The position numbers were made by a program, and so were the translations under genes. 64,000 bases of DNA from positions 1-64,000 of the forward strand of contig JAABTQ010000015.1 of assembly GCA_011389745.1 (NCBI GenBank). Reading direction: 5' to 3'. The DNA comes from Desulfobacteraceae bacterium. GTDB lineage: Bacteria; Desulfobacterota; Desulfobacteria; Desulfobacterales; SKZT01. The first letter of the stretch is position 1. Every line of letters starts with the position of its first letter. Shown one piece after another: positions 1 through 64,000 of the stretch. The notes under the pieces are model-generated. The model was given only the letters and a program-made list of their open reading frames with translations. It searched no databases and was not told where the DNA came from.

Positions 1-224
1 TGCCTTGTCTCTACCGGGGCATGCCTTGTCTCTACCGGGGCATGCCTTGTCTCTACCGGGGCATGCCTTGTCTCTACCGGGGCATGCCTTGTCTCTACCG
101 GGGCATGCCTTGTCTCTACCGGGGCATGCCTTGTCTCTACCGGGGCATGCCTTGTCTCTACCGGGGCATGCCTTGTCTCTACCGGGGCATGCCTTGTCTC
201 TACCGGGGCATGCCTTGTCTCTAC
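1..224. repeat. 21-bp tandem array (about 10.7 copies) inside the RAYT gene
   Basis: The copies are essentially perfect, with a period of 21 bp, and the array runs off the left edge. On the minus strand each unit is GTAGAGACAAGGCATGCC followed by CCG, that is, one arm of the 28-bp palindrome seen at 576-603 and 2375-2402 plus three bases. Because 21 is a multiple of three, the array stays in the transposase reading frame and adds VETRHAP heptapeptides. There are no spacers, so it is not a CRISPR array. The near identity of copies suggests recent expansion by slippage or unequal recombination; its true length cannot be seen. Confidence 0.97.
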
Positions 225-521
225 GCCATTATTGGTATCGTTGCCATTACCATTCAGGACCAAAATGCCGTGGATATGGTTCGGCATGACCACAAATGCG
301 TCCAATTCCACGTCAGGTGCGTGATGTTTTATTTCGAACCATAGCACATCGGCTAAAATCCCGAGGTGGGATAATTGCATTTTATCCTGAACAATATCCC
401 CGAAATAACATTCACGATCTTTTGTGCAAATCGTAACAAAATAAGGCGCATTCCACCCGTAATCCCAATTTTGTAACCGGGTGGATGGAATGCGATATTT
501 ATTTTGATATTTTTCCATCAT
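1..521 (-). CDS. REP-associated tyrosine transposase (RAYT, Y1/HUH family), 3' part beyond the window
   Basis: A minus-strand frame opens at ATG 521 (a second ATG lies at 518) and stays open to the left edge, about 173 codons. Residues 27-45 (PYFVTICTKDRECYFGDI) and 76-88 (FVVMPNHIHGILV) are the conserved N-terminal blocks of the TnpA_REP/Y1 transposase family; His82 and His84 form the HUH metal-binding pair. The catalytic tyrosine lies further downstream and is not in view. After a short GNGNDTNNG linker the frame enters the VETRHAP array at residue 100. Family knowledge: RAYTs are single-domain nucleases thought to mobilise REP palindromes, which fits the cognate palindromes at 576 and 2375. 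It starts 28 bp past the end of the truncated rhuM-like gene. Whether the protein is active with this insert is unknown. Confidence 0.88.
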   Translation of the reverse strand, partial: MMEKYQNKYRIPSTRLQNWDYGWNAPYFVTICTKDRECYFGDIVQDKMQLSHLGILADVLWFEIKHHAPDVELDAFVVMPNHIHGILVLNGNGNDTNNGVETRHAPVETRHAPVETRHAPVETRHAPVETRHAPVETRHAPVETRHAPVETRHAPVETRHAPVETRHAPVETR

Positions 522-549
522 GCCACCACATCATCCGGAAGATATAATT

Positions 550-966
550 TTAGAATTGTGCATAATTGCAATCTTGTAGAGACAAGGCATGCCTTGTCTC
601 TACGTTCGTTGACGCGTACCCCTGTACCAGATAATCCTTGAGGCGTTTCGTGGCCCACTGGCGGAATTGGGTGCCCCGCTTTGATTTTACCCGGTAGCCT
701 ACGGAGATGATGACGTCCAGGTTGTAATGCGCTACCTGATATGTTTTTCCGTCTGCTGCAGTTGTCGCAAAATTTGCGACAACTGATTTTTCATCAAGCT
801 CTCCTTCTTTAAACACATTATTGACATGCTTTCCTATGGTTTTGATATCGCGATCGAAAAGCAGCGAGAGCTGATTTCGATTCAACCAGACTGTTTCCTG
901 GTCAAAAAACACTTCAACCGCGGTTTCGTTGTCCCTGGTGGTATAAATTTCAACCTGGTTTTTCAC
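550..966 (-). pseudogene. Truncated RhuM-family protein ending in a REP-encoded tail
   Basis: A 138-codon frame begins at GTG 966, overlapping the hsdS stop codon (GTGA). Residues 1 to about 120, including VWLNRNQLSLLFDRDIKTIG and YNLDVIISVGYRVKSKRGTQ, are the N-terminal RhuM-type domain often found beside type I restriction genes. RhuM proteins are usually over 300 residues. Here, just after KRLKDYLVQGY, the frame runs into the palindromic REP (576-603), picks up VETRHALSLQ and stops seven residues later. I read this as a gene cut short by the REP/RAYT insertion; the missing part could lie left of the window. The cellular role of RhuM is poorly defined. Translational coupling to hsdS suggests co-expression before disruption. 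Confidence 0.8.
576..603. repeat. 28-bp perfect palindromic REP element, copy 1
   Basis: The arm GTAGAGACAAGGCA is followed directly by its exact reverse complement, giving a 28-bp palindrome. It lies inside the 3' end of the truncated rhuM-like frame, where it encodes VETRHALSL. The same arm is the building block of the tandem array at 1-224, and the whole palindrome recurs at 2375-2402. It is the likely substrate of the adjacent RAYT (inference from family behaviour). Confidence 0.95.
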
Positions 967-2324
967 TTGTTTTTTTCCTGTTTTTTTGCAGACCGACCGG
1001 ATTTTCCTTTTTGAATCCTTTCCAGCAGCTTATGCGCGGGCTCCCAATCCGGCTCCCGGCGGCAGGCCGCAAGTTCTGCTTCACTGAGCAGTTGTCCGGC
1101 AAAGGCTTTTTTCAGAATGCTCTGACGCAGGGCTTCGGCTTTTTCAAGGCTCTGGTCGATGCTATCGGCCAGTTTGTCGCAGAGGGAGAGGCGGGATTCG
1201 ATGGCGGAGACGATGGCGGTTTGTTCATCCAAAGTTGGCGGTATAGGTATCTCAGTATTTTTTACTTTCTTTAAAATAATTCTTTTTATGGCTGTACCTG
1301 TCATTTGCCCCGTCATTTCTTTGAAACCCGTGGGACTTTGAATATAATATTTTATATACGAACTGGTGAGCGTTTCTTTGTTTGGTCTAATCATGCAAAC
1401 ACTTGATAACAAGCTAATTGGTTCTTTAAAAATATTGAGGGTAACATTTCCTGTGTTTACACCATCTTTGGTCAATAGAACATCACCGAATTTTGGGTCA
1501 CACCTATTGTAAATGCTTTCATGAAAATCATAATCAACGTATTCAATATTAAACAAATCCATATGATTATTACGAATATTCTTAGATGTAACATATGGAT
1601 ACTGGTAAGCCCCTTTTTCAGCGTACTTTTTTTTGGGAGAAAAGTGTGATCCATCTTGAACCTTCTCACACACTTCACCCAACTTCACCCAGTTCCAACC
1701 TTTGGATAAGCCTGTCTGCTTCTCCCGCCACTCCTTGGTCAACTCCCCCTCAAAAGCCTTTTTCAGCACGGCCTGGCGGTAGATGTCCAGTTTGGTTTTG
1801 GCGGTTTTGAGGTTGGCGATGCCGTTGTCCAGATCACTGAAGAGCTTCTCTATTTTGGAGACGATGGCGCGTTGTTCGGGGAGGGGAGCGAGGGGAAATG
1901 TAATGTCTCGAAGGTTATTTAAATTAACTCCTAAAACCGTTGTCCCGCTTGATACTTTTAGAATTTTTCCTTTAAGATTCAAAAAGGTATAATAAAGAAA
2001 TTTATTATCAATATCAATTCTGGGCTTGACGATTTTCAGATCCTGATTGATAGCAGCGCGTATTTTATTACGTATCGGTTTGCCTGGATTAATTCTCGTA
2101 GCCAAAATTATTTCTTCAGGCTGGGCCAAATTCGCGGCGCTGTTCTTTAAACCTTTTTCGGTAATATAATCCTTCGTATCCGTTAAATAACCACCTTTAA
2201 TATCCTTAATGGAAGCCCAAGGGATATCTCCATTCCAGTAGGACGACTTATTTTTACTTGGTGTCCCACCCCCGACAAAGTCGCAAACATTCCCCAATTC
2301 CGTTTCAACCCAATCTTCTCTCAT
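963..2324 (-). CDS. hsdS: Type I restriction-modification specificity subunit HsdS
   Basis: A 453-residue protein. HsdS provides the DNA-recognition module of type I systems. Two variable target-recognition domains (about residues 1-145 and 205-365) alternate with two conserved helical spacers: LPEQRAIVSKIEKLFSDLD to LKKAFEGELT (about 148-200) and LDEQTAIVSAIESRLSLCD to LKKAFAGQLL (about 368-425). This is the expected full-length two-TRD layout. The start ATG 2324 follows AAGGTC. The gene lies downstream of hsdR in the same direction, with a REP palindrome in the 158-bp gap, and overlaps the rhuM-like frame. A methyltransferase partner (HsdM) is needed for function but none is visible in this window. 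Confidence 0.93.
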   Translation of the reverse strand: MREDWVETELGNVCDFVGGGTPSKNKSSYWNGDIPWASIKDIKGGYLTDTKDYITEKGLKNSAANLAQPEEIILATRINPGKPIRNKIRAAINQDLKIVKPRIDIDNKFLYYTFLNLKGKILKVSSGTTVLGVNLNNLRDITFPLAPLPEQRAIVSKIEKLFSDLDNGIANLKTAKTKLDIYRQAVLKKAFEGELTKEWREKQTGLSKGWNWVKLGEVCEKVQDGSHFSPKKKYAEKGAYQYPYVTSKNIRNNHMDLFNIEYVDYDFHESIYNRCDPKFGDVLLTKDGVNTGNVTLNIFKEPISLLSSVCMIRPNKETLTSSYIKYYIQSPTGFKEMTGQMTGTAIKRIILKKVKNTEIPIPPTLDEQTAIVSAIESRLSLCDKLADSIDQSLEKAEALRQSILKKAFAGQLLSEAELAACRREPDWEPAHKLLERIQKGKSGRSAKKQEKNK

Positions 2325-2374
2325 GACCTTATGATGATTCTCATTGTTATTCTATTGTTTGTTGGCATGTCGTT

Positions 2375-2402
2375 GTAGAGACAAGGCATGCCTTGTCTCT
2401 AC
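2375..2402. repeat. 28-bp perfect palindromic REP element, copy 2
   Basis: Identical in all 28 positions to the palindrome at 576-603. It lies in the 158-bp gap between hsdR and hsdS, where a hairpin of this size in the transcript could attenuate hsdS expression or act as an mRNA stabiliser (inference). No T-run follows it on either strand, so a classical terminator role is not supported. Confidence 0.95.
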
Positions 2403-2482
2403 AGGACCGGGCAATACCAAATTAGCACGTACCCAATCTGTGGAAAAGGACCCTTTTCCCGTTGGATATTTCCCCGCAACCA

Positions 2483-5275
2483 TTATGCCGCCAACGCCTC
2501 ATTCAATTCTTCCAGCAACTCACCGGACTGGTCGCCGAAAAGCAGCCACATCTTTCCTCTGCCGCCCTTGGCGTCAAAGGGCGTGTAGTCCAGATCGTCC
2601 AAGGCCACATGAAAACTGGCGGCCACATGATCCTTGAGCAGGCGCAGCCATTCCATCTGCTCTTCGCTGAATTTTTGCCCGGCGCCGCCGTGTTTTTTAA
2701 AAATCCAGTCCTTGAAATTTTTATCCACGATGTGATTGTACGGCGTGAGCCGGCTGTCAATGCCGGCCACTCGACGGATCAGCGAAACCAGGGTCACCAG
2801 TTCACTTTTGGGGCTATTGCCCTTAACCTCTTCCAACTGGGCATAGGCTTCCCACACATAATGCGGGGCCAGCAGCGGCTTTTCCCGCTTCAGGATTTCC
2901 AGCACCTTCTTGATCATGGCAAAGGTCAGTTCCCGGCGGCGATACGGCTGATCGTAAAAAATGCGTAACGCGATAATTTCGTCCTTGTTGGCTTCAATGT
3001 AGGCGCTAAAATCCTGAACTACCTGCCGGGCCTTTTCCGTGGAAAAGCTGTCCCACTCGGCCTTTGTGAGCTTGTCCGGGTTGACCGTGTCTATGATCTG
3101 CTCATGGAATTTGCGCACATTTTCGATGGTTTCATTCATCTCTCCGGTAAAAACGGACGTAGCTTGCCGCCGCAGGGCATCCAGTTCCTTTTCAACCGCC
3201 TGTTTGATTTCAACCGGCGGAAAACCCGGTTTTGCCTGCTCGATTTTTGATTGTACCTTCTCGATGGTGTCCGGGTTGTAGACATTGAGCAGATCACCGG
3301 CCGCCTGGTTGATGGTTTTACCGCCGGAGAGTTTTTCAAACCGGGCCTGTTCGTCTTTGGTGAGCAGCCTTTGCAGACGGATGAGCCGGTTTGCCAGAGA
3401 GGTGAACAGGTCTTCGTCCTGAACACCCATGGCCACGGCCCCCAGCAGGTCCTTTAAGGCCACGGCCGGTTTGCGCTCCAGGGGCCGGGAGTCGGTTTTT
3501 TTGGATTTGACAGCCCCCACGGCATCCACAATCACAAAATGGGTCTTGGTGTGGCGGGCCATGCGGGTTACCTTTTTTAAATCGTCAAAATGGAGGGTGC
3601 GGGTGCCCCGGCCCTTCATCTGCTCAAAATAGTTGATGCTTTTGACATCACGCATGAACAGCAGCACCTCCAGGGGTTTGACATCCGTACCCGTGGCGAT
3701 CATGTCCACGGTCACGGCAATGCGCGGGGCCCAGGAGTTGCGGAAGCGGGTCAGGACCGATTTGGGATCTTCATCCGCCTTGTAGGTGATCTTCTTGCAG
3801 AAATCATTGCCTTCACCAAACTCCTCCCGGATGATCTGGATAATATCGTCGGCGTGGCTGTCGGTCTTGGCAAAGATTAGGGTTTTGGGTACTTCAAATT
3901 CACCCTTTTCATCCACGCGATCCGGAAAAATGGTCGGCAGAGCCTCTTTATACGCCCGGATAATATGGCGTATCTGGCTGGGATTGACCACCTCTTTGTC
4001 CAGCTGGCCGGCCGTGTATTCGTAATCTTCATCCAGTTGTTCCCAGCGTTTTTTGCGGCTCAGCTTTTCCCGCTTGTCCACATATTCCATGGCCTTGATT
4101 TTGGCCCCGGCCCGGGTGATTTCCGTTTCAATGGTGAATATGTCATAGGGCACGTTCACCCCGTCAATCACCGATTCTTCATAGGTGTATTCGCTGACCA
4201 CGTTTTCATTGAAGAAACCGAAGGTGCGCTTGTCGGGCGTGGCGGTCAGGCCCACCAGAAAGGCGTCAAAGTATTCCAGCACCTGCTTCCACAAGTTGTA
4301 GATGGAACGGTGACACTCATCAATGATGATAACGTCAAACTGCTCCACGGGGTATCGGGGCGTGAACGCCACGGGGATGGGCTCTTTTTTCTGCCATTGC
4401 CAGGCGGATTCGTTGGGGTTTTCCAGCTCCGCGGCTTCATCCATCTCTTCTCCCTTTAAAATGGAATAAAGGCGCTGAATGGTGGAGATGCAGACCTGGC
4501 TGTCCGAGGCGATATAGCCCGAGTTCAGGCGCTGCACGTTATATAGCTCCGTGAATTTGCGGTTGTCGTCCGTGGGCTGATATTTTAAAAACTCCTGCTC
4601 GGCCTGTTCGCCCAGGTTTCGGGTATCCACCAGAAACAGAATGCGTTTGGCATTGGCGTGTTTCAACAACCGATAGACAAAGGTGCAGGCGGTGAAGGTT
4701 TTTCCGGCGCCGGTGGCCATTTGAATCAGGGCTTTTGGCCGGTTCTCCTTAAATGACGTTTCCAGGTTCCGGATGGCCCTGATCTGGGCGGGACGCAATC
4801 CCTGTTCATCCAGACCGGGCATGTTTTGGAGCTTTGCCCGCAGGGTTTCCGCCTGTCCTCGCCATGCTGCCAACGTCTCGGGTTTGTGGAAATGAAACAC
4901 CGGCCGGGATCTCGGTTTCGGGTCCCGGTAATCGGTGAACCGGGTCAGCACGCCGGTGCTTTCATACACAAACGGCAGGGGTTCTTTGTTGAGATTATAT
5001 TTTAACGTGGCCTGGGCATACCACGAAGCCTGGTCTTCGTGAGTCGTAAGCCCCTCTCCTTCTTCTTCCCGCTTAGCCTCGATGATGCCGGCGGGTTTTC
5101 CGTCCGCAAACAAGACATAATCAGCCGGGCCGACATCGGTCTGGTATTCTCTGACCGCCACGCCTTTGCCGGCAGCCAGATTCACCTTGTTTTTGGATTG
5201 CACCACCCATCCGGCCGCAACCAGCATCTTGTCGATTTCGTCCCGCGCTTTCTGCTCTGGTGTTTGATTTGTCAT
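2483..5275 (-). CDS. hsdR: Type I restriction endonuclease subunit R (EcoEI-like HsdR)
   Basis: A 930-residue translocase/nuclease subunit. The N-terminal nuclease has Asp52 in GPADYVLF and Glu66-Ala67-Lys68 (PD-(D/E)xK fold). The helicase core shows Walker A ATGAGKT (187-193), DECH (319-322), a following GLTATP motif, and a late motif MKGRGTRT. The C-terminal region resembles the EcoEI_R_C domain, ending in WLRLLKDHVAASF and DLDYTPFDAKGGRGK. Length and motifs look intact. Together with HsdS and HsdM it would cut unmodified DNA after ATP-driven translocation. No hsdM lies upstream: the next 750 bp hold a decayed group II intron. A partner could lie left of the window or be absent. Confidence 0.95.
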   Translation of the reverse strand: MTNQTPEQKARDEIDKMLVAAGWVVQSKNKVNLAAGKGVAVREYQTDVGPADYVLFADGKPAGIIEAKREEEGEGLTTHEDQASWYAQATLKYNLNKEPLPFVYESTGVLTRFTDYRDPKPRSRPVFHFHKPETLAAWRGQAETLRAKLQNMPGLDEQGLRPAQIRAIRNLETSFKENRPKALIQMATGAGKTFTACTFVYRLLKHANAKRILFLVDTRNLGEQAEQEFLKYQPTDDNRKFTELYNVQRLNSGYIASDSQVCISTIQRLYSILKGEEMDEAAELENPNESAWQWQKKEPIPVAFTPRYPVEQFDVIIIDECHRSIYNLWKQVLEYFDAFLVGLTATPDKRTFGFFNENVVSEYTYEESVIDGVNVPYDIFTIETEITRAGAKIKAMEYVDKREKLSRKKRWEQLDEDYEYTAGQLDKEVVNPSQIRHIIRAYKEALPTIFPDRVDEKGEFEVPKTLIFAKTDSHADDIIQIIREEFGEGNDFCKKITYKADEDPKSVLTRFRNSWAPRIAVTVDMIATGTDVKPLEVLLFMRDVKSINYFEQMKGRGTRTLHFDDLKKVTRMARHTKTHFVIVDAVGAVKSKKTDSRPLERKPAVALKDLLGAVAMGVQDEDLFTSLANRLIRLQRLLTKDEQARFEKLSGGKTINQAAGDLLNVYNPDTIEKVQSKIEQAKPGFPPVEIKQAVEKELDALRRQATSVFTGEMNETIENVRKFHEQIIDTVNPDKLTKAEWDSFSTEKARQVVQDFSAYIEANKDEIIALRIFYDQPYRRRELTFAMIKKVLEILKREKPLLAPHYVWEAYAQLEEVKGNSPKSELVTLVSLIRRVAGIDSRLTPYNHIVDKNFKDWIFKKHGGAGQKFSEEQMEWLRLLKDHVAASFHVALDDLDYTPFDAKGGRGKMWLLFGDQSGELLEELNEALAA

Positions 5276-5329
5276 AGATTGTTACGATCAATTCTTTTGA
5301 TGCTGTGGGCACATAGTTATTTGTGTGAA

Positions 5330-5897
5330 TCCTGTCAATTTAAACATTGGCATAAACATTAGCCGAAGGCAAGGGCGCAACCGCGAGGGACCGTCTGAAA
5401 GCGCACTGAAGCGGAAGGCTCGCTTGCCGGAAGACTCCAGCTATCGACCCTTGCCGGTTAAACGGGTGGAAATTCCCAAACCTGCGGGTGATACGTCCTT
5501 TGGGTATTCCAACCGTCACAGACCGGTTGAAAGCCTCAGGTGATGATTCCTGTCTTTGATCCGGAGTTTTCAGATTCAAGGCTATGGGTTCAGGCCCGCA
5601 TACTTGTGAAAAGCCATCGGGCCATTCATGAGCTTTTCCCGTAAAGGCCCATGGAAATGTGCCCGGACATTAGGTGCGCAAACCGGCATGACCATTAAGT
5701 GGATTAAGGATCAAGGTCTGCTGTCTTTCAAAGAACTGAGGGTTTAACCTGTTGAATAGGGTTCTCTTTGGGAATTCAACAGGGTAAAAATTCATTACGC
5801 GACTACGGTCCGGTAATTTAAGTGAAACGCCCGGTGTGGACCCGCATGCCGGGTGTTTTGGGGGCTGGGGGAGAAAAACTCCCGGCTGCCCGATTAC
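5330..5897 (+). mobile_element. Degraded group II intron
   Basis: Fragments of a bacterial group II intron fill most of the hsdR-relB gap. The segment at about 5360-5400 (GCCGAAGGCAAGGGCGCAAC, then CCGCGAGGGACCGTCTGAA) resembles domain I sequence. A frameshifted, internally deleted intron-encoded protein follows (separate entry). The 3' end has a domain V-like hairpin (CGCCCGGTGTGG, then CCGCATGCCGGGTG, about 5829-5857), a domain VI-like hairpin (GGGGCTGGGGGAG, then CTCCCGGCTGCCC, about 5861-5891), and ends near CCGATTAC. The 5' boundary is uncertain. With an incomplete protein and missing RNA domains it should not be able to move. Assignment rests on recognised sequence patterns rather than a covariance search. 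Confidence 0.7.
5400..5747 (+). pseudogene. Remnant of group II intron-encoded reverse transcriptase/maturase
   Basis: Pieces of one protein appear in three frames. First, SSYRPLPVKRVEIPKPAG (about 5438-5490), the N-terminal RT block. Then, shifted, RPLGIPTVTDRL followed by IPVFDPEFSDS and YGFRP, the RT motif series that normally continues into GRSAH. Then, after a large deletion removing the YxDD active site, a C-terminal DNA-binding block SRKGPWKCARTLGAQTGMTI (about 5634-5693) ending KDQGLLSFKELRV at TAA 5747. At least two frameshifts and the missing catalytic core make this a clear pseudogene. It sits inside the intron remnant in the same orientation, as expected for a domain IV-encoded protein. 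Confidence 0.8.
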
Positions 5898-5958
5898 TCC
5901 CTCTCAAAACACCATGTTCGCTTAAACATGCTGATATTGCAAATGAAATTAAGAGTGT

Positions 5959-6010
5959 TTGATTTTTTGGTATTTTGATGTATATTTATTGTATTGCAAT
6001 CGTCAATACA
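5959..6010 (+). promoter_or_regulatory. relB promoter with overlapping inverted-repeat operator
   Basis: A -35-like TTGATT (5959-5964) and -10-like TATATT (5981-5986) are 16 bp apart. Directly downstream is the inverted repeat TGTATTG (5990-5996) with CAATACA (6004-6010), perfect 7-bp arms with a 7-bp spacer, covering the expected start of transcription. The relB ribosome site AGGAGTAGG follows. RelB-type antitoxins usually repress their own promoter through such a site; that this one binds RelB is inference. Confidence 0.65.
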
Positions 6011-6025
6011 AATTAGGAGTAGGTT

Positions 6026-6286
6026 ATGGCAAAAACAGCAATAATTCAAACTCGTGTCGATCCGGCGGTAAAGCATAATGCCCAAATTATATTGAAAAAG
6101 CTGAACATTTCAATGTCAGAGGCAATATCAATGTACCTATCGCAGATCACATTACATAATGGAATCCCGTTTGAAATAAAACTGCCCAGCGATGTAACAG
6201 CTAAAACACTGAAGGAATCTGAAAAGGGAGACAATCTTTATACAGTTGAGTCCGTTGATGCGTTGTTCCAGGAGCTTGATAGTTGA
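6026..6286 (+). CDS. relB: RelB/DinJ-family antitoxin
   Basis: An 86-residue protein. The N-terminus (TAIIQTRVDPAVKHNAQIIL, then KKLNISMSEAISMYLSQI) is the ribbon-helix-helix DNA-binding and dimerisation region typical of RelB/DinJ antitoxins; the acidic C-terminal part (about 50-86, ending VESVDALFQELDS) would wrap the toxin. The start is supported by AGGAGTAGG 5-8 bp upstream and a matching operator. It overlaps the following toxin gene by 4 bp (ATGA), the usual coupling. The antitoxin looks intact whereas the toxin is broken, so today it may act only as a repressor or cross-antitoxin (inference). Confidence 0.88.
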   Translation: MAKTAIIQTRVDPAVKHNAQIILKKLNISMSEAISMYLSQITLHNGIPFEIKLPSDVTAKTLKESEKGDNLYTVESVDALFQELDS

Positions 6287-6600
6287 ACATACATTACACA
6301 ACTCAATTTAAAAAGGATTACAAAAGGATCAAGAAACAACACAAAGACCTTTCAAAATTGAGAACCGTTATCGAAAAACTATCTTCAGGACTTGTGTTGG
6401 AACCAATCTATCGGGACCACCCACTTTCAGGGAACTGCGTTTACGACTTTTTGATCAGCCATCATCGATATATGGATTTTCACCGACAGTTCGTGAGATC
6501 TCTAAAAACCGGGGGTTGCCGGTCCGGCCGGAGTGCACCGAATCCTGGGGGTTCTCGAAGAAAATGGGTATATCCGGTCCACAGCCGGAAAATTAAATAA
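6283..6600 (+). pseudogene. RelE/YafQ-type toxin with lost C-terminus
   Basis: The frame starts at TTG/ATG-type position 6283, overlapping relB. The first 50 or so residues (IHYTTQFKKDYKRIKKQHKD, LRTVIEKLSSG, YRDHPLSGN) match the RelE/YafQ N-terminal half. After DHPLSGN the family normally continues with the beta-strands carrying the catalytic residues (a YRECHI/DWLLIY type stretch). Here it switches to unrelated sequence, CVYDFLISHHRYMD and then a basic, Gly/Pro-rich out-of-frame tail. The join falls near 6435. The product would lack the RNase active site and is probably inactive. The new sequence belongs, in other frames, to a LexA-type fragment, so a deletion seems to have fused two genes. 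Confidence 0.7.
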
Positions 6601-6622
6601 CAACGGTATTAACCTGTCATAA
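6457..6622 (+). pseudogene. LexA-type winged helix-turn-helix remnant, frameshifted
   Basis: In the frame one base off the toxin frame there is YGFSPTVREISKNRGLP, which matches the LexA N-terminal signature (GYsPTVREI followed by a GL). A second shift is needed to reach GPAGVHRILGVLEENGYIRS, the matching recognition-helix and wing segment, ending KLNNNGINLS at TAA 6622. Together they look like a LexA-like DNA-binding domain broken by frameshift and cut at its 5' end by the deletion that truncated the toxin. No peptidase domain follows. Short match, so moderate confidence. Confidence 0.5.
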
Positions 6623-6721
6623 TCCTCTGATAAGGTTGGTGTTGCACTTCAAAAAAAATGCCGCAAATTAATATCAGGGAAAACGAGCAGCAAAAAACAA
6701 CCAAACAACGGAGGTGACATT

Positions 6722-6859
6722 ATGGCAAAAGTACAAGACTACATCGAGACGGATAATGAAAGAGAAGAAGGTCATGCGGATACCCGGGGAAATAATTTCG
6801 AATGTGAAACACCCGACGAGCACCTGGGATGTGACCTGGGCATAGATGTTCAGGGATAA
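6722..6859 (+). CDS. Small acidic 45-residue protein of unknown function
   Basis: The ATG at 6722 is preceded by an excellent ribosome site, GGAGGTGA, 5 bp away, and the frame ends at TAA 6859, followed by a hairpin terminator at 6923. The peptide MAKVQDYIETDNEREEGHAD ... NNFECETPDEHLGCDLGIDV is strongly acidic and has two cysteines nine residues apart. I do not recognise a family. It is not a membrane or secreted protein by appearance. It stands between the broken toxin region and the ergothioneine synthase gene, with its own terminator, so it is probably a monocistronic small gene. A ribosomally synthesised precursor peptide or a small metal/redox-binding protein are possibilities without direct support. 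Confidence 0.6.
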   Translation: MAKVQDYIETDNEREEGHADTRGNNFECETPDEHLGCDLGIDVQG

Positions 6860-6922
6860 TCCGGAGCGCAGCTTCTCAAGACAATTCCGACAAATAATCC
6901 GCCTGATGGCGGTTAAAATAAC

Positions 6923-6952
6923 GGCAGGGTTTATCATGAACCCTGCCTTATT
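6923..6952 (+). terminator. Rho-independent terminator after the small acidic gene
   Basis: GGCAGGGTT (6923-6931) pairs perfectly with AACCCTGCC (6939-6947) across a 7-base loop and is followed by TTATTATTT. The stem and T-rich tail support intrinsic termination of the 45-residue gene about 65 bp upstream. Confidence 0.75.
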
Positions 6953-7207
6953 ATTTCCAGGACTGGTGGAATTATTGTAAACTCGTGGTTTGGGATATTC
7001 TCCTTGTGCATTGAGGGGATGATATTCTATCCATTACTGACAGCTCCTGCAGAATGACCTTGTCAAAAACAATTTCCCCTGTCGCGTACCGTTTTCTCCT
7101 GTGCAAAATACCGCTTACCATTTATTTACCCTCCGCTCCTTTGGGACTAATTTGAAAGAACTATAACTATCAGTTATCTCAATGATCTAATATCCAGGGA
7201 GAATGAG
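6953..7207 (+). promoter_or_regulatory. Upstream region of the ergothioneine synthase gene
   Basis: No coding frame is supported in these 255 bp. A weak sigma70-like pair is TTGAAA (7152-7157) and TATCTC (7175-7180), 17 bp apart. The 15-bp palindrome ATAACT-ATC-AGTTAT (7163-7177) lies between and partly over them and could be an operator. A ribosome site AGGGAG precedes the GTG start at 7208. The regulator is unknown. Confidence 0.4.
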
Positions 7208-10200
7208 GTGGAAAATAACATACGGGAGAGGCGGGCCCTTTGTGGGATTTGTCCGGCCGGCTGCTGGGTAATCGCAACCCTTGACAATAATGGAAAAATG
7301 GTATCCGTGCGCGCGGATGAAAGCAGTGACTACGGCATCATCTGTAAACTGGGGGAGCATTCCCCGGAGATTGTTTATTCCGAAAATCGCCTCCGGACCC
7401 CTCTGCGACGCACCGGCCCCAAGGGAACCTATGATTTTGAACCGATCTCCTGGGATGTAGCTTTCGAGGAAATCACCGAACGGCTGAATCGGCTTAAGGA
7501 TGAATCGGGCCCTGAATCGACCGCAATTTATACAGGCCGGGGCAGCTTTGAGCCGGCCATGTGCGACATCTTTCAGCCCGCGGGAGTGGCGGTATCCTCG
7601 GCATCGAGCGTGCTCTTTCCGTTCGGCTCTCCCAATACTATGGGCGTAGGGGCTCTGTGTTACGTTTCCTATGCCATGATCGCGCCCCATGTCACTTTAG
7701 GGGGGATGCACATCAACATGTTCTCCGACATTGAAAACGCGGATCTTATCGTGGTATGGGGGGCAAACCCTGCAACCGACAGCCCTCCGCTCGATCTTGT
7801 GCGTATCCGTGAGGCCGTGTCCAAACGCGGGGCAGAGGTGATCGTTATCGACCCGAGAAGAACCCGTACCGCAAAGGAGACCGGGGGCCGGTGGATTCCT
7901 ATTCGCTCCGGTACTGATGGGGCACTCGCGCTTGGTCTTTGCAATGTTTTGATTAAAGAGGAATGGTATGACGAAGCTTTTGTGCGGGACTGGACTCACG
8001 GGTTCGAGGATTTTTCCCGGTATGTGCAGCATTTCCGGCCCGAGGTGGTGGAACGGATCACCGGCGTCCCGGCCGATACGATACGATCCCTTGCAGAAAG
8101 GATTGTGAATGCCCGTGGGGCTGCTCCCATTATGTATACGGGCCTGGAATACAGCGACAGCGGCGTTCAGGCCATCCGGGCCACCATGATCTTGTGGGCC
8201 CTGGCGGGTCAGATGGATGTGCCGGGAGGCCGTTGCTTTACAATGCCCGGCAACGGTTTTCCGGTCAACCGGAATGGACTGATCCCCAATCCGAATATAA
8301 AAAAAGCCCTTGGGCTGGACAACTTTCCGGTCTACAGTAGCTATAGGGGGGAGTCCCATGCCAATGCCCTTCCTGAATCGGTGCTGGAAAAGCGCCCTTA
8401 TCCGATCCGGGGGATGATCGTTTTAGGCGCCTCAATCACCACCTCCTGGCCCCAGCCCGAGATCTGGCGGAAAACCTTGAACGGGCTTGATTTTCTTGCC
8501 TGCATCGATATCAACCTGACCGCGGATTGCGCGTTTGCAGACATTGTTCTTCCGGCTGCGACCTGGTACGAGATTGAATCCTACATGCGATACGGCCCTA
8601 TTTTCCGGATCCGGGAACGGGTGATTCCACCGGTGGGTGACTCCAGGAACGCATTTTTCATTCTAGCAGAACTCGCAGAGCGCCTTGGGTATGGCCATCT
8701 TTATCCCCAGACTGAGGATGCCCTGTTGCGCCACGCGCTGAAAGCTTCCCCCTTTACCCTGGAAGCGGTGCGGGAAGCCGGCGGCACTGTGCAGGTGGAG
8801 ACTGCCATGATGTCCTACCGGAAATGGGAAAAGGGATTGCTTCGCGCAGACGGAGAACCCGGGTTTGAAACCCCTACCGGAAAGATGGAGATCCATTCCA
8901 CCATTTTGGAGGATCACGGATATGATCCCCTGCCTGTCTATACTGAACCGCGGGAGGGGCCCATGGCCAATCCTGAACTGGCAAAAAGCTTTCCCTTGGT
9001 TTTCAATTCCGGATCAAGGGTCACAACCGATTTCAGAAGTCAGCATCACCACATTCCGGGCCTGGTCAAAGAACGGCCGGAACCTACCGTGATGATGAAC
9101 ACAAAAGATGCCCAGGTCCGGAACATCCGGAACGGGGATGCGGTGGTTGTGAAAAGTCCCCGGGGAAAGACGCGGTTGCGGGCTATTGTCACCGATGACA
9201 TCATTTCCGGCACAATTGACGCAAACATGGGCGGCGGAGGTCCTTTGGGACCCGAGGCCTGGCAGCAGTGCAACATCAACGACCTGACCGATCTGCGTTT
9301 TGATCCCATCTCCGGATTTCCCATCTACAAAGCCCTTCTCTGCGATGTGGCACCCGAGCAAAATGGAGGAAACAATCTCAAGATTGATTCCGGAGAGGGC
9401 TCATTCGATATCGAAGTCAGGGAGGAGATGGCTGCAAAAGTTCCTGCTCGGGCCCGGATCTATCTGGACCACAACGCCACCACATCTCTTGATCCCTTGG
9501 TGCAGCAGGAGATGGATGAGCACATGAGAAGTCATTTTGGTAATCCCTCTTCGGCCTATGACGAGGGCAGGCAGAGCAAGGCGGCGATTGACCGGGGACG
9601 GCGGCGGGTGGCAAATCTTCTCGGATGCACTGCAAAACGGATTATTTTCACCAGCGGCGGTAGCGAGGCCAACAACCTGGTTATCAAAGGGGTGGCGTTT
9701 GCCGCAGTCCGGAAGGGAGCGCACATGATCACCAGTGCAATCGAACATCCCTCCGTACTCAACACCTGCAAGTGGTTGGAAGGATTCGGCATTTCCATTA
9801 CCTACCTGCCGGTGGACGGCAAGGGCTGCGTCAACCCGGACCATCTGGAAAAGGCCATTCGAAAGGAGACTGTCCTGATTTCCGTTATGACCGCCAATAA
9901 CGAAACCGGAGTTGTGCAGCCTATCGAGGCCCTTGCCCAAATCGCAAGAAAAAAAGGAGTTCTCTTTCACACGGATGCGGTGCAGGCCGTGGGCAAAGTC
10001 CCCATTGACGTCAAGACCCTGGGGGTCGATTTTCTGAGCTTATCTTCCCATAAATTTCATGGCCCAAAAGGGGTAGGGGCGTTATACATGCACAAAGGAA
10101 CTGAGCTTCCCCCCTTAATCCATGGCGGAAACCAGGAGGGAGGCCGGCGAGCCGGAACCGAAAACAGCATCGGCATCATCGGCTTGGGCAAGGCTGCGGA

Positions 10201-10612
10201 ACTTGCGGAATCCCGGCTTCCGGAGATGGGAACCCGGGTGGCAAGGTTGCGGGACAGACTTGAAAACGGCGTCTGCAGCCGCTTTCCCGAAGCCAGAGTC
10301 AATGGTTGTTTCAGCAATCGGCTGCCCAACACTTTAAACCTATCCCTGCCCAAAATCCGGGGGGAATCCATGGTCCTGGCTCTGGACGCCGAGGGAGTCT
10401 CCCTTTCTGCCGGCTCCGCGTGCCGGTCCGGATCACCTAAACCCTCCCATGCTCTCATGGCCATGGGAATGGATGAGGAGCAGGCCCACTGCGCCCTCCG
10501 GTTTTCCATGGGTATTCACAATACCGAAGAGCAGATCGACCTGGTGCTGGATGCCCTTGACGATGTAGTCCGAAAATCCATGCAGATGGTTCGTTTCGTC
10601 TCCTGCAGGTAA
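7208..10612 (+). CDS. Metallopterin-dependent ergothioneine synthase-like fusion (bis-MGD oxidoreductase + cysteine desulfurase)
   Basis: A 1134-residue, two-module protein. Residues 1 to about 735 are a DMSO-reductase-family molybdopterin oxidoreductase: a 4Fe-4S motif at Cys12, Cys15, Cys19 and Cys46, Cys151 in GALCYVSY at the position of a metal ligand, and late cofactor-binding blocks (VFNSGSRVTTDFRSQHHH, VVVKSPRGKT). Residues about 752-1134 are a NifS-type cysteine desulfurase (YLDHNATT, TSGGSEANN, PLP-binding Lys949 in SSHKFHGPKG, catalytic Cys1072 in SAGSACRSGS). Family knowledge: this fusion is the architecture described, as I recall, for the Caldithrix abyssi ergothioneine synthase, where desulfurase-derived sulfur replaces the imidazole C-H of trimethylhistidine at the metal centre. 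The egtD gene 31 bp downstream makes that substrate. GTG start after AGGGAG. No Tat signal, so cytoplasmic. Confidence 0.85.
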   Translation: MENNIRERRALCGICPAGCWVIATLDNNGKMVSVRADESSDYGIICKLGEHSPEIVYSENRLRTPLRRTGPKGTYDFEPISWDVAFEEITERLNRLKDESGPESTAIYTGRGSFEPAMCDIFQPAGVAVSSASSVLFPFGSPNTMGVGALCYVSYAMIAPHVTLGGMHINMFSDIENADLIVVWGANPATDSPPLDLVRIREAVSKRGAEVIVIDPRRTRTAKETGGRWIPIRSGTDGALALGLCNVLIKEEWYDEAFVRDWTHGFEDFSRYVQHFRPEVVERITGVPADTIRSLAERIVNARGAAPIMYTGLEYSDSGVQAIRATMILWALAGQMDVPGGRCFTMPGNGFPVNRNGLIPNPNIKKALGLDNFPVYSSYRGESHANALPESVLEKRPYPIRGMIVLGASITTSWPQPEIWRKTLNGLDFLACIDINLTADCAFADIVLPAATWYEIESYMRYGPIFRIRERVIPPVGDSRNAFFILAELAERLGYGHLYPQTEDALLRHALKASPFTLEAVREAGGTVQVETAMMSYRKWEKGLLRADGEPGFETPTGKMEIHSTILEDHGYDPLPVYTEPREGPMANPELAKSFPLVFNSGSRVTTDFRSQHHHIPGLVKERPEPTVMMNTKDAQVRNIRNGDAVVVKSPRGKTRLRAIVTDDIISGTIDANMGGGGPLGPEAWQQCNINDLTDLRFDPISGFPIYKALLCDVAPEQNGGNNLKIDSGEGSFDIEVREEMAAKVPARARIYLDHNATTSLDPLVQQEMDEHMRSHFGNPSSAYDEGRQSKAAIDRGRRRVANLLGCTAKRIIFTSGGSEANNLVIKGVAFAAVRKGAHMITSAIEHPSVLNTCKWLEGFGISITYLPVDGKGCVNPDHLEKAIRKETVLISVMTANNETGVVQPIEALAQIARKKGVLFHTDAVQAVGKVPIDVKTLGVDFLSLSSHKFHGPKGVGALYMHKGTELPPLIHGGNQEGGRRAGTENSIGIIGLGKAAELAESRLPEMGTRVARLRDRLENGVCSRFPEARVNGCFSNRLPNTLNLSLPKIRGESMVLALDAEGVSLSAGSACRSGSPKPSHALMAMGMDEEQAHCALRFSMGIHNTEEQIDLVLDALDDVVRKSMQMVRFVSCR

Positions 10613-10643
10613 GTACGGAATAACCGAAACAAAGGAGCTGGAC

Positions 10644-11678
10644 ATGAAAAAGCAAACGAATGTAAATCAGAGCATTTCCTCCCCAGAAAAGGCTTTTCTT
10701 TGCAAAGGGCTGGAGATTTCCAATTATCTGGATCTTGATTTCAAAGCCGAGATGGAACAGGATGTACGGGAGGGGCTTTCCTGCAGCCAGAAACGTCTGC
10801 CGAGCAAATACTTCTACAATTCCGATGGTTCCAAGCTCTTCGACCAGATCAGCTGCCTGGCCGAATACTACCCTACAAGAACTGAACTGGGCATTCTGGA
10901 AAATGCCGCAGAAGAGATCATGACCTTTTTTGAAAGGGGAAGAGGTGATCTGGTGGAGATTGGTAGCGGTTCGGATCTGAAGATCCGGCGTCTGTTCGAT
11001 TCGGTTTCACCCCTCATGCGCCGCCGAATCCGGTATGTCCCCGTCGATATCAGTGAGTCCTGTCTGATAGAGGCCGCGCAAAACCTTCTCGGAGATTATC
11101 CAGGATTGACCATTCACGGGATCGTGGCCGATTTCACCGGAGATCTCCGAGGCTTGGAAAGAAGTCCAAAGCTTGTCACATTTTTCGGCAGCACCATCGG
11201 CAATTTCCCGGATCAGGAAGGCATCGACCTGCTGTGCGGTTTCGCAAAACTCATGAATCCTGAAGACCGGCTGCTGATCGGCCTGGATATGATCAAACCT
11301 GTTCCTGTGATTGAAGCCGCCTATAACGATGCCTGCGGTATCACGGCAGAATTCAATCTCAACATCCTGCGTAACATCAACCAGACCCTCGATGCCGACT
11401 TCAACCTGGATCATTTTACCCACAAGGCCTTTTTCAATCCGGAAAAGGAGCAGATAGAGATGCATTTGCAAGCCATCGAAACAACTAGTGCATATGTTCC
11501 TGCCATCGATATGACGGTGCGACTCGAATGCGACGAGACCATCCATACCGAAGTGAGCCGGAAATACAACCGACAGAACGCCGAAGAAATCATTACTAAG
11601 GCCGGATTTTCGGTTTCCCGCTGGTACACAGACACCCGTGGATGGTTCTCTCTGGTGGAGCTTGAAAAAAATGGATAA
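10644..11678 (+). CDS. egtD: L-histidine N-alpha-methyltransferase EgtD
   Basis: A 344-residue SAM-dependent enzyme that trimethylates histidine to hercynine, the first step of ergothioneine synthesis. Recognisable EgtD blocks are LPSKYFYNSDGSKLFDQI (about 52-70), CLAEYYPTRTELGIL, the SAM-binding LVEIGSGSDLKIRRLF (about 102-117), and TFFGSTIGNFPDQEG. ATG 10644 follows AAAGGAG by 6 bp. It lies 31 bp after the synthase gene and overlaps the next small membrane protein gene, so the three look like one operon. The gene's presence beside a molybdopterin/desulfurase fusion, rather than beside oxygen-dependent egtB, argues for an anaerobic pathway. Confidence 0.92.
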   Translation: MKKQTNVNQSISSPEKAFLCKGLEISNYLDLDFKAEMEQDVREGLSCSQKRLPSKYFYNSDGSKLFDQISCLAEYYPTRTELGILENAAEEIMTFFERGRGDLVEIGSGSDLKIRRLFDSVSPLMRRRIRYVPVDISESCLIEAAQNLLGDYPGLTIHGIVADFTGDLRGLERSPKLVTFFGSTIGNFPDQEGIDLLCGFAKLMNPEDRLLIGLDMIKPVPVIEAAYNDACGITAEFNLNILRNINQTLDADFNLDHFTHKAFFNPEKEQIEMHLQAIETTSAYVPAIDMTVRLECDETIHTEVSRKYNRQNAEEIITKAGFSVSRWYTDTRGWFSLVELEKNG

Positions 11679-12069
11679 AGAAAAAATAATCAGATTCAAT
11701 CATTTTCTGTTTCGAGTGAGCCTGTTCCAGGGGCTTTTTTATATGGTGACGGGCGTCTGGCCTCTTTTGAGCATGGCCTCGTTTCTTGCGGTGACCGGTC
11801 CCAAAACCGATCTGTGGCTGGTTAAAACCGTCGGAACCCTCCTCATAGTTTCCGGAGCCGTATTCACTGTTGCCGCCCTCCGAAAGCACATCACTTTTGA
11901 AGTGGCATTGCTTGCGGTAGGTTATGCACTGGGATTGGCCATTATAGAAGTGGTTTATGTTTTTAATGGACGGATATCTGCCATCTATCTTCTGGATACT
12001 GTGGTGGAGATCGGGTTGATTATTGCCTGGGTATATGGGTGGTGGATCAGGAGCAAGGAGTCGCTCTGA
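11671..12069 (+). CDS. Small four-helix membrane protein, function unknown
   Basis: A 132-residue protein starting at ATG 11671, inside the egtD stop (ATGGATAA), so translation is probably coupled. An upstream ATG at 11638 would overlap egtD by 41 bases and is less likely. Four hydrophobic helices are seen, roughly residues 15-38, 48-70, 78-98 and 104-124 (for example FLFRVSLFQGLFYMVTGVWP and IYLLDTVVEIGLIIAWVYGW). No catalytic motif is visible and I do not recognise the family. Being coupled to ergothioneine genes, it might affect transport or membrane association of the pathway, but nothing in the sequence proves that. Confidence 0.75.
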   Translation: MDKEKIIRFNHFLFRVSLFQGLFYMVTGVWPLLSMASFLAVTGPKTDLWLVKTVGTLLIVSGAVFTVAALRKHITFEVALLAVGYALGLAIIEVVYVFNGRISAIYLLDTVVEIGLIIAWVYGWWIRSKESL

Positions 12070-12081
12070 AATGGAATAGAA

Positions 12082-13347
12082 ATGAAGCTAAAAACAGAAA
12101 AGCAATTATTACGGAAATCAGGTAAGTTTTATCGGCCAAAGATGCGAGCAGTCCGCCGCTCTCGTTTTCCCAGGCGGCGCCGTCGAATGAATCTGCCTGT
12201 GCAAGGGGCTAGATTCAGGCTCAGAGCGTTTCGTCAAGCGAGTCTGCTCGCCGTGGCAATAACAGGTATTTTGTTGATCCTGTTTTCACCGGGAGAGGCG
12301 GACCTTCCACCGGAAAACGCCGCTGATCTCTCGGCCGCTGATCTCTCGAATGAAAACCAAATAGAACCCTCCGGCCAGGAATCGGCCGAAGAGGCAATCG
12401 GGGCCATTCATCAGATTTTACGTGGTTTCTATGCCAACCTGCCCAAAATAATTGTGGCTGCCGGCGTCCTGTTGCTGGCCTGGATTCTGGTCAGACTAAT
12501 TAAAGCTTTGCTCTGGAAGCTCTTGAAACGATGGGAACGTTTCAATGCCGTAACGGCTATTGTCGGATTGACTATCTGGTTCATAGCCATAGGAATCGCA
12601 TTGAGCGTCCTCGCCGGAGATATCAGGGCGTTAGTGGGGTCGCTGGGGCTTGTCGGTCTGGCCCTCTCATGGGCGTTGCAAACTCCGATCGAGAGCTTTA
12701 CAGGCTGGCTGCTCAATTCCTTCAAAGGCTATTATCGGGTGGGAGACCGGATTCTTGTGGGAGAGGTTTTCGGAGATGTCTATCGGATCGATTTTCTCGC
12801 CACCACGGTGTGGGAGATCGGTGATCCCCATCGGCCGGGATTCGTTCTTGCCGAGCAGCCAACCGGACGTCTGGTGACTTTTCCCAACAATGAAGTGCTC
12901 ACGGGTACCGTTTTTAATCTTACCCGCGATTTCCCATATGTATGGGATGAGCTGGCCGTACAAATCGCAAACGAATCGGATTTGCAATATGCGCTAAAAA
13001 TTTTTGAGGACCTGGCTCGTAAATTATTAAAAAGTTACATGGTTGAACCTGCACGCAGCTATGGAGAAATCCTTGGCAAGCAAGGCCTGGAGGACTCGAT
13101 CCCTGAAGAACCGCAGGTCTTCGTTTCCATGTCCGAAAACTGGACGGATCTGAGTATTCGCTATTTGGTAGGCGCACGGGAAAGACGGAAATGGAAGAGC
13201 ACATTGTCTGCCAGAGTGAACGAAGAATTGCGCAACCCTGAACACATAGATCGAATTATCCCGGTATACCATAGGCGGCAGTTGCAGTTGATCGGTCCCG
13301 ACGGCAAACCTGCCAGGGTACCGGGCCGAACCCAGGACCCGGCCTAA
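12082..13347 (+). CDS. Mechanosensitive channel of the MscS family
   Basis: A 421-residue protein. The N-terminus is very basic (RRSRFPRRRRR), followed by a hydrophobic segment near 50-70, an acidic Pro/Ser-rich linker, and two membrane helices (about 116-136 and 150-175). The pore-lining TM3 and start of the beta domain are typical: LVGSLGLVGLALSWALQTPI, then GWLLNSFKGYYRVGDRILVG and FPNNEVLTGTVFNLTRD. Family role: releases solutes on hypo-osmotic shock from the inner membrane. ATG 12082 is 12 bp after the preceding membrane gene but has a weak ribosome site; ATG 12187 (MNLPVQG) is an alternative start that would remove the basic stretch. Probably last gene of the egt transcript. Confidence 0.85.
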   Translation: MKLKTEKQLLRKSGKFYRPKMRAVRRSRFPRRRRRMNLPVQGARFRLRAFRQASLLAVAITGILLILFSPGEADLPPENAADLSAADLSNENQIEPSGQESAEEAIGAIHQILRGFYANLPKIIVAAGVLLLAWILVRLIKALLWKLLKRWERFNAVTAIVGLTIWFIAIGIALSVLAGDIRALVGSLGLVGLALSWALQTPIESFTGWLLNSFKGYYRVGDRILVGEVFGDVYRIDFLATTVWEIGDPHRPGFVLAEQPTGRLVTFPNNEVLTGTVFNLTRDFPYVWDELAVQIANESDLQYALKIFEDLARKLLKSYMVEPARSYGEILGKQGLEDSIPEEPQVFVSMSENWTDLSIRYLVGARERRKWKSTLSARVNEELRNPEHIDRIIPVYHRRQLQLIGPDGKPARVPGRTQDPA

Positions 13348-13531
13348 GACAGGAGCTGTTTTGGACATGTTCGGCTACATAACCGCAATCTTGTCTCCTT
13401 TGCTGCAAAATGGGGAAGCGGAAAAGGGGCTGAAAGTGGAATTGTTACTATTAAATTGACGGGAAGCGTTGCTAATATAAAGGATCTTTATAACTTGACA
13501 GTCTTAGGTTCTCATAAGTAGGGGGTCTGCA

Positions 13532-14434
13532 ATGATTTACGGAGTTTCCATAAAACAGTTTCTGCTTGATCTCAACCAGGAAATCAACAAAGACAACGTC
13601 TTTAATGGTGCTGCTGCGCTTGGCTTCTACCTGACGCTGGCGATTTTCCCCGCAATTATCCTGATGATGACGGTCATCCCCTACCTGCCAATCGACCGGG
13701 TGGACCAAGCAATCATGGACCTGCTTGGACAAGCGCTGCCGGAAGACGCTTATGGTGTGGTTGCCGAGGTGGTGGCCGAAGTCACCCACAACAGGCGGGG
13801 CGGTCTGCTGTCGCTCAGCGTGGTGGCGACGCTGTGGGCGGCATCCACCGGCATGTATGCAATCATGCAGCAGCTCAACATTACTTACAACGTCACAGAG
13901 GGCCGAAACTTTCTGCGTGCCCGTGGGATCGCGCTCATACTAAGTCTGCTCTTCTGCCTTCTGGTACTCGGCGCGTTCTCGCTTATCGTGCTCGGCGGCA
14001 CCATTGAGGATTGGATCGGCACACAGTTCGGCACCAGCGATCTCCTGCTCACATTCTTCGCCGTTTTTCGCTGGGTCGTAATCATCCTCGCTTTGCTGCT
14101 GGGATTCGCGATGATCTATCGCTATGCGCCGAACGTGAAACAGAAGTTCGCGTTCATTTCCCCTGGCAGTGTGACCGGTGCGACTCTGCTCATCATCGCG
14201 TCGCTGGGGTTTGCTATCTACACCAGTAACTTCGCCGACTATGATGCGACCTACGGCAGCATTGGTGCAGTAGTCATTCTGATGCTGTGGCTATACATTG
14301 CCGGGCTGGTTATTCTCATCGGGTCTGAGATCAATTTATTGTTCAATCATTACACTTCGAAAGATAATCAAATAAGCCCGAAGGAAGAAGGGGAACAGCC
14401 CCGAACCAATCCGGCACCACAGTCGAAGCGCTGA
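13532..14434 (+). CDS. YihY/BrkB-family inner-membrane protein
   Basis: A 300-residue membrane protein with about six hydrophobic helices. Signature segments include NGAAALGFYLTLAIFPAIIL, LLSLSVVATLWAASTGMYAI and YGSIGAVVILMLWLYIAGLV followed by GSEINLLFNHY. Older annotations call this family ribonuclease BN, but YihY/BrkB proteins have no demonstrated nuclease role; the function is unsettled. The start ATG 13532 follows a GGGGG stretch with modest ribosome-site quality. The gene looks G+C-richer than those to its right, and may mark the right limit of the accessory region (visual impression). Confidence 0.85.
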   Translation: MIYGVSIKQFLLDLNQEINKDNVFNGAAALGFYLTLAIFPAIILMMTVIPYLPIDRVDQAIMDLLGQALPEDAYGVVAEVVAEVTHNRRGGLLSLSVVATLWAASTGMYAIMQQLNITYNVTEGRNFLRARGIALILSLLFCLLVLGAFSLIVLGGTIEDWIGTQFGTSDLLLTFFAVFRWVVIILALLLGFAMIYRYAPNVKQKFAFISPGSVTGATLLIIASLGFAIYTSNFADYDATYGSIGAVVILMLWLYIAGLVILIGSEINLLFNHYTSKDNQISPKEEGEQPRTNPAPQSKR

Positions 14435-14602
14435 GGTCGTGCCGGAAAATATAACCAAGGGCAACCACCGAATTTGGTGAAATTGTTCCGGGTTGAGCTT
14501 TTTTTGGGGTTAACCACATGTACCTGGAGGGAACAACTTGATTTGTAAAATCATATGGGCTAAGAAACCAGGCAAAAAAAACCCAAAGACCGAGGATAAT
14601 GA

Positions 14603-15325
14603 ATGAAATCAGGAAAAGAATATATTATTTTTGCACTGGATGTTGAGTCCATTAACGATGCCGAATACTTCGTAAAGACGCTTTCCGATCATGTGGCCAT
14701 GTTTAAGGTGGGGCTGGAATTGTTTGTCCGGTCCGGACCTGAAATTATCCGAATAATTCGCGAACAATCCGGAGCAGGTGTTTTTCTGGATTTGAAACTT
14801 CATGACATTCCCGCGACAGTAGGAAGAACCATGAAAGTGATTGCAGATCTTGGGGTAAATTTGACCACGATTCACTGTGGGGAATCCGGGCAAATGTTAA
14901 AGGCGGCCGTATCGGCAGGTTCAGGCAAAGTCGGAGTACTTGGGGTGACGGTGTTAACCAGTGTTTCTGAAAATGATATTTTAAATTCCGGCTTCAAAAA
15001 CAAATACGTTCAAGACATTCATAAATTGGTGATAAAAAGGGCTGGCATGGCCCAAAACGCAGGTTGTACGGGAGTAGTCTGCTCGGGCCTGGAAGTGGCG
15101 GAAATCAAGAATAGATTCGGCAAACGTTTTCTGGCGGTCACTCCGGGAATTCGTCCTTTGTGGGCATGTGATCAAAAAGATGATCAGAAAAGAGTGGTGA
15201 CACCGTCCATGGCCGTTGAAAACGGGGTGGATTTTCTGGTGATCGGAAGACCGATCCGGGATGCGGCCAATCCGGCCGACGCAGCGATAAAGATAGCGGA
15301 AGAAATCGATAATTCCATGAAGTGA
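14603..15325 (+). CDS. pyrF: Orotidine 5'-phosphate decarboxylase
   Basis: A 240-residue enzyme of pyrimidine synthesis, converting OMP to UMP. The catalytic block FLDLKLHDIP (Asp63, Lys65, Asp68) is intact, as are FALDV (phosphate/ribose binding start), MFKVGLELF, TIHCGE and the late GVDFLVIGRPI. Length is normal for the class with the DLKLHDIP signature. ATG 14603 follows GAGGAT. It appears monocistronic: upstream is the brkB-like gene with a 168-bp gap, downstream is a repeat-bearing gap and a convergent glmM. Confidence 0.95.
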   Translation: MKSGKEYIIFALDVESINDAEYFVKTLSDHVAMFKVGLELFVRSGPEIIRIIREQSGAGVFLDLKLHDIPATVGRTMKVIADLGVNLTTIHCGESGQMLKAAVSAGSGKVGVLGVTVLTSVSENDILNSGFKNKYVQDIHKLVIKRAGMAQNAGCTGVVCSGLEVAEIKNRFGKRFLAVTPGIRPLWACDQKDDQKRVVTPSMAVENGVDFLVIGRPIRDAANPADAAIKIAEEIDNSMK

Positions 15326-15344
15326 CAAATGATTGACTAATAAC

Positions 15345-15550
15345 TGATAGACGGTATTGTTGACCTCCTCAGAATGACAGCAACGTGGCAAAAGATAGAC
15401 CGTGCCTGTGAAAACGAAAGATTCTTCGTCGGCCACTAATTGTGTGCTAAGCAACAAATTGCGGCATTGGCCTCCTCAGAATGACGCCCTGTTACTACTT
15501 TGTCCTTACCTTGATGTTTCTGGATTCCGGCTTTCGGCGAAATGACGGTG
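15345..15550. repeat. Interspersed-repeat-like sequence with internal direct repeats
   Basis: Between the convergent pyrF and glmM genes, CCTCCTCAGAATGAC occurs twice (about 15364-15378 and 15471-15485), followed by TTCTGGATTCCGGCTTTC and a GAAATGACGG. These are typical pieces of widespread 'GTCATTCTGAGGAGG / GGAATCCAG' intergenic repeats. The part CTGTGAAAACGAAAGATTCT (about 15405) resembles a stretch at 47100 in another convergent gap. No coding frame is supported. Confidence 0.6.
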
Positions 15551-15557
15551 GAAATCT

Positions 15558-16910
15558 TTATTTACCGATGGCCGTCTGGACCGCATCGGCAATGCGGCGG
15601 CAATATTTTTCCGTTTCTTCCGGAGATGGCCCCTCCACCATGACCCGGCACTGGGGTTGAGTTCCTGAATAGCGAACCAGTACTCTTCCTTTATCCCCTA
15701 ATTGCTTTTCGACAAGTTCTATTTCTTTAGATATTTCCGGAATCGTTTTAATGTCGGGCTTTTCTTTAACATCGATGTTGATCAGTTTCTGCGGAAAAAG
15801 AGTCATCATCCGGATAAGAACTGAAAGAGGCTTTGACTCGGCCGTCATGGCTTCCAGCAGCTTCAATGCCGCCAGAAGACCATCGCCGGTGGTCTGATGG
15901 TCCAGGTAGATAATGTGACCGGAATCTTCACCGCCCAAAACCGCGCCTTTGGTTTGCATCAATTCCAACACGTATCGGTCACCCACCGCTGAGACGGCAT
16001 GGTTGATACCTGAATCTTTCAGGGCGAGGCCAAGGCCGATATTGCTCATGACCGTGGTGACCAGAAGGTTGTTTTTAAGCTGGTTTTGTTTTTTTAAATA
16101 TTTTGCCCCGATGAAAAGAATTTGGTCCCCCTTGACCTCATTTCCGTTTTCATCAACGGCAACGAGCCGGTCGGCATCGCCGTCAAATGCCAGGCCGATA
16201 TCGGCTCCATTATCCCTGACAAACTTCTGAAGTGACTGTGTGTGCTGCGAGCCACAGTTTTTATTGATATTGAATCCGTCCGGAGTATTGCAAATGGTTT
16301 TGACACGGGCCCCAAGGCCGGAAAACAAATCCGGGGCAAGCCGGTAAACAGCGCCGTTTGAACAATCCAGGGCGACTTTTAACCCATTTAAGGAAAAATT
16401 GCCGGGCACTGATTTTTTCAAAAAGTTCATGTAGAGTTGATTCCCATTTTCCAGCAGGGTGACACGCCCGGTTTTTTGGATCTCGCGGCATAAATGCCCC
16501 GTGGGACCGGACATCAACATGTTTTCGATGCTGTTTTCAATGTCATCCGATAATTTAAAGCCGTCTTTGTTAAAAAGCTTGATGCCGTTGTCGAAAAAGG
16601 GGTTATGGGATGCCGAAATGACAAGGCCTGCATCAGCTCCAGCCTGTCTGGTGAGAAAAGCGATGGCCGGGGTGGGCATGACTCCGGCCAGAAGTACATC
16701 CACGCCCATGGAGCAGATCCCTGCGGCAACAGCGTGCTCGAGCATATCACCTGAAATACGGGTGTCTTTACCGATCACGATTTTGGGATTGTCTGTTTTT
16801 TGGGTGAAAACGGAAGCCACGACCCTTCCTGTCTCCAAAGCTGTTTCCGCTGTGATGGGGTATTGATTGGCAACCCCTCTGATACCGTCGGTGCCGAAAA
16901 GCCTGCCCAT
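15558..16910 (-). CDS. glmM: Phosphoglucosamine mutase
   Basis: A 450-residue alpha-D-phosphohexomutase that interconverts glucosamine-6-phosphate and glucosamine-1-phosphate for peptidoglycan and LPS precursors. It opens with GRLFGTDGIRGVAN; the phosphoserine loop ISASHNPFFDNGIK holds Ser101; the metal loop is AFDGDADR; the sugar loop is GGEDSGHI; and a C-terminal RYSGTQPQCRVMVEG binds phosphate. ATG 16910 is 28 bp after the upstream beta-helix gene. The gene closes a co-directional run from the ABC ATPase at 23091 down to here with gaps of 11-28 bp, so it may be co-transcribed with them. Confidence 0.96.
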   Translation of the reverse strand: MGRLFGTDGIRGVANQYPITAETALETGRVVASVFTQKTDNPKIVIGKDTRISGDMLEHAVAAGICSMGVDVLLAGVMPTPAIAFLTRQAGADAGLVISASHNPFFDNGIKLFNKDGFKLSDDIENSIENMLMSGPTGHLCREIQKTGRVTLLENGNQLYMNFLKKSVPGNFSLNGLKVALDCSNGAVYRLAPDLFSGLGARVKTICNTPDGFNINKNCGSQHTQSLQKFVRDNGADIGLAFDGDADRLVAVDENGNEVKGDQILFIGAKYLKKQNQLKNNLLVTTVMSNIGLGLALKDSGINHAVSAVGDRYVLELMQTKGAVLGGEDSGHIIYLDHQTTGDGLLAALKLLEAMTAESKPLSVLIRMMTLFPQKLINIDVKEKPDIKTIPEISKEIELVEKQLGDKGRVLVRYSGTQPQCRVMVEGPSPEETEKYCRRIADAVQTAIGK

Positions 16911-16938
16911 TTAATTGGTTCCTTTCATGGGTTGGAGC

Positions 16939-18153
16939 TCATTTCAAAGATGGAATAATGCTTGAACAATCAACAATAATACGGTCAACCAGGTTTTGCA
17001 GCCATCGGGTTCCGGATTCGGATGATTCTTTTGGTAACCCTTTAATGACGGTAATATAATTTTTACCTTCTTTTTGAATCGTTTTTTCAAGGCTTTGAAG
17101 AAACGGGTCAATGAGGTGCGCGGGTGGTTTGATTTTTTTTGCTTCGTGAAAATAATGCTCCAGTTCATCCCAACGCTCTTTCAGCTCCGACATGAGCATA
17201 GCATTCAGGGATTGATCCGAAATTCCGGAAGCTGACTCAAAATTCGTGCAATATGCTTTCAGCTGTTTGAGTCTTTCATCGATAGCCATTGCAAGCTTTT
17301 GTTTTAAACCGTCATACAGTGTTTCGGGAAATCTGGAGGAAAAAAAAGCGGTGCGTACATGATCGTACCAGTGGTTGAGAGCCAGAAGATTCGCTATATA
17401 AAAGATATTGGCGCTCACAATCTTTTTCACATTGGAAAAATTCGAAGCAATATAGGGAGTGTTGATGTCTCTTTTAAGGCCTGAGGCAATGAGTCGATCG
17501 GGCCTGAGTTCATCCTTGCGGCAGATGGTTCCGGCAGCGGTCACAGTTCCAAAAGCAAGAATACACGGGCCGACAATACCCCCATGACCTCCTAAAAAAA
17601 CCGGAGGCTGATTCAGCATCACCCCACGGGGAACATCCCCGATCAAGGACGGTGTGGCCTTATCCTGGTTGGGTGTGTAATTGAAATGAATAAACGAACT
17701 TCCCACTTCGCTGTGATCTTTGCGACTGGTTCCACCGGACATAAAACAATCGCAGAAATTGATCAGGCTTCCCAGGGTGACAAAGGGAAATAATATGGTT
17801 TGTTTTAATCCGACCGTATGCGCAGCACCGGCCTGCTCTTCAAGGATAGTGCCTTCCCGGACATGAGCGCCCGAACCCACCGATGCTTTTTCCAAAAAAA
17901 CGGCTCCTTTAAAAAAGCCCCCGTTTAACTTTACTTCCGGGCCGACCTGGCAGTCTTCGATGGTAACCGGGGTTTCATATCCTAATTTGGCGCCCTGAAG
18001 AATCAGGGTGGATGCCCCAAAAATTTTGCACCCGGCATGAATGACGACATTATTGCCCGAGATTCTGGATGGGTCTACATCTTCGGCGATAAATACGCTT
18101 TCAGGGTTTGGTATTTGAACCCCGGCTTCAATAAGTTGATGAATTTTATTCAT
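16939..18153 (-). CDS. Left-handed beta-helix (hexapeptide repeat) protein, probably sugar-nucleotide related
   Basis: A 404-residue protein. The N-terminal 250 residues carry imperfect hexapeptide repeats (VVIHAGCKIFGASTLI, VTIEDCQVGPEVKLN, VFLEKASVGSGAHVREGTIL, then HTVGLKQTILFPFVTLGSLI), typical of a left-handed beta-helix like the GlmU C-terminal domain. The C-terminal third is helical (ERLKQLKAYC, ELKERWDELEHYFHEAKKIK) with no recognised catalytic motif. No nucleotidyltransferase domain precedes the helix. Its place directly before glmM suggests a role near UDP-GlcNAc synthesis, but the reaction is unknown; an acyl- or acetyltransferase is one option. A FCDCFMSGGTSRKDHSEVGS stretch could form the active groove. 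Confidence 0.7.
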   Translation of the reverse strand: MNKIHQLIEAGVQIPNPESVFIAEDVDPSRISGNNVVIHAGCKIFGASTLILQGAKLGYETPVTIEDCQVGPEVKLNGGFFKGAVFLEKASVGSGAHVREGTILEEQAGAAHTVGLKQTILFPFVTLGSLINFCDCFMSGGTSRKDHSEVGSSFIHFNYTPNQDKATPSLIGDVPRGVMLNQPPVFLGGHGGIVGPCILAFGTVTAAGTICRKDELRPDRLIASGLKRDINTPYIASNFSNVKKIVSANIFYIANLLALNHWYDHVRTAFFSSRFPETLYDGLKQKLAMAIDERLKQLKAYCTNFESASGISDQSLNAMLMSELKERWDELEHYFHEAKKIKPPAHLIDPFLQSLEKTIQKEGKNYITVIKGLPKESSESGTRWLQNLVDRIIVDCSSIIPSLK

Positions 18154-18176
18154 TTTGACGCCCTTATGATTAGTGA

Positions 18177-19385
18177 TTAATCGCTGATATCCGTTTTTTC
18201 AAAAAACCCTTCAGGATCGGTCACCATGGACTGATGTTCCCAATCGGAGATGACGTACACCCATGGGGATAGTTTCCGGTTCAGGTTATAGGCTTCCATG
18301 GCCGGTTCTTCGGGATTGACAGCAACATGGGAAATCTCTTCCAAATCGTTGTTTGGGCCCTCCACCTCATCAATTTGATCTGCAGTTTCTAAGACGGTTT
18401 CCTCTGAACTCTCAACAGTTGATTCTTTATGGCCGTTTTCAGGTTTTACATGGGAAACTTCTATTTTTAAGTAATAGCCGCTTTGCTCACCGTTGGCTTT
18501 TTTACCTGGATAAACGCGATAGAGTGTGCCGTCAAAAAGTTGAAAGTCAAAATAGGGTAACGTTCCAAAACCTGTGATTTCTTCGGAAATTTTTTCTATG
18601 GGACCGGCAATGTCCTGGACACCGAGAGAGGACAGGGCGTCAAAAAGCAGTTCGACTGTCCTGCTTTTTATGGATTTGTTTTCGACAGGGGGATGAAATT
18701 CAGGCGATGCACCTCTTTCAGGTCGTTTGACCGTATAGATGGCAGACTGTTGCTCAGGATCGATACAAGTGACGGTTTCAATATCTGTTGATGGTATGTC
18801 CAACAGATCAGCCTGGATCCATTCCCGGGGTTGTTTGCCGACAGACCGGAAAGTTTGATCCACCAAATAGACGGTATTTTCCCCGGTAGGTTTTAAATAA
18901 TGTGCACCGGCTCCCGTGGAAGACTCCCTTGGCTTTCCCACCAGCACATCGGCCAAAGATTTTTGATCCTTGTCAAGAAGTTGAATCCGAATCGCTGTTT
19001 CATCATGGGAAATATCGGGTTGGCCCGGATCATGAAGCGCCAGTCTGGAAAGAGAATCCGAAGAAACCTCAAAGTGCCGTCCGATTTTTGATTCCTTTAA
19101 TTTGCCGACAAGGTCCGATATGGACTTGAAATCAGCGGGGAAGCCAAAAAGGTCTTCCACAACCCATTCAGATCCTGATTTTTTGAGGTTGACGGTTTTG
19201 AGGCCATCTGTTTCCTGGTGGGATATTCGCACAGTGGTAATATCATCTAATGGGATATGGGCAAATAACATTTCTCCCATTCGGGAAACTTCTGAAGAAG
19301 GTTTTTCCCGATGAAGTACAAAAAAGGTAATGGAAGCAAGTACACAAAGCAAAATAAAAAGTAAAACAAACGATTTGGGTTTCAT
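18177..19385 (-). CDS. DUF4340-domain protein linked to a Gld-type ABC exporter
   Basis: A 402-residue protein with one N-terminal membrane anchor or signal (about 5-24, FVLLFILLCVLASITFFVL) and a long soluble part of beta-rich DUF4340 character (TVNLKKSGSEWVVEDLFGFP, IQLLDKDQKSLADVLVGKP, TVYLVDQTFRSVGKQPREWI). An acidic, low-complexity stretch lies near 320-365. Proteins of this type commonly follow GldG-like genes; here the gap is 11 bp. The likely site is the periplasmic face of the inner membrane. The substrate and exact role are unknown. Confidence 0.8.
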   Translation of the reverse strand: MKPKSFVLLFILLCVLASITFFVLHREKPSSEVSRMGEMLFAHIPLDDITTVRISHQETDGLKTVNLKKSGSEWVVEDLFGFPADFKSISDLVGKLKESKIGRHFEVSSDSLSRLALHDPGQPDISHDETAIRIQLLDKDQKSLADVLVGKPRESSTGAGAHYLKPTGENTVYLVDQTFRSVGKQPREWIQADLLDIPSTDIETVTCIDPEQQSAIYTVKRPERGASPEFHPPVENKSIKSRTVELLFDALSSLGVQDIAGPIEKISEEITGFGTLPYFDFQLFDGTLYRVYPGKKANGEQSGYYLKIEVSHVKPENGHKESTVESSEETVLETADQIDEVEGPNNDLEEISHVAVNPEEPAMEAYNLNRKLSPWVYVISDWEHQSMVTDPEGFFEKTDISD

Positions 19386-19396
19386 TTATCCCCACC

Positions 19397-21286
19397 TTAA
19401 TTTTCTAAACTTTTTTTCCGTTTGTACAAAGCATACCCAATGCCGGCAACAGAAACCAGTAAAGGCATCAGAAAAATGTTGATAAACTTTATTTTCGTCC
19501 CTAATGATTCAATTTCGGATCTCAAATGTCTTCGCACCATTTTCAGTTCGTTGTTGATACGAAGCCTTTCTTCCTTGAATTTTTGGATTTCTTCCTCCTG
19601 CGCTTTGCTTAACACAAATTTTTGGGAGGCATCTTTAAGGTTTTCCATTTCTTTTAATTTGAGATTGGTTTCCTCGGCTTTTTTGACCAGATCCTGCTCC
19701 CGTTCCAGCCATTGGGAAGCGGCCTTTCTTTCCAGCATTTGGACTGTGGTAAAAGGCCGCTCAAATTTTCCGCGGGAACGGATACTGATCAAGTCATCAC
19801 CTCCGGAAAGCATTTCCGTGGCGTTTTGAAAAAAGTCCAGATTATTGTTGAAAAAATTAACCAACTGCAACCCTAAAAAATTTTGTTTGCTGAGATAATA
19901 GTCATCCCATAAAAGATCCGTATCTGAAACAACAATGATAACAGCTTTGGTGACACTTTCCATCAGACTTTGGTCTGGAAAAGGTTTTTCTGCCACTTCA
20001 TTGTCGTTCCGGGTATCCTCTGAATCTTCCCGGGGCTTTCCATCCGGAAATGCGGTTTTAAATTTGCCTTGAATTCTTACCGCCAGATCGTATCTGTCGG
20101 GAGTTGGTTGAAATTCTCTCCGGACTTCCTCGATTCCGAATCGAAGTTGAAAGGTATTTACCAACGCGGAGTTGGTGCTGGATTGAATCAGGGGTTCATA
20201 CTGGATGTCGGCACCCTCGGCTTTCATGATTGCTCCGGCAACAGGCAGTATCATAGAATTGAGTTGGGAGGTGATGAGAGCATCTTTGTTAAATATTTCA
20301 CCGGGTAAAGACAACCAGGAGGGATTACTTTCCACCTGATTGTTTTGGTTTCTGAGACCTGTTGGAAAATCAAAGTCTACTACCGCCTTTTCCGGCTCCA
20401 TTTCGATACCCCAAGCTTTGAACAGCCTTGGCAGAGATGACGATGACACCTGATGTTGAGCCGTGATATCGCGGGTTGCGAATGGATCGACAAAAACAAG
20501 GGCATTCCCGCCCTTAAGCACGTATTGGTCTATCGCGTACTCAAGAGTATCACTAAGTTCTTTCGGATGAATAATGACGAGCAAGTCAAGATCATCCGGA
20601 ATCAATTCGACATCCTGCTCGATTTGGCTTACTTCGTATGAGTTCTGCAACTCTTTGATAAAGTGCCATGGTTCGGTTGCCTGTCCCGGCATGTTAAACC
20701 CCATGGGTGTTCCGGCAAAAACAGGCAGCGAACTGATCAATCCGATTTTCTGTTTTTTTGCCGACTGAACCCGCGAAATCATTCTGGCCAGGTCATATTC
20801 CAGACGTCCCTCCTGTGACGAATCCAGAAAAGCTATGGTTTCTTCCTGATCGGCGGACAATGCGACAAGTCCTAAATAAAGGGTTTCTCCGGAAGGAAGA
20901 TTGATTCCTTCAATACCGAATTGCTGAGCCCATTCTTCTTCTTCGGAATCGGGTTTTGGGTCATAGACCTCAACGGTGATTTTTTTTCTGCTGTGAAATT
21001 CATACTCGGATAAAAAATCAAGGACTCTTCCGGCATAAGCTTTTAAATGGGGTGGAAAATTATCCAGACTTCGGGAATAAAAAAATTTGATTGAGACCTG
21101 ATCTGATATATTTTCGAGTATCTTTTTGGTCCCTTCAGACAGAGAATAAACCTTATCCCCGGTAACATCCAGCCGAAAATTGACCCGTGCAAATAACACA
21201 TTGACAAGAATGATAATAATCAGTACCGCGACAAGTCCCCCAATGGAAAATAAACGGGATTTCAACATATTATTCAGTTCGGACAT
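19397..21286 (-). CDS. GldG-like ABC transporter auxiliary protein
   Basis: A 629-residue protein with an N-terminal membrane helix (about 10-32, LFSIGGLVAVLIIIILVNVL), a large extracytoplasmic domain starting LDVTGDKVYSLSEGTKKIL, a feature of the GldG/ABC_transp_aux family, a predicted coiled coil (about 535-595, rich in KAEETNLKLKEMENLKD), and a C-terminal helix (FINIFLMPLLVSVAGIGYAL) before a basic tail. In Bacteroidetes GldG works with GldA and GldF in gliding; in deltaproteobacteria this trio occurs without known gliding. It lies 15 bp after the permease and 11 bp before the DUF4340 gene. Confidence 0.85.
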   Translation of the reverse strand: MSELNNMLKSRLFSIGGLVAVLIIIILVNVLFARVNFRLDVTGDKVYSLSEGTKKILENISDQVSIKFFYSRSLDNFPPHLKAYAGRVLDFLSEYEFHSRKKITVEVYDPKPDSEEEEWAQQFGIEGINLPSGETLYLGLVALSADQEETIAFLDSSQEGRLEYDLARMISRVQSAKKQKIGLISSLPVFAGTPMGFNMPGQATEPWHFIKELQNSYEVSQIEQDVELIPDDLDLLVIIHPKELSDTLEYAIDQYVLKGGNALVFVDPFATRDITAQHQVSSSSLPRLFKAWGIEMEPEKAVVDFDFPTGLRNQNNQVESNPSWLSLPGEIFNKDALITSQLNSMILPVAGAIMKAEGADIQYEPLIQSSTNSALVNTFQLRFGIEEVRREFQPTPDRYDLAVRIQGKFKTAFPDGKPREDSEDTRNDNEVAEKPFPDQSLMESVTKAVIIVVSDTDLLWDDYYLSKQNFLGLQLVNFFNNNLDFFQNATEMLSGGDDLISIRSRGKFERPFTTVQMLERKAASQWLEREQDLVKKAEETNLKLKEMENLKDASQKFVLSKAQEEEIQKFKEERLRINNELKMVRRHLRSEIESLGTKIKFINIFLMPLLVSVAGIGYALYKRKKSLEN

Positions 21287-21301
21287 ATCACAAAACCTCC
21301 A

Positions 21302-22054
21302 TCAGGATGTTCTTCGGTTTTCAAGCACGACTGCATTGGCATACAGCATGAAAAATATGACGGAAACGAAATACAGAATATCCCGAAAATCCAGCACCCC
21401 TCTTTCAATAGATGCAAAATGTGTCAGAAAACTCAATTGTGACACGATTTCCGTCATCCACAACGGCGCCCATCCTGAAAGAACATGGGTTATCGGAGTA
21501 AAGCCGGCGAGAATAAAAAAAAGGCAGATGACAACCGCCAGAATAAAGCTGATTACCTGACTTCGGGTGAGCGAGGATGTCATGATCCCGATACTGAGAT
21601 AGGCGCCCGCCATTAGAAAACTTCCGAAATAACCGCAAAAAATCGCGCCAAGGTCGGGATTTCCCAGATAGGTGGTGGTGATGATCAAAGGAAAAGTCAG
21701 CAGCAAAGAGATTCCTAAAAATATCCAGGCTGCGAGAAATTTTCCAAGAATAACCTGGGTTAAAGTGACCGGAAGCGTCAAAAGAAGTTCCAGGGTTCCC
21801 AGCCGTCTTTCTTCAGCCCAAAGTCTCATCGCCACAGAAGGGACCAAAAACAAAAATATCCAGGGATGCCACTGGAAAAAACTCCGAAGGTCTGCCTGAC
21901 CCATCTCGAAAAAATGGCTGATGCTAAATGTGAAAAAACCGGCCAACAACAAAAATATGACAATAAACACATAAGCCACGGGTGAACCGAAATATCCGGT
22001 CAGTTCTCTTTTAAATATCGCGCTTACGTTGATAATTGGATTTGCCTGGCTCAT
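21302..22054 (-). CDS. ABC-2 type transporter permease (GldF-like)
   Basis: A 250-residue membrane protein with about six helices (VAYVFIVIFLLLAGFFTFSI, WIFLFLVPSVAMRLWAEERR, LAAWIFLGISLLLTFPLIIT, FGSFLMAGAYLSIGIMTSSL and others). The AEERRLGTLELLLTLPVT segment is a hallmark of this permease family. Its ATG overlaps the ATPase stop by 4 bp (ATGA), so the two are translationally coupled. Forms the membrane channel with the ATPase upstream and the GldG-like partner downstream. Confidence 0.92.
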   Translation of the reverse strand: MSQANPIINVSAIFKRELTGYFGSPVAYVFIVIFLLLAGFFTFSISHFFEMGQADLRSFFQWHPWIFLFLVPSVAMRLWAEERRLGTLELLLTLPVTLTQVILGKFLAAWIFLGISLLLTFPLIITTTYLGNPDLGAIFCGYFGSFLMAGAYLSIGIMTSSLTRSQVISFILAVVICLFFILAGFTPITHVLSGWAPLWMTEIVSQLSFLTHFASIERGVLDFRDILYFVSVIFFMLYANAVVLENRRTS

Positions 22055-23091
22055 ATCTCCTCTGATTTTTGGGATTGTTGAGAGCGAAGCTCGGGAAGAG
22101 CCCTGAGCCTATCACTCAATTGCGCTTTTTTTAAAGGGATATCCTTTTCTATGGCCGATTCGGTGGTGATCATCCGGAACACTTCATCCAAATGGCCCTG
22201 TTCCACGAAAGTTGATTGTACCATATATTGTTTTTGAATCAACTCCGCAAGGAGACTTTCAGCGATGGATTGTTCCTTATTTTCGGGAAAAACACGGACC
22301 CGGGTATTTCCATCATTTGATGAGAGAATTTCAACGGATTTTACCCCTGGAACGCTTTTTAAACAGGCAATGATGCTTTGTGTTTCTCCTCCGGCTATGG
22401 CAAGTGTGACCGCTCCATGAACAGAAGATTTTTTCCGAAGATCATCCGGTGTTTGATCCGCGACAATTCGCCCGTCGGCAATAACAATTGCTCTTGTGCA
22501 TACGGCATCCATTTCATCCAGGATATGAGTTGACAGTATAATGACCTTTTCTGCGGCCATGTTGCGAATCATCAGGCGAACTTCATGTTTCTGGTTGGGG
22601 TCAAGGCCGTCTGTGGGTTCATCAAGAATCAGGTATTCCGGATCATGAATAATGCTTTGTGCAAAACAAACTCTTTGCTTGTAACCTTTTGAAAGGGTGT
22701 TGATGGTCTGGTGCCTGACCGTGGTCAGAAAACATCTTTCAATGGTTTCCTCAATTTTACTTTTTCGATCGATTCCGGCAAAGCCCCGGATTTGGGCGCA
22801 AAAATCCAGGAAACTATAAACAGTCATATCCGGATAGGCCGGTGCATTTTCAGGAAGATATCCGATTTTTTGGCGGGCAGACAAAGAATCGGTGGTGATA
22901 TCACTGCCTCCGATAACAGCGGTGCCACCTGATGGCGGGATAAAGCCGGTAATCATGCGCATGGTGGTGGATTTTCCAGCGGCATTCGGGCCCAAAAACC
23001 CGAGTATTTCACCTTTTTCCACGACAAAAGAAATTTCATCCACGGCCTTTTGGGTTCCGAAATATTTGGTAAGGCTTCTTACCTCGATCAT
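22051..23091 (-). CDS. ABC transporter ATP-binding protein (GldA/CcmA-like)
   Basis: A 346-residue ATPase. Walker A GPNAAGKST (about 34-42), Q-loop region, signature LSKGYKQRV, Walker B YLILDEPTDGLD and the H-loop STHILDEMD are all present. An extra C-terminal domain of about 120 residues follows the ATPase core, ending in a charged tail, as in GldA and drug-exporter type ATPases. It is the first gene of a minus-strand run continuing to glmM. Its divergent neighbour is resB, 271 bp away; the gap carries short AGGTTTC direct repeats near 23258-23290 but no gene. Confidence 0.93.
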   Translation of the reverse strand: MIEVRSLTKYFGTQKAVDEISFVVEKGEILGFLGPNAAGKSTTMRMITGFIPPSGGTAVIGGSDITTDSLSARQKIGYLPENAPAYPDMTVYSFLDFCAQIRGFAGIDRKSKIEETIERCFLTTVRHQTINTLSKGYKQRVCFAQSIIHDPEYLILDEPTDGLDPNQKHEVRLMIRNMAAEKVIILSTHILDEMDAVCTRAIVIADGRIVADQTPDDLRKKSSVHGAVTLAIAGGETQSIIACLKSVPGVKSVEILSSNDGNTRVRVFPENKEQSIAESLLAELIQKQYMVQSTFVEQGHLDEVFRMITTESAIEKDIPLKKAQLSDRLRALPELRSQQSQKSEEI

Positions 23092-23362
23092 AAACTCAAA
23101 CCCCCTATTTTGACAATTATTATAATTCTTTTCTGATTACAAATAAAATCAATCCTTTAAAAGATTTCAACCAGTTTGTCAACAGCAAATGATTTTTCCC
23201 TGTGGAGCCGGGAATTTGATGTTGCTCTAAGCATTTCGATCTGATATAAAATCAGGTTTCGAGGTTTAGGTTTCAGGTTTCAGGTTTTGGTTAGAGCCTG
23301 ATTTAGGTAAGAAACCGAAAGGATTATTTATAAAAAAACAATAACCTATTAAGGAATTTTTA

Positions 23363-24760
23363 ATGGTAAAAAATGAAACCTCTCCGGATCCGAAAAACCG
23401 GATTTGGATGTTTTTTGCATCTGTAAAATTGACGGTTGCCTTGCTGCTGACACTGGCGGTTACATCGATCATCGGAACGGTGATTCCGCAAAATGAGAGT
23501 CCTGCAGCATATGTTAATGCTTACGGTGAAAATCTTTATCGGATTTTTTCGGTTTTAAATTTTTTCGACATGTATCGTTCCTGGTGGTTCCAGCTTTTAA
23601 TTATTTTTTTGACGATCAATGTGGTGGTTTGTTCGCTGGAACGATTGCCGAAAACATGGAAAATTGTTTCTGTGAAGGTACCGCCATTTAATGCGGACCG
23701 TTTCAGAGATGACAACAGCAAGGTCGATTTTCAAAGCCAACGGTCTGTTCAAACCCTTCGTCAGGCATTTGAACCTTTTATTTGTAAAAAATTCAATTAT
23801 TGCCGGGTGGAGGAAACCGACAAAGGCGTGCTTCTTTTCGGAGAAAAGGGTCGCTGGACAAGGCTGGGAGCATACATTGTTCATATGAGCATTATCTTTT
23901 TGCTCGTTGGTGCTCTTATCGGATCCATTTATGGGTTTGAGGGGTTTGTCAATATTCCGGAAGGTCAAACCGTAAATCAAATCCGATTGCGCAACTCCAA
24001 TGAGATTTACCCGTTGGATTTTGATATTCGATGCGACCGATTCAGTGTCAGTTTTTATGAAACCGGCACACCTAAGGAGTATCGAAGTGCTCTCACAATT
24101 TTAGAAGAGGAAAAGCCTGTTCTTCAAAAAGACATCATTGTCAATGATCCTCTCAGTTATAAAGGTATCAATATTTTTCAGTCCAGTTACGGATCATTGC
24201 CGTCGGAGTCATTAACCCTGAGTATCAGCAGCAGAGAACCCCAATTGGGTTTCAATTTCGTCAAGGAAACAAAAATCGGAGAACCTGTCGAGCTTCCCGA
24301 CGGCAAGGGTTCGGTGGTCATACAGGATTATACCAACAGCGCTCAATTCGGGGGCCGCTCCATTGGCGAAGCCTTTATCGGTGTATTAACCCCAAAGGAA
24401 GGAGAACCTGTTCAGGTGATTCTTCCACTCAGGTTTCCAAATTTTGATCGTATGAGACAGGGTGATTTTATCATTGCCGTGCAGGATTATGAAAAGAAGT
24501 TTTACACCGGGCTCCAGGTCGCATATGATCCGGGGGTGCCTGTTGTTTACCTTGGATTTATTGTTATGATTCTTGGTTGTTTTATCACCTTTTTCATTTC
24601 TCACCAGCGCATTTGCATCGAAGTTATCCGTGCCGGCAACAGCAGCAGGGTCATGGTGGCCGGGACTTCCAATAAAAATAAATTGGGTATGCAACAGAAG
24701 ATCAAAAGAATTTCGGAAAAATTACAGGGCATGAGTCAGGTCAACAGCCCGACAACTTAA
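23363..24760 (+). CDS. resB: ResB-like cytochrome c biogenesis protein
   Basis: A 465-residue membrane protein of System II cytochrome c maturation. It has helices near 13-35 (IWMFFASVKLTVALLLTLAV), 70-92 (WWFQLLIIFLTINVVVCSLE), 158-180 and near the C-terminus (VVYLGFIVMILGCFITFFIS), with a large extracytoplasmic domain between. The segment IGTVIPQNESPAAYVNAYGE and following FFDMYRSWWF match ResB. It passes haem and holds the apocytochrome together with CcsA, encoded 19 bp downstream. The many c-type cytochromes in this window need such a system. Confidence 0.92.
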   Translation: MVKNETSPDPKNRIWMFFASVKLTVALLLTLAVTSIIGTVIPQNESPAAYVNAYGENLYRIFSVLNFFDMYRSWWFQLLIIFLTINVVVCSLERLPKTWKIVSVKVPPFNADRFRDDNSKVDFQSQRSVQTLRQAFEPFICKKFNYCRVEETDKGVLLFGEKGRWTRLGAYIVHMSIIFLLVGALIGSIYGFEGFVNIPEGQTVNQIRLRNSNEIYPLDFDIRCDRFSVSFYETGTPKEYRSALTILEEEKPVLQKDIIVNDPLSYKGINIFQSSYGSLPSESLTLSISSREPQLGFNFVKETKIGEPVELPDGKGSVVIQDYTNSAQFGGRSIGEAFIGVLTPKEGEPVQVILPLRFPNFDRMRQGDFIIAVQDYEKKFYTGLQVAYDPGVPVVYLGFIVMILGCFITFFISHQRICIEVIRAGNSSRVMVAGTSNKNKLGMQQKIKRISEKLQGMSQVNSPTT

Positions 24761-24779
24761 TATATATTGAGAGGATAGA

Positions 24780-25619
24780 ATGAACAGCTCCGGTATCTTA
24801 TCAATCACCACGTTTGTGTATGCAACAGCCGCATTTTTATATATTTTTGCATGGGTTTTCAAAAAGGATTTTCCCGGAAAGGTCGCTACATGGGTGGCTT
24901 CAGTGGGGCTGGCCGGAAATATTTCAGGATTTATCCTGAGATGGATTGAGTCCTATCAAATGGGAATCGGCCGTGCCCCGCTGTCCAACCTTTATGAGTC
25001 CCTGGTCTTTTTTGCATTGACCATTGCGTTGATTTATCTGGTCATTGAACAAAAATACAGAAATCGTACCATGGGGGCATTTGCATTTCCTCTGGCTTTT
25101 TTGGCGCTTGCCTATGCCAGTCTCTCGCCCAACATCAGCGACCGCATTCAACCGTTGGTACCTGCTTTGAAAAGCAATTGGCTGATTGCTCATGTTGTCA
25201 CCTGTTTTATTGGTTATGCGGCATTCGCCATTGCTTTCGGTCTGAGTATCATGTTTATATTGCGCCAGCGTGCTAAAACTGAGGGGAGCATTTTAAAAAG
25301 ATTTCCGGAACCCAGGGTTTTGGATGAATTAACCTACCAACTGATCATGTTGGGTTTTTTGTTTCTCTCCATCGGAATTATTACAGGTGCAGTCTGGGCT
25401 AATTCTGCGTGGGGTCGTTATTGGGGATGGGATCCTAAGGAAACCTGGTCGCTGATTACATGGTTTGTCTATTCGACGCTTATTCATGCCCGGATGATGA
25501 GGGGGTGGCACGGAAAACGAATTGCCTGGCTGTCTATCGTCGGTTTTATGGCGGTGATGTTTACCTACTTCGGTGTGAATCTTCTTCCGGGCTTACACAG
25601 TTACGGAGCTAGCGGATAA
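24780..25619 (+). CDS. ccsA: CcsA/ResC-like cytochrome c assembly protein
   Basis: A 279-residue membrane protein with about eight helices. The haem-handling WWD motif is clear: SAWGRYWGWDPKETWSLITW (about 215-234), flanked by conserved histidines (in WLIAHVVTC and THxR-like STLIHARMMRG). Together with ResB it forms the System II haem lyase that attaches haem to CxxCH cytochromes outside the inner membrane. ATG 24780 follows GAGAGGAT; resB ends 19 bp upstream, so a two-gene operon. Confidence 0.93.
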   Translation: MNSSGILSITTFVYATAAFLYIFAWVFKKDFPGKVATWVASVGLAGNISGFILRWIESYQMGIGRAPLSNLYESLVFFALTIALIYLVIEQKYRNRTMGAFAFPLAFLALAYASLSPNISDRIQPLVPALKSNWLIAHVVTCFIGYAAFAIAFGLSIMFILRQRAKTEGSILKRFPEPRVLDELTYQLIMLGFLFLSIGIITGAVWANSAWGRYWGWDPKETWSLITWFVYSTLIHARMMRGWHGKRIAWLSIVGFMAVMFTYFGVNLLPGLHSYGASG

Positions 25620-25865
25620 TGATTTTTCCTTGACAAAAAAGATAACTATAGATAAACAAACACAAATTATTTTAAGCTCCGTTTATTTGGAGCGATTATC
25701 CGGTCCTTGAAAAATGGAAATTTGATGTTGTTTTTTTACGCAATGAGTAACGTTTTTTCTCTACAATAGCTATGGCAAGGAAATACAGTAATAATTTGCG
25801 TTGAGTCGCAGGAGATATTTCAGGTTTTTTTGTGAATTTTTAAACTACTTTTTGATGGAGATTCC

Positions 25866-26555
25866 ATGAGTGCATCAGAGGAAAAGGCCAAAGAGGTTTC
25901 TGCGGAAGCAGCCGGTCATGGAGCCGATACTTCCAAAGAGCAAAACACTACCGGCATCGTCTTCATTTTCTTTGTCGTCGGATTGGCGGCAAGTCTTCTG
26001 GCAGGGTGGATTGTGTTTCCCAAAGTGCTCTATTCTCAGAAGCAGCAGCCGTTTGATTTTAACCATCAAAGCCACATGGAAATGGTGGACAATGGTTGTC
26101 AGAGCTGTCATTTTTTCCGGGAAGACGGCACCTTTTCAGGAGCCCCTAAGCTTGCGCAATGTATTGATTGCCACGAATATGTACAGGGGGGATCCGAGGA
26201 TGAAACTATTTTTGTGGAACAATATGTTGCCAATTACCACGAGGTTCCCTGGCTGATTTATGCCAAACAACCGCCCTGTGTCTTCTTTTCTCATGCAGCA
26301 CATGTAAACGGTGCCGGGATGGATTGCGGAACCTGCCATGGGGACATCGGTAATTCCACCAGCCTGCCGGTTTATGAATACAATGTCATTACCAGCTATA
26401 GCCGCAACATCTGGGGTAAAAACATCGCAGGGTTCAAGAAAAACACCTGGGACCGGATGAAGATGGATGATTGTTCAGAGTGCCACCAGAAAAACGATGT
26501 CAAACAATACAGTGTACAGACTGAAAAGGGTGCCTGTTTTGTCTGCCATAAATAA
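25866..26555 (+). CDS. qrcA: QrcA, multihaem cytochrome c subunit of menaquinone reductase
   Basis: A 229-residue protein with an N-terminal membrane anchor (about 29-52, GIVFIFFVVGLAASLLAGWI) and five CxxCH sites: CQSCH, CIDCH, CGTCH, CSECH and CFVCH. QrcA of Desulfovibrio is a hexahaem protein; a CVFFSHAAH stretch here might supply an unusual sixth site, or this homologue has five. Role: accepts electrons from periplasmic cytochrome c3 and passes them into the Qrc complex, which reduces menaquinone. It is the first of four qrc genes in order. A hairpin GCTCC/GGAGC at about 25676-25694 lies in the 246-bp upstream gap. Confidence 0.92.
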   Translation: MSASEEKAKEVSAEAAGHGADTSKEQNTTGIVFIFFVVGLAASLLAGWIVFPKVLYSQKQQPFDFNHQSHMEMVDNGCQSCHFFREDGTFSGAPKLAQCIDCHEYVQGGSEDETIFVEQYVANYHEVPWLIYAKQPPCVFFSHAAHVNGAGMDCGTCHGDIGNSTSLPVYEYNVITSYSRNIWGKNIAGFKKNTWDRMKMDDCSECHQKNDVKQYSVQTEKGACFVCHK

Positions 26556-26639
26556 GAGTTTGAAATATCATTCTGTTGTGGGCGCAAAAAACCATAAAGA
26601 TGAAAACAGCTCGCATTTTCACATAACGAGGTAAAATTC

Positions 26640-28874
26640 ATGAAACTTAGCAGAAGATGTTTCTTATCATTTGCCGTAGGGGCTGCCGCGGGAATCAACC
26701 TGACGCCGCTTCCATGGAAATTGACGGATGATCTGTCTATTTGGACACAAATGTGGCCTTGGACGCCCGTTCCCCCTGATGGAGAATATACCTTTGAAAA
26801 CACGGTCTGCACCCTATGTCCGGGAGGCTGCGGCATTTCGGTCCGGAAAGTGGACCAGAGAGCGGTCAAGATCGAAGGGATGAAAGAACATCCGGTAAAC
26901 AATGGCGGAATATGTGTATTAGGGGCATCAGGTCTTCAATATCTCTACGGTCCTTTCAGGGTCGAGTCCCCCATGAAACGTGTCGGAAACCGCGGTGAAG
27001 GCAAATGGAAAAAAATTTCCTGGGAACGGGCTATTGCAGAGGTCTCCGAAAAATTGGGTGAAATCAGAGCAAGCGGTTCCCCGGAAAAAATAGCGGTTAT
27101 TTCCGGTAACAGAGAGGGAACCATTGCTGGTTTATGGAAAAGGTTCCTCAACGTTTACGGTTCTCCGAATTTTATGACACCCGCCAGTATCGAGGATTCA
27201 TATGAAGCTGCCCTTTATTTGATGCAGGGAGCCAAAGGCTCGGTGGGAATTGATCTTGAAAACGCAAATTTTGTTTTGAGCTTTGGAGCCGGACTTTTGG
27301 AAGGATGGGGGTCGCCGGTACGAATGTTCCAGGCAAGTGTGAAAGTGCGGGAGAAGGGCAAGGTAATCCAGTTTGAACCAAGACTTTCCAACACAGCCGC
27401 AAAAGTGGACAAATGGGTTCCCATTATACCGGGGACCGAAGCGGCTTTGGCAATGGCTATCGCTCATGTAATTATCCGTGAAAAACGCTATGTTAAAAAT
27501 TTTGTGGATACGGCTACGAGCGGTTTCAAGGCATATCAGGATATAGTAATCAAAGATTATAGCCCGGAACAGGTGGCTGAAATCACCGGAGTGCCGGAAT
27601 CTTTGATTGTAGAAATCGCACGTGAATTTGCAGAGGCATCAAAACCTGTAGCCATCTGTGGTCGGGGTGAAGGACGGATTCCTGGAAATGTCCATGAAAT
27701 AATGGCTGTTTTGGCCCTGAATGCTCTGGTTGGAAATATCAATTCCGAAGGTGGTATCTGGAGCGTTCCTAAACCGGGTTACATCAACTGGCCCGATCCT
27801 GATTTGGATGAAAATGCTTTGGCGGGACTTCAGAAAGGACGTGTGGACAGTGCAGGTTCGGAACAATATCCTTTTGCAAAAAGCCTTCTGGATCTTTTCC
27901 CGAAAATGATCAATGAAGAAAAATCATACGGCATCGAGGCGCTTTTAGTGTCAAATGCCAATCCTTTGTTTACCATGCCCGACAATGAGAGCGTACGGAA
28001 AGCTTTTTCCAAAATTCCTTGCATCATCAGTTTTTCTTCATTTATGGATGAAACAGCTCAATTTGCGGACCTGATTTTACCCAATCACATCTATCTCGAG
28101 CGCTATGAGGATGTCTCCACCCCTTGCATGTTTCAAAAACCGATGTTAAGTCTGGCTAAGCCGGTGGTTAAACCCGAGCATGACACAATGCATACAGGGG
28201 ATGTCATCATTAAGCTTGCAGCGGCTATCGGCGGTTCGATTGCCGATGCTTTTGCGTGGGATAGTTATGAGGCATGTCTGAAGGAAACCCTGGGCAATCA
28301 GTGGGATGTGTTGAAAAAGCAGGTGGTTAAGGTGGACTACGGTTTTGCTCCCAACCCATGGGCTTATGAATCCAAAACCGGGAAAATGGAATTTGTGGCA
28401 ACGGCCATCAACAAGTCACCGGATAGCATAATCGGCATTCCTCACTATGAAGATAATGGAATTGAAGGAGAAGCCGGTAATTATATTTTGATTCCTTATG
28501 ATACCATGTCTTTATCGACCGGGTATGCGGCCTCGACGCCTTATATGTTGAAAATTGTTTCAGATAAGGTATTATATCACGAGGATACGGTTATACAGGT
28601 GAATCCGGAAACCGCTTTGGAACTTGGGCTAAACGAAGGTTCTTATGCTGTCCTGGCTACTGCGGTGGGAGAAGCTCGGGTGAAAGTGACCCTTTATGAC
28701 GGAATTATGCCAAATGTCATCGCAATGCCCTCCGGCCTCGGTCATACGGGATATGATGATTACATGGGCAATGGAAAAGGCGTGAACATTAACCAGGTTC
28801 TGGGTACTGTTGAAGATCCTGTTACCGGGCTGAACGCGGCATGGGGAATCCGGGCAAAGCTGACCAAAGCATAG
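26640..28874 (+). CDS. qrcB: QrcB, molybdopterin-oxidoreductase-like subunit of Qrc
   Basis: A 744-residue protein with a Tat-like N-terminus (SRRCFLSFAVGAAAG) and a Cys pattern CTLCPGGCGISV with GGICVLGASG for one Fe-S cluster, followed by the usual DMSO-reductase-family domains (ISWERAIAEV, YLERYEDVSTP, VNPETALELGL). Family knowledge: QrcB resembles molybdenum enzymes but in the characterised complex carries no molybdenum, acting as an electron conduit. Located in the periplasm with QrcA and QrcC. ATG 26640 follows CGAGG. Spacing to qrcA is 84 bp and to qrcC 115 bp. Confidence 0.93.
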   Translation: MKLSRRCFLSFAVGAAAGINLTPLPWKLTDDLSIWTQMWPWTPVPPDGEYTFENTVCTLCPGGCGISVRKVDQRAVKIEGMKEHPVNNGGICVLGASGLQYLYGPFRVESPMKRVGNRGEGKWKKISWERAIAEVSEKLGEIRASGSPEKIAVISGNREGTIAGLWKRFLNVYGSPNFMTPASIEDSYEAALYLMQGAKGSVGIDLENANFVLSFGAGLLEGWGSPVRMFQASVKVREKGKVIQFEPRLSNTAAKVDKWVPIIPGTEAALAMAIAHVIIREKRYVKNFVDTATSGFKAYQDIVIKDYSPEQVAEITGVPESLIVEIAREFAEASKPVAICGRGEGRIPGNVHEIMAVLALNALVGNINSEGGIWSVPKPGYINWPDPDLDENALAGLQKGRVDSAGSEQYPFAKSLLDLFPKMINEEKSYGIEALLVSNANPLFTMPDNESVRKAFSKIPCIISFSSFMDETAQFADLILPNHIYLERYEDVSTPCMFQKPMLSLAKPVVKPEHDTMHTGDVIIKLAAAIGGSIADAFAWDSYEACLKETLGNQWDVLKKQVVKVDYGFAPNPWAYESKTGKMEFVATAINKSPDSIIGIPHYEDNGIEGEAGNYILIPYDTMSLSTGYAASTPYMLKIVSDKVLYHEDTVIQVNPETALELGLNEGSYAVLATAVGEARVKVTLYDGIMPNVIAMPSGLGHTGYDDYMGNGKGVNINQVLGTVEDPVTGLNAAWGIRAKLTKA

Positions 28875-28989
28875 AGGCTTTTGACAATAAATTAGCTTTC
28901 AATTGAAGTCCGGTAGCGCAATTTCGGATAGGAATGCATAAAAGGCAAAAATTGATTGCTGAACGATTGGAAATCAATAAGAGGTTCTG

Positions 28990-29790
28990 ATGGAAAAAGG
29001 ACACAACAACACAACAACCAAAAGATACGGTATGGTCATCGATCTGGACAAGTGTACCGGTTGTGGTTCATGCATGGTGGCTTGCATGCAGGAAAACAAT
29101 GTACCCTTTAAAAAGGACGAGACCGATAAAATCAAGAGCATTACGTGGCTTCGGGTTTACAAATTGAACAATGGCAAGCCGTATCCGGATACCGAAATTT
29201 GTTATCTTCCAAGACCCTGTCAGCATTGTTCGGGAGTGGGGGATCATGGCCATTCACCCTGTGTTTCGGTTTGCCCGGCTACTGCAACCGATTATGGCAT
29301 GGATACAGGTATTGTGAGTCAGATTTACACCAGATGTTTCGGTTGCCGGTATTGTATGGCGGCCTGTCCTTACCATGTAAGATACTTTAATTGGTGGGAC
29401 CCTGTCTGGCCGAAAGGAATGGAAAAATCATTAAGCCCGAACGTTTCCGTACGTATGCGCGGTGTTGTTGAAAAATGCAGTTTTTGTTTCCATCGTTATC
29501 AGCTTGCCATGGATCGTGCTTTTTTTGAAGGACGAAAAGAAATTGAAGAACATGAATACCAGACCGCATGCACTCAGGCTTGTCCATCAAAATCGATTAC
29601 TTTCGGTGACTTGAACAATCCAAAACATGCGGTATATGAATTGAAACAAAGCCCTAATGCTTTCCGGTTGCTGGAGAGGCTTCACACCAATACAAAAGTT
29701 TATTACGTTTCCAGCAAAGAATGGGTTCGGATGGCCGGTGATAATTACCTTAAAGACGAACATAAGGAAATGGCCAGGGCAAAGGGATAG
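28990..29790 (+). CDS. qrcC: QrcC, four-cluster iron-sulfur subunit of Qrc
   Basis: A 266-residue ferredoxin-like protein with four Fe-S motif groups: CTGCGSCMVACMQEN, CQHCSGVGDHGH then CVSVCPA, CFGCRYCMAACPY, and CSFCFHRYQ paired with CTQACPS. This is the pattern of the DmsB/PsrB family. It links QrcB to the membrane subunit QrcD. It has no Tat signal of its own and is likely exported by riding with QrcB. The start has a GAGG-type ribosome site (AGAGGTTCTG). Confidence 0.94.
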   Translation: MEKGHNNTTTKRYGMVIDLDKCTGCGSCMVACMQENNVPFKKDETDKIKSITWLRVYKLNNGKPYPDTEICYLPRPCQHCSGVGDHGHSPCVSVCPATATDYGMDTGIVSQIYTRCFGCRYCMAACPYHVRYFNWWDPVWPKGMEKSLSPNVSVRMRGVVEKCSFCFHRYQLAMDRAFFEGRKEIEEHEYQTACTQACPSKSITFGDLNNPKHAVYELKQSPNAFRLLERLHTNTKVYYVSSKEWVRMAGDNYLKDEHKEMARAKG

Positions 29791-29866
29791 ACATTAAGGC
29801 TTTTGGATATTTCAGACAATAACTGTGGTGATGGTAACCATTTAAAACATTAGGAGCGCATACCTT

Positions 29867-31198
29867 ATGGATTCTGAATTAATTCCCGAGGGCGTTCAAC
29901 GCTGTTCACTCGGAAAATTTATCTTATGGATTAGCGCGTGTGGTTTGGTTTTGGCCATCGGCGTTTATGCCATGATCCTTTGCTGGTTAAAGGGGCTGAA
30001 CCAGACCAACATGAATGATGCATATGGGTTTGCTCTATGGATATGGGCCGACCTGGCTATCATTGCTTTGGGCGGCGGGGCCTTCTTTACAGGGTTTTTA
30101 CGCTATATCATCGGCATTAAGGAACTGAAAAATATTATCAATTACGCAGTGCTCATCGGGTTTATCTGCTACAGTTCCGCACTGCTGATTCTGGCCATCG
30201 ATATTGGGCAGCCGCTGAGAGGATGGTTTATCTTTTGGCATGCAAATGTTCACTCCATGCTGACGGAGGTGGCATTTTGCCTGTCATGCTATTTTGCGGT
30301 GCTGACCATTGAATACATACCGCTGGTCCTGGAAAACCGAAAAATTGATAAGATTCCATTTTTTCATAATTTAGGTCACAACATGCACGAAGTCATGGCC
30401 GTATTCGCGGCCACGGGTGCGTTCCTGTCATTTTTCCACCAGGGCTCCCTGGGTGGAGTGGCGGGTGTGCTTTTCGGAAGGCCTTTCGGATTTCGTGAAG
30501 GTGTGCTGATCTGGCCATGGACATTTTTCCTTTTTACCTGGTCCGCGGCAGCTTGTGGCCCCTGTTTTACGATTTTGATCACCAAGATTACGGAAGTGGC
30601 TACCGGCAAAAAGCTTGTCAAGGACAATGTGATCGAATTACTGGCAAAAATTGCCGGCTGGATGCTTTTGACCTATATAATCGCCAAACTGATCGATACC
30701 TGGTACTGGGCTGCCCATACGGCTCCGGCCATGGGATTTACTTTTTCCCAATTTTATACAAGTGACCCCGGATCATGGTATGGATACTGGATTTTATTTT
30801 TAGAAGTGGTACTCGGAGGAATTGTTCCGGCACTCATTTTGGTGACCAGGTTCGGAAGAACCAACAAACTCGCTTTGTGGATCGCGATAACACTGGCCTG
30901 TGTGGGTGTTTGCACCAACCGCTGGGTCATGGTACTTCAAGTGCTCGCAATCCCGGTGATGACCTTTGATGGCTGGTTCACTTATTTCCCCAGCTGGCAG
31001 GAAATTGCCACCACCATCTTACCGGTGGCTTACGGAGCGATTCTGATTTCACTGTCATACCGTTACCTTCCGGTTTTCCCGCAGGAAAGGGAATTAAATC
31101 CCCTTCCGGGGCAGGAAGCTGAAACCGTTGAGGAGCAGATAGAAGAAGAGCAAGAGGAGCCGGTTGGCAAATTGAGCCCGGCTGCTGAAACAGCCTGA
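29867..31198 (+). CDS. qrcD: QrcD, NrfD/PsrC-like membrane subunit of Qrc
   Basis: A 443-residue integral membrane protein with about ten helices (ILWISACGLVLAIGVYAMIL, FALWIWADLAIIALGGGAFF, LIGFICYSSALLILAIDIGQ and others). The AIDIGQPLRGW and LTEVAFCLSCYFAVL segments match the NrfD family that binds quinone. The C-terminal tail is acidic and Glu-rich (AETVEEQIEEEQEE). It is the site of menaquinone reduction in Qrc. ATG 29867 follows AGGAG. Confidence 0.94.
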   Translation: MDSELIPEGVQRCSLGKFILWISACGLVLAIGVYAMILCWLKGLNQTNMNDAYGFALWIWADLAIIALGGGAFFTGFLRYIIGIKELKNIINYAVLIGFICYSSALLILAIDIGQPLRGWFIFWHANVHSMLTEVAFCLSCYFAVLTIEYIPLVLENRKIDKIPFFHNLGHNMHEVMAVFAATGAFLSFFHQGSLGGVAGVLFGRPFGFREGVLIWPWTFFLFTWSAAACGPCFTILITKITEVATGKKLVKDNVIELLAKIAGWMLLTYIIAKLIDTWYWAAHTAPAMGFTFSQFYTSDPGSWYGYWILFLEVVLGGIVPALILVTRFGRTNKLALWIAITLACVGVCTNRWVMVLQVLAIPVMTFDGWFTYFPSWQEIATTILPVAYGAILISLSYRYLPVFPQERELNPLPGQEAETVEEQIEEEQEEPVGKLSPAAETA

Positions 31199-31215
31199 TA
31201 AAAGGAGGAGTAATT

Positions 31216-31386
31216 ATGTTTCCATTTTCCTTTGAATGGATCTGGGATATGAGTCACATGGTTTTTCACGGCGGGCTATGGTATGCTTTGTCCATATTGG
31301 GCGCCGGCATGACCTATTGCATCCTTAAAGCCGCTTACGACACAAGTAAAGGTGGCGAAGGCCACGGTAACGGAGAGCATCACTGA
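31216..31386 (+). CDS. 56-residue single-helix membrane protein at the end of the qrc operon
   Basis: ATG 31216 follows AAAGGAGGAG by 5 bp, a near-perfect ribosome site, 17 bp after qrcD, and TGA 31386 is followed by a terminator. The protein MFPFSFEWIWDMSHMVFHGG ... has one hydrophobic helix (about 20-38, LWYALSILGAGMTYCILKAA) and a His/Gly-rich tail (GGEGHGNGEHH). I do not recognise a family. Its position and strong translation signal suggest a small accessory subunit of Qrc, comparable to small helper subunits in other respiratory complexes; this is inference. Confidence 0.8.
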   Translation: MFPFSFEWIWDMSHMVFHGGLWYALSILGAGMTYCILKAAYDTSKGGEGHGNGEHH

Positions 31387-31416
31387 TCCGGATTTAAAAT
31401 ATTACTTATCGCCTAT

Positions 31417-31459
31417 AAGCGCTCTTCACTCTGTAAATTAAGTGGGGAGCGCTTTTTTT
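31417..31459 (+). terminator. Rho-independent terminator of the qrc operon
   Basis: AAGCGCTCTTCACT (31417-31430) pairs with AGTGGGGAGCGCTT (31441-31454), allowing two G-T pairs, over a 10-base loop, and runs into a T-rich tract (TTTTTT). It ends the qrc transcript; murA starts 17 bp later and must use another promoter or read-through. Confidence 0.9.
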
Positions 31460-31475
31460 ATAAGGATAGAATCAA

Positions 31476-32747
31476 TTGGATAAAATCGTTATTCAAGGTG
31501 GAGTAGCACTGGCTGGGGAAGTGACCATCAGCGGTTCAAAAAACGCGGCACTTCCGATACTGGTGTCGTCCTTGCTCACAGACGGAAAGAACACCTACAC
31601 TAATGTGCCTGATTTGAGGGATATCCATAGCATCGGACAACTACTGGCTCACCTGGGAGCAAGTGTGGAAAGCCATCAAAATATATTGACTATTGATGCA
31701 AGTGGGCTCAACAACTCGGTGGCGCCTTATGAACTGGTTCGAAAAATGCGTGCTTCCATTCTTGTTCTGGGTCCCCTGGTTGCAAGACTTGGAAAAGCAA
31801 GAGTTTCACTTCCGGGAGGATGTGCCATCGGTGCCCGTCCGATTAATCTTCATCTTAAGGGAATTGAGGCGCTTGGTGCTTCCATCGAGCTTAAACATGG
31901 CTATGTGGAAGCATCAGCCGGGAAGCTTAAGGGTGCCGATATTTATTTCGATATTCCCACTGTTGGTGGCACTGAAAACATAATGATGGCTGCGGTATTG
32001 GCCGAGGGTGAAACTGTTCTCAGAAATGTGGCGTGCGAACCTGAGATCATTGCCTTGGCAGATGTTTTAAACCAGATGGGGGCGAATGTTCATGGGGCTG
32101 GAACCTCGGTGATAACCATCAATGGCGTTAAATCTCTTGATCCCATATCGGTTTCGATCATTCCCGACCGAATCGAGGCGGGTACATTTCTGGTCGCGGG
32201 TGCACTGACAAAGGGTGATGTCACCATATCCCATTGTGAGCCGGATCATATGCGGGAGATTATCAACAAACTGGAACAAACCGGTGCATTGATCGATATC
32301 GGCAAAAATAGCCTCCGGGTCAGGGGTGTAGACGTTATCAAAAGCGCCGACGTGAAAACAATGCCATATCCCGGTTTTCCCACGGATATGCAGGCACAGT
32401 TCATGGTGCTTATGGCCGTGGCGGATCGGGTAAGTCTGATTTCGGAAAACATTTTTGAAAATCGTTTTATCCATGTGAGTGAATTGCATCGGATGGGTGC
32501 CGACATTGAAATTTCCGGCAATACGGCAATGGTAAAAGGTGTTAAAACTTTATATGGTGCACCGGTGATGGCCACCGATTTAAGGGCAAGTGCCTCATTG
32601 ATACTGGCGGGGCTTATTGCAAAAGGTGAGACGGTTGTAAACCGGGTATACCACCTTGACAGAGGGTATGAAGCCATCGAAAATAAGTTTGCGGCTCTGA
32701 ATGCCAGAATAAAAAGGGTTCGTGATAATGGAGAGCTTTATGGATAA
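31476..32747 (+). CDS. murA: UDP-N-acetylglucosamine 1-carboxyvinyltransferase
   Basis: A 423-residue enzyme for the first committed step of peptidoglycan synthesis, adding enolpyruvyl to UDP-GlcNAc. It has the N-terminal [11 protein letters not shown] block, the PEP-binding Cys116 in [15 protein letters not shown] (fosfomycin-sensitive form), and late [14 protein letters not shown] and DLRASASLI blocks. The start is TTG 31476 preceded by AAGGAT; no better start is in frame nearby. It directly follows the qrc terminator and overlaps the DUF169 gene. Confidence 0.96.
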
Positions 32748-33531
32748 ACCGAATTATAAAGAGATGTCCAATTTTATCAGGGAAGATTTAAGATTAAAAA
32801 CACAGCCTATAGCGGTTAAATTTACCAATACAAATGAAATTTTCCCCGAGAAAACCAAACAGCCGTCTGTTGTTTTAGAAAAGAGGGTGACGATATGCCA
32901 GGCTGTCACCATGGCCAGGATTTATGGATGGACAGTCGGGTTGACCAGGGACGATCTGATCTGTGTGCCGGCCATGCTGGCATTTGGTTTCACCGATGCG
33001 GTTGATTCTAAAGACACTCTGGGCAATCTTTTTTGTGAGGTCGAATTTTCAAAAGAAAAGGAAAAAGCGACCAACGAAATCAATTCCATGAACCGGCTTG
33101 AAAATTCCCGGAACCGCGTCATAATCCTTTCTCCGTTAATGAAAACCCGATTTGAACCTGATTGTGTTGCAATTTATGGAAATCCCGCCCAGGTGATGCG
33201 TATGGTTCAGGCAGTGGTGTTTGAAGAGGGAGAGCGTATTCAGGGAAATTTCGGAGGCAAGGTTGAATGCACCGAGTATTTGATTGCCCCTTATCTGACA
33301 GGCAAACCAAGAATTGCCATACCTGGAATGGGTGACCGTATTTTTTCCATGACCCAGGACAACGAGTTGGTATTAAGTCTTCCGAAAGAAAGCCTTATGT
33401 CATTGTATTCCGGACTTTCAAAAGCAGGAAAAAAAATAGGCGCCCGTTACCCGGTGACATTTTACCAAAATTTTCAGCCCGAGTTTCCCGGACCTTATCA
33501 GAAGCTTGCTAAAGAGCTGGATCTTTTTTAA
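32740..33531 (+). CDS. DUF169-domain protein
   Basis: A 263-residue protein from ATG 32740 ([13 protein letters not shown]), chosen because GGAGAG sits 5 bp upstream; GTG 32722 and ATG 32728 are in-frame alternatives deeper in murA. The blocks [42 protein letters not shown] and [20 protein letters not shown] fit DUF169, a family widespread in anaerobes with conserved cysteines but no established function. The 8-bp overlap with murA suggests translational coupling. Confidence 0.82.
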
Positions 33532-33726
33532 TTTTATCGTCCGGACGACGATAGTGTTATAAAAGAGCCAAACTCGCTTTCTGCAACTTTCAAAGGACTA
33601 TACCGATTGTGAATTCTGCAATGAGCGGTTATTCAGGAACTCGACCATTTAAAAACGTGCCGGATTGAAGCAAACATGCCTATTGTTTTGCAACATCGGG
33701 GTAAAGAAAAAACCCCGGCTCCCCGA

Positions 33727-34215
33727 TTAACCGCTTGCCGCGGTAGAATTTACCTTTGTGGGGACTCTTTCCGCCCAAAGATGTCCGCCGTCAGTCTCAA
33801 CCACCAAGGGATACTCGGTCTCAGATTCAAAATAAACTCTCGCATGGAACGTTTTCTGAAGGATAGGATCAACGTTCCAGAGTGGCGGCGTGAAGCATAT
33901 GTCCCACTTGACTTTTGACTCGCGATAAACTGTACCCTTAAAGTAATCACGGTCGTCACCCGATTCCTTGCGGATCTCAACTACGCAGTCCTCCGGTTGG
34001 CCGTGTTTCACCAAGTATAGAGCTTTGCCGGCCATTCGAGTATGTCTGAGAGCAAAAAAACTGAAGAGAAGTGCGAGAAAAAACACTAACCAGGCAAGCC
34101 ACCTGTCCGGCCAAGAAAAAAAGACCATCCCAAAAGATATGAGAATCATTGCCGAGCCGAGAATTCTCCAAACCCGAATAAAGTTCAATAACTCTTTTTC
34201 AATTGGAAGATTCAT
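33727..34215 (-). CDS. Hypothetical membrane-anchored protein
   Basis: A 162-residue protein with two adjacent N-terminal helices (about 16-34, VWRILGSAMILISFGMVFF, and 38-56, RWLAWLVFFLALLFSFFALR) followed by a soluble C-terminal domain of about 100 residues (CVVEIRKESGDDRDYFKGTV, VYFESETEYPLVVETDGGH). It looks like a DUF3592-type arrangement but I cannot assign it firmly. It is a single minus-strand gene between the DUF169 gene and the cold-shock gene. The 195-bp gap to the left has a short hairpin TATCGTC/GACGATA at 33536-33554. Confidence 0.6.
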   Translation of the reverse strand: MNLPIEKELLNFIRVWRILGSAMILISFGMVFFSWPDRWLAWLVFFLALLFSFFALRHTRMAGKALYLVKHGQPEDCVVEIRKESGDDRDYFKGTVYRESKVKWDICFTPPLWNVDPILQKTFHARVYFESETEYPLVVETDGGHLWAERVPTKVNSTAASG

Positions 34216-34313
34216 CTATTCATTCTGAAATGATATTGATTGTACGTATCTTAGTGGTCTGAGGTTGGAATCTGAAGATCCTTAAAAAACGGAAGAAAAG
34301 AGTTTTCTATGCC

Positions 34314-34352
34314 AAAAAAAACGCCCCATTTTGCAATGGAGCGCTTTTTAAA
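34314..34352 (-). terminator. Terminator of the cold-shock gene
   Basis: On the minus strand AGCGCTCCATT, GCAA loop, AATGGGGCGT is followed by eight T. The stem is 10 bp with a 4-base loop. It starts 16 bp after the csp stop codon. The A-run on the other flank could also make it work in the reverse direction. Confidence 0.85.
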
Positions 34353-34367
34353 ATTTGGAAATTTTGG

Positions 34368-34568
34368 CTATTCCACAGTTACGTTGACAGCCGCAGGTCC
34401 TTTTTGTCCCTGGGTGATATCAAATGTGACATGGTCGCCTTCATCAAGAGTTTTGAATCCGCTTGCATTAATGCCTGAATGGTGGACAAATACATCCGGA
34501 CCATCTTCCTGCTCAATGAAGCCATAGCCTTTGCTGCTATTAAACCATTTTACGATTCCTTTTGTCAT
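34368..34568 (-). CDS. csp: CspA-family cold-shock protein
   Basis: A 66-residue single OB-fold protein. Both RNA-binding motifs are present: KGYGFIEQ (RNP1, KGFGFI type) and VFVHHSG (RNP2). It starts [15 protein letters not shown] and ends AAVNVTVE. The start ATG 34568 follows AGGAGGG by 7 bp; an upstream in-frame ATG (34631) would add 21 residues with no family match and is rejected. A 5' leader of about 120 bases precedes it, as is common in cold-shock genes, with a hairpin GCCTG/CAGGC near 34663. Role: nucleic-acid chaperone. Confidence 0.95.
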
Positions 34569-34695
34569 AGTAGCACCCTCCTTTCTTAAAAATATTCTCA
34601 GGTCCCAAACTGCAGGATGCCACTTTGACAAATGGTATTTCCTTTCAGCGAAACCGGCTTGCCTGAAACAGGCAGTCCTTAATTGAGTTGTTCTT

Positions 34696-34723
34696 ACTAT
34701 AGACTATTTTTAGAGAAAGTCAA
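34696..34723 (-). promoter_or_regulatory. Sigma70-type promoter of the cold-shock gene
   Basis: On the minus strand TTGACT (34723-34718) and TATAGT (34701-34696) are separated by 16 bp. Transcription would begin near 34689, giving a leader of about 120 bases. Long leaders are used for temperature-responsive mRNA structure in cspA genes; whether this one does so is inference. Confidence 0.7.
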
Positions 34724-34854
34724 GAGAATTGTAGTTTTTTTGATTTAATCTATTTATTATCTTTTATGATCACCATTTTAAATTTTTCATGGATATGGTG
34801 TGGTTTAGAAATTTCGGGACGAAATCAGGACCTGCCCGGCCCTGAAGAGCATCC

Positions 34855-36015
34855 TCAGGTAGAGCTGCTGCATCCATCCAACGATCCATTATCTTGTATT
34901 TGATCAGAAGTTGTTATTTCAGAAGTATGGCTGCCGAAACGTTTTTTACCTTTAAAAAAAGATCGTAATTTTCCATAAACTGGTTTGATTGAAAGCAGGA
35001 TCAATAAAAAGGTTCCGGCCAATTCAACGTAGAGGGGTATAAACTCGGAGCCCTGTTCCACCAAAGCTTTTGCAGAAATATTAAATAATGCGTAAATCTG
35101 ATCTGTAACAAGGCCGAATCCTACACACGATATGGCAATGGATATTAAATAGATTCCTGTGGCGCGACGTCCTAAAATGCCGGTTAAGACTGTCAGAGAC
35201 GTAATGTTGGTTGCAGGGCCCGCCAATAAAAAGACAAGTGCGGCCCCAGGGCTCACACCTTTTAAAATCAATGCCGCGGCAATCGGTGTTGATGCTGTGG
35301 CGCAGATATACATAGGTATGCCCATTGCCAGCATGATAAGCATTGCCGATATTCCCGAACCCAGGTAAAGGCTGATAAAATCTTCAGGAACCATGGCTGT
35401 GATCATACCCGCCAAGAGAAGCCCGAAAAAGAACCATGGGGCAAGGTCAGCCCATATCTCGGTTGAGGCATAACGAAGTCCGGCTCTCATTTTTTCAAAA
35501 AATGTATGATGTTTTGCATGATTTTCCGGCAAACACCCATTACCGTCACAGCAATTATCCACAGGGCAACTCAAATCCGGAGGCTGTGAGACCACAGCTT
35601 TTTCGTTTCCGAAAATGTTTTCGGAAATACCGGCCACAAACGCGGTGAAAAATGCTGCTACAGGACGTACCACAGTCATAATCGGATCAAGCAGTGCATA
35701 GGTGATTGCTATGGAATCGACACCTGATTCAGGAGTCGATATGAGAAATGCGGTCACAGCCCCATTGTTTGCACCTTGCTTTTTTAATGTGGCTGCGGCC
35801 GGAAGTACACCGCAGGAACAGAGTGGTATGGGAATTCCCAATAAAGCCGCTTTAAAAACAGATCGATATGGCCCTTTCCCAAGATGCTTTACCACTGTTC
35901 CCGGGTTTAAAAATACCCTCAAAAGCCCGCTGACTACAAGGCCGAAAAGGATATAAACGGAAGACTCTATAAGCAGATGCCAGGCTTCAGCAAATATTGT
36001 TATAATGAAATTCAT
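34855..36015 (-). CDS. Permease of the SO_0444-type (Cu/Zn efflux family)
   Basis: A 386-residue membrane protein (permease family PF03773 type) with about eight helices. Notable are LGIPIPLCSCGVLPAAATLK (metal-site CSCG), LISTPESGVDSIAITYAL, MGIPMYICATASTPIAAALI and LLAGPATNITSL. A cytoplasmic loop contains a cysteine cluster SCPVDNCCDGNGC, suited to binding soft or thiophilic metal. Family knowledge: related permeases export Cu/Zn or arsenic compounds. It is translated after and overlaps (29 bp) an ArsR-type regulator, so metal-responsive control is likely. Confidence 0.85.
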   Translation of the reverse strand: MNFIITIFAEAWHLLIESSVYILFGLVVSGLLRVFLNPGTVVKHLGKGPYRSVFKAALLGIPIPLCSCGVLPAAATLKKQGANNGAVTAFLISTPESGVDSIAITYALLDPIMTVVRPVAAFFTAFVAGISENIFGNEKAVVSQPPDLSCPVDNCCDGNGCLPENHAKHHTFFEKMRAGLRYASTEIWADLAPWFFFGLLLAGMITAMVPEDFISLYLGSGISAMLIMLAMGIPMYICATASTPIAAALILKGVSPGAALVFLLAGPATNITSLTVLTGILGRRATGIYLISIAISCVGFGLVTDQIYALFNISAKALVEQGSEFIPLYVELAGTFLLILLSIKPVYGKLRSFFKGKKRFGSHTSEITTSDQIQDNGSLDGCSSST

Positions 36016-36457
36016 GGGTTCTCGATTCGGTTACATGGTCTAATCCTGTTTTTAAAAGATCCTTCACATGGCTATCATCCAGAGAGTAAAAAAGAATTTG
36101 TCCTTCCCGCCGGTTTTTTATTAAGTTAAGTTCTCTTAAACGCCGGAGCTGGTGAGATACCGCCGACTCGGTGAGATTCAGATAAGCCGCAAGGTCGCAC
36201 ACACACATCTCTCCTCCCTGAAGTGCCGTAACGATTCTAAGCCGGGTCGGATCTCCCAGTACTTTAAATATCGATGCCAGCATCAAGAGATAACTTTCCG
36301 GAATGGATTCTCTTTCGGCCTTTTCGATACGATCGATATGGACAATTCTAACCCCGCACAAATCGTTGGTTTTTGTACCCTTTTGATTTTTCACTAAATA
36401 CCGCCTTTTTAAATAAACTAAATTGATCGACTCCCTTTCCTGAATTTCTCGCATCAT
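35987..36457 (-). CDS. ArsR/SmtB-family metal-responsive repressor
   Basis: A 156-residue protein with a winged-helix core (about 58-145). IFKVLGDPTRLRIVTALQGG and CVCDLAAYLNLTESAVSHQL include the CVCDLA metal-sensing motif of ArsR-type repressors; LRRLRELNLIKNRREGQILF is the recognition helix and wing. Extra Cys34 in NDLCGVRI and a C-terminal Cys156 could be further ligands. ATG 36457 starts an N-terminal extension of about 30 residues; a GTG within YLVKNQKG is an alternative start. It overlaps the permease gene by 29 bp. A perfect 8-bp inverted repeat lies about 110 bp upstream. Confidence 0.87.
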   Translation of the reverse strand: MMREIQERESINLVYLKRRYLVKNQKGTKTNDLCGVRIVHIDRIEKAERESIPESYLLMLASIFKVLGDPTRLRIVTALQGGEMCVCDLAAYLNLTESAVSHQLRRLRELNLIKNRREGQILFYSLDDSHVKDLLKTGLDHVTESRTHEFHYNNIC

Positions 36458-36568
36458 CCCGGCGAAACCATTTATCTATTTTGGATTCTCTGCCTGATTG
36501 ATTTCGGTTTTCGCAGTTATGATGTTAATTTGCTAACCAAATCACCCAAAATAAATGATTGCGGCTGA

Positions 36569-36592
36569 ATATATGAATAATTGATCATATAT
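36569..36592. promoter_or_regulatory. Candidate ArsR/SmtB operator
   Basis: ATATATGA (36569-36576) and TCATATAT (36585-36592) are perfect inverted repeats with spacer ATAATTGA. AT-rich imperfect palindromes centred on ATATGA/TCATAT are usual binding sites of SmtB/ArsR repressors. It lies between the arsR-type gene and the APH-like gene end; the former is the expected target. Binding is inferred. Confidence 0.55.
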
Positions 36593-36701
36593 AGTATTGA
36601 TAGTTTCTAATGTAAAGTGAAAAAGTGGGTTTTTACCAAAAGTAATGGGTGTTTTTGCAGGCAATGCAAATATTTGGTGAAAACCAGGTCAAATAATTGA
36701 T

Positions 36702-38297
36702 TCAAATTCGATTTTTAATCTGGGCCGATTTGCATAGATACGCCTCGGAGAGAATCCGATGGAAAGCCTTGTCGATCGAAGCGTCGGTATTCACTTTGAT
36801 ATGAGTGTGGGGCCCAAACTCGGTAATGGGTTCAAAATGTTTTATGATGTCAGGAAGATGTTGGATACGGGCATCTGAAAGGCGGCTGAATTTTTCTCGT
36901 TCTTTCAGTCTTGATCGGATAGTTTCAGGTTTGCATTCGCATTCCACAAAAATCAGATTGGAGTCCATGTCCGAGGCCAATTGGACCACTTCTTCACGCC
37001 ACACTCGGCGAGAGTAGGTGGCATCCAGAATAACGGAACGGCCTTTTTTGAGTTTTTCCTGGGCCTGGGCCAACATTTTGGTGTAAATCCGGTGGCGTCC
37101 CTTTTCGGTATAACTTCCCTCGCCATAGGGAACCAGTTCCTGTCGGGAATCTTTTTCTTTTCGGATTGAATCAGAGCTGTAAACCGCCATAAAAAGAGTG
37201 TCGGCAAGTCGCTGTGCAAGCGAAGACTTACCCGAGGCCGGCAGCCCGTTGAAAACCCACAGGGTCGGACGGCTGAAAAGAAGTGTATATCGATAGGCCT
37301 GATTCAGCAGGGAATTGATTTCATTTATTAAAGCCTTCTTTTCCTCCCGGGTTTTCAGTTCATCGTAACGAATGCAGGTGACCTTCATCCTGACGATGGC
37401 GCGATAAGCAGCATAAAAATCGATGAGGGCATAAATATCCGGATCATGTGCGCAATCCACATAAGCATTCAATATGATCTGGCTTTCTTGGGGATATCCA
37501 AGCTGTTCCATGTCCATGTGTAAAAAGGCCAGGTCGGCAACTGCATCTCCGTAGCGAAAACGATCATTAAACTCGATGCAATCAATAATTTGAATTCCGC
37601 CAACAAAATAAATATGGTCCGTTCGCAAATCCCCATGGCCGTCCAGAATTTTTCCTTTTTCCAGTCGTCGTTCAAAAAGGGCGTGATGATGATATAAGAA
37701 AGACCGATTGACCTCACAGATAAATTTCCAGCGGTCCCGATCAAACAACACTCCGACATAAGGGGCGAGCTGGCTGAAATTTTCCTCCGAATTAAAGATG
37801 ATCATATCCCGCCGGCCGTATTGGTCAATTTGAGGACTTCGGTCGCTTTTTTTGTAAAAAAAGGCCAATTTTTCACCCAGCCTTTCCATGTCGGATCGGG
37901 TAATATGGTTATTTCTCAACATGTTTGCAAGTCGGACTTCATCAGAAAGTTGCCTCATTTTAACCGCATATTCCGCCGCTTTTCCATCGCCTGTCATGGA
38001 AAACCCTTTTTGCTTATTTTCGACAATTTTGACCGTATTTTGATAAATTCCCTGGCTGAGCCGGCGATTGAGAAGTACTTCTAATTCGCAATATTTTCTT
38101 CGGTCATCAATCTCCCGGAAGTCAAGAAAACCAAGATTCAGTGGTTTTTTTAGTTTGTAGGCCCATTCGCCGGTAAGAAAGACCACGGAAATATGGGTGT
38201 CCCGCCGTTTTATTTCGGAGACCTGATGGGGATAAAATTCAGAATCAGTCATCGCTTCACAAACGGTTTTGAAACGTTGCATCGAATCTATCATCAT
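36702..38297 (-). CDS. Fusion of an aminoglycoside-phosphotransferase-like domain and a P-loop kinase
   Basis: A 531-residue protein. The N-terminal 340 residues resemble APH/choline-kinase folds (YKLKKPLNLGFLDF near 47-60 and the catalytic-type DGHGDLRTDHIYF with IIDCIEFNDRFRYGD). The C-terminal part has a P-loop GLPASGKSSLA (about 349-359) and resembles the AAA_33 / predicted-kinase group (SDSIRKE, VILDATYSRRVWREEV). Proteins with this fusion are common in proteobacteria, with substrate unknown; antibiotic resistance should not be assumed. ATG 38297; neighbouring ATG 38294. It appears to be a single-gene unit. Confidence 0.82.
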   Translation of the reverse strand: MMIDSMQRFKTVCEAMTDSEFYPHQVSEIKRRDTHISVVFLTGEWAYKLKKPLNLGFLDFREIDDRRKYCELEVLLNRRLSQGIYQNTVKIVENKQKGFSMTGDGKAAEYAVKMRQLSDEVRLANMLRNNHITRSDMERLGEKLAFFYKKSDRSPQIDQYGRRDMIIFNSEENFSQLAPYVGVLFDRDRWKFICEVNRSFLYHHHALFERRLEKGKILDGHGDLRTDHIYFVGGIQIIDCIEFNDRFRYGDAVADLAFLHMDMEQLGYPQESQIILNAYVDCAHDPDIYALIDFYAAYRAIVRMKVTCIRYDELKTREEKKALINEINSLLNQAYRYTLLFSRPTLWVFNGLPASGKSSLAQRLADTLFMAVYSSDSIRKEKDSRQELVPYGEGSYTEKGRHRIYTKMLAQAQEKLKKGRSVILDATYSRRVWREEVVQLASDMDSNLIFVECECKPETIRSRLKEREKFSRLSDARIQHLPDIIKHFEPITEFGPHTHIKVNTDASIDKAFHRILSEAYLCKSAQIKNRI

Positions 38298-38473
38298 GAA
38301 CTCCCTTTGTTAATACCGGATACAAGAAATTGATCATGCATTCATAACAGCATATACTTAGAAATAGTATAAGTCAAAATCAACCAGTTAAAAGCATGAC
38401 ACTTTTATATGGTTAATGTTAATATCAGAATGAAAAAGCCTGTTTTATTTTCCTGCTTAAAGGAGAGAAGACC

Positions 38474-38662
38474 ATGAGCAAAATTTCCGCATATTTACAA
38501 CTCATTTTTTTTATCTTGCTGCTGAGCTATGCAACATATCATCTTTTCAAAGGCCAATTTGAACAAAGCCTTTTGACGTTTCCAATTTTTGCCGTCTACT
38601 ATGTATTTGTAATTGCACGAAATAAAAAAGCTGTTTCAGGGTCGGAAAAAGAGGATCGATAG
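38474..38662 (+). CDS. Small membrane protein, 62 residues
   Basis: ATG 38474 follows AAAGGAGAG by 8 bp. The protein has two helices, about 8-26 (LQLIFFILLLSYATYHLFK) and 34-50 (LTFPIFAVYYVFVIARN), and a charged tail (KKAVSGSEKEDR). No family is recognised. The ribosome site and clean hydrophobic pattern support a real gene. Confidence 0.65.
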   Translation: MSKISAYLQLIFFILLLSYATYHLFKGQFEQSLLTFPIFAVYYVFVIARNKKAVSGSEKEDR

Positions 38663-38984
38663 GGACACTTTCCTAAAAATATCAAAGAAACTCTGCACGA
38701 CTAAGCAACTATTTTTTATTTGACACATCCCTACAGGTTTGGTAAAAATTATTTAAATCTTTCACAAATTCCATAGCCAACGGATTTCTTAATATTATAT
38801 TCAGCGACTAAATCTGTTTTCTTTAACTGAAGAAAAAGATTTGATCGATAATAGTGACCACTGTTTGCATATGTAACCTTAGCCATGGGCTGTATGACCT
38901 GTTTTGGGTTAAGACCAATAAGTAAGATTATGGCAAGCATGATGAGCGGTTAAAACAATAATATCGCATGACAAGGAGGTTCTT
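38663..38984. other. Gap with one doubtful minus-strand frame
   Basis: A 63-codon minus-strand frame (38940 to 38749, starting MLAIILLIGLNPKQV) has a hydrophobic start but no ribosome site and no recognised family, so it is not called as a gene. The right end holds the strong ribosome site (AAGGAGG) of the octahaem cytochrome gene. Nothing else stands out. Confidence 0.4.
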
Positions 38985-40295
38985 ATGGTTGGTTGGTCAA
39001 AGAATCGGTCTTTTTTGCTGATTGTGGGGCTTGTTTTTGCCATTGCTGCCTGTGGTGCTGAGCAGCCCGTTGATATTAAGGCCGTGATGGCCCAGCCTAA
39101 AGAGTATGTGGGTTCGGAACAGTGTAAGACATGCCATCTGGAGCACTATGATTCCTGGAAAATGACCCTTCATAGTCGAATGCTCATCGATGTAAGGGAA
39201 AATCCACAGGCCATTATAGCCGACATGAATCCCGAATTGATTCGGGCCGATCTTGAGAAGATAAAGGATAAGCTGAAATTACCTGTGGAAGAGATTTATA
39301 TTCCTTCACCTGACGAAGTGCTCTATGTTATCGGTACTCAGTGGAAACAGCGTTATATAGTTCAAAAAGACGGAACTTATCATGTTGCGCCGGTTCAGTA
39401 TAATGTGGCCACCAAGCGCTGGGTTAATTATTATGAGCAAGCTTGGGACCAGCGTGACTGGTTGGTTCGTTGCGGAGGGTGTCATGCCACGGGTGTAGAT
39501 CTGGAAAAAAAGACCTTTTCGGAAACTTCCATTGGCTGTGAAGCTTGCCACGGACCCGGATCACAGCACACAGCCCTTACACGAACAGACTTGTTTGAAA
39601 AAAGAATGACCATTGTCAACCCTGCTAAACTTACTGCCGGTATAGCAGTCCAGATCTGCGGATCATGCCACACCCGGGGAAATTCCAAGCATCCTGACTA
39701 TTCCGAGGCTGGTTGGCCGGTGGGGTTTAGGCCGGGGATGGTAATAGAGCCGTTGTATGAGAGTTCTTATGATAAAGCGGATATGCGCCGGCTTTATCCG
39801 GATTTTGCGTCACGGTCCCATCACCAGCAATATATTGACTGGATACAGTCTCAACACGCTGTTCAAGGGGTTACCTGCACTTCATGCCATTCAGTGCATC
39901 GTTTGGGCATAGCCCCTACCAGATTTCAAACCAAGGAAGCCGGATCGAGCCAGTGTTTGACCTGTCATACCATGATCAATTCGAACAGAGCTCACTCCAT
40001 TCATTCCTTTGCCAATTGTTTGGGGTGCCATATGCCGAGAATAGCCAGTACGGCAGAACCTAACGATATGCGCAGCCATACCTTTAATGCTCGTCCGCCT
40101 ATGGAAACGTTAGATAATCCCGAGAATCCTAATTCTTGTCTGGTATGTCATTACCATCGAAACGAAGATGTGAATGAAATGCAACGCAAATATGAAATTC
40201 TGACCCAGCTGCCCAAACCTCAGGGACAGATGATTCCTCCGGTATCGATGGATACATTAATGCCACGGAAACAAGACCCGGCGGGGTCGAATTAA
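38985..40295 (+). CDS. Octahaem c-type cytochrome, predicted lipoprotein
   Basis: A 436-residue secreted protein. The signal FLLIVGLVFAIAACGAE ends in a lipobox (AAC), so it should be lipid-anchored. Eight CxxCH motifs are seen: CKTCH, CGGCH, CEACH, CGSCH, CTSCH, CLTCH, CLGCH and CLVCH. The order and the CEACHGPGSQH block recall cytochrome c554/hydroxylamine-reductase-like multihaem folds, but no family is certain. ATG 38985 follows AAGGAGG by 6 bp. It is followed 19 bp later by a trihaem cytochrome and then a cytochrome b, suggesting a membrane quinol-linked electron module. Confidence 0.88.
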   Translation: MVGWSKNRSFLLIVGLVFAIAACGAEQPVDIKAVMAQPKEYVGSEQCKTCHLEHYDSWKMTLHSRMLIDVRENPQAIIADMNPELIRADLEKIKDKLKLPVEEIYIPSPDEVLYVIGTQWKQRYIVQKDGTYHVAPVQYNVATKRWVNYYEQAWDQRDWLVRCGGCHATGVDLEKKTFSETSIGCEACHGPGSQHTALTRTDLFEKRMTIVNPAKLTAGIAVQICGSCHTRGNSKHPDYSEAGWPVGFRPGMVIEPLYESSYDKADMRRLYPDFASRSHHQQYIDWIQSQHAVQGVTCTSCHSVHRLGIAPTRFQTKEAGSSQCLTCHTMINSNRAHSIHSFANCLGCHMPRIASTAEPNDMRSHTFNARPPMETLDNPENPNSCLVCHYHRNEDVNEMQRKYEILTQLPKPQGQMIPPVSMDTLMPRKQDPAGSN

Positions 40296-40314
40296 TTTAT
40301 GGAGGCTTCTTATT

Positions 40315-40986
40315 ATGAGGAAAAAGACCTTATGCCTCCTCGTTATTGCGGCTGTAATCCTCCTGCCCGATCCATCGATTGGTCAGGAGGAGGTTGCATC
40401 CAGGTATTATCATTACCGAAGCACGGAAATGAGTACAGGCATTTACGAAGAATACGAAGTTCGGCCCAGGGGGATTCACGCTCTTTTTGACGGTGATAAG
40501 GAAAGACAGCGGGACGCGGGCATCAGCCGATCGGATGAAAGTGAGTCACGAGCCTGGAACCGGCTTTTTTTAAACGATTCCCATCGTGGAATTGCCTTTT
40601 ATGAATACCGCCGTTGTGTGGATTGCCACCCGGGAAATGCTCAAAACAGGCATACGGTTCGTTACGGGATAACCTGCAGACAGTGTCATGGCGGTGAACC
40701 GATTGCCAGTATTAACCATTATTTTTCAAGGTTGAATCCTATTCGCCAACATACCCATGTATGTTCAAAATGCCACTCCGGGGCCAAAGCTTCTTTTGCC
40801 CTTTACGCTGTACACGAACCGAATCCGGCGAGGGCCTCCACAATTGATAGTATCCCTTTTCTTTTTTATGCATTCTGGATCATGGTTGCCATCGCTGTTC
40901 TGACCTTTGCCCTATTTATACCACATACTTTTATGTGGATTGTCAGGGAAATATTTCATCGTGAAAAAAAACAAAGGGAGGAATGA
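40315..40986 (+). CDS. Trihaem membrane-anchored cytochrome c
   Basis: A 223-residue protein with a signal peptide (LCLLVIAAVILLPDPSIGQ), three haem motifs (CVDCH, CRQCH, CSKCH, about residues 102-160) and a C-terminal membrane helix (about 180-210, FLFYAFWIMVAIAVLTFALF). ATG 40315 follows GGAGG by 10 bp. It is 3 bp ahead of the cytochrome b gene and 19 bp after the octahaem gene. It likely bridges the cytochrome b below and the octahaem lipoprotein, which is a role inferred from context. Confidence 0.88.
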   Translation: MRKKTLCLLVIAAVILLPDPSIGQEEVASRYYHYRSTEMSTGIYEEYEVRPRGIHALFDGDKERQRDAGISRSDESESRAWNRLFLNDSHRGIAFYEYRRCVDCHPGNAQNRHTVRYGITCRQCHGGEPIASINHYFSRLNPIRQHTHVCSKCHSGAKASFALYAVHEPNPARASTIDSIPFLFYAFWIMVAIAVLTFALFIPHTFMWIVREIFHREKKQREE

Positions 40987-40989
40987 AAT

Positions 40990-41802
40990 ATGAGATTACA
41001 TCGATTTACCTTGTTCCAGCGTTTATTTCATCTCCTTCTGATGGTTTCTTTTTTGGTGCAGGCGACAACGGGTGTTGGAAGAATGTATGCAGAAACAAAT
41101 TTCGGAAAAGTACTGCTCACACCTTTTGGCGGGTTTTACAATGCCCTTGTCTGGCATAAGCTGGTTGGAATTTTTATGCTGGTGTTGTTTGGAGTGCACC
41201 TTATATATATCATGATCGTGGCTTTAAGGCTCAGAGAAAGATCAATAATGGGACCGGATTCCATTATACCCAATCGGATGGACATGCGGATGATGGTAAA
41301 TCATTTGGGGTGGATGGTAGGCCGGAATAAAATTCCGCCATTTGAGCGTTGGGGATATTGGGAAAAATTCGATTATTGGGCTGTGTTCTGGGGAATGGTC
41401 ATTATTGGTGGAACCGGCCTGTTTTTATATGATCCGCTTATCTCCTCCGCCATTATGCCCGGATGGACTATTAATGTGGCTTTTTGGATACATCGTATTG
41501 AAGCTATTCTGGCGATGGCACATGTATTTTTGATTCATTTTGCCATTGCTCATTTGAGAAGACACAACTTTCCGATGGACAGGGCCATGTTTGCCGGGGG
41601 AGCCGATTTGGAATCGGCCAAGGAAGAAAGAGCGGCATGGATATCGCGATTGGAACAGGAGGGGCGGCTTAACAATCTTACATCACGAGATACGTCGTTA
41701 CCGGGTTTAGTTGTCAGTTATCTGATTGGTTTTTCCGCTATTTTACTGGGGCTCTATGTTATAATAGGTGGAATCGTCAATTTTCGATATGTGACCTGGT
41801 AG
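40990..41802 (+). CDS. Di-haem cytochrome b (formate-dehydrogenase-gamma/b561-like)
   Basis: A 270-residue membrane protein with about five helices. Histidines suited to haem b ligation lie in LFHLLLMVSFLVQ, VWHKLVGIFMLVLFGVHLIY, WIHRIEAILAMAHVFLIHFA. It matches the general DUF4405/cytochrome b561 arrangement. ATG 40990 follows AGGGAGGAATGAA; the gap to the trihaem gene is 3 bp. Likely oxidises or reduces menaquinol and exchanges electrons with the two cytochromes c. Confidence 0.88.
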   Translation: MRLHRFTLFQRLFHLLLMVSFLVQATTGVGRMYAETNFGKVLLTPFGGFYNALVWHKLVGIFMLVLFGVHLIYIMIVALRLRERSIMGPDSIIPNRMDMRMMVNHLGWMVGRNKIPPFERWGYWEKFDYWAVFWGMVIIGGTGLFLYDPLISSAIMPGWTINVAFWIHRIEAILAMAHVFLIHFAIAHLRRHNFPMDRAMFAGGADLESAKEERAAWISRLEQEGRLNNLTSRDTSLPGLVVSYLIGFSAILLGLYVIIGGIVNFRYVTW

Positions 41803-41922
41803 TTCTCTCTTTTGTAATTTCAAAAATTTTTTGCAAAATAATAAAATGGAGCTAAAAAATTTTCGGGGTTTTATCAGATAACTTTGAGTGCATCAGACAC
41901 TATTTAAAGAAAGGAGAAATTG

Positions 41923-42513
41923 ATGACAATTACTTTACCTGAACTGCCTTATGGAAAAGGCGATTTGGCACCTCACATCACTGAAAAGACGATAGATTTT
42001 CATTATGGCAAACACCATAAGACTTATGTCACCAATCTGGTCAAATTGATTGAAGGGACCGAACTGGAAAATGAGGCTTTAGAAAACATCATCAAAAAGA
42101 CGGTAGGTGACAAGGCAAAGGCGGGCATTTTTAACAACGCAGCCCAAGTGTGGAACCATACCTTTTACTGGCACTCCATGAAACCCAATGGTGGAGGATC
42201 GCCAACTGGTCAAATTGCAGAGAAGATCAAGGCCGACTTTGGAAGCTATGAGAAATTCGTTGAAGAGTTTAAAAATGCCGGCTTGACTCAATTTGGAAGT
42301 GGTTGGGCATGGTTGGTTTTAAAAGACAACAAGTTACAGGTGACAAAAACTGCTAATGCGGATACACCCCTTGCCCATGGTTTGAAACCTCTATTGACCG
42401 CAGATGTCTGGGAACATGCATATTACCTCGACTATCAAAATAAAAGAGCGGACTATCTGGACGTCTTTATTAAAAATTTGATTAATTGGGACTTTGCGAA
42501 TTCTTTGTTATAA
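41923..42513 (+). CDS. sodB: Superoxide dismutase (Fe type)
   Basis: A 196-residue enzyme that converts superoxide to peroxide and oxygen. Metal and active-site segments are present: DFHYGKHHKTYVTNL, AAQVWNHTFYWHSMKPNGGG, FGSGWAWLVL and DVWEHAYYLDYQNKRADYLD. The pattern fits the iron form. ATG 41923 follows AAGGAG by 7 bp. It has no signal peptide, so is cytoplasmic. It is a single gene with its own strong terminator. It fits an anaerobe that meets oxygen occasionally. Confidence 0.95.
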   Translation: MTITLPELPYGKGDLAPHITEKTIDFHYGKHHKTYVTNLVKLIEGTELENEALENIIKKTVGDKAKAGIFNNAAQVWNHTFYWHSMKPNGGGSPTGQIAEKIKADFGSYEKFVEEFKNAGLTQFGSGWAWLVLKDNKLQVTKTANADTPLAHGLKPLLTADVWEHAYYLDYQNKRADYLDVFIKNLINWDFANSLL

Positions 42514-42520
42514 TAACAAA

Positions 42521-42558
42521 CGGCCGGGAAAAAATGGTATGTACTTTTTTCCCGGCCG
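42521..42558 (+). terminator. Terminator after sodB, 14-bp perfect stem
   Basis: CGGCCGGGAAAAAA (42521-42534) and TTTTTTCCCGGCCG (42545-42558) form a perfect 14-bp stem with a 10-base loop. The A/T half of the stem supplies the U-tract after a G+C-rich core, and the mirrored layout allows it to stop transcription from both sides, including the convergent VWA/OmpA gene. Confidence 0.9.
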
Positions 42559-42607
42559 GCAAACATAAAACAATTAAAGAAATATTTAAATTCTATCCTG
42601 TTTGTCG

Positions 42608-44659
42608 TTAATCTTTTTGCTGATATATCAAAGTAATTGTCACTGTCCGGTTCAGTGCCCGGTTTTCCGGTAACATATTGTCATAAAGAGGATCAAATGG
42701 GCCTACTCCGGAATATTGAATTACATGTGCTTTATCCCTTCCTAATTCCACCAGGAGTTGATCGTACACTGCTTTGGCCCGTCTCTCAGAAAGTTTGATA
42801 TTGTAATCTTCAGATCCGATGATATCCGTATGTCCCACAATATTCACGGCTACATCTTCTATAGTCCTTATCCGGTTGACGATATGGTTGACGATGACTG
42901 CGTTTCTTTCCTTGATATCTGAGCGATCAAAATCGAACAGAATTAATGCGTATTTTTCCTCAACCATGTATCCAAGGTTCTGGGCACGGAGTTGTTCCCG
43001 TCGGATAAAATTGATATTGACAGGGGTGCTTTCTATTTCAAAGGTTTTGCCATTGACATCCGTTACAGCGACCGTTGCATTCAAATGACCATATCCGGCA
43101 AGTTTTTCAGGAAGAAAGGCTTCTGATGAAAGAACTATATCTGACTGTATGGGACCGTCGCCGGATATCGTTTCAACGGGTCCTTCATCGCCAAGGAACT
43201 TTATCTCCCAGGAAACCAGCTCATATTCAGATTCTATTTGAGGAAGTATTCGAATTAAATCGGTGTCACTTCGTATATCGATATAGGTACTTCTGACCGG
43301 ATCGAGGATTTCGATATGGTCGGTGCGGATCTCGACCCGCTGGTTTTCTTCACGTCCCAGATCCAAACGGCTGGTGCTGGGAATTTCCGGAAGGTTTTTG
43401 GCGATAACTTCCATCCGTTCCGGACTGATGCCCCAAATATACTGGAAATATGCTCGTACTGATTCCGCTCGTGCTCTTGAAAGATCCGTGCGGTCTTTTT
43501 CCTCGCCGAAATCGGAATTGCACCCGATTATTCTGATAGTTGCATTCGTATTCTGACTCAGACGACTTCCGATAACGTTGAGCATATGGAGATATTTTTC
43601 CTCCCCACCACGAAGTGCATTTTCCGAAAATCCGGCAGTTTCTTTCTGCAGGTTAAAAAGCTTATAACGATCAGGAATTATACTTCTGCCCGTGTCAAAA
43701 TAGATATAGTTCAACATGGGCGAGGTTTCGATGGTGGTGACTTCTTCAATGTTGATTAGGCCTGGAACCATGGTAATATTTCCTGTCGGGGGAAAATAAT
43801 AAGACAGAACATAACGATGAATCATCTTGGATGATACTGCTTCGAAAATCGATGGCAACTCATCGGCCTCATATGCTTTCCAGGCCTCTCCGCCGTGGGA
43901 TTTGCTAAAGGAATTTAAAAAGCCGTCAAGTTGTTTTCCGGGCATGTAATCAATGGCATATGCCTCGAAATTAGAGATTCCTGCAGCCGCTCCCGTGACA
44001 ACCGGTGATTTGAATGCGCTGTTGATATCTTCGCCATCGGAAAAAATAATCATGAATTTGTTTGCTTCGGAAGGCATTTCCTGAACCTTTGATATGCCGG
44101 CCAGCATCGCTTCAAAAAGATAGGTTTTTTCTGTTAATCCCTGGTCAAAGCTGTTTTTCAAAAAGGCTCTTAATTCATCAACATTCGAGGATTGTTTCCA
44201 GTTGACATGGAGGTTTCGATTGCCAAAGGGCATGGTATTTCGATCCTGAAACACAATCAATGTGACATTGTCAATGGGACGAAGAATTTTGAAAACATTT
44301 TCCATGGCTGAAAGAACCGGCTGCACGGCATTGCGCATTTTCATGGAAAATGAATTATCGACAACCATTACAATATTAAGACTCACTTCCTGGCTTGTTG
44401 CGAGGGGGTCAAATGATAGAATCTGGGCCATTTTTTCGCCGCGGGAAACCGTGAAGTCATCTTTTGTCAGATTCAAAACAGGGTTACCATCGCGATCATA
44501 AGCCGAAATTAGAAGTTTGTTATTAGCAAGCTCTCTGAACTCAAGCTGAGCAACGGATTCCGGTCCGGTCAATTTCAGCGGACCTTCATCAGCCATGGCA
44601 CCTGATGCTAGAGTTAAAGCAATACATATGGCACCAATGAGCGTAATGATTCCTTTCAT
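42608..44659 (-). CDS. Secreted VWA-domain protein with two OmpA-like domains
   Basis: A 683-residue protein with a signal peptide (LIGAICIALTLASGAMA). A von Willebrand factor A domain (about 90-290) carries the MIDAS start VVDNSFSM and later FSDGEDINS. Two OmpA_C-like segments follow: residues about 320-450 (YIYFDTGRSIIPDRYKLF, DLSRARAESVRAYF, REENQRVEIR) and about 565-680 (ILFDFDRSDIKERN, VGHTDIIGSEDYN, LSERRAKAVYDQL, NRTVTITL). These would bind peptidoglycan. It may anchor a protein-interaction platform between wall and outer membrane. Single gene, with ATG 44659 after GAGGAGG. Confidence 0.85.
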   Translation of the reverse strand: MKGIITLIGAICIALTLASGAMADEGPLKLTGPESVAQLEFRELANNKLLISAYDRDGNPVLNLTKDDFTVSRGEKMAQILSFDPLATSQEVSLNIVMVVDNSFSMKMRNAVQPVLSAMENVFKILRPIDNVTLIVFQDRNTMPFGNRNLHVNWKQSSNVDELRAFLKNSFDQGLTEKTYLFEAMLAGISKVQEMPSEANKFMIIFSDGEDINSAFKSPVVTGAAAGISNFEAYAIDYMPGKQLDGFLNSFSKSHGGEAWKAYEADELPSIFEAVSSKMIHRYVLSYYFPPTGNITMVPGLINIEEVTTIETSPMLNYIYFDTGRSIIPDRYKLFNLQKETAGFSENALRGGEEKYLHMLNVIGSRLSQNTNATIRIIGCNSDFGEEKDRTDLSRARAESVRAYFQYIWGISPERMEVIAKNLPEIPSTSRLDLGREENQRVEIRTDHIEILDPVRSTYIDIRSDTDLIRILPQIESEYELVSWEIKFLGDEGPVETISGDGPIQSDIVLSSEAFLPEKLAGYGHLNATVAVTDVNGKTFEIESTPVNINFIRREQLRAQNLGYMVEEKYALILFDFDRSDIKERNAVIVNHIVNRIRTIEDVAVNIVGHTDIIGSEDYNIKLSERRAKAVYDQLLVELGRDKAHVIQYSGVGPFDPLYDNMLPENRALNRTVTITLIYQQKD

Positions 44660-44862
44660 TGTTCCTCCTCCGTTTAATTTTTAACAGGTTGAAATTGTTT
44701 TTATCTGTTGATTGGTGGATCTTAAAGTTTTTTTCCATCCATACACCTGTAAAACAATAGAATTATAATTTCAAAAAATAAGTCGTTTTTAGGCATAGTA
44801 AAGGATTTCGAGGATAAAATTTTCGACAAGATGTACTCTGCATAGCAGGCTGGGCGAAGTAA

Positions 44863-44891
44863 TTGACAAATAAATGGGAATTGTTTAATAA
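44863..44891 (+). promoter_or_regulatory. Near-consensus sigma70 promoter
   Basis: TTGACA (44863-44868) and TAATAA (44886-44891) are exactly 17 bp apart, close to the sigma70 consensus. It would start transcription about 35 bp before the ATG of the 105-residue gene at 44931. Confidence 0.75.
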
Positions 44892-44930
44892 GAAGCAATA
44901 TTAGCAAGATCTGCAATTAAGGAGTTTTAA

Positions 44931-45248
44931 ATGGCCAAGAAAACCGAAGAGGAAAATTACCAGAAATTTCTTAAAGGTGTATTTTGGATCAAGGGATGGA
45001 ATTCGAGAGTGAAAGAAATTCTTCAAACTGTTCCGGACGAAGACAGAGTTGAAATGAAAAAACTACTGGCTGAATTAGGAGAAAAAATCGGCAGGGAATG
45101 GGCCAAAGATTCCGGTATTCGTAAAATCGATTCGGAAATGTTAAAAATTTGGGCAAACCAGCTTAAGGAGGCTGTTGCCATTGGTCCGACACACCTGGTT
45201 AAAAAATTGAGAGAATTTGAACGTGATGTAGCAAAAATCATATCGTAA
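44931..45248 (+). CDS. Conserved-looking hypothetical protein, 105 residues
   Basis: ATG 44931 follows AAGGAG and a near-consensus promoter. The protein is helical, charged and has no membrane segment or cysteine: KFLKGVFWIKGWNSRVKEIL, KKLLAELGEKIGREWAKDS, KIWANQLKEAVAIGP, LREFERDVAKIIS. I do not recognise a family. It ends 19 bp before the convergent lytic transglycosylase. The strong promoter suggests steady high expression. A small cytoplasmic protein is the best description. Confidence 0.75.
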   Translation: MAKKTEEENYQKFLKGVFWIKGWNSRVKEILQTVPDEDRVEMKKLLAELGEKIGREWAKDSGIRKIDSEMLKIWANQLKEAVAIGPTHLVKKLREFERDVAKIIS

Positions 45249-45267
45249 AACTCTTAAGATTTAGTTT

Positions 45268-46044
45268 TCAAGCTTCATCCACATTATCGATATTGTTTTG
45301 GTTCCTTTTTATATCCTGACGAGCCTGTATGACATCTTGACTTTTATAAAAATCGTAATAGTGATAAACTTTGTAGACATAATAAACGGTGTCTTTGAAT
45401 GGGGGGACTCCATTATGTTTTTTTACATGCGCCGGTCCTGCATTATAAGCAGCTAAAGCTAATTTGATATCACCATTGAACTTGTCAATGAGTTTTTTCA
45501 AATACTTGGTACCACCCTGAATATTTTGCTCGGGATTAAAACTATTTGCAACACCTAAAGATTCCGCAGTGCTGGGCATGAGTTGCATGAGCCCTACTGC
45601 TCCCTTTGGTGAAACGGCACGTGGATTATAACTTGACTCGGCCATAATGACTGCTTTGACTATTGCGGGGTCAACATCGTGCTGTTTCGACGCCTTATTG
45701 ATTATGGGGTGGAAAATATGTTCCCCTTTTTTACCGTTAAACGGAGGAAATTTAAAGCGAGACCCCTTTATTTTAAAGTCTGTTTTTGAGGGTTTCTGAG
45801 AAGGTTCGCGTAATATCGATGGCTTTGGTCTGATTGAGGATAGTATGATGGTTTCATCGGAGTCCTGCCCCAAATTTTCCAAGTTCAAGCCTGGACTGGC
45901 TTGGGCCGAAACAGTCTGGGTTGGAATCATCGGGATCAGAAAAAACATCGAAGCCACATATAAAATAAGAATTAATGTCGCTGTTGCCAAATCAGCCGGC
46001 GGCAGGTTCTCATCAAATACACTTGCGGTTTTATTTTCGTCCAT
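45268..46044 (-). CDS. Lytic murein transglycosylase (SLT domain), membrane-anchored
   Basis: A 258-residue protein. An N-terminal helix (about 20-39, ATATLILILYVASMFFLIPM) anchors it, a linker follows, and the SLT domain occupies about 110-235: KAVIMAESSYNPRAVSPKGA with the likely catalytic Glu in AESSYNP, GLMQLMPSTAESLGV, NIQGGTKYLKKLI and LALAAYNAGPAHVKKHNGVP. It cleaves peptidoglycan glycan strands in the periplasm. The partner gene to the left is convergent with a 19-bp gap. Confidence 0.92.
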   Translation of the reverse strand: MDENKTASVFDENLPPADLATATLILILYVASMFFLIPMIPTQTVSAQASPGLNLENLGQDSDETIILSSIRPKPSILREPSQKPSKTDFKIKGSRFKFPPFNGKKGEHIFHPIINKASKQHDVDPAIVKAVIMAESSYNPRAVSPKGAVGLMQLMPSTAESLGVANSFNPEQNIQGGTKYLKKLIDKFNGDIKLALAAYNAGPAHVKKHNGVPPFKDTVYYVYKVYHYYDFYKSQDVIQARQDIKRNQNNIDNVDEA

Positions 46045-46436
46045 GATTTAATCTCCATGAAAACTTTTAAGAGTTTCATTTTATTAGAGGGTCATTGCGA
46101 AAACCGCTACAATATTACCTCAACATAGGCGGTAACAAATAATAAAATAAAACGGCTATTAAATCCGGAAATAGGATTATTTTCCACAAAGATTTTTGAC
46201 CCTATTGCAATTTGTTTTGAATGTCAAATCCATATTAAATTTATTTGATAAATCTAATTCATTGTTTGAATTTAAAAAATTAACCGGTAAAGCCTCGTTC
46301 ACAGAAAAATGATGATTAATATAATTAAAACTCAAATACGAAAAGTTAAACAAATATATACTGTTTTATTTAACTCAGACCACACCAAAATATGCACAAA
46401 ATACTAAGTTTTAATTTTCATGAAAGGAATATTCAA
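46045..46436. other. AT-rich intergenic gap
   Basis: About 390 bp between the divergent transglycosylase and msrA genes. It is very AT-rich and shows no coding frame, no convincing hairpin terminator and no clear repeat; GGGTCATTGCGA near 46089 is reminiscent of intergenic repeat ends but too short to call. It must hold both promoters. Confidence 0.5.
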
Positions 46437-47066
46437 ATGATCAATATTACCGTTTTATTTTTAACGATAACAATATCTGTGTTTTGCATTCTGAATATGG
46501 CTTATGCGGAACAAGGGAAAATAAACCCGGATTATTCAGACAGACTGGAAAAAGCAACTTTTGCAGGAGGGTGTTTTTGGTGCATGGAGCCTCCTTTTGA
46601 CAAGCTCAATGGTGTCATTTCCACCACTAGTGGGTATGCGGGAGGCAATGAAATAATGCCTACTTACGAGCAGGTTTCATCTGGCAGGACAGGACATTTT
46701 GAGGCGATTGAGATCGTTTATGATCCTGAGAAGGTCAGCTATGACAAACTGTTGGACGTATTTTGGAAAAATATTGATCCGACTCAGGAAAATGGCCAAT
46801 TTGCCGATATTGGAAAACAATACAGGACAGCAATATTTTTTCATGATGATAACCAGCGAAAGCTTGCTATAGCATCAAAGGAACAGCTTGATAAATCAGG
46901 TATATTTAAAAAACCTGTTGCCACGGAAATTTTGCCGGCCGGAAAATTTTACCCTGCAGAAGATTACCATCAGGATTACTACTTAAAAAATCCGGTTAGA
47001 TACAAGTACTATCGTTTCGGGTCCGGCCGGGACCATTTCCTTAACAAAATTTGGAACAATAAATGA
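46437..47066 (+). CDS. msrA: Peptide methionine sulfoxide reductase A, exported
   Basis: A 209-residue protein from ATG 46437, chosen because GAAAGGAAT is 7 bp upstream and the frame then opens with a signal peptide (INITVLFLTITISVFCILNM, AYA). The MsrA core follows: TFAGGCFWCMEPPF with the catalytic Cys in GCFWC, GYAGG, GRTGHFEAIEIVYDP, and YHQDYYLKNP. The exported location suggests repair of periplasmic proteins. It lies convergent to cysK across a repeat-like gap. Confidence 0.93.
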   Translation: MINITVLFLTITISVFCILNMAYAEQGKINPDYSDRLEKATFAGGCFWCMEPPFDKLNGVISTTSGYAGGNEIMPTYEQVSSGRTGHFEAIEIVYDPEKVSYDKLLDVFWKNIDPTQENGQFADIGKQYRTAIFFHDDNQRKLAIASKEQLDKSGIFKKPVATEILPAGKFYPAEDYHQDYYLKNPVRYKYYRFGSGRDHFLNKIWNNK

Positions 47067-47087
47067 CCGCCGATAAAAAACTAATAG

Positions 47088-47166
47088 CCGGACCGTGTGG
47101 GTGAAAACGAATGTTTCGTTGACCGATTTTTTCGAGCCGACTGATCAATGATATTCTTGGCCTCCT
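47088..47166. repeat. Interspersed-repeat-like segment between msrA and cysK
   Basis: GGACCGTGTGGGTGAAAACG followed by AATGTTTCGTTGACC and, further on, TTCTTGGCCTCCTAAAA resemble, in the same order, GACCGTGCCTGTGAAAACG, AAAGATTCTTCGTCGGCC and GGCCTCCTCAGAATG in the pyrF-glmM gap at 15390-15485. Both lie between convergent genes. Probably diverged copies of one intergenic repeat. Confidence 0.45.
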
Positions 47167-47178
47167 AAAAATTAAAGT

Positions 47179-48105
47179 TTAAAGAAACAATTCCGTACTG
47201 ATATAGCGTTCTCCGGTGCTGGGAAGAATCACCACGATTGTTTTGTTTTCGTATTCGTTACTTTTGGATTTTTGTAAAGCAGCCCATACAGCAGCGCCGG
47301 AAGATATGCCGCAAAGAATGCCCTCCATACTGGATAATGCCCTGGCTGTTTTAAATGCATCTTCGTTGGTCACCTGCACTACCTCATCGATAATGGATTG
47401 ATCCAGCACTTCCGGGATAAACCCGGCCCCGATTCCCTGAATTTTATGTGGTCCGGCCAGACCACCAGATAAAACAGGGGAATCTGCCGGTTCGACAGCA
47501 ATGGCTTTAAAAGTCGGTCTGCGTGATTTGATTATCTGGGAAACGCCTGTAATGGTACCGCCGGTACCAACACCCGCAACAAGCAAATCAACATTTCCTC
47601 CGGTGTCATTCCAGATTTCTTCGGCTGTTGTTTCCCGATGAATTTTAGGATTGGCAGGATTAGTAAATTGGTTGGGCATAAATATATCTTTACCTGAATT
47701 CAATATTTCAAAGGCCTTTTCAATGGCTCCCTTCATTCCCTTGGCCCCGGGAGTCAATACAAGGTCTGCACCAAGATGCTTTAACAACTTTTGTCTCTCT
47801 TTGCTCATGGTGTCGGGCATAGTAAGGCAGAGCCTGTATCCTTTGGCGGCACAAATAAACGCCATGGCAATTCCGGTGTTGCCGCTCGTAGGTTCCACAA
47901 TCAATGTGTGATCACCGATAGCACCTTCATCCTCGGCAGCCTGAATCATGGAAGCGGCAATACGATCCTTGACACTTCCCAAAGGATTGAAAAATTCGAG
48001 CTTGGCAAGAATTTTTGCCTTGGTACCTTTTGTAATACGGTTAAGACGAACCAAAGGGGTAAAACCGATTGTGGATTGTATATCTGAAAAAATTTTCACG
48101 GCCAT
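47179..48105 (-). CDS. cysK: Cysteine synthase A (O-acetylserine sulfhydrylase)
   Basis: A 308-residue PLP enzyme that makes cysteine from O-acetylserine and sulfide. The PLP lysine is Lys46 in [11 protein letters not shown]; the substrate loop is [13 protein letters not shown]; the PLP phosphate loop is [11 protein letters not shown]; and [10 protein letters not shown] follows. ATG 48105 follows GGAGAG. It is 55 bp after cysE in the same direction, forming a cysteine operon. In a sulfate reducer sulfide is abundant, which suits this route. Confidence 0.95.
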
Positions 48106-48160
48106 CTCTCCTTAAAAAGTTCACGCAATCATAACCAATTGGAAAAATGAGGCGAATTGA

Positions 48161-49111
48161 TTATTTGTAAATCAAACGAGGTTTTTCCATGAACACTCGC
48201 GTATCCGGTGGGATGGATTCGGTGATCCAGACGTTTCCACCGATAACCGATCTTGCCCCGATGACCGTGTCACCACCAAGAATAGTAGCTCCCGAATAAA
48301 TAATAGCATCATCTTCAATAGTTGGATGGCGTTTTTTGCCCCGGAGTTGTATTACCGCATCTTTGGAAAGAGATAAAGCCCCAAGGGTTACTCCTTGATA
48401 AATGCGAACATTTTTACCGATGGTCGTTGTTTCTCCGATGACAACACCGGTTCCATGATCGATAACAAAGCTTTCGTCAATGTGGGCGCCGGGATGTATA
48501 TCAATTCCTGTCTTGCTGTGAGCATATTCCGTCATGATTCTCGGAAGCAAAGGGACCTCGAAATGATAGAGTTCGTGAGCTACTCTGTAAACTGTTATAG
48601 CATAAATCCCAGGGTAGCTGAAAATAATTTCATCATAGCTCTTGGCTGCAGGGTCTCCATCGAAAGCGGCCCGAACATCGGTTGCCAACATTTTTCGAAT
48701 CGAAGGAACGCTTTCCAGGACTTTCAGAGAAATCTCATGGCCTTTTTCGTTGCATTCCTGGCAGGAAAGCTCGTAACGAAAGCAGTCGTGACGAATGCTG
48801 CTGACAACCTGTTCTGCGAGCATGGTAAAAAGCTGTGTTACGCATTGACCCATATGAAACCTCAAATTTACAGGGTCTAGTTTTTCAAGGCTGAAATACC
48901 CCGGAAAAAGAATTTCCAAAAATTTGTTGATAATTTTAACAAGAGTATCTCTGGATGGTATTGGCTCATAATCCACATGGTTGTAGCATTCTTTATCACT
49001 ACAGTTTTCAATAATTTCTTGTGCAATTTTCGGCAGCCTGTCACGATATCCTGCCAAAATTTCAACATCTAACTTACACGAAGCATCTGTTGTCTGAGGT
49101 TGATCCTTCAT
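48161..49111 (-). CDS. cysE: Serine O-acetyltransferase
   Basis: A 316-residue acetyltransferase (EpsC/CysE class) making O-acetylserine. The C-terminal left-handed beta-helix shows DIHPGAHIDESFVIDHGTGV and VIGETTTIGKNVRIYQGVTL, then GKKRHPTIEDDAIIYSGATI and GGDTVIGARSVIGGNVWI. The N-terminal 180 residues are helical with several cysteines and are longer than in the short CysE form. ATG 49111. Upstream lies a good minus-strand promoter. It is translated ahead of cysK. Confidence 0.93.
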   Translation of the reverse strand: MKDQPQTTDASCKLDVEILAGYRDRLPKIAQEIIENCSDKECYNHVDYEPIPSRDTLVKIINKFLEILFPGYFSLEKLDPVNLRFHMGQCVTQLFTMLAEQVVSSIRHDCFRYELSCQECNEKGHEISLKVLESVPSIRKMLATDVRAAFDGDPAAKSYDEIIFSYPGIYAITVYRVAHELYHFEVPLLPRIMTEYAHSKTGIDIHPGAHIDESFVIDHGTGVVIGETTTIGKNVRIYQGVTLGALSLSKDAVIQLRGKKRHPTIEDDAIIYSGATILGGDTVIGARSVIGGNVWITESIPPDTRVFMEKPRLIYK

Positions 49112-49171
49112 AAATCCCCCACAAAAAATAAATTTAAGTTAAAGCAAAAACATCACAGAGGTAATGTAAAC

Positions 49172-49200
49172 AAAATAAGACATTGCGCTATAGCTGACAA
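49172..49200 (-). promoter_or_regulatory. Promoter of cysE-cysK
   Basis: On the minus strand TTGTCA (49200-49195) and TATTTT (49177-49172) are 17 bp apart, about 60 bp ahead of the cysE start. The rest of the 330-bp divergent gap with rrf2 holds a G+C-rich stretch (GGGTGACCTTCGGGCACGCG, 49219-49238) that can fold but has no recognised riboswitch pattern. Confidence 0.6.
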
Positions 49201-49356
49201 GGTCATCGGCAGTATTGGGTGGGTGACCTTCGGGCACGCGCCCTTAATCATTCTTATTTCAATAACAATCGAAATATTTCCGCAAATCCTGAATTTTTAT
49301 ATTTTGGATTGCAATAACTTTCTGGAATAATTAGGTAAAAAAATTTAAAAAAATGT

Positions 49357-49434
49357 TTGTCAAAACAAATTCTATATGATACTTTCTCGATCGAATTAGT
49401 CGGGATTGATTCCAGACAAAATAAGTCGAGAAAG
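49357..49434 (+). promoter_or_regulatory. rrf2-hmc promoter with inverted-repeat operator
   Basis: TTGTCA (49357-49362) and TACTTT (49380-49385) are 17 bp apart. The arm CTTTCTCGA (49382-49390) overlaps the -10 box and its exact complement TCGAGAAAG (49426-49434) lies just before the start codon of the Rrf2-type regulator. The 35-bp spacing makes either a looped pair of half-sites or an RNA hairpin possible. Autoregulation by the Rrf2 protein is inferred. Confidence 0.55.
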
Positions 49435-49442
49435 AATTGTAT

Positions 49443-49883
49443 ATGCTGGTAACCCAAAAAAATCAATATGCACTTCGTGCGATATTCGAGCTTGCAAAAT
49501 ACAAGGGACAAGGTCCTGTAAAAATTTATGAGATAGCCGAAGCGCAAAATATTCCCCTTCGATTTTTGGAAGTGATATTGAGCCGTTTGAAAAGGAGCGG
49601 AATAGTAGAATCAAAGCGCGGTTATACAGGTGGATATAAATTGATTCGGGATCCGATGGAAATAACCGTGGCGGACATTTTTCGATTTATGGATGAATCA
49701 TTGGGTCCTATCGAGTGCGTGGCTTGTGTGTCGGAAAAAAGCAACTGCCCTTACCAGGGTCAATGTGCCTTTTTCCCAATGTGGCAAAAGGTTCAGGATG
49801 CTATTCGGGATGTTTTTGATAAGACCACGATCCATGATTTGCTTGAAGTCGATAATAGCGAAGGAGTCCATTGTTGTATGTAA
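49443..49883 (+). CDS. rrf2: Rrf2-family transcriptional regulator
   Basis: A 146-residue protein starting at ATG 49443 (MLVTQKNQYALRAIFELAKY); TTG 49437 in frame is less likely. The winged helix matches Rrf2/IscR: IYEIAEAQNIPLRFLEVILS, LKRSGIVESKRGYTGGYKL. Three cysteines in the sensing region (IECVACVSEKSNCPYQGQC has four in total) are placed like the Fe-S ligands of IscR. Family knowledge: the founding Rrf2 gene sits in the hmc locus of Desulfovibrio vulgaris and represses hmc. Here it is 45 bp upstream of hmcA, rather than downstream of hmcF. It could also act on the divergent cysE-cysK operon. Confidence 0.9.
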   Translation: MLVTQKNQYALRAIFELAKYKGQGPVKIYEIAEAQNIPLRFLEVILSRLKRSGIVESKRGYTGGYKLIRDPMEITVADIFRFMDESLGPIECVACVSEKSNCPYQGQCAFFPMWQKVQDAIRDVFDKTTIHDLLEVDNSEGVHCCM

Positions 49884-49928
49884 GGGACTTTTTAACAAAC
49901 CACTCAATTTTGTGTTGAAAGGTAAAGG

Positions 49929-51614
49929 ATGAAGATTTCGGAGAAGGGAAAGTCGGTTATACGATGGACCTCATGCCTTGGGCTTTTAGCCGTTGTGGTG
50001 ATTTACGGAATGAGAGCCGAGGGTGTGACAGGTCCTTGGACGGAACCGGAGAACAAAAGACCCGATATGATAACCATTGATGCGATGAAGGTGTTTGGTG
50101 ATCTGGAAAGGCCGGGGGTTATTTTTTTGCATGATCGGCACACAGAGGCTTTATCCTCAAAGGGACAGGATTGCAGCGCCTGTCATTTAAAAGAAACCGA
50201 TACCCGTGGCCAGGAAAGGTTGTCGATCAAATATAAGCGACTGAAGGATACTAACAGAAATGAAGTGATGAGTATCTATCACAATAACTGTATCCAGTGT
50301 CATACGGAGGTGGCATCTGAAGGTGAAAAATCAGGGCCTTTGGTTTGTGGAGAGTGCCATCAGGAAAAACCTGACATCGTCTCCTCCGGTCAACCCATGG
50401 GAATGGACAAATCTCTTCATTTTCGTCATGTAAAAGCCCATGAAAATAAATGCGAGCAATGCCATCATGAATATGATGAGAAATCCAAAACACTCATTTA
50501 TGCCAAGGGGCGTGAGGGAACCTGCCGGTACTGTCATATGGAGGAAACCCAGGAAAACCGGATTTCCATGAGAAATGCTTCACATATTTCCTGTGTAGAC
50601 TGCCATCTTAAAACAAAGGCCAAAGAGTTGCCTTCAGGACCTGTCAATTGTCAGGGTTGCCATGACCTTTCAGCCAGGGAGAAAATCGAAGTTGTTAAGG
50701 ATATACCCCGGATGGAACGGGGCCAGCCTGATATCGTATTTGTCAAGCGTGAGCAACCCGATCCTTACACAGATCCGGAATTCAAAAAAGAAATCAGCGA
50801 AAATTTGATGGATCAGGTACCTTTTTCTCACGTGGCTCATGAAAACGCCAACGATACTTGCCGCGTTTGTCATCATGCCGGTATGGATTCTTGTGTGACA
50901 TGCCACAGCCTGAAAGGTTCCAAAGAAGGAAATTTTGTCAGACTGGAAACTTCCATGCACCAAATTGACAGTCAAATGAGTTGCCTTGGATGCCACGAGA
51001 CTATGAAAGAGGATAAAAATTGCTCGGGGTGCCATGAATTTATGCCTTCCGGGCTTAAAACGAAAGATCCCTCCACTTGTGTCAGTTGCCATATGAAGCC
51101 TCTGGCGGAGATTCCGGATTCAGTGCAACCGTTGGTTCTTGCAGAGAATGTGACGAATAATGAGCCGGTTGAAAATGGTTCTGTGCATATGTCCGATCCC
51201 CTCGCCAAAATGCTTCTTGAATCCAGAGTGCCGATAACGGCCACTTATGATGAAGAGGATATTCCTGAGAAAGTGATCATCAAAAAACTATCCAAAAAAT
51301 ATGAGCCGACAGAACTCCCCCATCGAAAGATTGTCAATACCTTAATGAAAAACATCCAGGACAGCAAAATCACACAGTATTATCATCAGGATCCGGGAAC
51401 GCTGTGCCAGGGATGTCATCACAACAGCCCAGTGTCAAAAAAGCCGCCTAGTTGTGAAAGTTGTCATGGGGCAGCCTTTGAAGGTGGCTATCCCTATAAG
51501 CCCGGATTGATGGCGGCCTATCATAACCAGTGTATGGGATGTCATGATCGAATGGGAATCGAAAAGCCGGCTACCAATGATTGCACAGGGTGTCATAAGG
51601 AGAAAAAGAAATAG
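49929..51614 (+). CDS. hmcA: HmcA, 16-haem high-molecular-weight cytochrome c
   Basis: A 561-residue exported protein with an N-terminal signal-type helix (about 12-28, RWTSCLGLLAVVVIYGM). Sixteen CxxCH sites can be counted, from CSACH near residue 77 to CTGCH near the end (CIQCH, CGECH, CEQCH, CRYCH, CVDCH, CQGCH, CRVCH, CVTCH, CLGCH, CSGCH, CVSCH, CQGCH, CESCH, CMGCH between). Sixteen is the number known for HmcA. It takes electrons from periplasmic hydrogenase and c3 cytochromes and feeds the membrane Hmc complex. First structural gene of hmcABCDEF. Confidence 0.95.
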   Translation: MKISEKGKSVIRWTSCLGLLAVVVIYGMRAEGVTGPWTEPENKRPDMITIDAMKVFGDLERPGVIFLHDRHTEALSSKGQDCSACHLKETDTRGQERLSIKYKRLKDTNRNEVMSIYHNNCIQCHTEVASEGEKSGPLVCGECHQEKPDIVSSGQPMGMDKSLHFRHVKAHENKCEQCHHEYDEKSKTLIYAKGREGTCRYCHMEETQENRISMRNASHISCVDCHLKTKAKELPSGPVNCQGCHDLSAREKIEVVKDIPRMERGQPDIVFVKREQPDPYTDPEFKKEISENLMDQVPFSHVAHENANDTCRVCHHAGMDSCVTCHSLKGSKEGNFVRLETSMHQIDSQMSCLGCHETMKEDKNCSGCHEFMPSGLKTKDPSTCVSCHMKPLAEIPDSVQPLVLAENVTNNEPVENGSVHMSDPLAKMLLESRVPITATYDEEDIPEKVIIKKLSKKYEPTELPHRKIVNTLMKNIQDSKITQYYHQDPGTLCQGCHHNSPVSKKPPSCESCHGAAFEGGYPYKPGLMAAYHNQCMGCHDRMGIEKPATNDCTGCHKEKKK

Positions 51615-51663
51615 GGTGATAATAATTATTTTAGTAAACTCAGATAAGTGTTGAGGTAGAATT

Positions 51664-52734
51664 ATGTCCATATCACGAAGACAGTTTCTAGGCTGGCTCG
51701 GTGCCGCAGGGACCGCGGGAGCCGGCGCTGCCGTGGGCAAAAAGGCCCATGCAGCTGCGAGTAAACGCTTTGAGGGATATCCTGATAGCGATGGTGTGCT
51801 GTTTGATTCCACTCGCTGTATCGGGTGTCGGAAGTGTGAAGAGGGCTGTCAGAAAGTTAATGAACTTCCTGAGCCGGATCGCCCGTTTGATGATCTGACG
51901 GTTTTAGAAATTAAGAGGCGCACCCGAGCCGGTGTTTATACGGTTGTCAATAAATATGACACCGGAGAAAACGGAAAAGGAACGGTATTTCGAAAAATCC
52001 AGTGCAACCACTGCTTGGAACCGGCGTGTGCATCTGCCTGTTTTGTAGCGGCTTTTACCAAAACACCTACAGGTGCGGTAACTTATGATGAATCCGTGTG
52101 TGTTGGCTGCCGGTATTGCATGATCGCATGTCCTTTTGAGATTCCAACTTATGAATATGATCAGCCTCTTACCCCCAAGATCGAAAAATGTACCATGTGC
52201 TATCCGAGAATCACCCAGGGGCTTTTACCGGGCTGTGTTGAAATATGTCCTGTTGAGGCACTTTCCTTTGGTAAACGAAAAGATCTTCTTCGTGAAGCCC
52301 GCGACAGGATTCAAAAGCATCCCAAACGTTATGTAGATCATATTTACGGTGAAAAAGAAATGGGTGGCACCAACTGGCTGTATCTTTCGGGTGTTGAATT
52401 TGAAAAAATGGGAATGCGGGAAGACCTGGGAACGACTTCTGCGCCTGAATTAACCCATGGCGCTCTATCTATTGTTCCCATGGTTGTGGGTTTATGGCCT
52501 GTATTGCTGACCGGTGTTTATGCTATTAATAAACGCAAGGAAAAAATCAACAGGGAAGAAAAGGAGCGGGCTGTTGCCGAGGCTTTGGGAAAAGCAAATG
52601 CCGAGGCGCAGGCAAAGCTGTCCCAAACCATGGAAAAAGCAGAAAATGATAAAAAGACAGAAATTGACACGGCAGTAAAAAAGGCGCTGGAAGAAGCCGC
52701 TAAGAAAGAATCTGATGATAAGGAGACCTCATAA
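51664..52734 (+). CDS. hmcB: HmcB, periplasmic iron-sulfur protein
   Basis: A 356-residue protein with a Tat signal ([20 protein letters not shown]). Four Fe-S motif groups are seen: [38 protein letters not shown] and [22 protein letters not shown]-terminal membrane helix (about 263-282, [20 protein letters not shown]) is followed by a long charged coiled-coil tail (about 290-356, rich in Glu, Lys and Ala). The tail is more extended than I would expect and may face the cytoplasm. Its stop overlaps the hmcC start (TAATG). Confidence 0.93.
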
Positions 52735-53903
52735 TGTCAGATACAACAGCACATGTGGGCAGCCCCAGATATTCGGCATTTAATGTCATTGCCGGTATCA
52801 TTCTTGCCCTTGGCCTGGTAGTGACTGTATTAAGGTTTAGCGGAGGTTTATCTTCCGTAACCAATTTGGACGATTACAATCCATGGGGGATTTGGATCGG
52901 ATTTGATCTCATGGTTGGTGTAGCTCTTGCAGCCGGTGGGTATGTGACTTCCGCTGCTGTTTATATTTTCGGGATGAAAAAATTTCATTCAGCGGTCCGC
53001 CCTGCGGTTCTGACAGGCTTTTTGGGGTACACGCTGGTGGTTATTGCTTTGCATTACGATGTCGGTCGTCCGTGGAGACTTCCATACCCCTTTATTATGC
53101 AACAGGGAACCACTTCCTTGCTTTTTGAGGTGGCTGCTTGTGTTGCTCTCTATTTGACCGTACTGTTTCTTGAGTTCTCACCCGCGGCACTGGAGTGGCT
53201 GGGATTGGAACGTGCCAGAAACTGGGCTGTCAAGCTGACCCTGGTCTTGACCATATTTGGGGTTATCTTATCCACATTGCATCAATCTTCACTCGGAGCT
53301 CTGTTTTTGATTGCACCCTCCAAGCTTCACCCGCTCTGGTATTCACCATTTATACCCTTGTACTTTTTTGTATCCAGTGTCATCGCAGGGCTTTCCATGG
53401 TCATATGCGAAAGCAGCATGTCGTATAAATATTTTAAAGACAAGATGGATGACACGCATATGAAGGAAAAAGAAAGCGTGACTTTAGGTTTCGGTAAAGC
53501 GGCGTCATTGGTGCTTGCGGGATATTTTGTCATCAAAGTTATAGGTATTGCCTCCGATAACAATTGGAGCCTGCTGGCAACCGGATATGGTGCATGGTAT
53601 CTGGTAGAGCTTCTTGGATTTGTCGCCCTTCCCTGTTTTCTCTATGCCGTTGGTGTAAGAGAAAAAAATATTACTTTAATTAAATGGACCGCTGCATGGA
53701 CTGTTTTAGGAATTGTCGTCAACCGTCTCAACGTGTCCTGGATAGCATTCAACTATCATTTGCCCTCCAGTGAACGGTATTTTCCTCACATAGCAGAAAT
53801 AGTCATTTCTATATTTCTGGTAACTGTTGGTATCCTTATTTTTAGATATATTGTCACCCGGATGCCTATTTTGTATGAAGACCCGGATTATCCGCAGCAC
53901 TGA
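52734..53903 (+). CDS. hmcC: HmcC, NrfD-like membrane subunit
   Basis: A 389-residue membrane protein with about ten helices (FNVIAGIILALGLVVTVLRF, GIWIGFDLMVGVALAAGGYV, TSLLFEVAACVALYLTVLFL and others). GFDLMVGVALAAGG and HYDVGRPWRLPYPFIMQQGT are NrfD-family features. It likely interacts with menaquinone. The start ATG overlaps the hmcB stop by one base; the hmcD start is 16 bp after its end. Confidence 0.94.
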   Translation: MSDTTAHVGSPRYSAFNVIAGIILALGLVVTVLRFSGGLSSVTNLDDYNPWGIWIGFDLMVGVALAAGGYVTSAAVYIFGMKKFHSAVRPAVLTGFLGYTLVVIALHYDVGRPWRLPYPFIMQQGTTSLLFEVAACVALYLTVLFLEFSPAALEWLGLERARNWAVKLTLVLTIFGVILSTLHQSSLGALFLIAPSKLHPLWYSPFIPLYFFVSSVIAGLSMVICESSMSYKYFKDKMDDTHMKEKESVTLGFGKAASLVLAGYFVIKVIGIASDNNWSLLATGYGAWYLVELLGFVALPCFLYAVGVREKNITLIKWTAAWTVLGIVVNRLNVSWIAFNYHLPSSERYFPHIAEIVISIFLVTVGILIFRYIVTRMPILYEDPDYPQH

Positions 53904-53919
53904 TCAAATGGAGAAAACC

Positions 53920-54045
53920 ATGGAAATACATACGCTTCATGACTTTTTTAGTCATACAAAGGGAATTATTTATATCTTAATTATAGCAATCCTGATCGGA
54001 ATGACAGTTTTTTGGAAGTTTCTGACAGGAGGAGACGAGGACTAG
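53920..54045 (+). CDS. hmcD: HmcD, 41-residue membrane subunit
   Basis: ATG 53920 has GGAG 6 bp upstream; ATG 53908, in frame, would add four residues. The protein MEIHTLHDFFSHTKGIIYIL ... has one helix (about 14-33, GIIYILIIAILIGMTVFWKF) and an acidic end (GGDED). Position between hmcC and hmcE and size match the small HmcD of Desulfovibrio. Its job in the complex is unknown. Confidence 0.85.
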   Translation: MEIHTLHDFFSHTKGIIYILIIAILIGMTVFWKFLTGGDED

Positions 54046-54135
54046 TGTTTGTCTTATAATGCCGCGAAGCAACCGCTTTTTTTATACGACGTTAATTAAT
54101 TAACCACCAAACGGATTGGAGCGAGGAGAAGTCTC

Positions 54136-54816
54136 ATGTACCAATTTGTCACCGGCCCGCTGGCGTGGGTGGCTTTTACCGTATTTTTCGTAGGGATCAT
54201 TGTCCGAATTGTCCTCTATATCAGAGGGTTAGACTGGCAGCTTGATCGGGTAGCCTACAGGCCGCATCTGAAATATGGCATCAAGGGTGCTTTAAGATCC
54301 ATATTTTTCTGGCTTGTGCCTTTTGGCACCCAAAGTTGGCGATACTACAAAGGCATGACCATCCTGGTGTTTGTCTTTCATATCGGACTGATTTTTACTC
54401 CAATATTTTTAAAAGGACATAATATTATTCTGGAAGAAAGATGGGGATTCAGTTTTCCCACCATCTCTGAAAGAACCGCAGACCTGATGACCATTGCGGT
54501 GATAATTTCCGGATTTATCCTGCTGCTGAGAAGAATTGCCTTTCCCGAAGTGAGAATCCTGACCACCGCCTATGACGTTTTGATTTGGGCCATTGCCATG
54601 GCCCCTTTTATAACCGGTTTCGTGGCATATCACCAGATGGGGGGGAACTATCAATTCTGGTTGATTTTACATATTTTGTCAGGTGAAATTATGCTGATGG
54701 CAATTCCCTTTACCAAACTGAGCCATTTTATCCTGTTTTTCATGTCAAGGATGCAGTTGGGAATGGATTTTGGTATCAAACGGGGTGGAATGAAAAACAA
54801 AGGCTTTGCCTGGTAA
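54136..54816 (+). CDS. hmcE: HmcE, cytochrome b-like membrane subunit
   Basis: A 226-residue protein with about five helices (AWVAFTVFFVGIIVRIVLYI, GMTILVFVFHIGLIFTPIFL, LMTIAVIISGFILLLRRIAF, FWLILHILSGEIMLMAIPFT). Histidines in FVFHIGL and LHILSGE resemble NarI-type haem b ligands. ATG 54136 lies downstream of GAGGAGAAG. It transfers electrons across the membrane with HmcC and HmcF. The gene follows hmcD after 90 bp. Confidence 0.9.
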   Translation: MYQFVTGPLAWVAFTVFFVGIIVRIVLYIRGLDWQLDRVAYRPHLKYGIKGALRSIFFWLVPFGTQSWRYYKGMTILVFVFHIGLIFTPIFLKGHNIILEERWGFSFPTISERTADLMTIAVIISGFILLLRRIAFPEVRILTTAYDVLIWAIAMAPFITGFVAYHQMGGNYQFWLILHILSGEIMLMAIPFTKLSHFILFFMSRMQLGMDFGIKRGGMKNKGFAW

Positions 54817-54878
54817 AATAGTACCTGAAAGTTTCAAAAAGAATAACCTTTAAACCCGAATAATAGGAATTGAAAAAA

Positions 54879-56264
54879 ATGCCTGAAGGGATTCTTTGCA
54901 ATAAAATACCATGTAAAACAAAGGAAATGCTTAACGCACTTCTTTCTGATAAGAGCGGCAAGCAGTATTATAATGAAATGAATCATCTGCAAATTAATAC
55001 AGAGGCACTTGCCGCCACAATTAAAAAAACCTTAAAATCCAGAATGAAAACCTGGTTGGAAATATGTGCCCATTGTGGCATGTGTGCGGACAGTTGCTTT
55101 TTGTATCTGGCCAACAATAAAGATCCGAAGCAGGTTCCTTCGTATAAAATACAATCGACCCTTGGTGAAATTGTCCGTCGCAAAGGTGATGTGGACAACG
55201 CTTTCATGCAAATGTGTATGGACACTGCCTGGTCAAAATGCACATGTTGTAACCGATGTGGAAGCTTTTGTCCGTTTGGTATCGATATGGGGGTTATGTT
55301 TGGATATTTACGAGGTCTTTGTTTCTCACAAGGCTTTGTTCCGTGGGAGTTAAAAATCGGATCTGGTATGCATCGTATTTTCCATGCACAAATGGATGTC
55401 ACCACTGAAGACTGGGTTGAGACTTGTGAGTGGATGGCCGAGGAATATGAAGAAGATTGGCCGGGTTTGAAAATTCCGGTAGATGTTCAAAATGCGGATA
55501 TCATGTATACGGTTAATGCTCGTGAGCCGAAACATTACCCTGAGGATCTTGCCGAAGCCGCCATACTTTTTCATATAGCTGGTGAAAACTGGACGGTTCC
55601 AAGCGAGGGTTGGGAAGAGACCAGCCTGGCAATGTTTGCCGGAGATTGGGAAGCTTGCAAGATTCAGGTCAACACGGTATATGATGCCATGAGGAGGCTA
55701 AAACCCAAGAGAATGGTGGTTACTGAATGTGGCCACGCCTATCGTGCCACTGTAATCGAAGGGCCGTACTGGGCGGGCTTAAAAGACGGTAAAACCCCTG
55801 TTCCGAGTTTTCACTACGTGGAATGGGTTGCCGAAGCTCTGAGGACCGGAAAACTCAAGATTGATCCGTCAAAGAAAATCAAGGAGCCGGTGACGTACCA
55901 GGATTCCTGCAACTATATTAGAAATGCCGGGCTTGCTGATTGCGCTCGCGAAATCATGAGCTATATTGCCGAAGATTTTCGTGAAATGACCCCGTGCCGT
56001 GAGCATAATTTCTGTTGCGGAGGTGGCGGTGGGTTCAACGGTCTTGGAAGATACCGTGAACAAAGAAATATCGGTTTGAAGATAAAAAGAGACCAGATTC
56101 TTGCCACTGAAGCCAAGCTGGTAATAGCACCCTGCCATAATTGTTGGGACGCAATCCGCGACCTGGAAGAAATCTTTAAGGTCGGTATCCGATGGAGTTT
56201 TTTGAAACCGCTGTTACTCAAAATGGTTGTAGTTCCGGAACATCTGAAGCCACCCGAGGAGTAA
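54879..56264 (+). CDS. hmcF: HmcF, HdrD-like iron-sulfur protein
   Basis: A 461-residue cytoplasmic protein from ATG 54879 (MPEGILCNK); TTG 54870 is an alternative. Two Fe-S motifs, [15 protein letters not shown] and [18 protein letters not shown], are followed by two CCG-type regions ([13 protein letters not shown] and [20 protein letters not shown] and APCHNCWDA), the layout of HdrD/GlpC proteins. In the Hmc model it passes electrons on the cytoplasmic side to reductive reactions. The last canonical hmc gene; the next unknown gene follows 26 bp later. Confidence 0.92.
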
Positions 56265-56290
56265 CTGAAACAAGTAGTTTTGGGACAGCA

Positions 56291-56827
56291 ATGAATATCG
56301 TGACACTTCAGCCCAACGGTTCGGTTTTTGAAAGTCGCAGACACCTGTCTGAGGACCCCCTTGAATTTTTGGGATACAAAGTGGAAATCGCCGAGAGGGC
56401 GACATTAAGAACTTTTTTTAAAATGGTCACAAAATATCCTCTGCTGGCGAGGCTCAATCCGTTTTTGCCCACATATATTAAGCACTATGGTTTGTGTGCG
56501 GAAAAAGATTGTTTTTATCCGGATATGGATTGTCTGGAATTGGATAAAACGGTGGAAATGATTGGTTTTCCCGGAGAACCTCGACTGGAAATTTATATAA
56601 CGCTTCATGGGGTAAAAGAAAACGAAAAAATCGATTTAAAGGATATCGGATTAGACAGCCTTCTGGATATGCCATTAAAACTGGGAAAATTAAAACATGT
56701 GGTTATGGGAGACAAGGTAGATATTTTCGAGTTTGATACAGTATTTACTTTCTTTGAGTTTATCGATGGAATTGTATGGGAACTTAGTTTTCTCGGAACC
56801 CTCACCGGATGCCCGTTAAGGAGGTAA
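56291..56827 (+). CDS. Unknown protein encoded after hmcF
   Basis: A 178-residue protein from ATG 56291 (MNIVTLQPNGSVFESRRHLS); the earlier in-frame ATG at 56192 lies deep inside hmcF and is rejected. The middle holds LCAEKDCFYPDMDCLELDKT, and the C-terminal half (KLGKLKHVVMGDKVDIFEFD, FTFFEFIDGIVWELSFLGT) looks like an alpha/beta or beta-sandwich domain. No membrane helix or known motif is seen. Its position between hmcF and the universal stress gene, with the stop in the next ribosome site, suggests it is co-transcribed with hmc. Function unknown. Confidence 0.75.
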   Translation: MNIVTLQPNGSVFESRRHLSEDPLEFLGYKVEIAERATLRTFFKMVTKYPLLARLNPFLPTYIKHYGLCAEKDCFYPDMDCLELDKTVEMIGFPGEPRLEIYITLHGVKENEKIDLKDIGLDSLLDMPLKLGKLKHVVMGDKVDIFEFDTVFTFFEFIDGIVWELSFLGTLTGCPLRR

Positions 56828-56829
56828 TG

Positions 56830-57759
56830 ATGTTCAATAGGATTTTGTTTGCGACGACCGCTTCACCCACCTGTGACAGCGCTGCCCACGTTGCTTTTGA
56901 TTTAGCTAAAAAATATAATTCGGATCTTTATGTCTATCATGTCCTGGGACTTCCCTCACGGGGTTTTGGTCACTTTGCCATGGATGCCCGGACCGGGGAA
57001 ACGGAACATGTGGGGCCTGATTATGAGGCATGGGTAATAGATGAAATCAACAACACTTACGCCAAGCAGTTGGCCGAATGCAAGACCGCTGTCATCGAAA
57101 CTCTGGCGGGTGTTCCCCACACTGAAATTCTACGAAAGGCGCGCAAGGAAAATGTGGACTTGATTGTCATGGGTGCGCATTCCAGGGAAGAAGACAAAGG
57201 GGCGATGCGCTATCGATCAATCGTAGGCAGCACTATGCAAAAAGTGGCCAAAAGCGCACGATGCCCTGTTCTTATTGTGGCAAGACCTTGCACTACCTGC
57301 TTGTGGTATTTTTCTAATATCGTTTTCGGAACCGATTTCTCTAAAGCATCTGATTCTGCTTTTACCTTCGCATTCCATATGGCAAGACATATTGGAAGTA
57401 AACTTTGGATTTTTCATGCTATGGATATGAGTTCCATGCATGCGGGCAAGATTCATTCTCAAAACGAGATTGAGGATAAAATCAAAGAGGCCAGGAAAAA
57501 GATCGATGAAAAATATGTTTCCAAGATGGGGGATTATGACAACTATGAGGTGGAAGTCTGGGAAGGTATTCCTTATGTTGAAATCCTGAAATTTGCCCGT
57601 GAGAAAAACGGCGATCTGATCGTCATGGCGCATCACACCCGGGAAATCGATCCGGATGAAGCTTTGCTGGGAAGTACCGTGGAACAGGTGGTATTACGAT
57701 CCAATTGTCCGGTAGCCAGTGTTAATCGACCAGACCATGCAGACCTCAGTATTGAATAA
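56830..57759 (+). CDS. Tandem universal stress protein (UspA-like)
   Basis: A 309-residue protein with two Usp domains: residues 1 to about 150 (FNRILFATTASPTCDSAAHV, VDLIVMGAHSREEDKGAMRY, GSTMQKVAKSARCPVLIVAR) and about 160-305 (FSNIVFGTDFSKASDSAFTF, GDLIVMAHHTREIDPDEALL, GSTVEQVVLRSNCPVASVNR). The G-x2-G-x(9)-GS(T) nucleotide-binding pattern is present in loose form. AAGGAGG ends 6 bp before ATG 56830 (ATG 56827 is also possible). It may link nucleotide status to the respiratory genes next to it. Confidence 0.9.
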   Translation: MFNRILFATTASPTCDSAAHVAFDLAKKYNSDLYVYHVLGLPSRGFGHFAMDARTGETEHVGPDYEAWVIDEINNTYAKQLAECKTAVIETLAGVPHTEILRKARKENVDLIVMGAHSREEDKGAMRYRSIVGSTMQKVAKSARCPVLIVARPCTTCLWYFSNIVFGTDFSKASDSAFTFAFHMARHIGSKLWIFHAMDMSSMHAGKIHSQNEIEDKIKEARKKIDEKYVSKMGDYDNYEVEVWEGIPYVEILKFAREKNGDLIVMAHHTREIDPDEALLGSTVEQVVLRSNCPVASVNRPDHADLSIE

Positions 57760-57786
57760 AATTTGATTCGGTAAATTACAGATCAT

Positions 57787-58188
57787 ATGGAGAAAGAAAA
57801 ACACAAGATTCTTGTTGTCGACGATGAACTGGACATGCGGGTCTATATCTCCACCGTATTGGAAACCAGTGGATACCGGGCTGTTGTAACCAAAAACGGT
57901 AAAGAGGGAGTTGAAACGGCCGTTAAAATCAATCCAGACCTGATTGTTTTGGATGTCATGATGCCCGGTGAAGGTGGCGTGCTCATGTATCGGACATTAA
58001 AAACCGATCCGAAACTGAAAAAAATTCCGGTTGTGATGTTATCGGCGGTGAAAAAAGAGATCTTTTTTCATTATTTGAAAATGTTGAATGTCAAGATGGA
58101 AAACAATATCTCAGAGCCTGAAGCATATCTGGAAAAACCGCCGGACCATGAAGATTTACTAAAGGTCATAAAAATACTTCTTAAATAA
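57787..58188 (+). CDS. Single-domain response regulator (receiver only)
   Basis: A 133-residue receiver domain with acidic pocket Asp12-Asp13, phospho-acceptor Asp56 in LIVLDVMMP, the conserved Ser/Ala switch in VVMLSAVKKE and a late Lys in YLEKPPDHE. No output domain. ATG 57787 after CATATGGAG. In Desulfovibrio the hmc operon is followed by the receiver-type gene rrf1; this gene holds a comparable place after a two-gene insertion, so it may be the functional counterpart (inference). Confidence 0.9.
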   Translation: MEKEKHKILVVDDELDMRVYISTVLETSGYRAVVTKNGKEGVETAVKINPDLIVLDVMMPGEGGVLMYRTLKTDPKLKKIPVVMLSAVKKEIFFHYLKMLNVKMENNISEPEAYLEKPPDHEDLLKVIKILLK

Positions 58189-58265
58189 GCAAAAGTTGCT
58201 CGCTCCGCCCGCCTGCACTTTTTCTTCCCCTTTGAAAAATCATTTGGAGAACGTTAAAAAGCGCA

Positions 58266-60212
58266 ATGGAAGAGAAGATATTACTTGTCGATGATGAGGA
58301 AGGTATCCGCAAAATTCTTGGAATTTCGCTTACCGATAGTGGATACCAGGTTTTTACAGCGGAAAATGGAGTAGAAGCCCTTAAAATTATCAGCAAAGAA
58401 AACCCATCCATTGTCCTCTCAGACATCAAGATGCCTGTCATGGACGGCCTCACTTTGTTAAGAAAAATCAGAAACGACTACCCCGAAACCGAGGTCATCA
58501 TGATCACTGCCCACGGGGATATGGACTCTGCTATCCAGAGCCTTAAGCTAAGCGCCGCTGATTTTATCACCAAACCGATCGATCCGGAAATCCTCGAAAT
58601 TGCGCTGAAGCGAGCCTTTGAAAAAATCACCATGCGCCGCCGATTAAAGGAATACACCGAAAATCTGGAGGAATTGGTGAGGGAAAAATCCGAACGACTG
58701 GTGGAGGTCGAACGTCTGGCTGCAGTAGGTCAGGCTGTCGAGGGTCTTTCCTCAGCACTGCAAGACATTGCGGGAGACCTGGAGGGTGGAATCAAATACT
58801 TTAATGAGATGCCCTGTTTTGTGGCTGTCCATAATCGGTTTTTGAAAGTTGTTGCGACAAACGAGCTTTATAAAAAACGATTGGGAAACAAGGTGGGCAT
58901 GGACAGCTGGCATATTTATCCGGCTTGTCGTCATCTGTCTGATTCAGAATTATTCGAAACCTGTCCGGTAGCCAAAACTTTTGAAACCGGTACAGGACAA
59001 AGATGCCATCAAAATATTGAATATTTGGACGGATCCGTGTTACCGGTCATGGTGCATACGGCTCCCATAAGAAACAGTGATGGAAATTTGGATCTGGTGC
59101 TTGAAATTTCAGCGGACATGTCGGAAATTAAACGTCTTCAGGAAAAATTGCGCACAACAGAGCAACGTTACCAGCAACTTTTCGACGAAGCCCCTTGCTA
59201 TATAACTGTGCAGGACAGAAGTTTAAAACTTCAGGCTGTTAACAATAGATTCCAGGAGGATTTCGGAGATGGCCGGGGATTTTGTTGTTATGAGGCTTAC
59301 AAGCACCGGGAAGAACCCTGTGAAAATTGTCCAGTGGTGAAAACTTTTGAGGATGGCAAATCTCATCAGTCCGAGATGGTTGTTACGTCAAGATCCAATG
59401 AAAAAATTCATGTGCTGATTACCACGGCCGCACTTCAAAATTCCTTCGGAGAAATTGCCCAGGTTATGGAGATGTCTACAAACATCACTAAGATTCGACA
59501 GTTACAAGACCATTTGTCTTCACTAGGTTTTCTGATCAGTTCCATTTCCCATGGCATCAAAGGTCTACTGACCGGCCTCGACGGTGGTATGTATCTGGTG
59601 GAATCGGGATTTTCCAAGGAAAATGAAAGGCAGGTCAGGGAAGGCTGGGAAGTGGTCAGGCTTATGGTCGAGCGAATACGCAATATGGTATTGGATATTC
59701 TCTACTATGCAAAGGAACGTGAATTAAAATGGGAGCGGGTGGACATTTTAAGTTTTGCGGAAGAACTGGTGTTTATGATGGAACCCAAAGTAACGGGAAA
59801 AAATATTGAGTTAGTGAAAAATTTCAGCAGTTCTGTCGGGGAATTTGAAATTGATCCGGGTGTGGCCAGGTCGGCCTTGATCAATATTTTGGAAAATGCC
59901 GTGGAAGCATGCCTGGAAGATAATACAAAAAATATTCATCAAATCGTTTTTGGAGTGTGTGAGGAAGGAAAACACATCCGTTTCGATGTATGGGATAACG
60001 GGGTTGGTATGGACCGGGATACCTGTGAAAAAATATTCACTTTGTTTTTTTCTTTAAAAGGACATATGGGAACGGGTTTAGGTCTTTTTATTTCCAATAA
60101 GATCATCCGTCAGCATGGCGGAGAAATTGTCGTGGAATCATCCCCCGGACAAGGATCCCATTTTACTGTCCGGATGCCCAAGCAACGAACCATGACAAAT
60201 GCGGCTTCATAA
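58266..60212 (+). CDS. Hybrid receiver-PAS-PAS-histidine kinase
   Basis: A 648-residue soluble protein. Receiver about 4-120 (Asp53 in IVLSDIKMP), a coiled coil (EYTENLEELVREKSERLVEV), two PAS domains (about 190-290 and 305-410), a dimerisation helix with the likely phospho-His in ISSISHGIKGLLTGLDGG, and an HATPase (ALINILENAVEACLED N-box, VWDNGVGMD G1, GTGLGLFIS G2). Both PAS domains carry the cysteine signature C-P-V-x-K-T-F-E-x-G, for example CENCPVVKTFEDGKS. No membrane helix. Likely reads a redox signal or partner phosphate and autophosphorylates. Confidence 0.9.
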   Translation: MEEKILLVDDEEGIRKILGISLTDSGYQVFTAENGVEALKIISKENPSIVLSDIKMPVMDGLTLLRKIRNDYPETEVIMITAHGDMDSAIQSLKLSAADFITKPIDPEILEIALKRAFEKITMRRRLKEYTENLEELVREKSERLVEVERLAAVGQAVEGLSSALQDIAGDLEGGIKYFNEMPCFVAVHNRFLKVVATNELYKKRLGNKVGMDSWHIYPACRHLSDSELFETCPVAKTFETGTGQRCHQNIEYLDGSVLPVMVHTAPIRNSDGNLDLVLEISADMSEIKRLQEKLRTTEQRYQQLFDEAPCYITVQDRSLKLQAVNNRFQEDFGDGRGFCCYEAYKHREEPCENCPVVKTFEDGKSHQSEMVVTSRSNEKIHVLITTAALQNSFGEIAQVMEMSTNITKIRQLQDHLSSLGFLISSISHGIKGLLTGLDGGMYLVESGFSKENERQVREGWEVVRLMVERIRNMVLDILYYAKERELKWERVDILSFAEELVFMMEPKVTGKNIELVKNFSSSVGEFEIDPGVARSALINILENAVEACLEDNTKNIHQIVFGVCEEGKHIRFDVWDNGVGMDRDTCEKIFTLFFSLKGHMGTGLGLFISNKIIRQHGGEIVVESSPGQGSHFTVRMPKQRTMTNAAS

Positions 60213-60262
60213 AAACCAAAAGCATATGTCTTAGGGGTAATTCGTTGCATACGAGGTGTTGC

Positions 60263-62533
60263 ATGATAAAAATGATAAGACAGAGTATGGTCTATCGGTT
60301 AATTTTAACTGTGGATATTCTATTATTGTTAAGTATATCCACATGGGCATACTTTAATATCAAATATCAGAAAGAAAAATTCATGGAGCATATCGTGGCC
60401 GGATCAGATCGTTTCAGCAATACCATCAAGCTCGGGACTCACTATGCCATGATGTTGAACAGCCGTGATGATATTACCCAGATTATAAACAACATCGGAA
60501 AACAAAAAGAAGTTGAAAATATCCGAATTTATAACAAAGACGGCCAAATCAAATTTTCCAACCGTGACGCCGAAGTTGATTCGGTCACAAATATTAAAAA
60601 TGAAGCCTGTTATATCTGCCATAGGACTGAACCCCCGGCTGTAAGCCTCGATCTTGCTGAAAGAATTCGAATGATCAAATCCGAAAACGGGGATTTGCTT
60701 TTAGGTATTATAAGTCCGATTTACAATGAATCGGGCTGCTCCACCGATGCATGCCATGTTCATCCCGAAGATAAGGAAGTGCTGGGGGCTTTGGATGTTG
60801 TGGTATCCCTAAAAGGAACTGATGCTGAAATTGTACGGTACGAAAAAGGCATTATTGGACTGGCCGTATTTGTATTTTTGATGACGTCTTGTATTATTTT
60901 TTTATTTATTTTCAAATTTGTTCGCCAACCCATCAACAAAATGATTGATGGAACCAGACGTCTTGCCATGGGAGATTATTCCACAAGGTTAACCATTGAA
61001 CGAAACGATGAAATCGGAGAGCTTGCAGAGGCTATCAATCGGATGGGTAAACGGATCGGGGAAAAACAGATCGAGCTCAATAAGCAGCGTGATGAATACC
61101 AGAATCTGTTTGAGCTGGTACCCTGTATTATAACCGTGCAGGATAGAAACTATCGATTAATCAAATACAACCGCGAATTTGCGGAAAAATTTGCTCCCAA
61201 GCCGGGTGATTTCTGCTATTGTGCTTATAAAGGACGTACGGAAAAATGCATTATTTGTCCGGTGGAGAGGACTTTCGAAGATGGCCACTCCCATTACAGC
61301 GAAGAAAAAGGCATTAACAAAGATGGAACGGAAACACATTGGCTTGTTCGAACATCCCCCATTAGGGATTCGGAAGGAAACATTATTGCCGCCATGGAAA
61401 TGAGTCTGGACATTACCAGGCGGAAGCAGTTGGAAGAGAAGCTTGAAAAATCAGAGAAAAAATACTATGCAATCTTTAATAACATACCCAACCCGGTATT
61501 TGTTCTCGATGTCGACACTCTTGACATACTCGATTGCAATGAAAGCGTAAAAGCGGTTTATGGGTATGGTAAAGCTGAAATTATTAACCGATCGTTTCTG
61601 GACCTTTTCCAGGAAAAAGAAAGAACCTTGTTTGGGCATCAAATAAGAGTGATTCCAATTATTAATCAAATCAAGCATGTGCATAAAAACGGAAAGTCGA
61701 TTTTTGTGAATATGCGTGTTTCGCCTTCAGAATACCCTGGAAAGAGAGTGCTTCTTGTGACCACAAGTGATATTACCAAACGGCTTGAAACTGAACAGCA
61801 GCTTATTCAGACAAGCAAAATGGCTACCCTGGGAGAGATGGCTACGGGTGTCGCTCATGAGCTGAATCAGCCTTTAGCGGTGATAAAAACTGCCAGCAAC
61901 TATTTGATGAAAAAGGTACGGAAAAAGGAAAAAATAAAGGATGAAATCCTGTATACTATGGCCGAGGAAATAGATGGGCACGTGGATCGCGCTACAAAAA
62001 TCATCAACCACATGCGTCAATTCGGCCGAAAATCCGACTTGGAATTGGAGAAAATTCAAATAAACAAGGTGCTTAAAAGTGCGTTTGAAATTTTCAGCCA
62101 GCAACTCAAAGTCCGGGGCATTGATGTTGAATGGAATATCCAGGAAAATATTCCTGAGATCATGGCGGATCCAAACCGGCTGGAGCAGGTGTTTATCAAT
62201 CTTTTAATCAACGCCCGCGATGCTATCGAAGAGCGTTGGGGAAATATGGAATATAAAGCTGGTGATAAAAAAATTTCACTCACCACCGAGTGCGCGGACA
62301 ATCAAGCGTACGTAAAAGTCTGTGATACTGGCACGGGTATTCCAAAAGCCATTTTGGATAAAATTTTTGATCCCTTCTTTACGACCAAAAAAGTTGGAGA
62401 GGGAACCGGGCTGGGGCTGTCCATCAGCTATGGAATCATCAAGGATTGTGGTGGAAATATCACAGCAGTATCTGCTGATGAAGATACCGGTGCATGTTTT
62501 GTGATCACCTTTCCAATCCAGGATACTTTGTAG
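60263..62533 (+). CDS. Haem-c-binding transmembrane sensor histidine kinase
   Basis: A 756-residue kinase from ATG 60263 (TTG 60245 upstream is less likely). TM1 (VYRLILTVDILLLLSISTWA) and TM2 (IGLAVFVFLMTSCIIFLFIF, near 200-220) enclose a periplasmic domain with CYICH (Cys116, Cys119, His120) and CSTDACH (Cys159, Cys164, His165), a standard and a CX4CH haem-c site. HAMP, one Cys-signature PAS (CYCAYKGRTEKCIICPVERT), a second PAS, HisKA (ATGVAHELNQPLAVIKTASN) and HATPase (INLLINARDAIEE, GTGIP, GEGTGLGLSISYGII) follow. Likely senses periplasmic redox state or a haem ligand such as NO or O2. Confidence 0.92.
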   Translation: MIKMIRQSMVYRLILTVDILLLLSISTWAYFNIKYQKEKFMEHIVAGSDRFSNTIKLGTHYAMMLNSRDDITQIINNIGKQKEVENIRIYNKDGQIKFSNRDAEVDSVTNIKNEACYICHRTEPPAVSLDLAERIRMIKSENGDLLLGIISPIYNESGCSTDACHVHPEDKEVLGALDVVVSLKGTDAEIVRYEKGIIGLAVFVFLMTSCIIFLFIFKFVRQPINKMIDGTRRLAMGDYSTRLTIERNDEIGELAEAINRMGKRIGEKQIELNKQRDEYQNLFELVPCIITVQDRNYRLIKYNREFAEKFAPKPGDFCYCAYKGRTEKCIICPVERTFEDGHSHYSEEKGINKDGTETHWLVRTSPIRDSEGNIIAAMEMSLDITRRKQLEEKLEKSEKKYYAIFNNIPNPVFVLDVDTLDILDCNESVKAVYGYGKAEIINRSFLDLFQEKERTLFGHQIRVIPIINQIKHVHKNGKSIFVNMRVSPSEYPGKRVLLVTTSDITKRLETEQQLIQTSKMATLGEMATGVAHELNQPLAVIKTASNYLMKKVRKKEKIKDEILYTMAEEIDGHVDRATKIINHMRQFGRKSDLELEKIQINKVLKSAFEIFSQQLKVRGIDVEWNIQENIPEIMADPNRLEQVFINLLINARDAIEERWGNMEYKAGDKKISLTTECADNQAYVKVCDTGTGIPKAILDKIFDPFFTTKKVGEGTGLGLSISYGIIKDCGGNITAVSADEDTGACFVITFPIQDTL

Positions 62534-62535
62534 AT

Positions 62536-63708
62536 ATGTGCGATCAAATTCTACTTGTAGATGATGAGGAAGGTATCTGTAAAATACTGAGCATTTCCCT
62601 GCAAGATAGCGGATATGAGGTTTTTACCGCCTGCAGCGGTGAAGATGCATTGGAAATTTATTTTAAAAAAAAGCCACCTATTGTGCTCACCGATATCAAA
62701 ATGCCGGGAATGGATGGTATTGAACTTCTTCGGAGAATAAAGCAGGAAAATCCTGAAACTGAAGTAATCATGATTACCGGCCATGGAGACATGAATCTGG
62801 CCATTAAAAGTTTAAAACATGAAGCCACTGATTTTGTGACCAAGCCGATCAACGATGACGTACTTGAAATCGCATTGAAACGCGCCAAAGAGCGCATTCT
62901 GATGCGAAGACAACTTAGGGAATACACGGAAAATCTTGAACGGCTGGTGGAGGAAAAAACCAGAAAACTTCTCGATGCAGAACGTATGGCAGCTGTGGGT
63001 GAAACAGTTTCGGGTCTTGCCCATGCCATCAAAAATATCGCCGGAAGCCTGAAAGGCGGTGTATTTGTATTGGATAAAGGGCTGGAACTCGATAACAAGC
63101 AATATCTCAGGGAAGGTTGGCGGATGGTCAAGGGAAATGTGGACAAAATCAGAAACCTTTCCATGGACCTTTTGAACTACGGCAAATCCACTGAAATTCG
63201 TTGCCAAATAAGCGATCCGAATCAGCCGCCCCAGGAGGTTTTTAAATTAATTGAACCTCAGGCAAAAGAACACGGAATTATTTTGGAGGCAAAACTTGAT
63301 CCAAACCTGGAGCCGTTCCTTTTTGATTCCGAGGGCATATATCGATGCGTGTTGACCATCTGTTCCAATGCCCTGGATTCATTCAGGGCCGCAAGCCTGA
63401 TGACCGAAAATGGTGATCCAATAGAGCGGATGAAAGAAGAAAAAAGAGTGGTGATTGAATCTCGTAAAACAGAAAATTGGGCGGTTGAATACCGGATATC
63501 AGATACCGGGGCAGGCATGACCGAAAAGGTTCGCGACAAAATTTTCCAGAGCTTTTTCAGCACCAAGGGAGCCGAAGGAACAGGTATCGGCCTGATGATG
63601 GCACAGAAAATTATCAAGCAGCACCATGGATCAATTGAGGTAGAGTCAGAGCTGGGAAAAGGAGCCACTTTTATCATTCGCCTTCCGAAAAATCCCAACC
63701 CGTTATGA
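62536..63708 (+). CDS. Receiver-histidine kinase hybrid without PAS
   Basis: A 390-residue protein starting at ATG 62536 (MCDQILLVDDEEG), just after the previous stop. Receiver with Asp53 in IVLTDIKMPGMD, a coiled coil (EYTENLERLVEEKTRKLLDA) nearly identical to that of the 58266 kinase, a dimer helix with likely phospho-His in SGLAHAIKNIAGSLKGG, and an HATPase (TICSNALDSFRAA, SDTGAGMTEKV, GTGIGLMMAQKII). It looks like a paralogue of the 58266 kinase that lacks its two PAS domains. Encoded with the haem kinase and probably its phosphorelay partner. Confidence 0.9.
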   Translation: MCDQILLVDDEEGICKILSISLQDSGYEVFTACSGEDALEIYFKKKPPIVLTDIKMPGMDGIELLRRIKQENPETEVIMITGHGDMNLAIKSLKHEATDFVTKPINDDVLEIALKRAKERILMRRQLREYTENLERLVEEKTRKLLDAERMAAVGETVSGLAHAIKNIAGSLKGGVFVLDKGLELDNKQYLREGWRMVKGNVDKIRNLSMDLLNYGKSTEIRCQISDPNQPPQEVFKLIEPQAKEHGIILEAKLDPNLEPFLFDSEGIYRCVLTICSNALDSFRAASLMTENGDPIERMKEEKRVVIESRKTENWAVEYRISDTGAGMTEKVRDKIFQSFFSTKGAEGTGIGLMMAQKIIKQHHGSIEVESELGKGATFIIRLPKNPNPL

Positions 63709-63720
63709 CCAACAAAAATA

Positions 63721-63758
63721 AAAAAAGGAGCAACCTTATCGTGGTTACCCCTTTTTTT
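63721..63758. terminator. Bidirectional terminator between the kinase operon and sat
   Basis: AAAAAAAGG, then GCAACC, pair with GGTTACC and CCTTTTTTT in a roughly 14-bp stem with a small mismatch, ending in a T-run on the plus strand and, by symmetry, on the minus strand. It lies between the convergent kinase and sat genes. Confidence 0.75.
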
Positions 63759-63781
63759 ATTAACTACTTAACATCTAATGA

Positions 63782-64000
63782 TTATTTTTTATCATCACCT
63801 GTTGCCGCTCCGTGAAGTTTAATCTCCACTTTGTCGGTCACGCCTTCATAGTATTCGCGGAGGACTACTACAACCTCATCACGTCCAAAATGATCGGGCA
63901 ACTCGCCGCCTTCGGACAACATCTTGCGAAGCATGGTTCCGGAAAGAAGAACCCGATCTTCCTTGCCATGGGGGCAGGTTCTCAAAGAGGCCATCCCGTC
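63782..64000 (-). CDS. sat: Sulfate adenylyltransferase (ATP sulfurylase), C-terminal fragment
   Basis: The frame is open to the right edge; only the last 72 residues are visible. [32 protein letters not shown] and [20 protein letters not shown] match the C-terminus of dissimilatory ATP sulfurylase (Sat), which activates sulfate to APS. The gene's 5' end lies outside. It is the strongest sign that the host is a sulfate reducer. Confidence 0.93.

Follow-up and report, generated by a model that had tools for sequence, protein, structure and literature searches.

The closest described relative of the system considered here is the metallopterin-dependent ergothioneine synthase (MES) of Caldithrix abyssi, in which the C-terminal module has cysteine desulfurase activity and intramolecular sulfur transfer is obligatory (PMC9516567). 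Its named residues are the cluster cysteines C14, C17, C21 and C48, the metal ligand C153, and K952, C1074, C1097 and C1135; in E. coli, ergothioneine was no longer produced when K952, C1074, C1135 or C153 was mutated, C153S being a nearly inactive variant (PMC9516567). The 2022 paper counted the egtD and MES pair in 55 genomes, among which there may be sulfate reducers (PMC9516567). Two other routes, those of EgtB and EanB, share their first step (EgtD) and presumed product with the gene pair described below, but EgtB is an O2-dependent iron sulfoxide synthase that is absent from the host genome and EanB is a polysulfide-using rhodanese, both unlike MES.

Here we compare these systems with a locus of a Desulfobacteraceae bacterium (assembly GCA_011389745.1, contig JAABTQ010000015.1); "the window" denotes the whole stretch of DNA that was analysed, 64,000 nucleotides in length. 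It carries a fusion gene followed by egtD (Table 1), and very probably the two constitute an operon for O2-independent ergothioneine synthesis in which the fusion acts as MES. We adopt this reading because the nine MES residues are present, the fusion falls in the MES clade, egtD is linked to it, EgtB is absent, the EgtD motifs are in place and the context is that of a sulfate reducer.

Table 1. Coordinates of the features of the fusion gene and egtD in the window
Feature	Position	Strand	Basis
MES-type fusion protein, 1134 aa, GTG start	7208..10612	+	ORF, domains, place in MES clade
bis-MGD module, N-terminal, residues 1-717	7208..9358	+	Pfam Molybdopterin, Molydop_binding; [4Fe-4S] ligands C12, C15, C19, C46
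Cys151 codon, predicted Mo/W ligand (CaMES Cys153)	7658..7660	+	invariant in MES and related clades
NifS-type cysteine desulfurase module, C-terminal, residues 746-1134	9443..10609	+	Aminotran_5 4.3e-81, FeS_nifS 3.7e-150
Lys949 codon, PLP lysine (CaMES Lys952)	10052..10054	+	residue comparison with CaMES
Cys1072 codon, predicted desulfurase persulfide cysteine (CaMES Cys1074)	10421..10423	+	residue comparison with CaMES
Cys1133 codon, predicted penultimate relay cysteine (CaMES Cys1135)	10604..10606	+	residue comparison; -C-[RK] endings across MES
egtD ribosome-binding site AAGGAG, inside the 31-nt gap	10632..10637	+	sequence
egtD, histidine Nalpha-trimethyltransferase, 344 aa	10644..11678	+	TIGR03438 score; 4pim alignment

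Residues 61-709 of the fusion match the Pfam families Molybdopterin (7.7e-40) and Molydop_binding (2.5e-20), residues 751-1112 match Aminotran_5, and the desulfurase module also matches the NCBIfam model FeS_nifS. A preliminary description, made from the sequence alone, had read the protein as a bis-MGD oxidoreductase joined to a complete cysteine desulfurase, with EgtD as the next gene 31 bp away, and had likened it to a fusion of this kind from C. abyssi, a metallopterin-dependent ergothioneine synthase; the open reading frame, both profile collections, the gap length and the published enzyme (PMC9516567) bear this out. The residues that it listed (Cys12/15/19/46, Cys151, Lys949 and Cys1072) are all found at those positions. 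The protein also has Cys1095 and, as its penultimate residue, the relay cysteine Cys1133, which had been overlooked. Chance fusion or assembly error is ruled out, as the same architecture forms a single open frame in 13 other Desulfobacterota genomes and in many other phyla.

The fusion resembles C. abyssi MES in domain order, length (1134 versus 1136 aa), egtD partner, anaerobic host and all nine residues. A C. abyssi MAG protein (L110) has the published length of 1136 aa and carries each of the nine at its published number; the window counterparts are C12, C15, C19, C46, C151, K949, C1072, C1095 and C1133. C1133 is second-to-last in the protein, like its C. abyssi counterpart, and a terminal -C-R or -C-K is shared by nearly all complete fusions. 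The two systems differ in that the window host is a sulfate reducer with dsrA, Qrc and Hmc, its protein belongs to a different subclade together with other Desulfobacterota, and its product is a predicted one, whereas that of the C. abyssi enzyme was shown in E. coli. Among more distant relatives, acetylene hydratase (2E7Z; match to 2e7z at 1.1e-67) and the DMSO-reductase-family enzymes share the bis-MGD fold, the N-terminal [4Fe-4S] cluster and a Cys metal ligand, but have neither a desulfurase module nor an egtD partner and catalyse another reaction. The C-terminal module has the PLP lysine and loop cysteine of the NifS/IscS desulfurases (5WT2, 1P3W); unlike these, it is fused to its sulfur acceptor and has an extra relay cysteine in a C-terminal -C-R. 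The [4Fe-4S] cysteines are invariant across all four related clades compared, and only 11 residues precede the cluster in the window fusion, which therefore leaves no space for a signal peptide. Three further cysteines are conserved to differing extents (C119 is invariant in MES alone, C343 in MES and the sister clade discussed below, and C712 in all four clades) and are candidates for the last sulfur-relay step.

In the proposed pathway, EgtD would trimethylate histidine with SAM to give Nalpha-trimethylhistidine (TMH). The PLP domain of the fusion would move cysteine sulfur onto Cys1072, from which the C-terminal Cys1133 would ferry it as a persulfide to the bis-MGD site; there the metal, with Cys151 as its ligand, would become a sulfido species, and the sulfur would then pass from the metal to C2 of the TMH imidazole to yield ergothioneine. 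By analogy with the C. abyssi enzyme, we infer for this organism the sulfur route, the TMH chemistry, the ergothioneine product and a single transcript. Conserved residues are no guarantee of good activity, because MES homologues expressed in E. coli gave ergothioneine yields of 0.4 to 420 uM, a spread of about a thousandfold (PMC9516567).

The first step of this pathway is assigned to EgtD, which scores 339 bits against the NCBIfam model egtD_ergothio TIGR03438 (curated cut-off 290.9) and aligns at E 3.4e-65 with the EgtD structure 4pim; FY[DN]xxGS, GSTIGN, AY[DN]DAxG and TEVS are the motifs in register there. A possible third operon gene, an ORF at 11638-12069 whose start may lie at 11668, matches no family in Pfam or NCBIfam, and the neighbourhood survey found no third gene kept beside MES in most loci. 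The general DMSO-reductase-family profiles do match the N-module (Fdh-alpha 280 bits, PhsA 255 bits), which would suit a subunit like that of formate dehydrogenase or thiosulfate reductase whose desulfurase serves sulfuration of its own MoCo, unrelated to ergothioneine. Both scores are, however, well below the curated cut-offs of 666 and 694, the survey found no electron-transfer subunit conserved beside the fusion gene, and the MES-clade phylogeny and egtD linkage speak otherwise; we consider the chance that this maturation role is the correct one to be practically negligible.

The host genome fits the sulfate-reducer context. The preliminary description had reported Qrc and Hmc respiratory complexes and no egtB, and the profile scores agree: QrcB (544.6 bits, cut-off 440) and HmcA (646 bits, cut-off 400) lie within the window, dsrA (613 bits, cut-off 392.85) lies elsewhere in the genome, and no egtB turns up in the window or, at scores over the family threshold, in the genome as a whole (99.9% complete). 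The best EgtB match scores 47.8 bits where the cut-off is 360, and an EgtB-type pathway is thereby ruled out for this genome.

In a tree of 41 N-modules (LG+C20), MES forms one clade (100/97) that comprises the window fusion, C. abyssi, archaeal, Nitrospirota and anammox sequences and other members. An N-module outside this clade had been put forward as grounds for rejecting the ergothioneine reading; the window module lies inside it with C. abyssi, and we regard the fusion as a solid new member, by its sequence, of the known enzyme class MES. Closest to it are Desulfobacterota of other orders, together with MAG records including Phox-21 (module identity about 75%). Only two of the 96 relatives searched, host genome included, encode the fusion; the other, among the 95 close relatives, belongs to the same order (G060), is 58% identical and sits elsewhere in the tree. 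The GC3 of the fusion gene is 0.63, versus 0.46-0.52 in three other window genes. Because of the tree placement of the fusions and this GC3 offset, the window fusion was probably acquired horizontally; the offset suggests that the transfer was recent. The same patchy distribution and GC3 value, with restriction-like and toxin-antitoxin-like genes (judged by eye) upstream of the pair, would also be expected of a recently acquired island that may be silent or decaying. Transfer need not mean silence, however, and both frames are intact, the catalytic residues are complete and a ribosome-binding site precedes egtD, so that a silent or decaying island seems to us very unlikely.

In a survey sample of 395 Desulfobacterota genomes, 14 encode the fusion, each time as a single open frame, and 21 encode EgtD, with all 14 fusion genomes among the latter. 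In every one of the 14, egtD adjoins the fusion on the same contig (hypergeometric 6e-21). None of the 14 MES genomes in this sample encodes EgtB, which is found in six of the seven egtD genomes without MES (three above the strict cut-off), the seventh being 67% complete (Fisher 1e-4). Within this Desulfobacterota sample, genomes with EgtD divide cleanly into MES and EgtB carriers, and the pathway would be predictable from sequence. Of 40 named fusion loci drawn from a wider scan, 24 have egtD adjacent, three have it further off and five lack it despite enough flank; the remaining eight are cut off by contig ends. The frequency of egtD adjacency had been suggested beforehand as a check on the claim that the pathway extends to sulfate reducers, and these counts, together with dsrA in eight of the 14 Desulfobacterota fusion genomes, support that claim at the gene level. 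Overall, egtD and the fusion are, at this level, a coherent predicted module for O2-free ergothioneine synthesis across sulfate reducers and their relatives.

Six relatives of the window organism, including a member of the same genus, encode a stand-alone molybdoenzyme of about 736 aa that is 50-53% identical to the MES N-module. A scan of 84,980 species genomes for this protein recovered 34 close loci (L058-L091) with 63-100% identity to the query, below which identity falls sharply to 53%, the level of MES. The loci belong to sulfate-reducing lineages of the Desulfobacterota, and cultured carriers include Desulfobacter latus, Desulfonema magnum, Dethiosulfatarculus sandiegensis, two Desulfoluna species and Desulfosarcina cetonica. 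In the tree of N-modules these sequences form a clade of their own (100/100) whose sister group is MES (100/100). All 33 complete tails in the family follow the pattern D-[PA]-[STN]-[LY]-G-C-[VGC]-G, the closing GC[VGC]G being invariant. No fused cysteine desulfurase was found in these 34 loci, egtD is adjacent in none of them, and EgtD is absent from the six genomes of the phylum that have the sister molybdoenzyme. Because the fusion and egtD features are missing, we class the sister family by sequence as MES-like, not MES. A second molybdoenzyme beside OvoM-like genes (Group B) was also considered as part of the MES clade and was ruled out by its very long branch.

A methyltransferase of about 314 aa adjoins the sister molybdoenzyme in 31 of the 34 loci. 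It is in view in 32 loci, 30 of which have it upstream and in the same orientation; for the two loci where it is out of view, the gene is elsewhere in the genome. Likewise, the methyltransferase is encoded by each of the six sister-molybdoenzyme genomes among the 395 (1e-6 relative to the 44 genomes in which any full-length homologue occurs). No third gene is kept in more than four of the 34 loci, and no electron-transfer subunit is associated. This different methyltransferase partner indicates that the superfamily has probably seen changes of substrate, and sulfur exchange at the metallopterin of C. abyssi MES (the MPT half-reaction) is reversible (PMC9516567). Both points could favour an MES-type sulfurtransferase in the window with another physiological substrate or product, for example a reverse sulfur store or another histidine betaine. 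The window fusion is nested within the MES clade, however, and its family is adjacent to egtD in all 14 Desulfobacterota fusion genomes, with EgtD a curated equivalog match; such a change of substrate in the window enzyme therefore has, in our estimate, only a slight chance of being correct, and ergothioneine synthesis remains our preferred reading of the pair.

The sister methyltransferase has an N-terminal Trm112-like zinc ribbon. All 20 aligned members match TIGR04345 (ovoA_Cterm) at E <= 1e-6; the three with listed scores reach 100, 107 and 123 bits, all below the curated cut-off of 170. A PDB profile search ranked OvsM (1.7e-31), OvoM (9.8e-29) and OvoA (2.1e-28) ahead of a generic methyltransferase (8.7e-12), and an AlphaFold2 model (pLDDT 88) best fits OvoM, OvoA and OvsM (Z 23.7-24.8; next entry 18.5). 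OvoM, OvoA and OvsM are 5-thio- or 5-selenohistidine N-methyltransferases. The sister enzyme thus shares its fold with OvoM, OvsM and the OvoA C-terminal methyltransferase (9bxl, 9bxh, 8khq; profile matches 2e-28 to 2e-31), and differs from them in the extra zinc ribbon and in having a molybdoenzyme partner, not an OvoA-type iron sulfoxide synthase. The OvoA iron sulfoxide synthase domain was above its cut-off in none of the 11 sister-type genomes tested, and seven OvoA control genomes were positive.

We lean slightly towards a reading in which MES is part of a wider set of molybdopterin sulfurtransferases acting on histidine derivatives. The sister clade would form 5-thiohistidine independently of oxygen, the GC[VGC]G tail passing on the sulfur, and the adjacent Trm112-OvoM enzyme would methylate this product to ovothiol A or a relative. 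We infer the position of the sulfur, C5, from the methyltransferase only, and likeness of that enzyme to known methyltransferases does not establish its substrate. The literature searched, which had most subscription journals and bioRxiv outside its coverage, yielded no description of an O2-independent or molybdopterin route to ovothiol, and within that coverage the sister operon is apparently undescribed.

If the ovothiol reading is right, the sister family would show a way for strict anaerobes to produce ovothiol and would matter more than the window pair; direct testing could use its two-gene cassette and the sulfate reducers, named and in culture, that carry it. Ergothioneine, for its part, is usually regarded as an oxygen-related antioxidant, and a tightly linked O2-free pair in dsrA-bearing bacteria raises the question of what role it may have in sulfidic, anoxic cells.

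The sister clade of metallopterin-dependent ergothioneine synthase (MES) consists of stand-alone molybdoenzymes that share an invariant C-terminal GC[VGC]G tail and neighbor a Trm112-OvoM methyltransferase; we propose the pair as a candidate O2-free ovothiol operon. Homologs of the methyltransferase occur in approximately 37 further Desulfobacterota genomes (340-415 bits), and in 12 of the 20 loci examined the homolog adjoins a distant, different molybdoenzyme (~687 aa; N-terminus TVCRLCSSCCP). Here, OvoM-like and molybdoenzyme genes are paired for a second time, independently of the sister-clade pairing. Four other loci place the OvoM-like gene near a cobalamin-binding radical SAM protein (~690 aa), with no molybdoenzyme. 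In a third group (L051-L057), the stand-alone molybdoenzymes are more distant (44-48% identity) and have neither egtD nor an OvoM-like gene as a neighbor.

Loci and window positions of the gene associations and neighboring features
Feature	Location
Sister-clade molybdoenzymes	L058-L091 (e.g., L064:4920-8202), L003-L008, L045-L050
OvoM homolog with ~687-aa molybdoenzyme	L145, L146, L148, L149, L152-L158, L162
OvoM-like gene near radical SAM protein	L151:4727-6787, L164:2459-4489, L159, L163
Betaine-type ABC transporter near MES	L095, L096, L099, L101, L103, L104; ATPase in L114, L121, L129
Tandem repeat	window 1-224
Type I restriction-like genes; RelB/RelE-like pair	window 963-6600
msrA-, cysK- and serine acetyltransferase-like genes	window 46392-49111

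Among the additional cysteines of the window fusion, C119 is invariant in MES only, C343 across MES and the sister clade, and C712 across all four clades compared; the parts of the MES paper available to us (PMC9516567) contain no discussion of these residues.

The window itself begins with a perfect 21-bp tandem repeat (10.7 copies of TGCCTTGTCTCTACCGGGGCA). By eye, the region upstream of MES carries genes resembling the specificity and R subunits of a type I restriction system, as well as a RelB/RelE-like pair; GC3 of the MES gene is unusually high, as would fit a variable island. Farther along, genes resembling msrA, cysK and serine acetyltransferase, likewise identified by eye, could possibly provide a local cysteine supply. 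In anammox and Zixibacteria loci, MES lies near a betaine-type ABC transporter whose permease is fused to an OpuAC substrate-binding domain and whose substrate is possibly TMH or ergothioneine.

Finally, the MES clade includes stand-alone modules without a fused desulfurase (L107, L109 and L118 from archaeal MAGs, plus L121 and L113), and the fusion partner seems to have been lost three times within the clade. The archaeal modules retain an adjacent egtD, and their genomes contain at most a distant desulfurase (31%). Stand-alone MES modules may use sulfide or polysulfide directly, which would differ from the C. abyssi enzyme.
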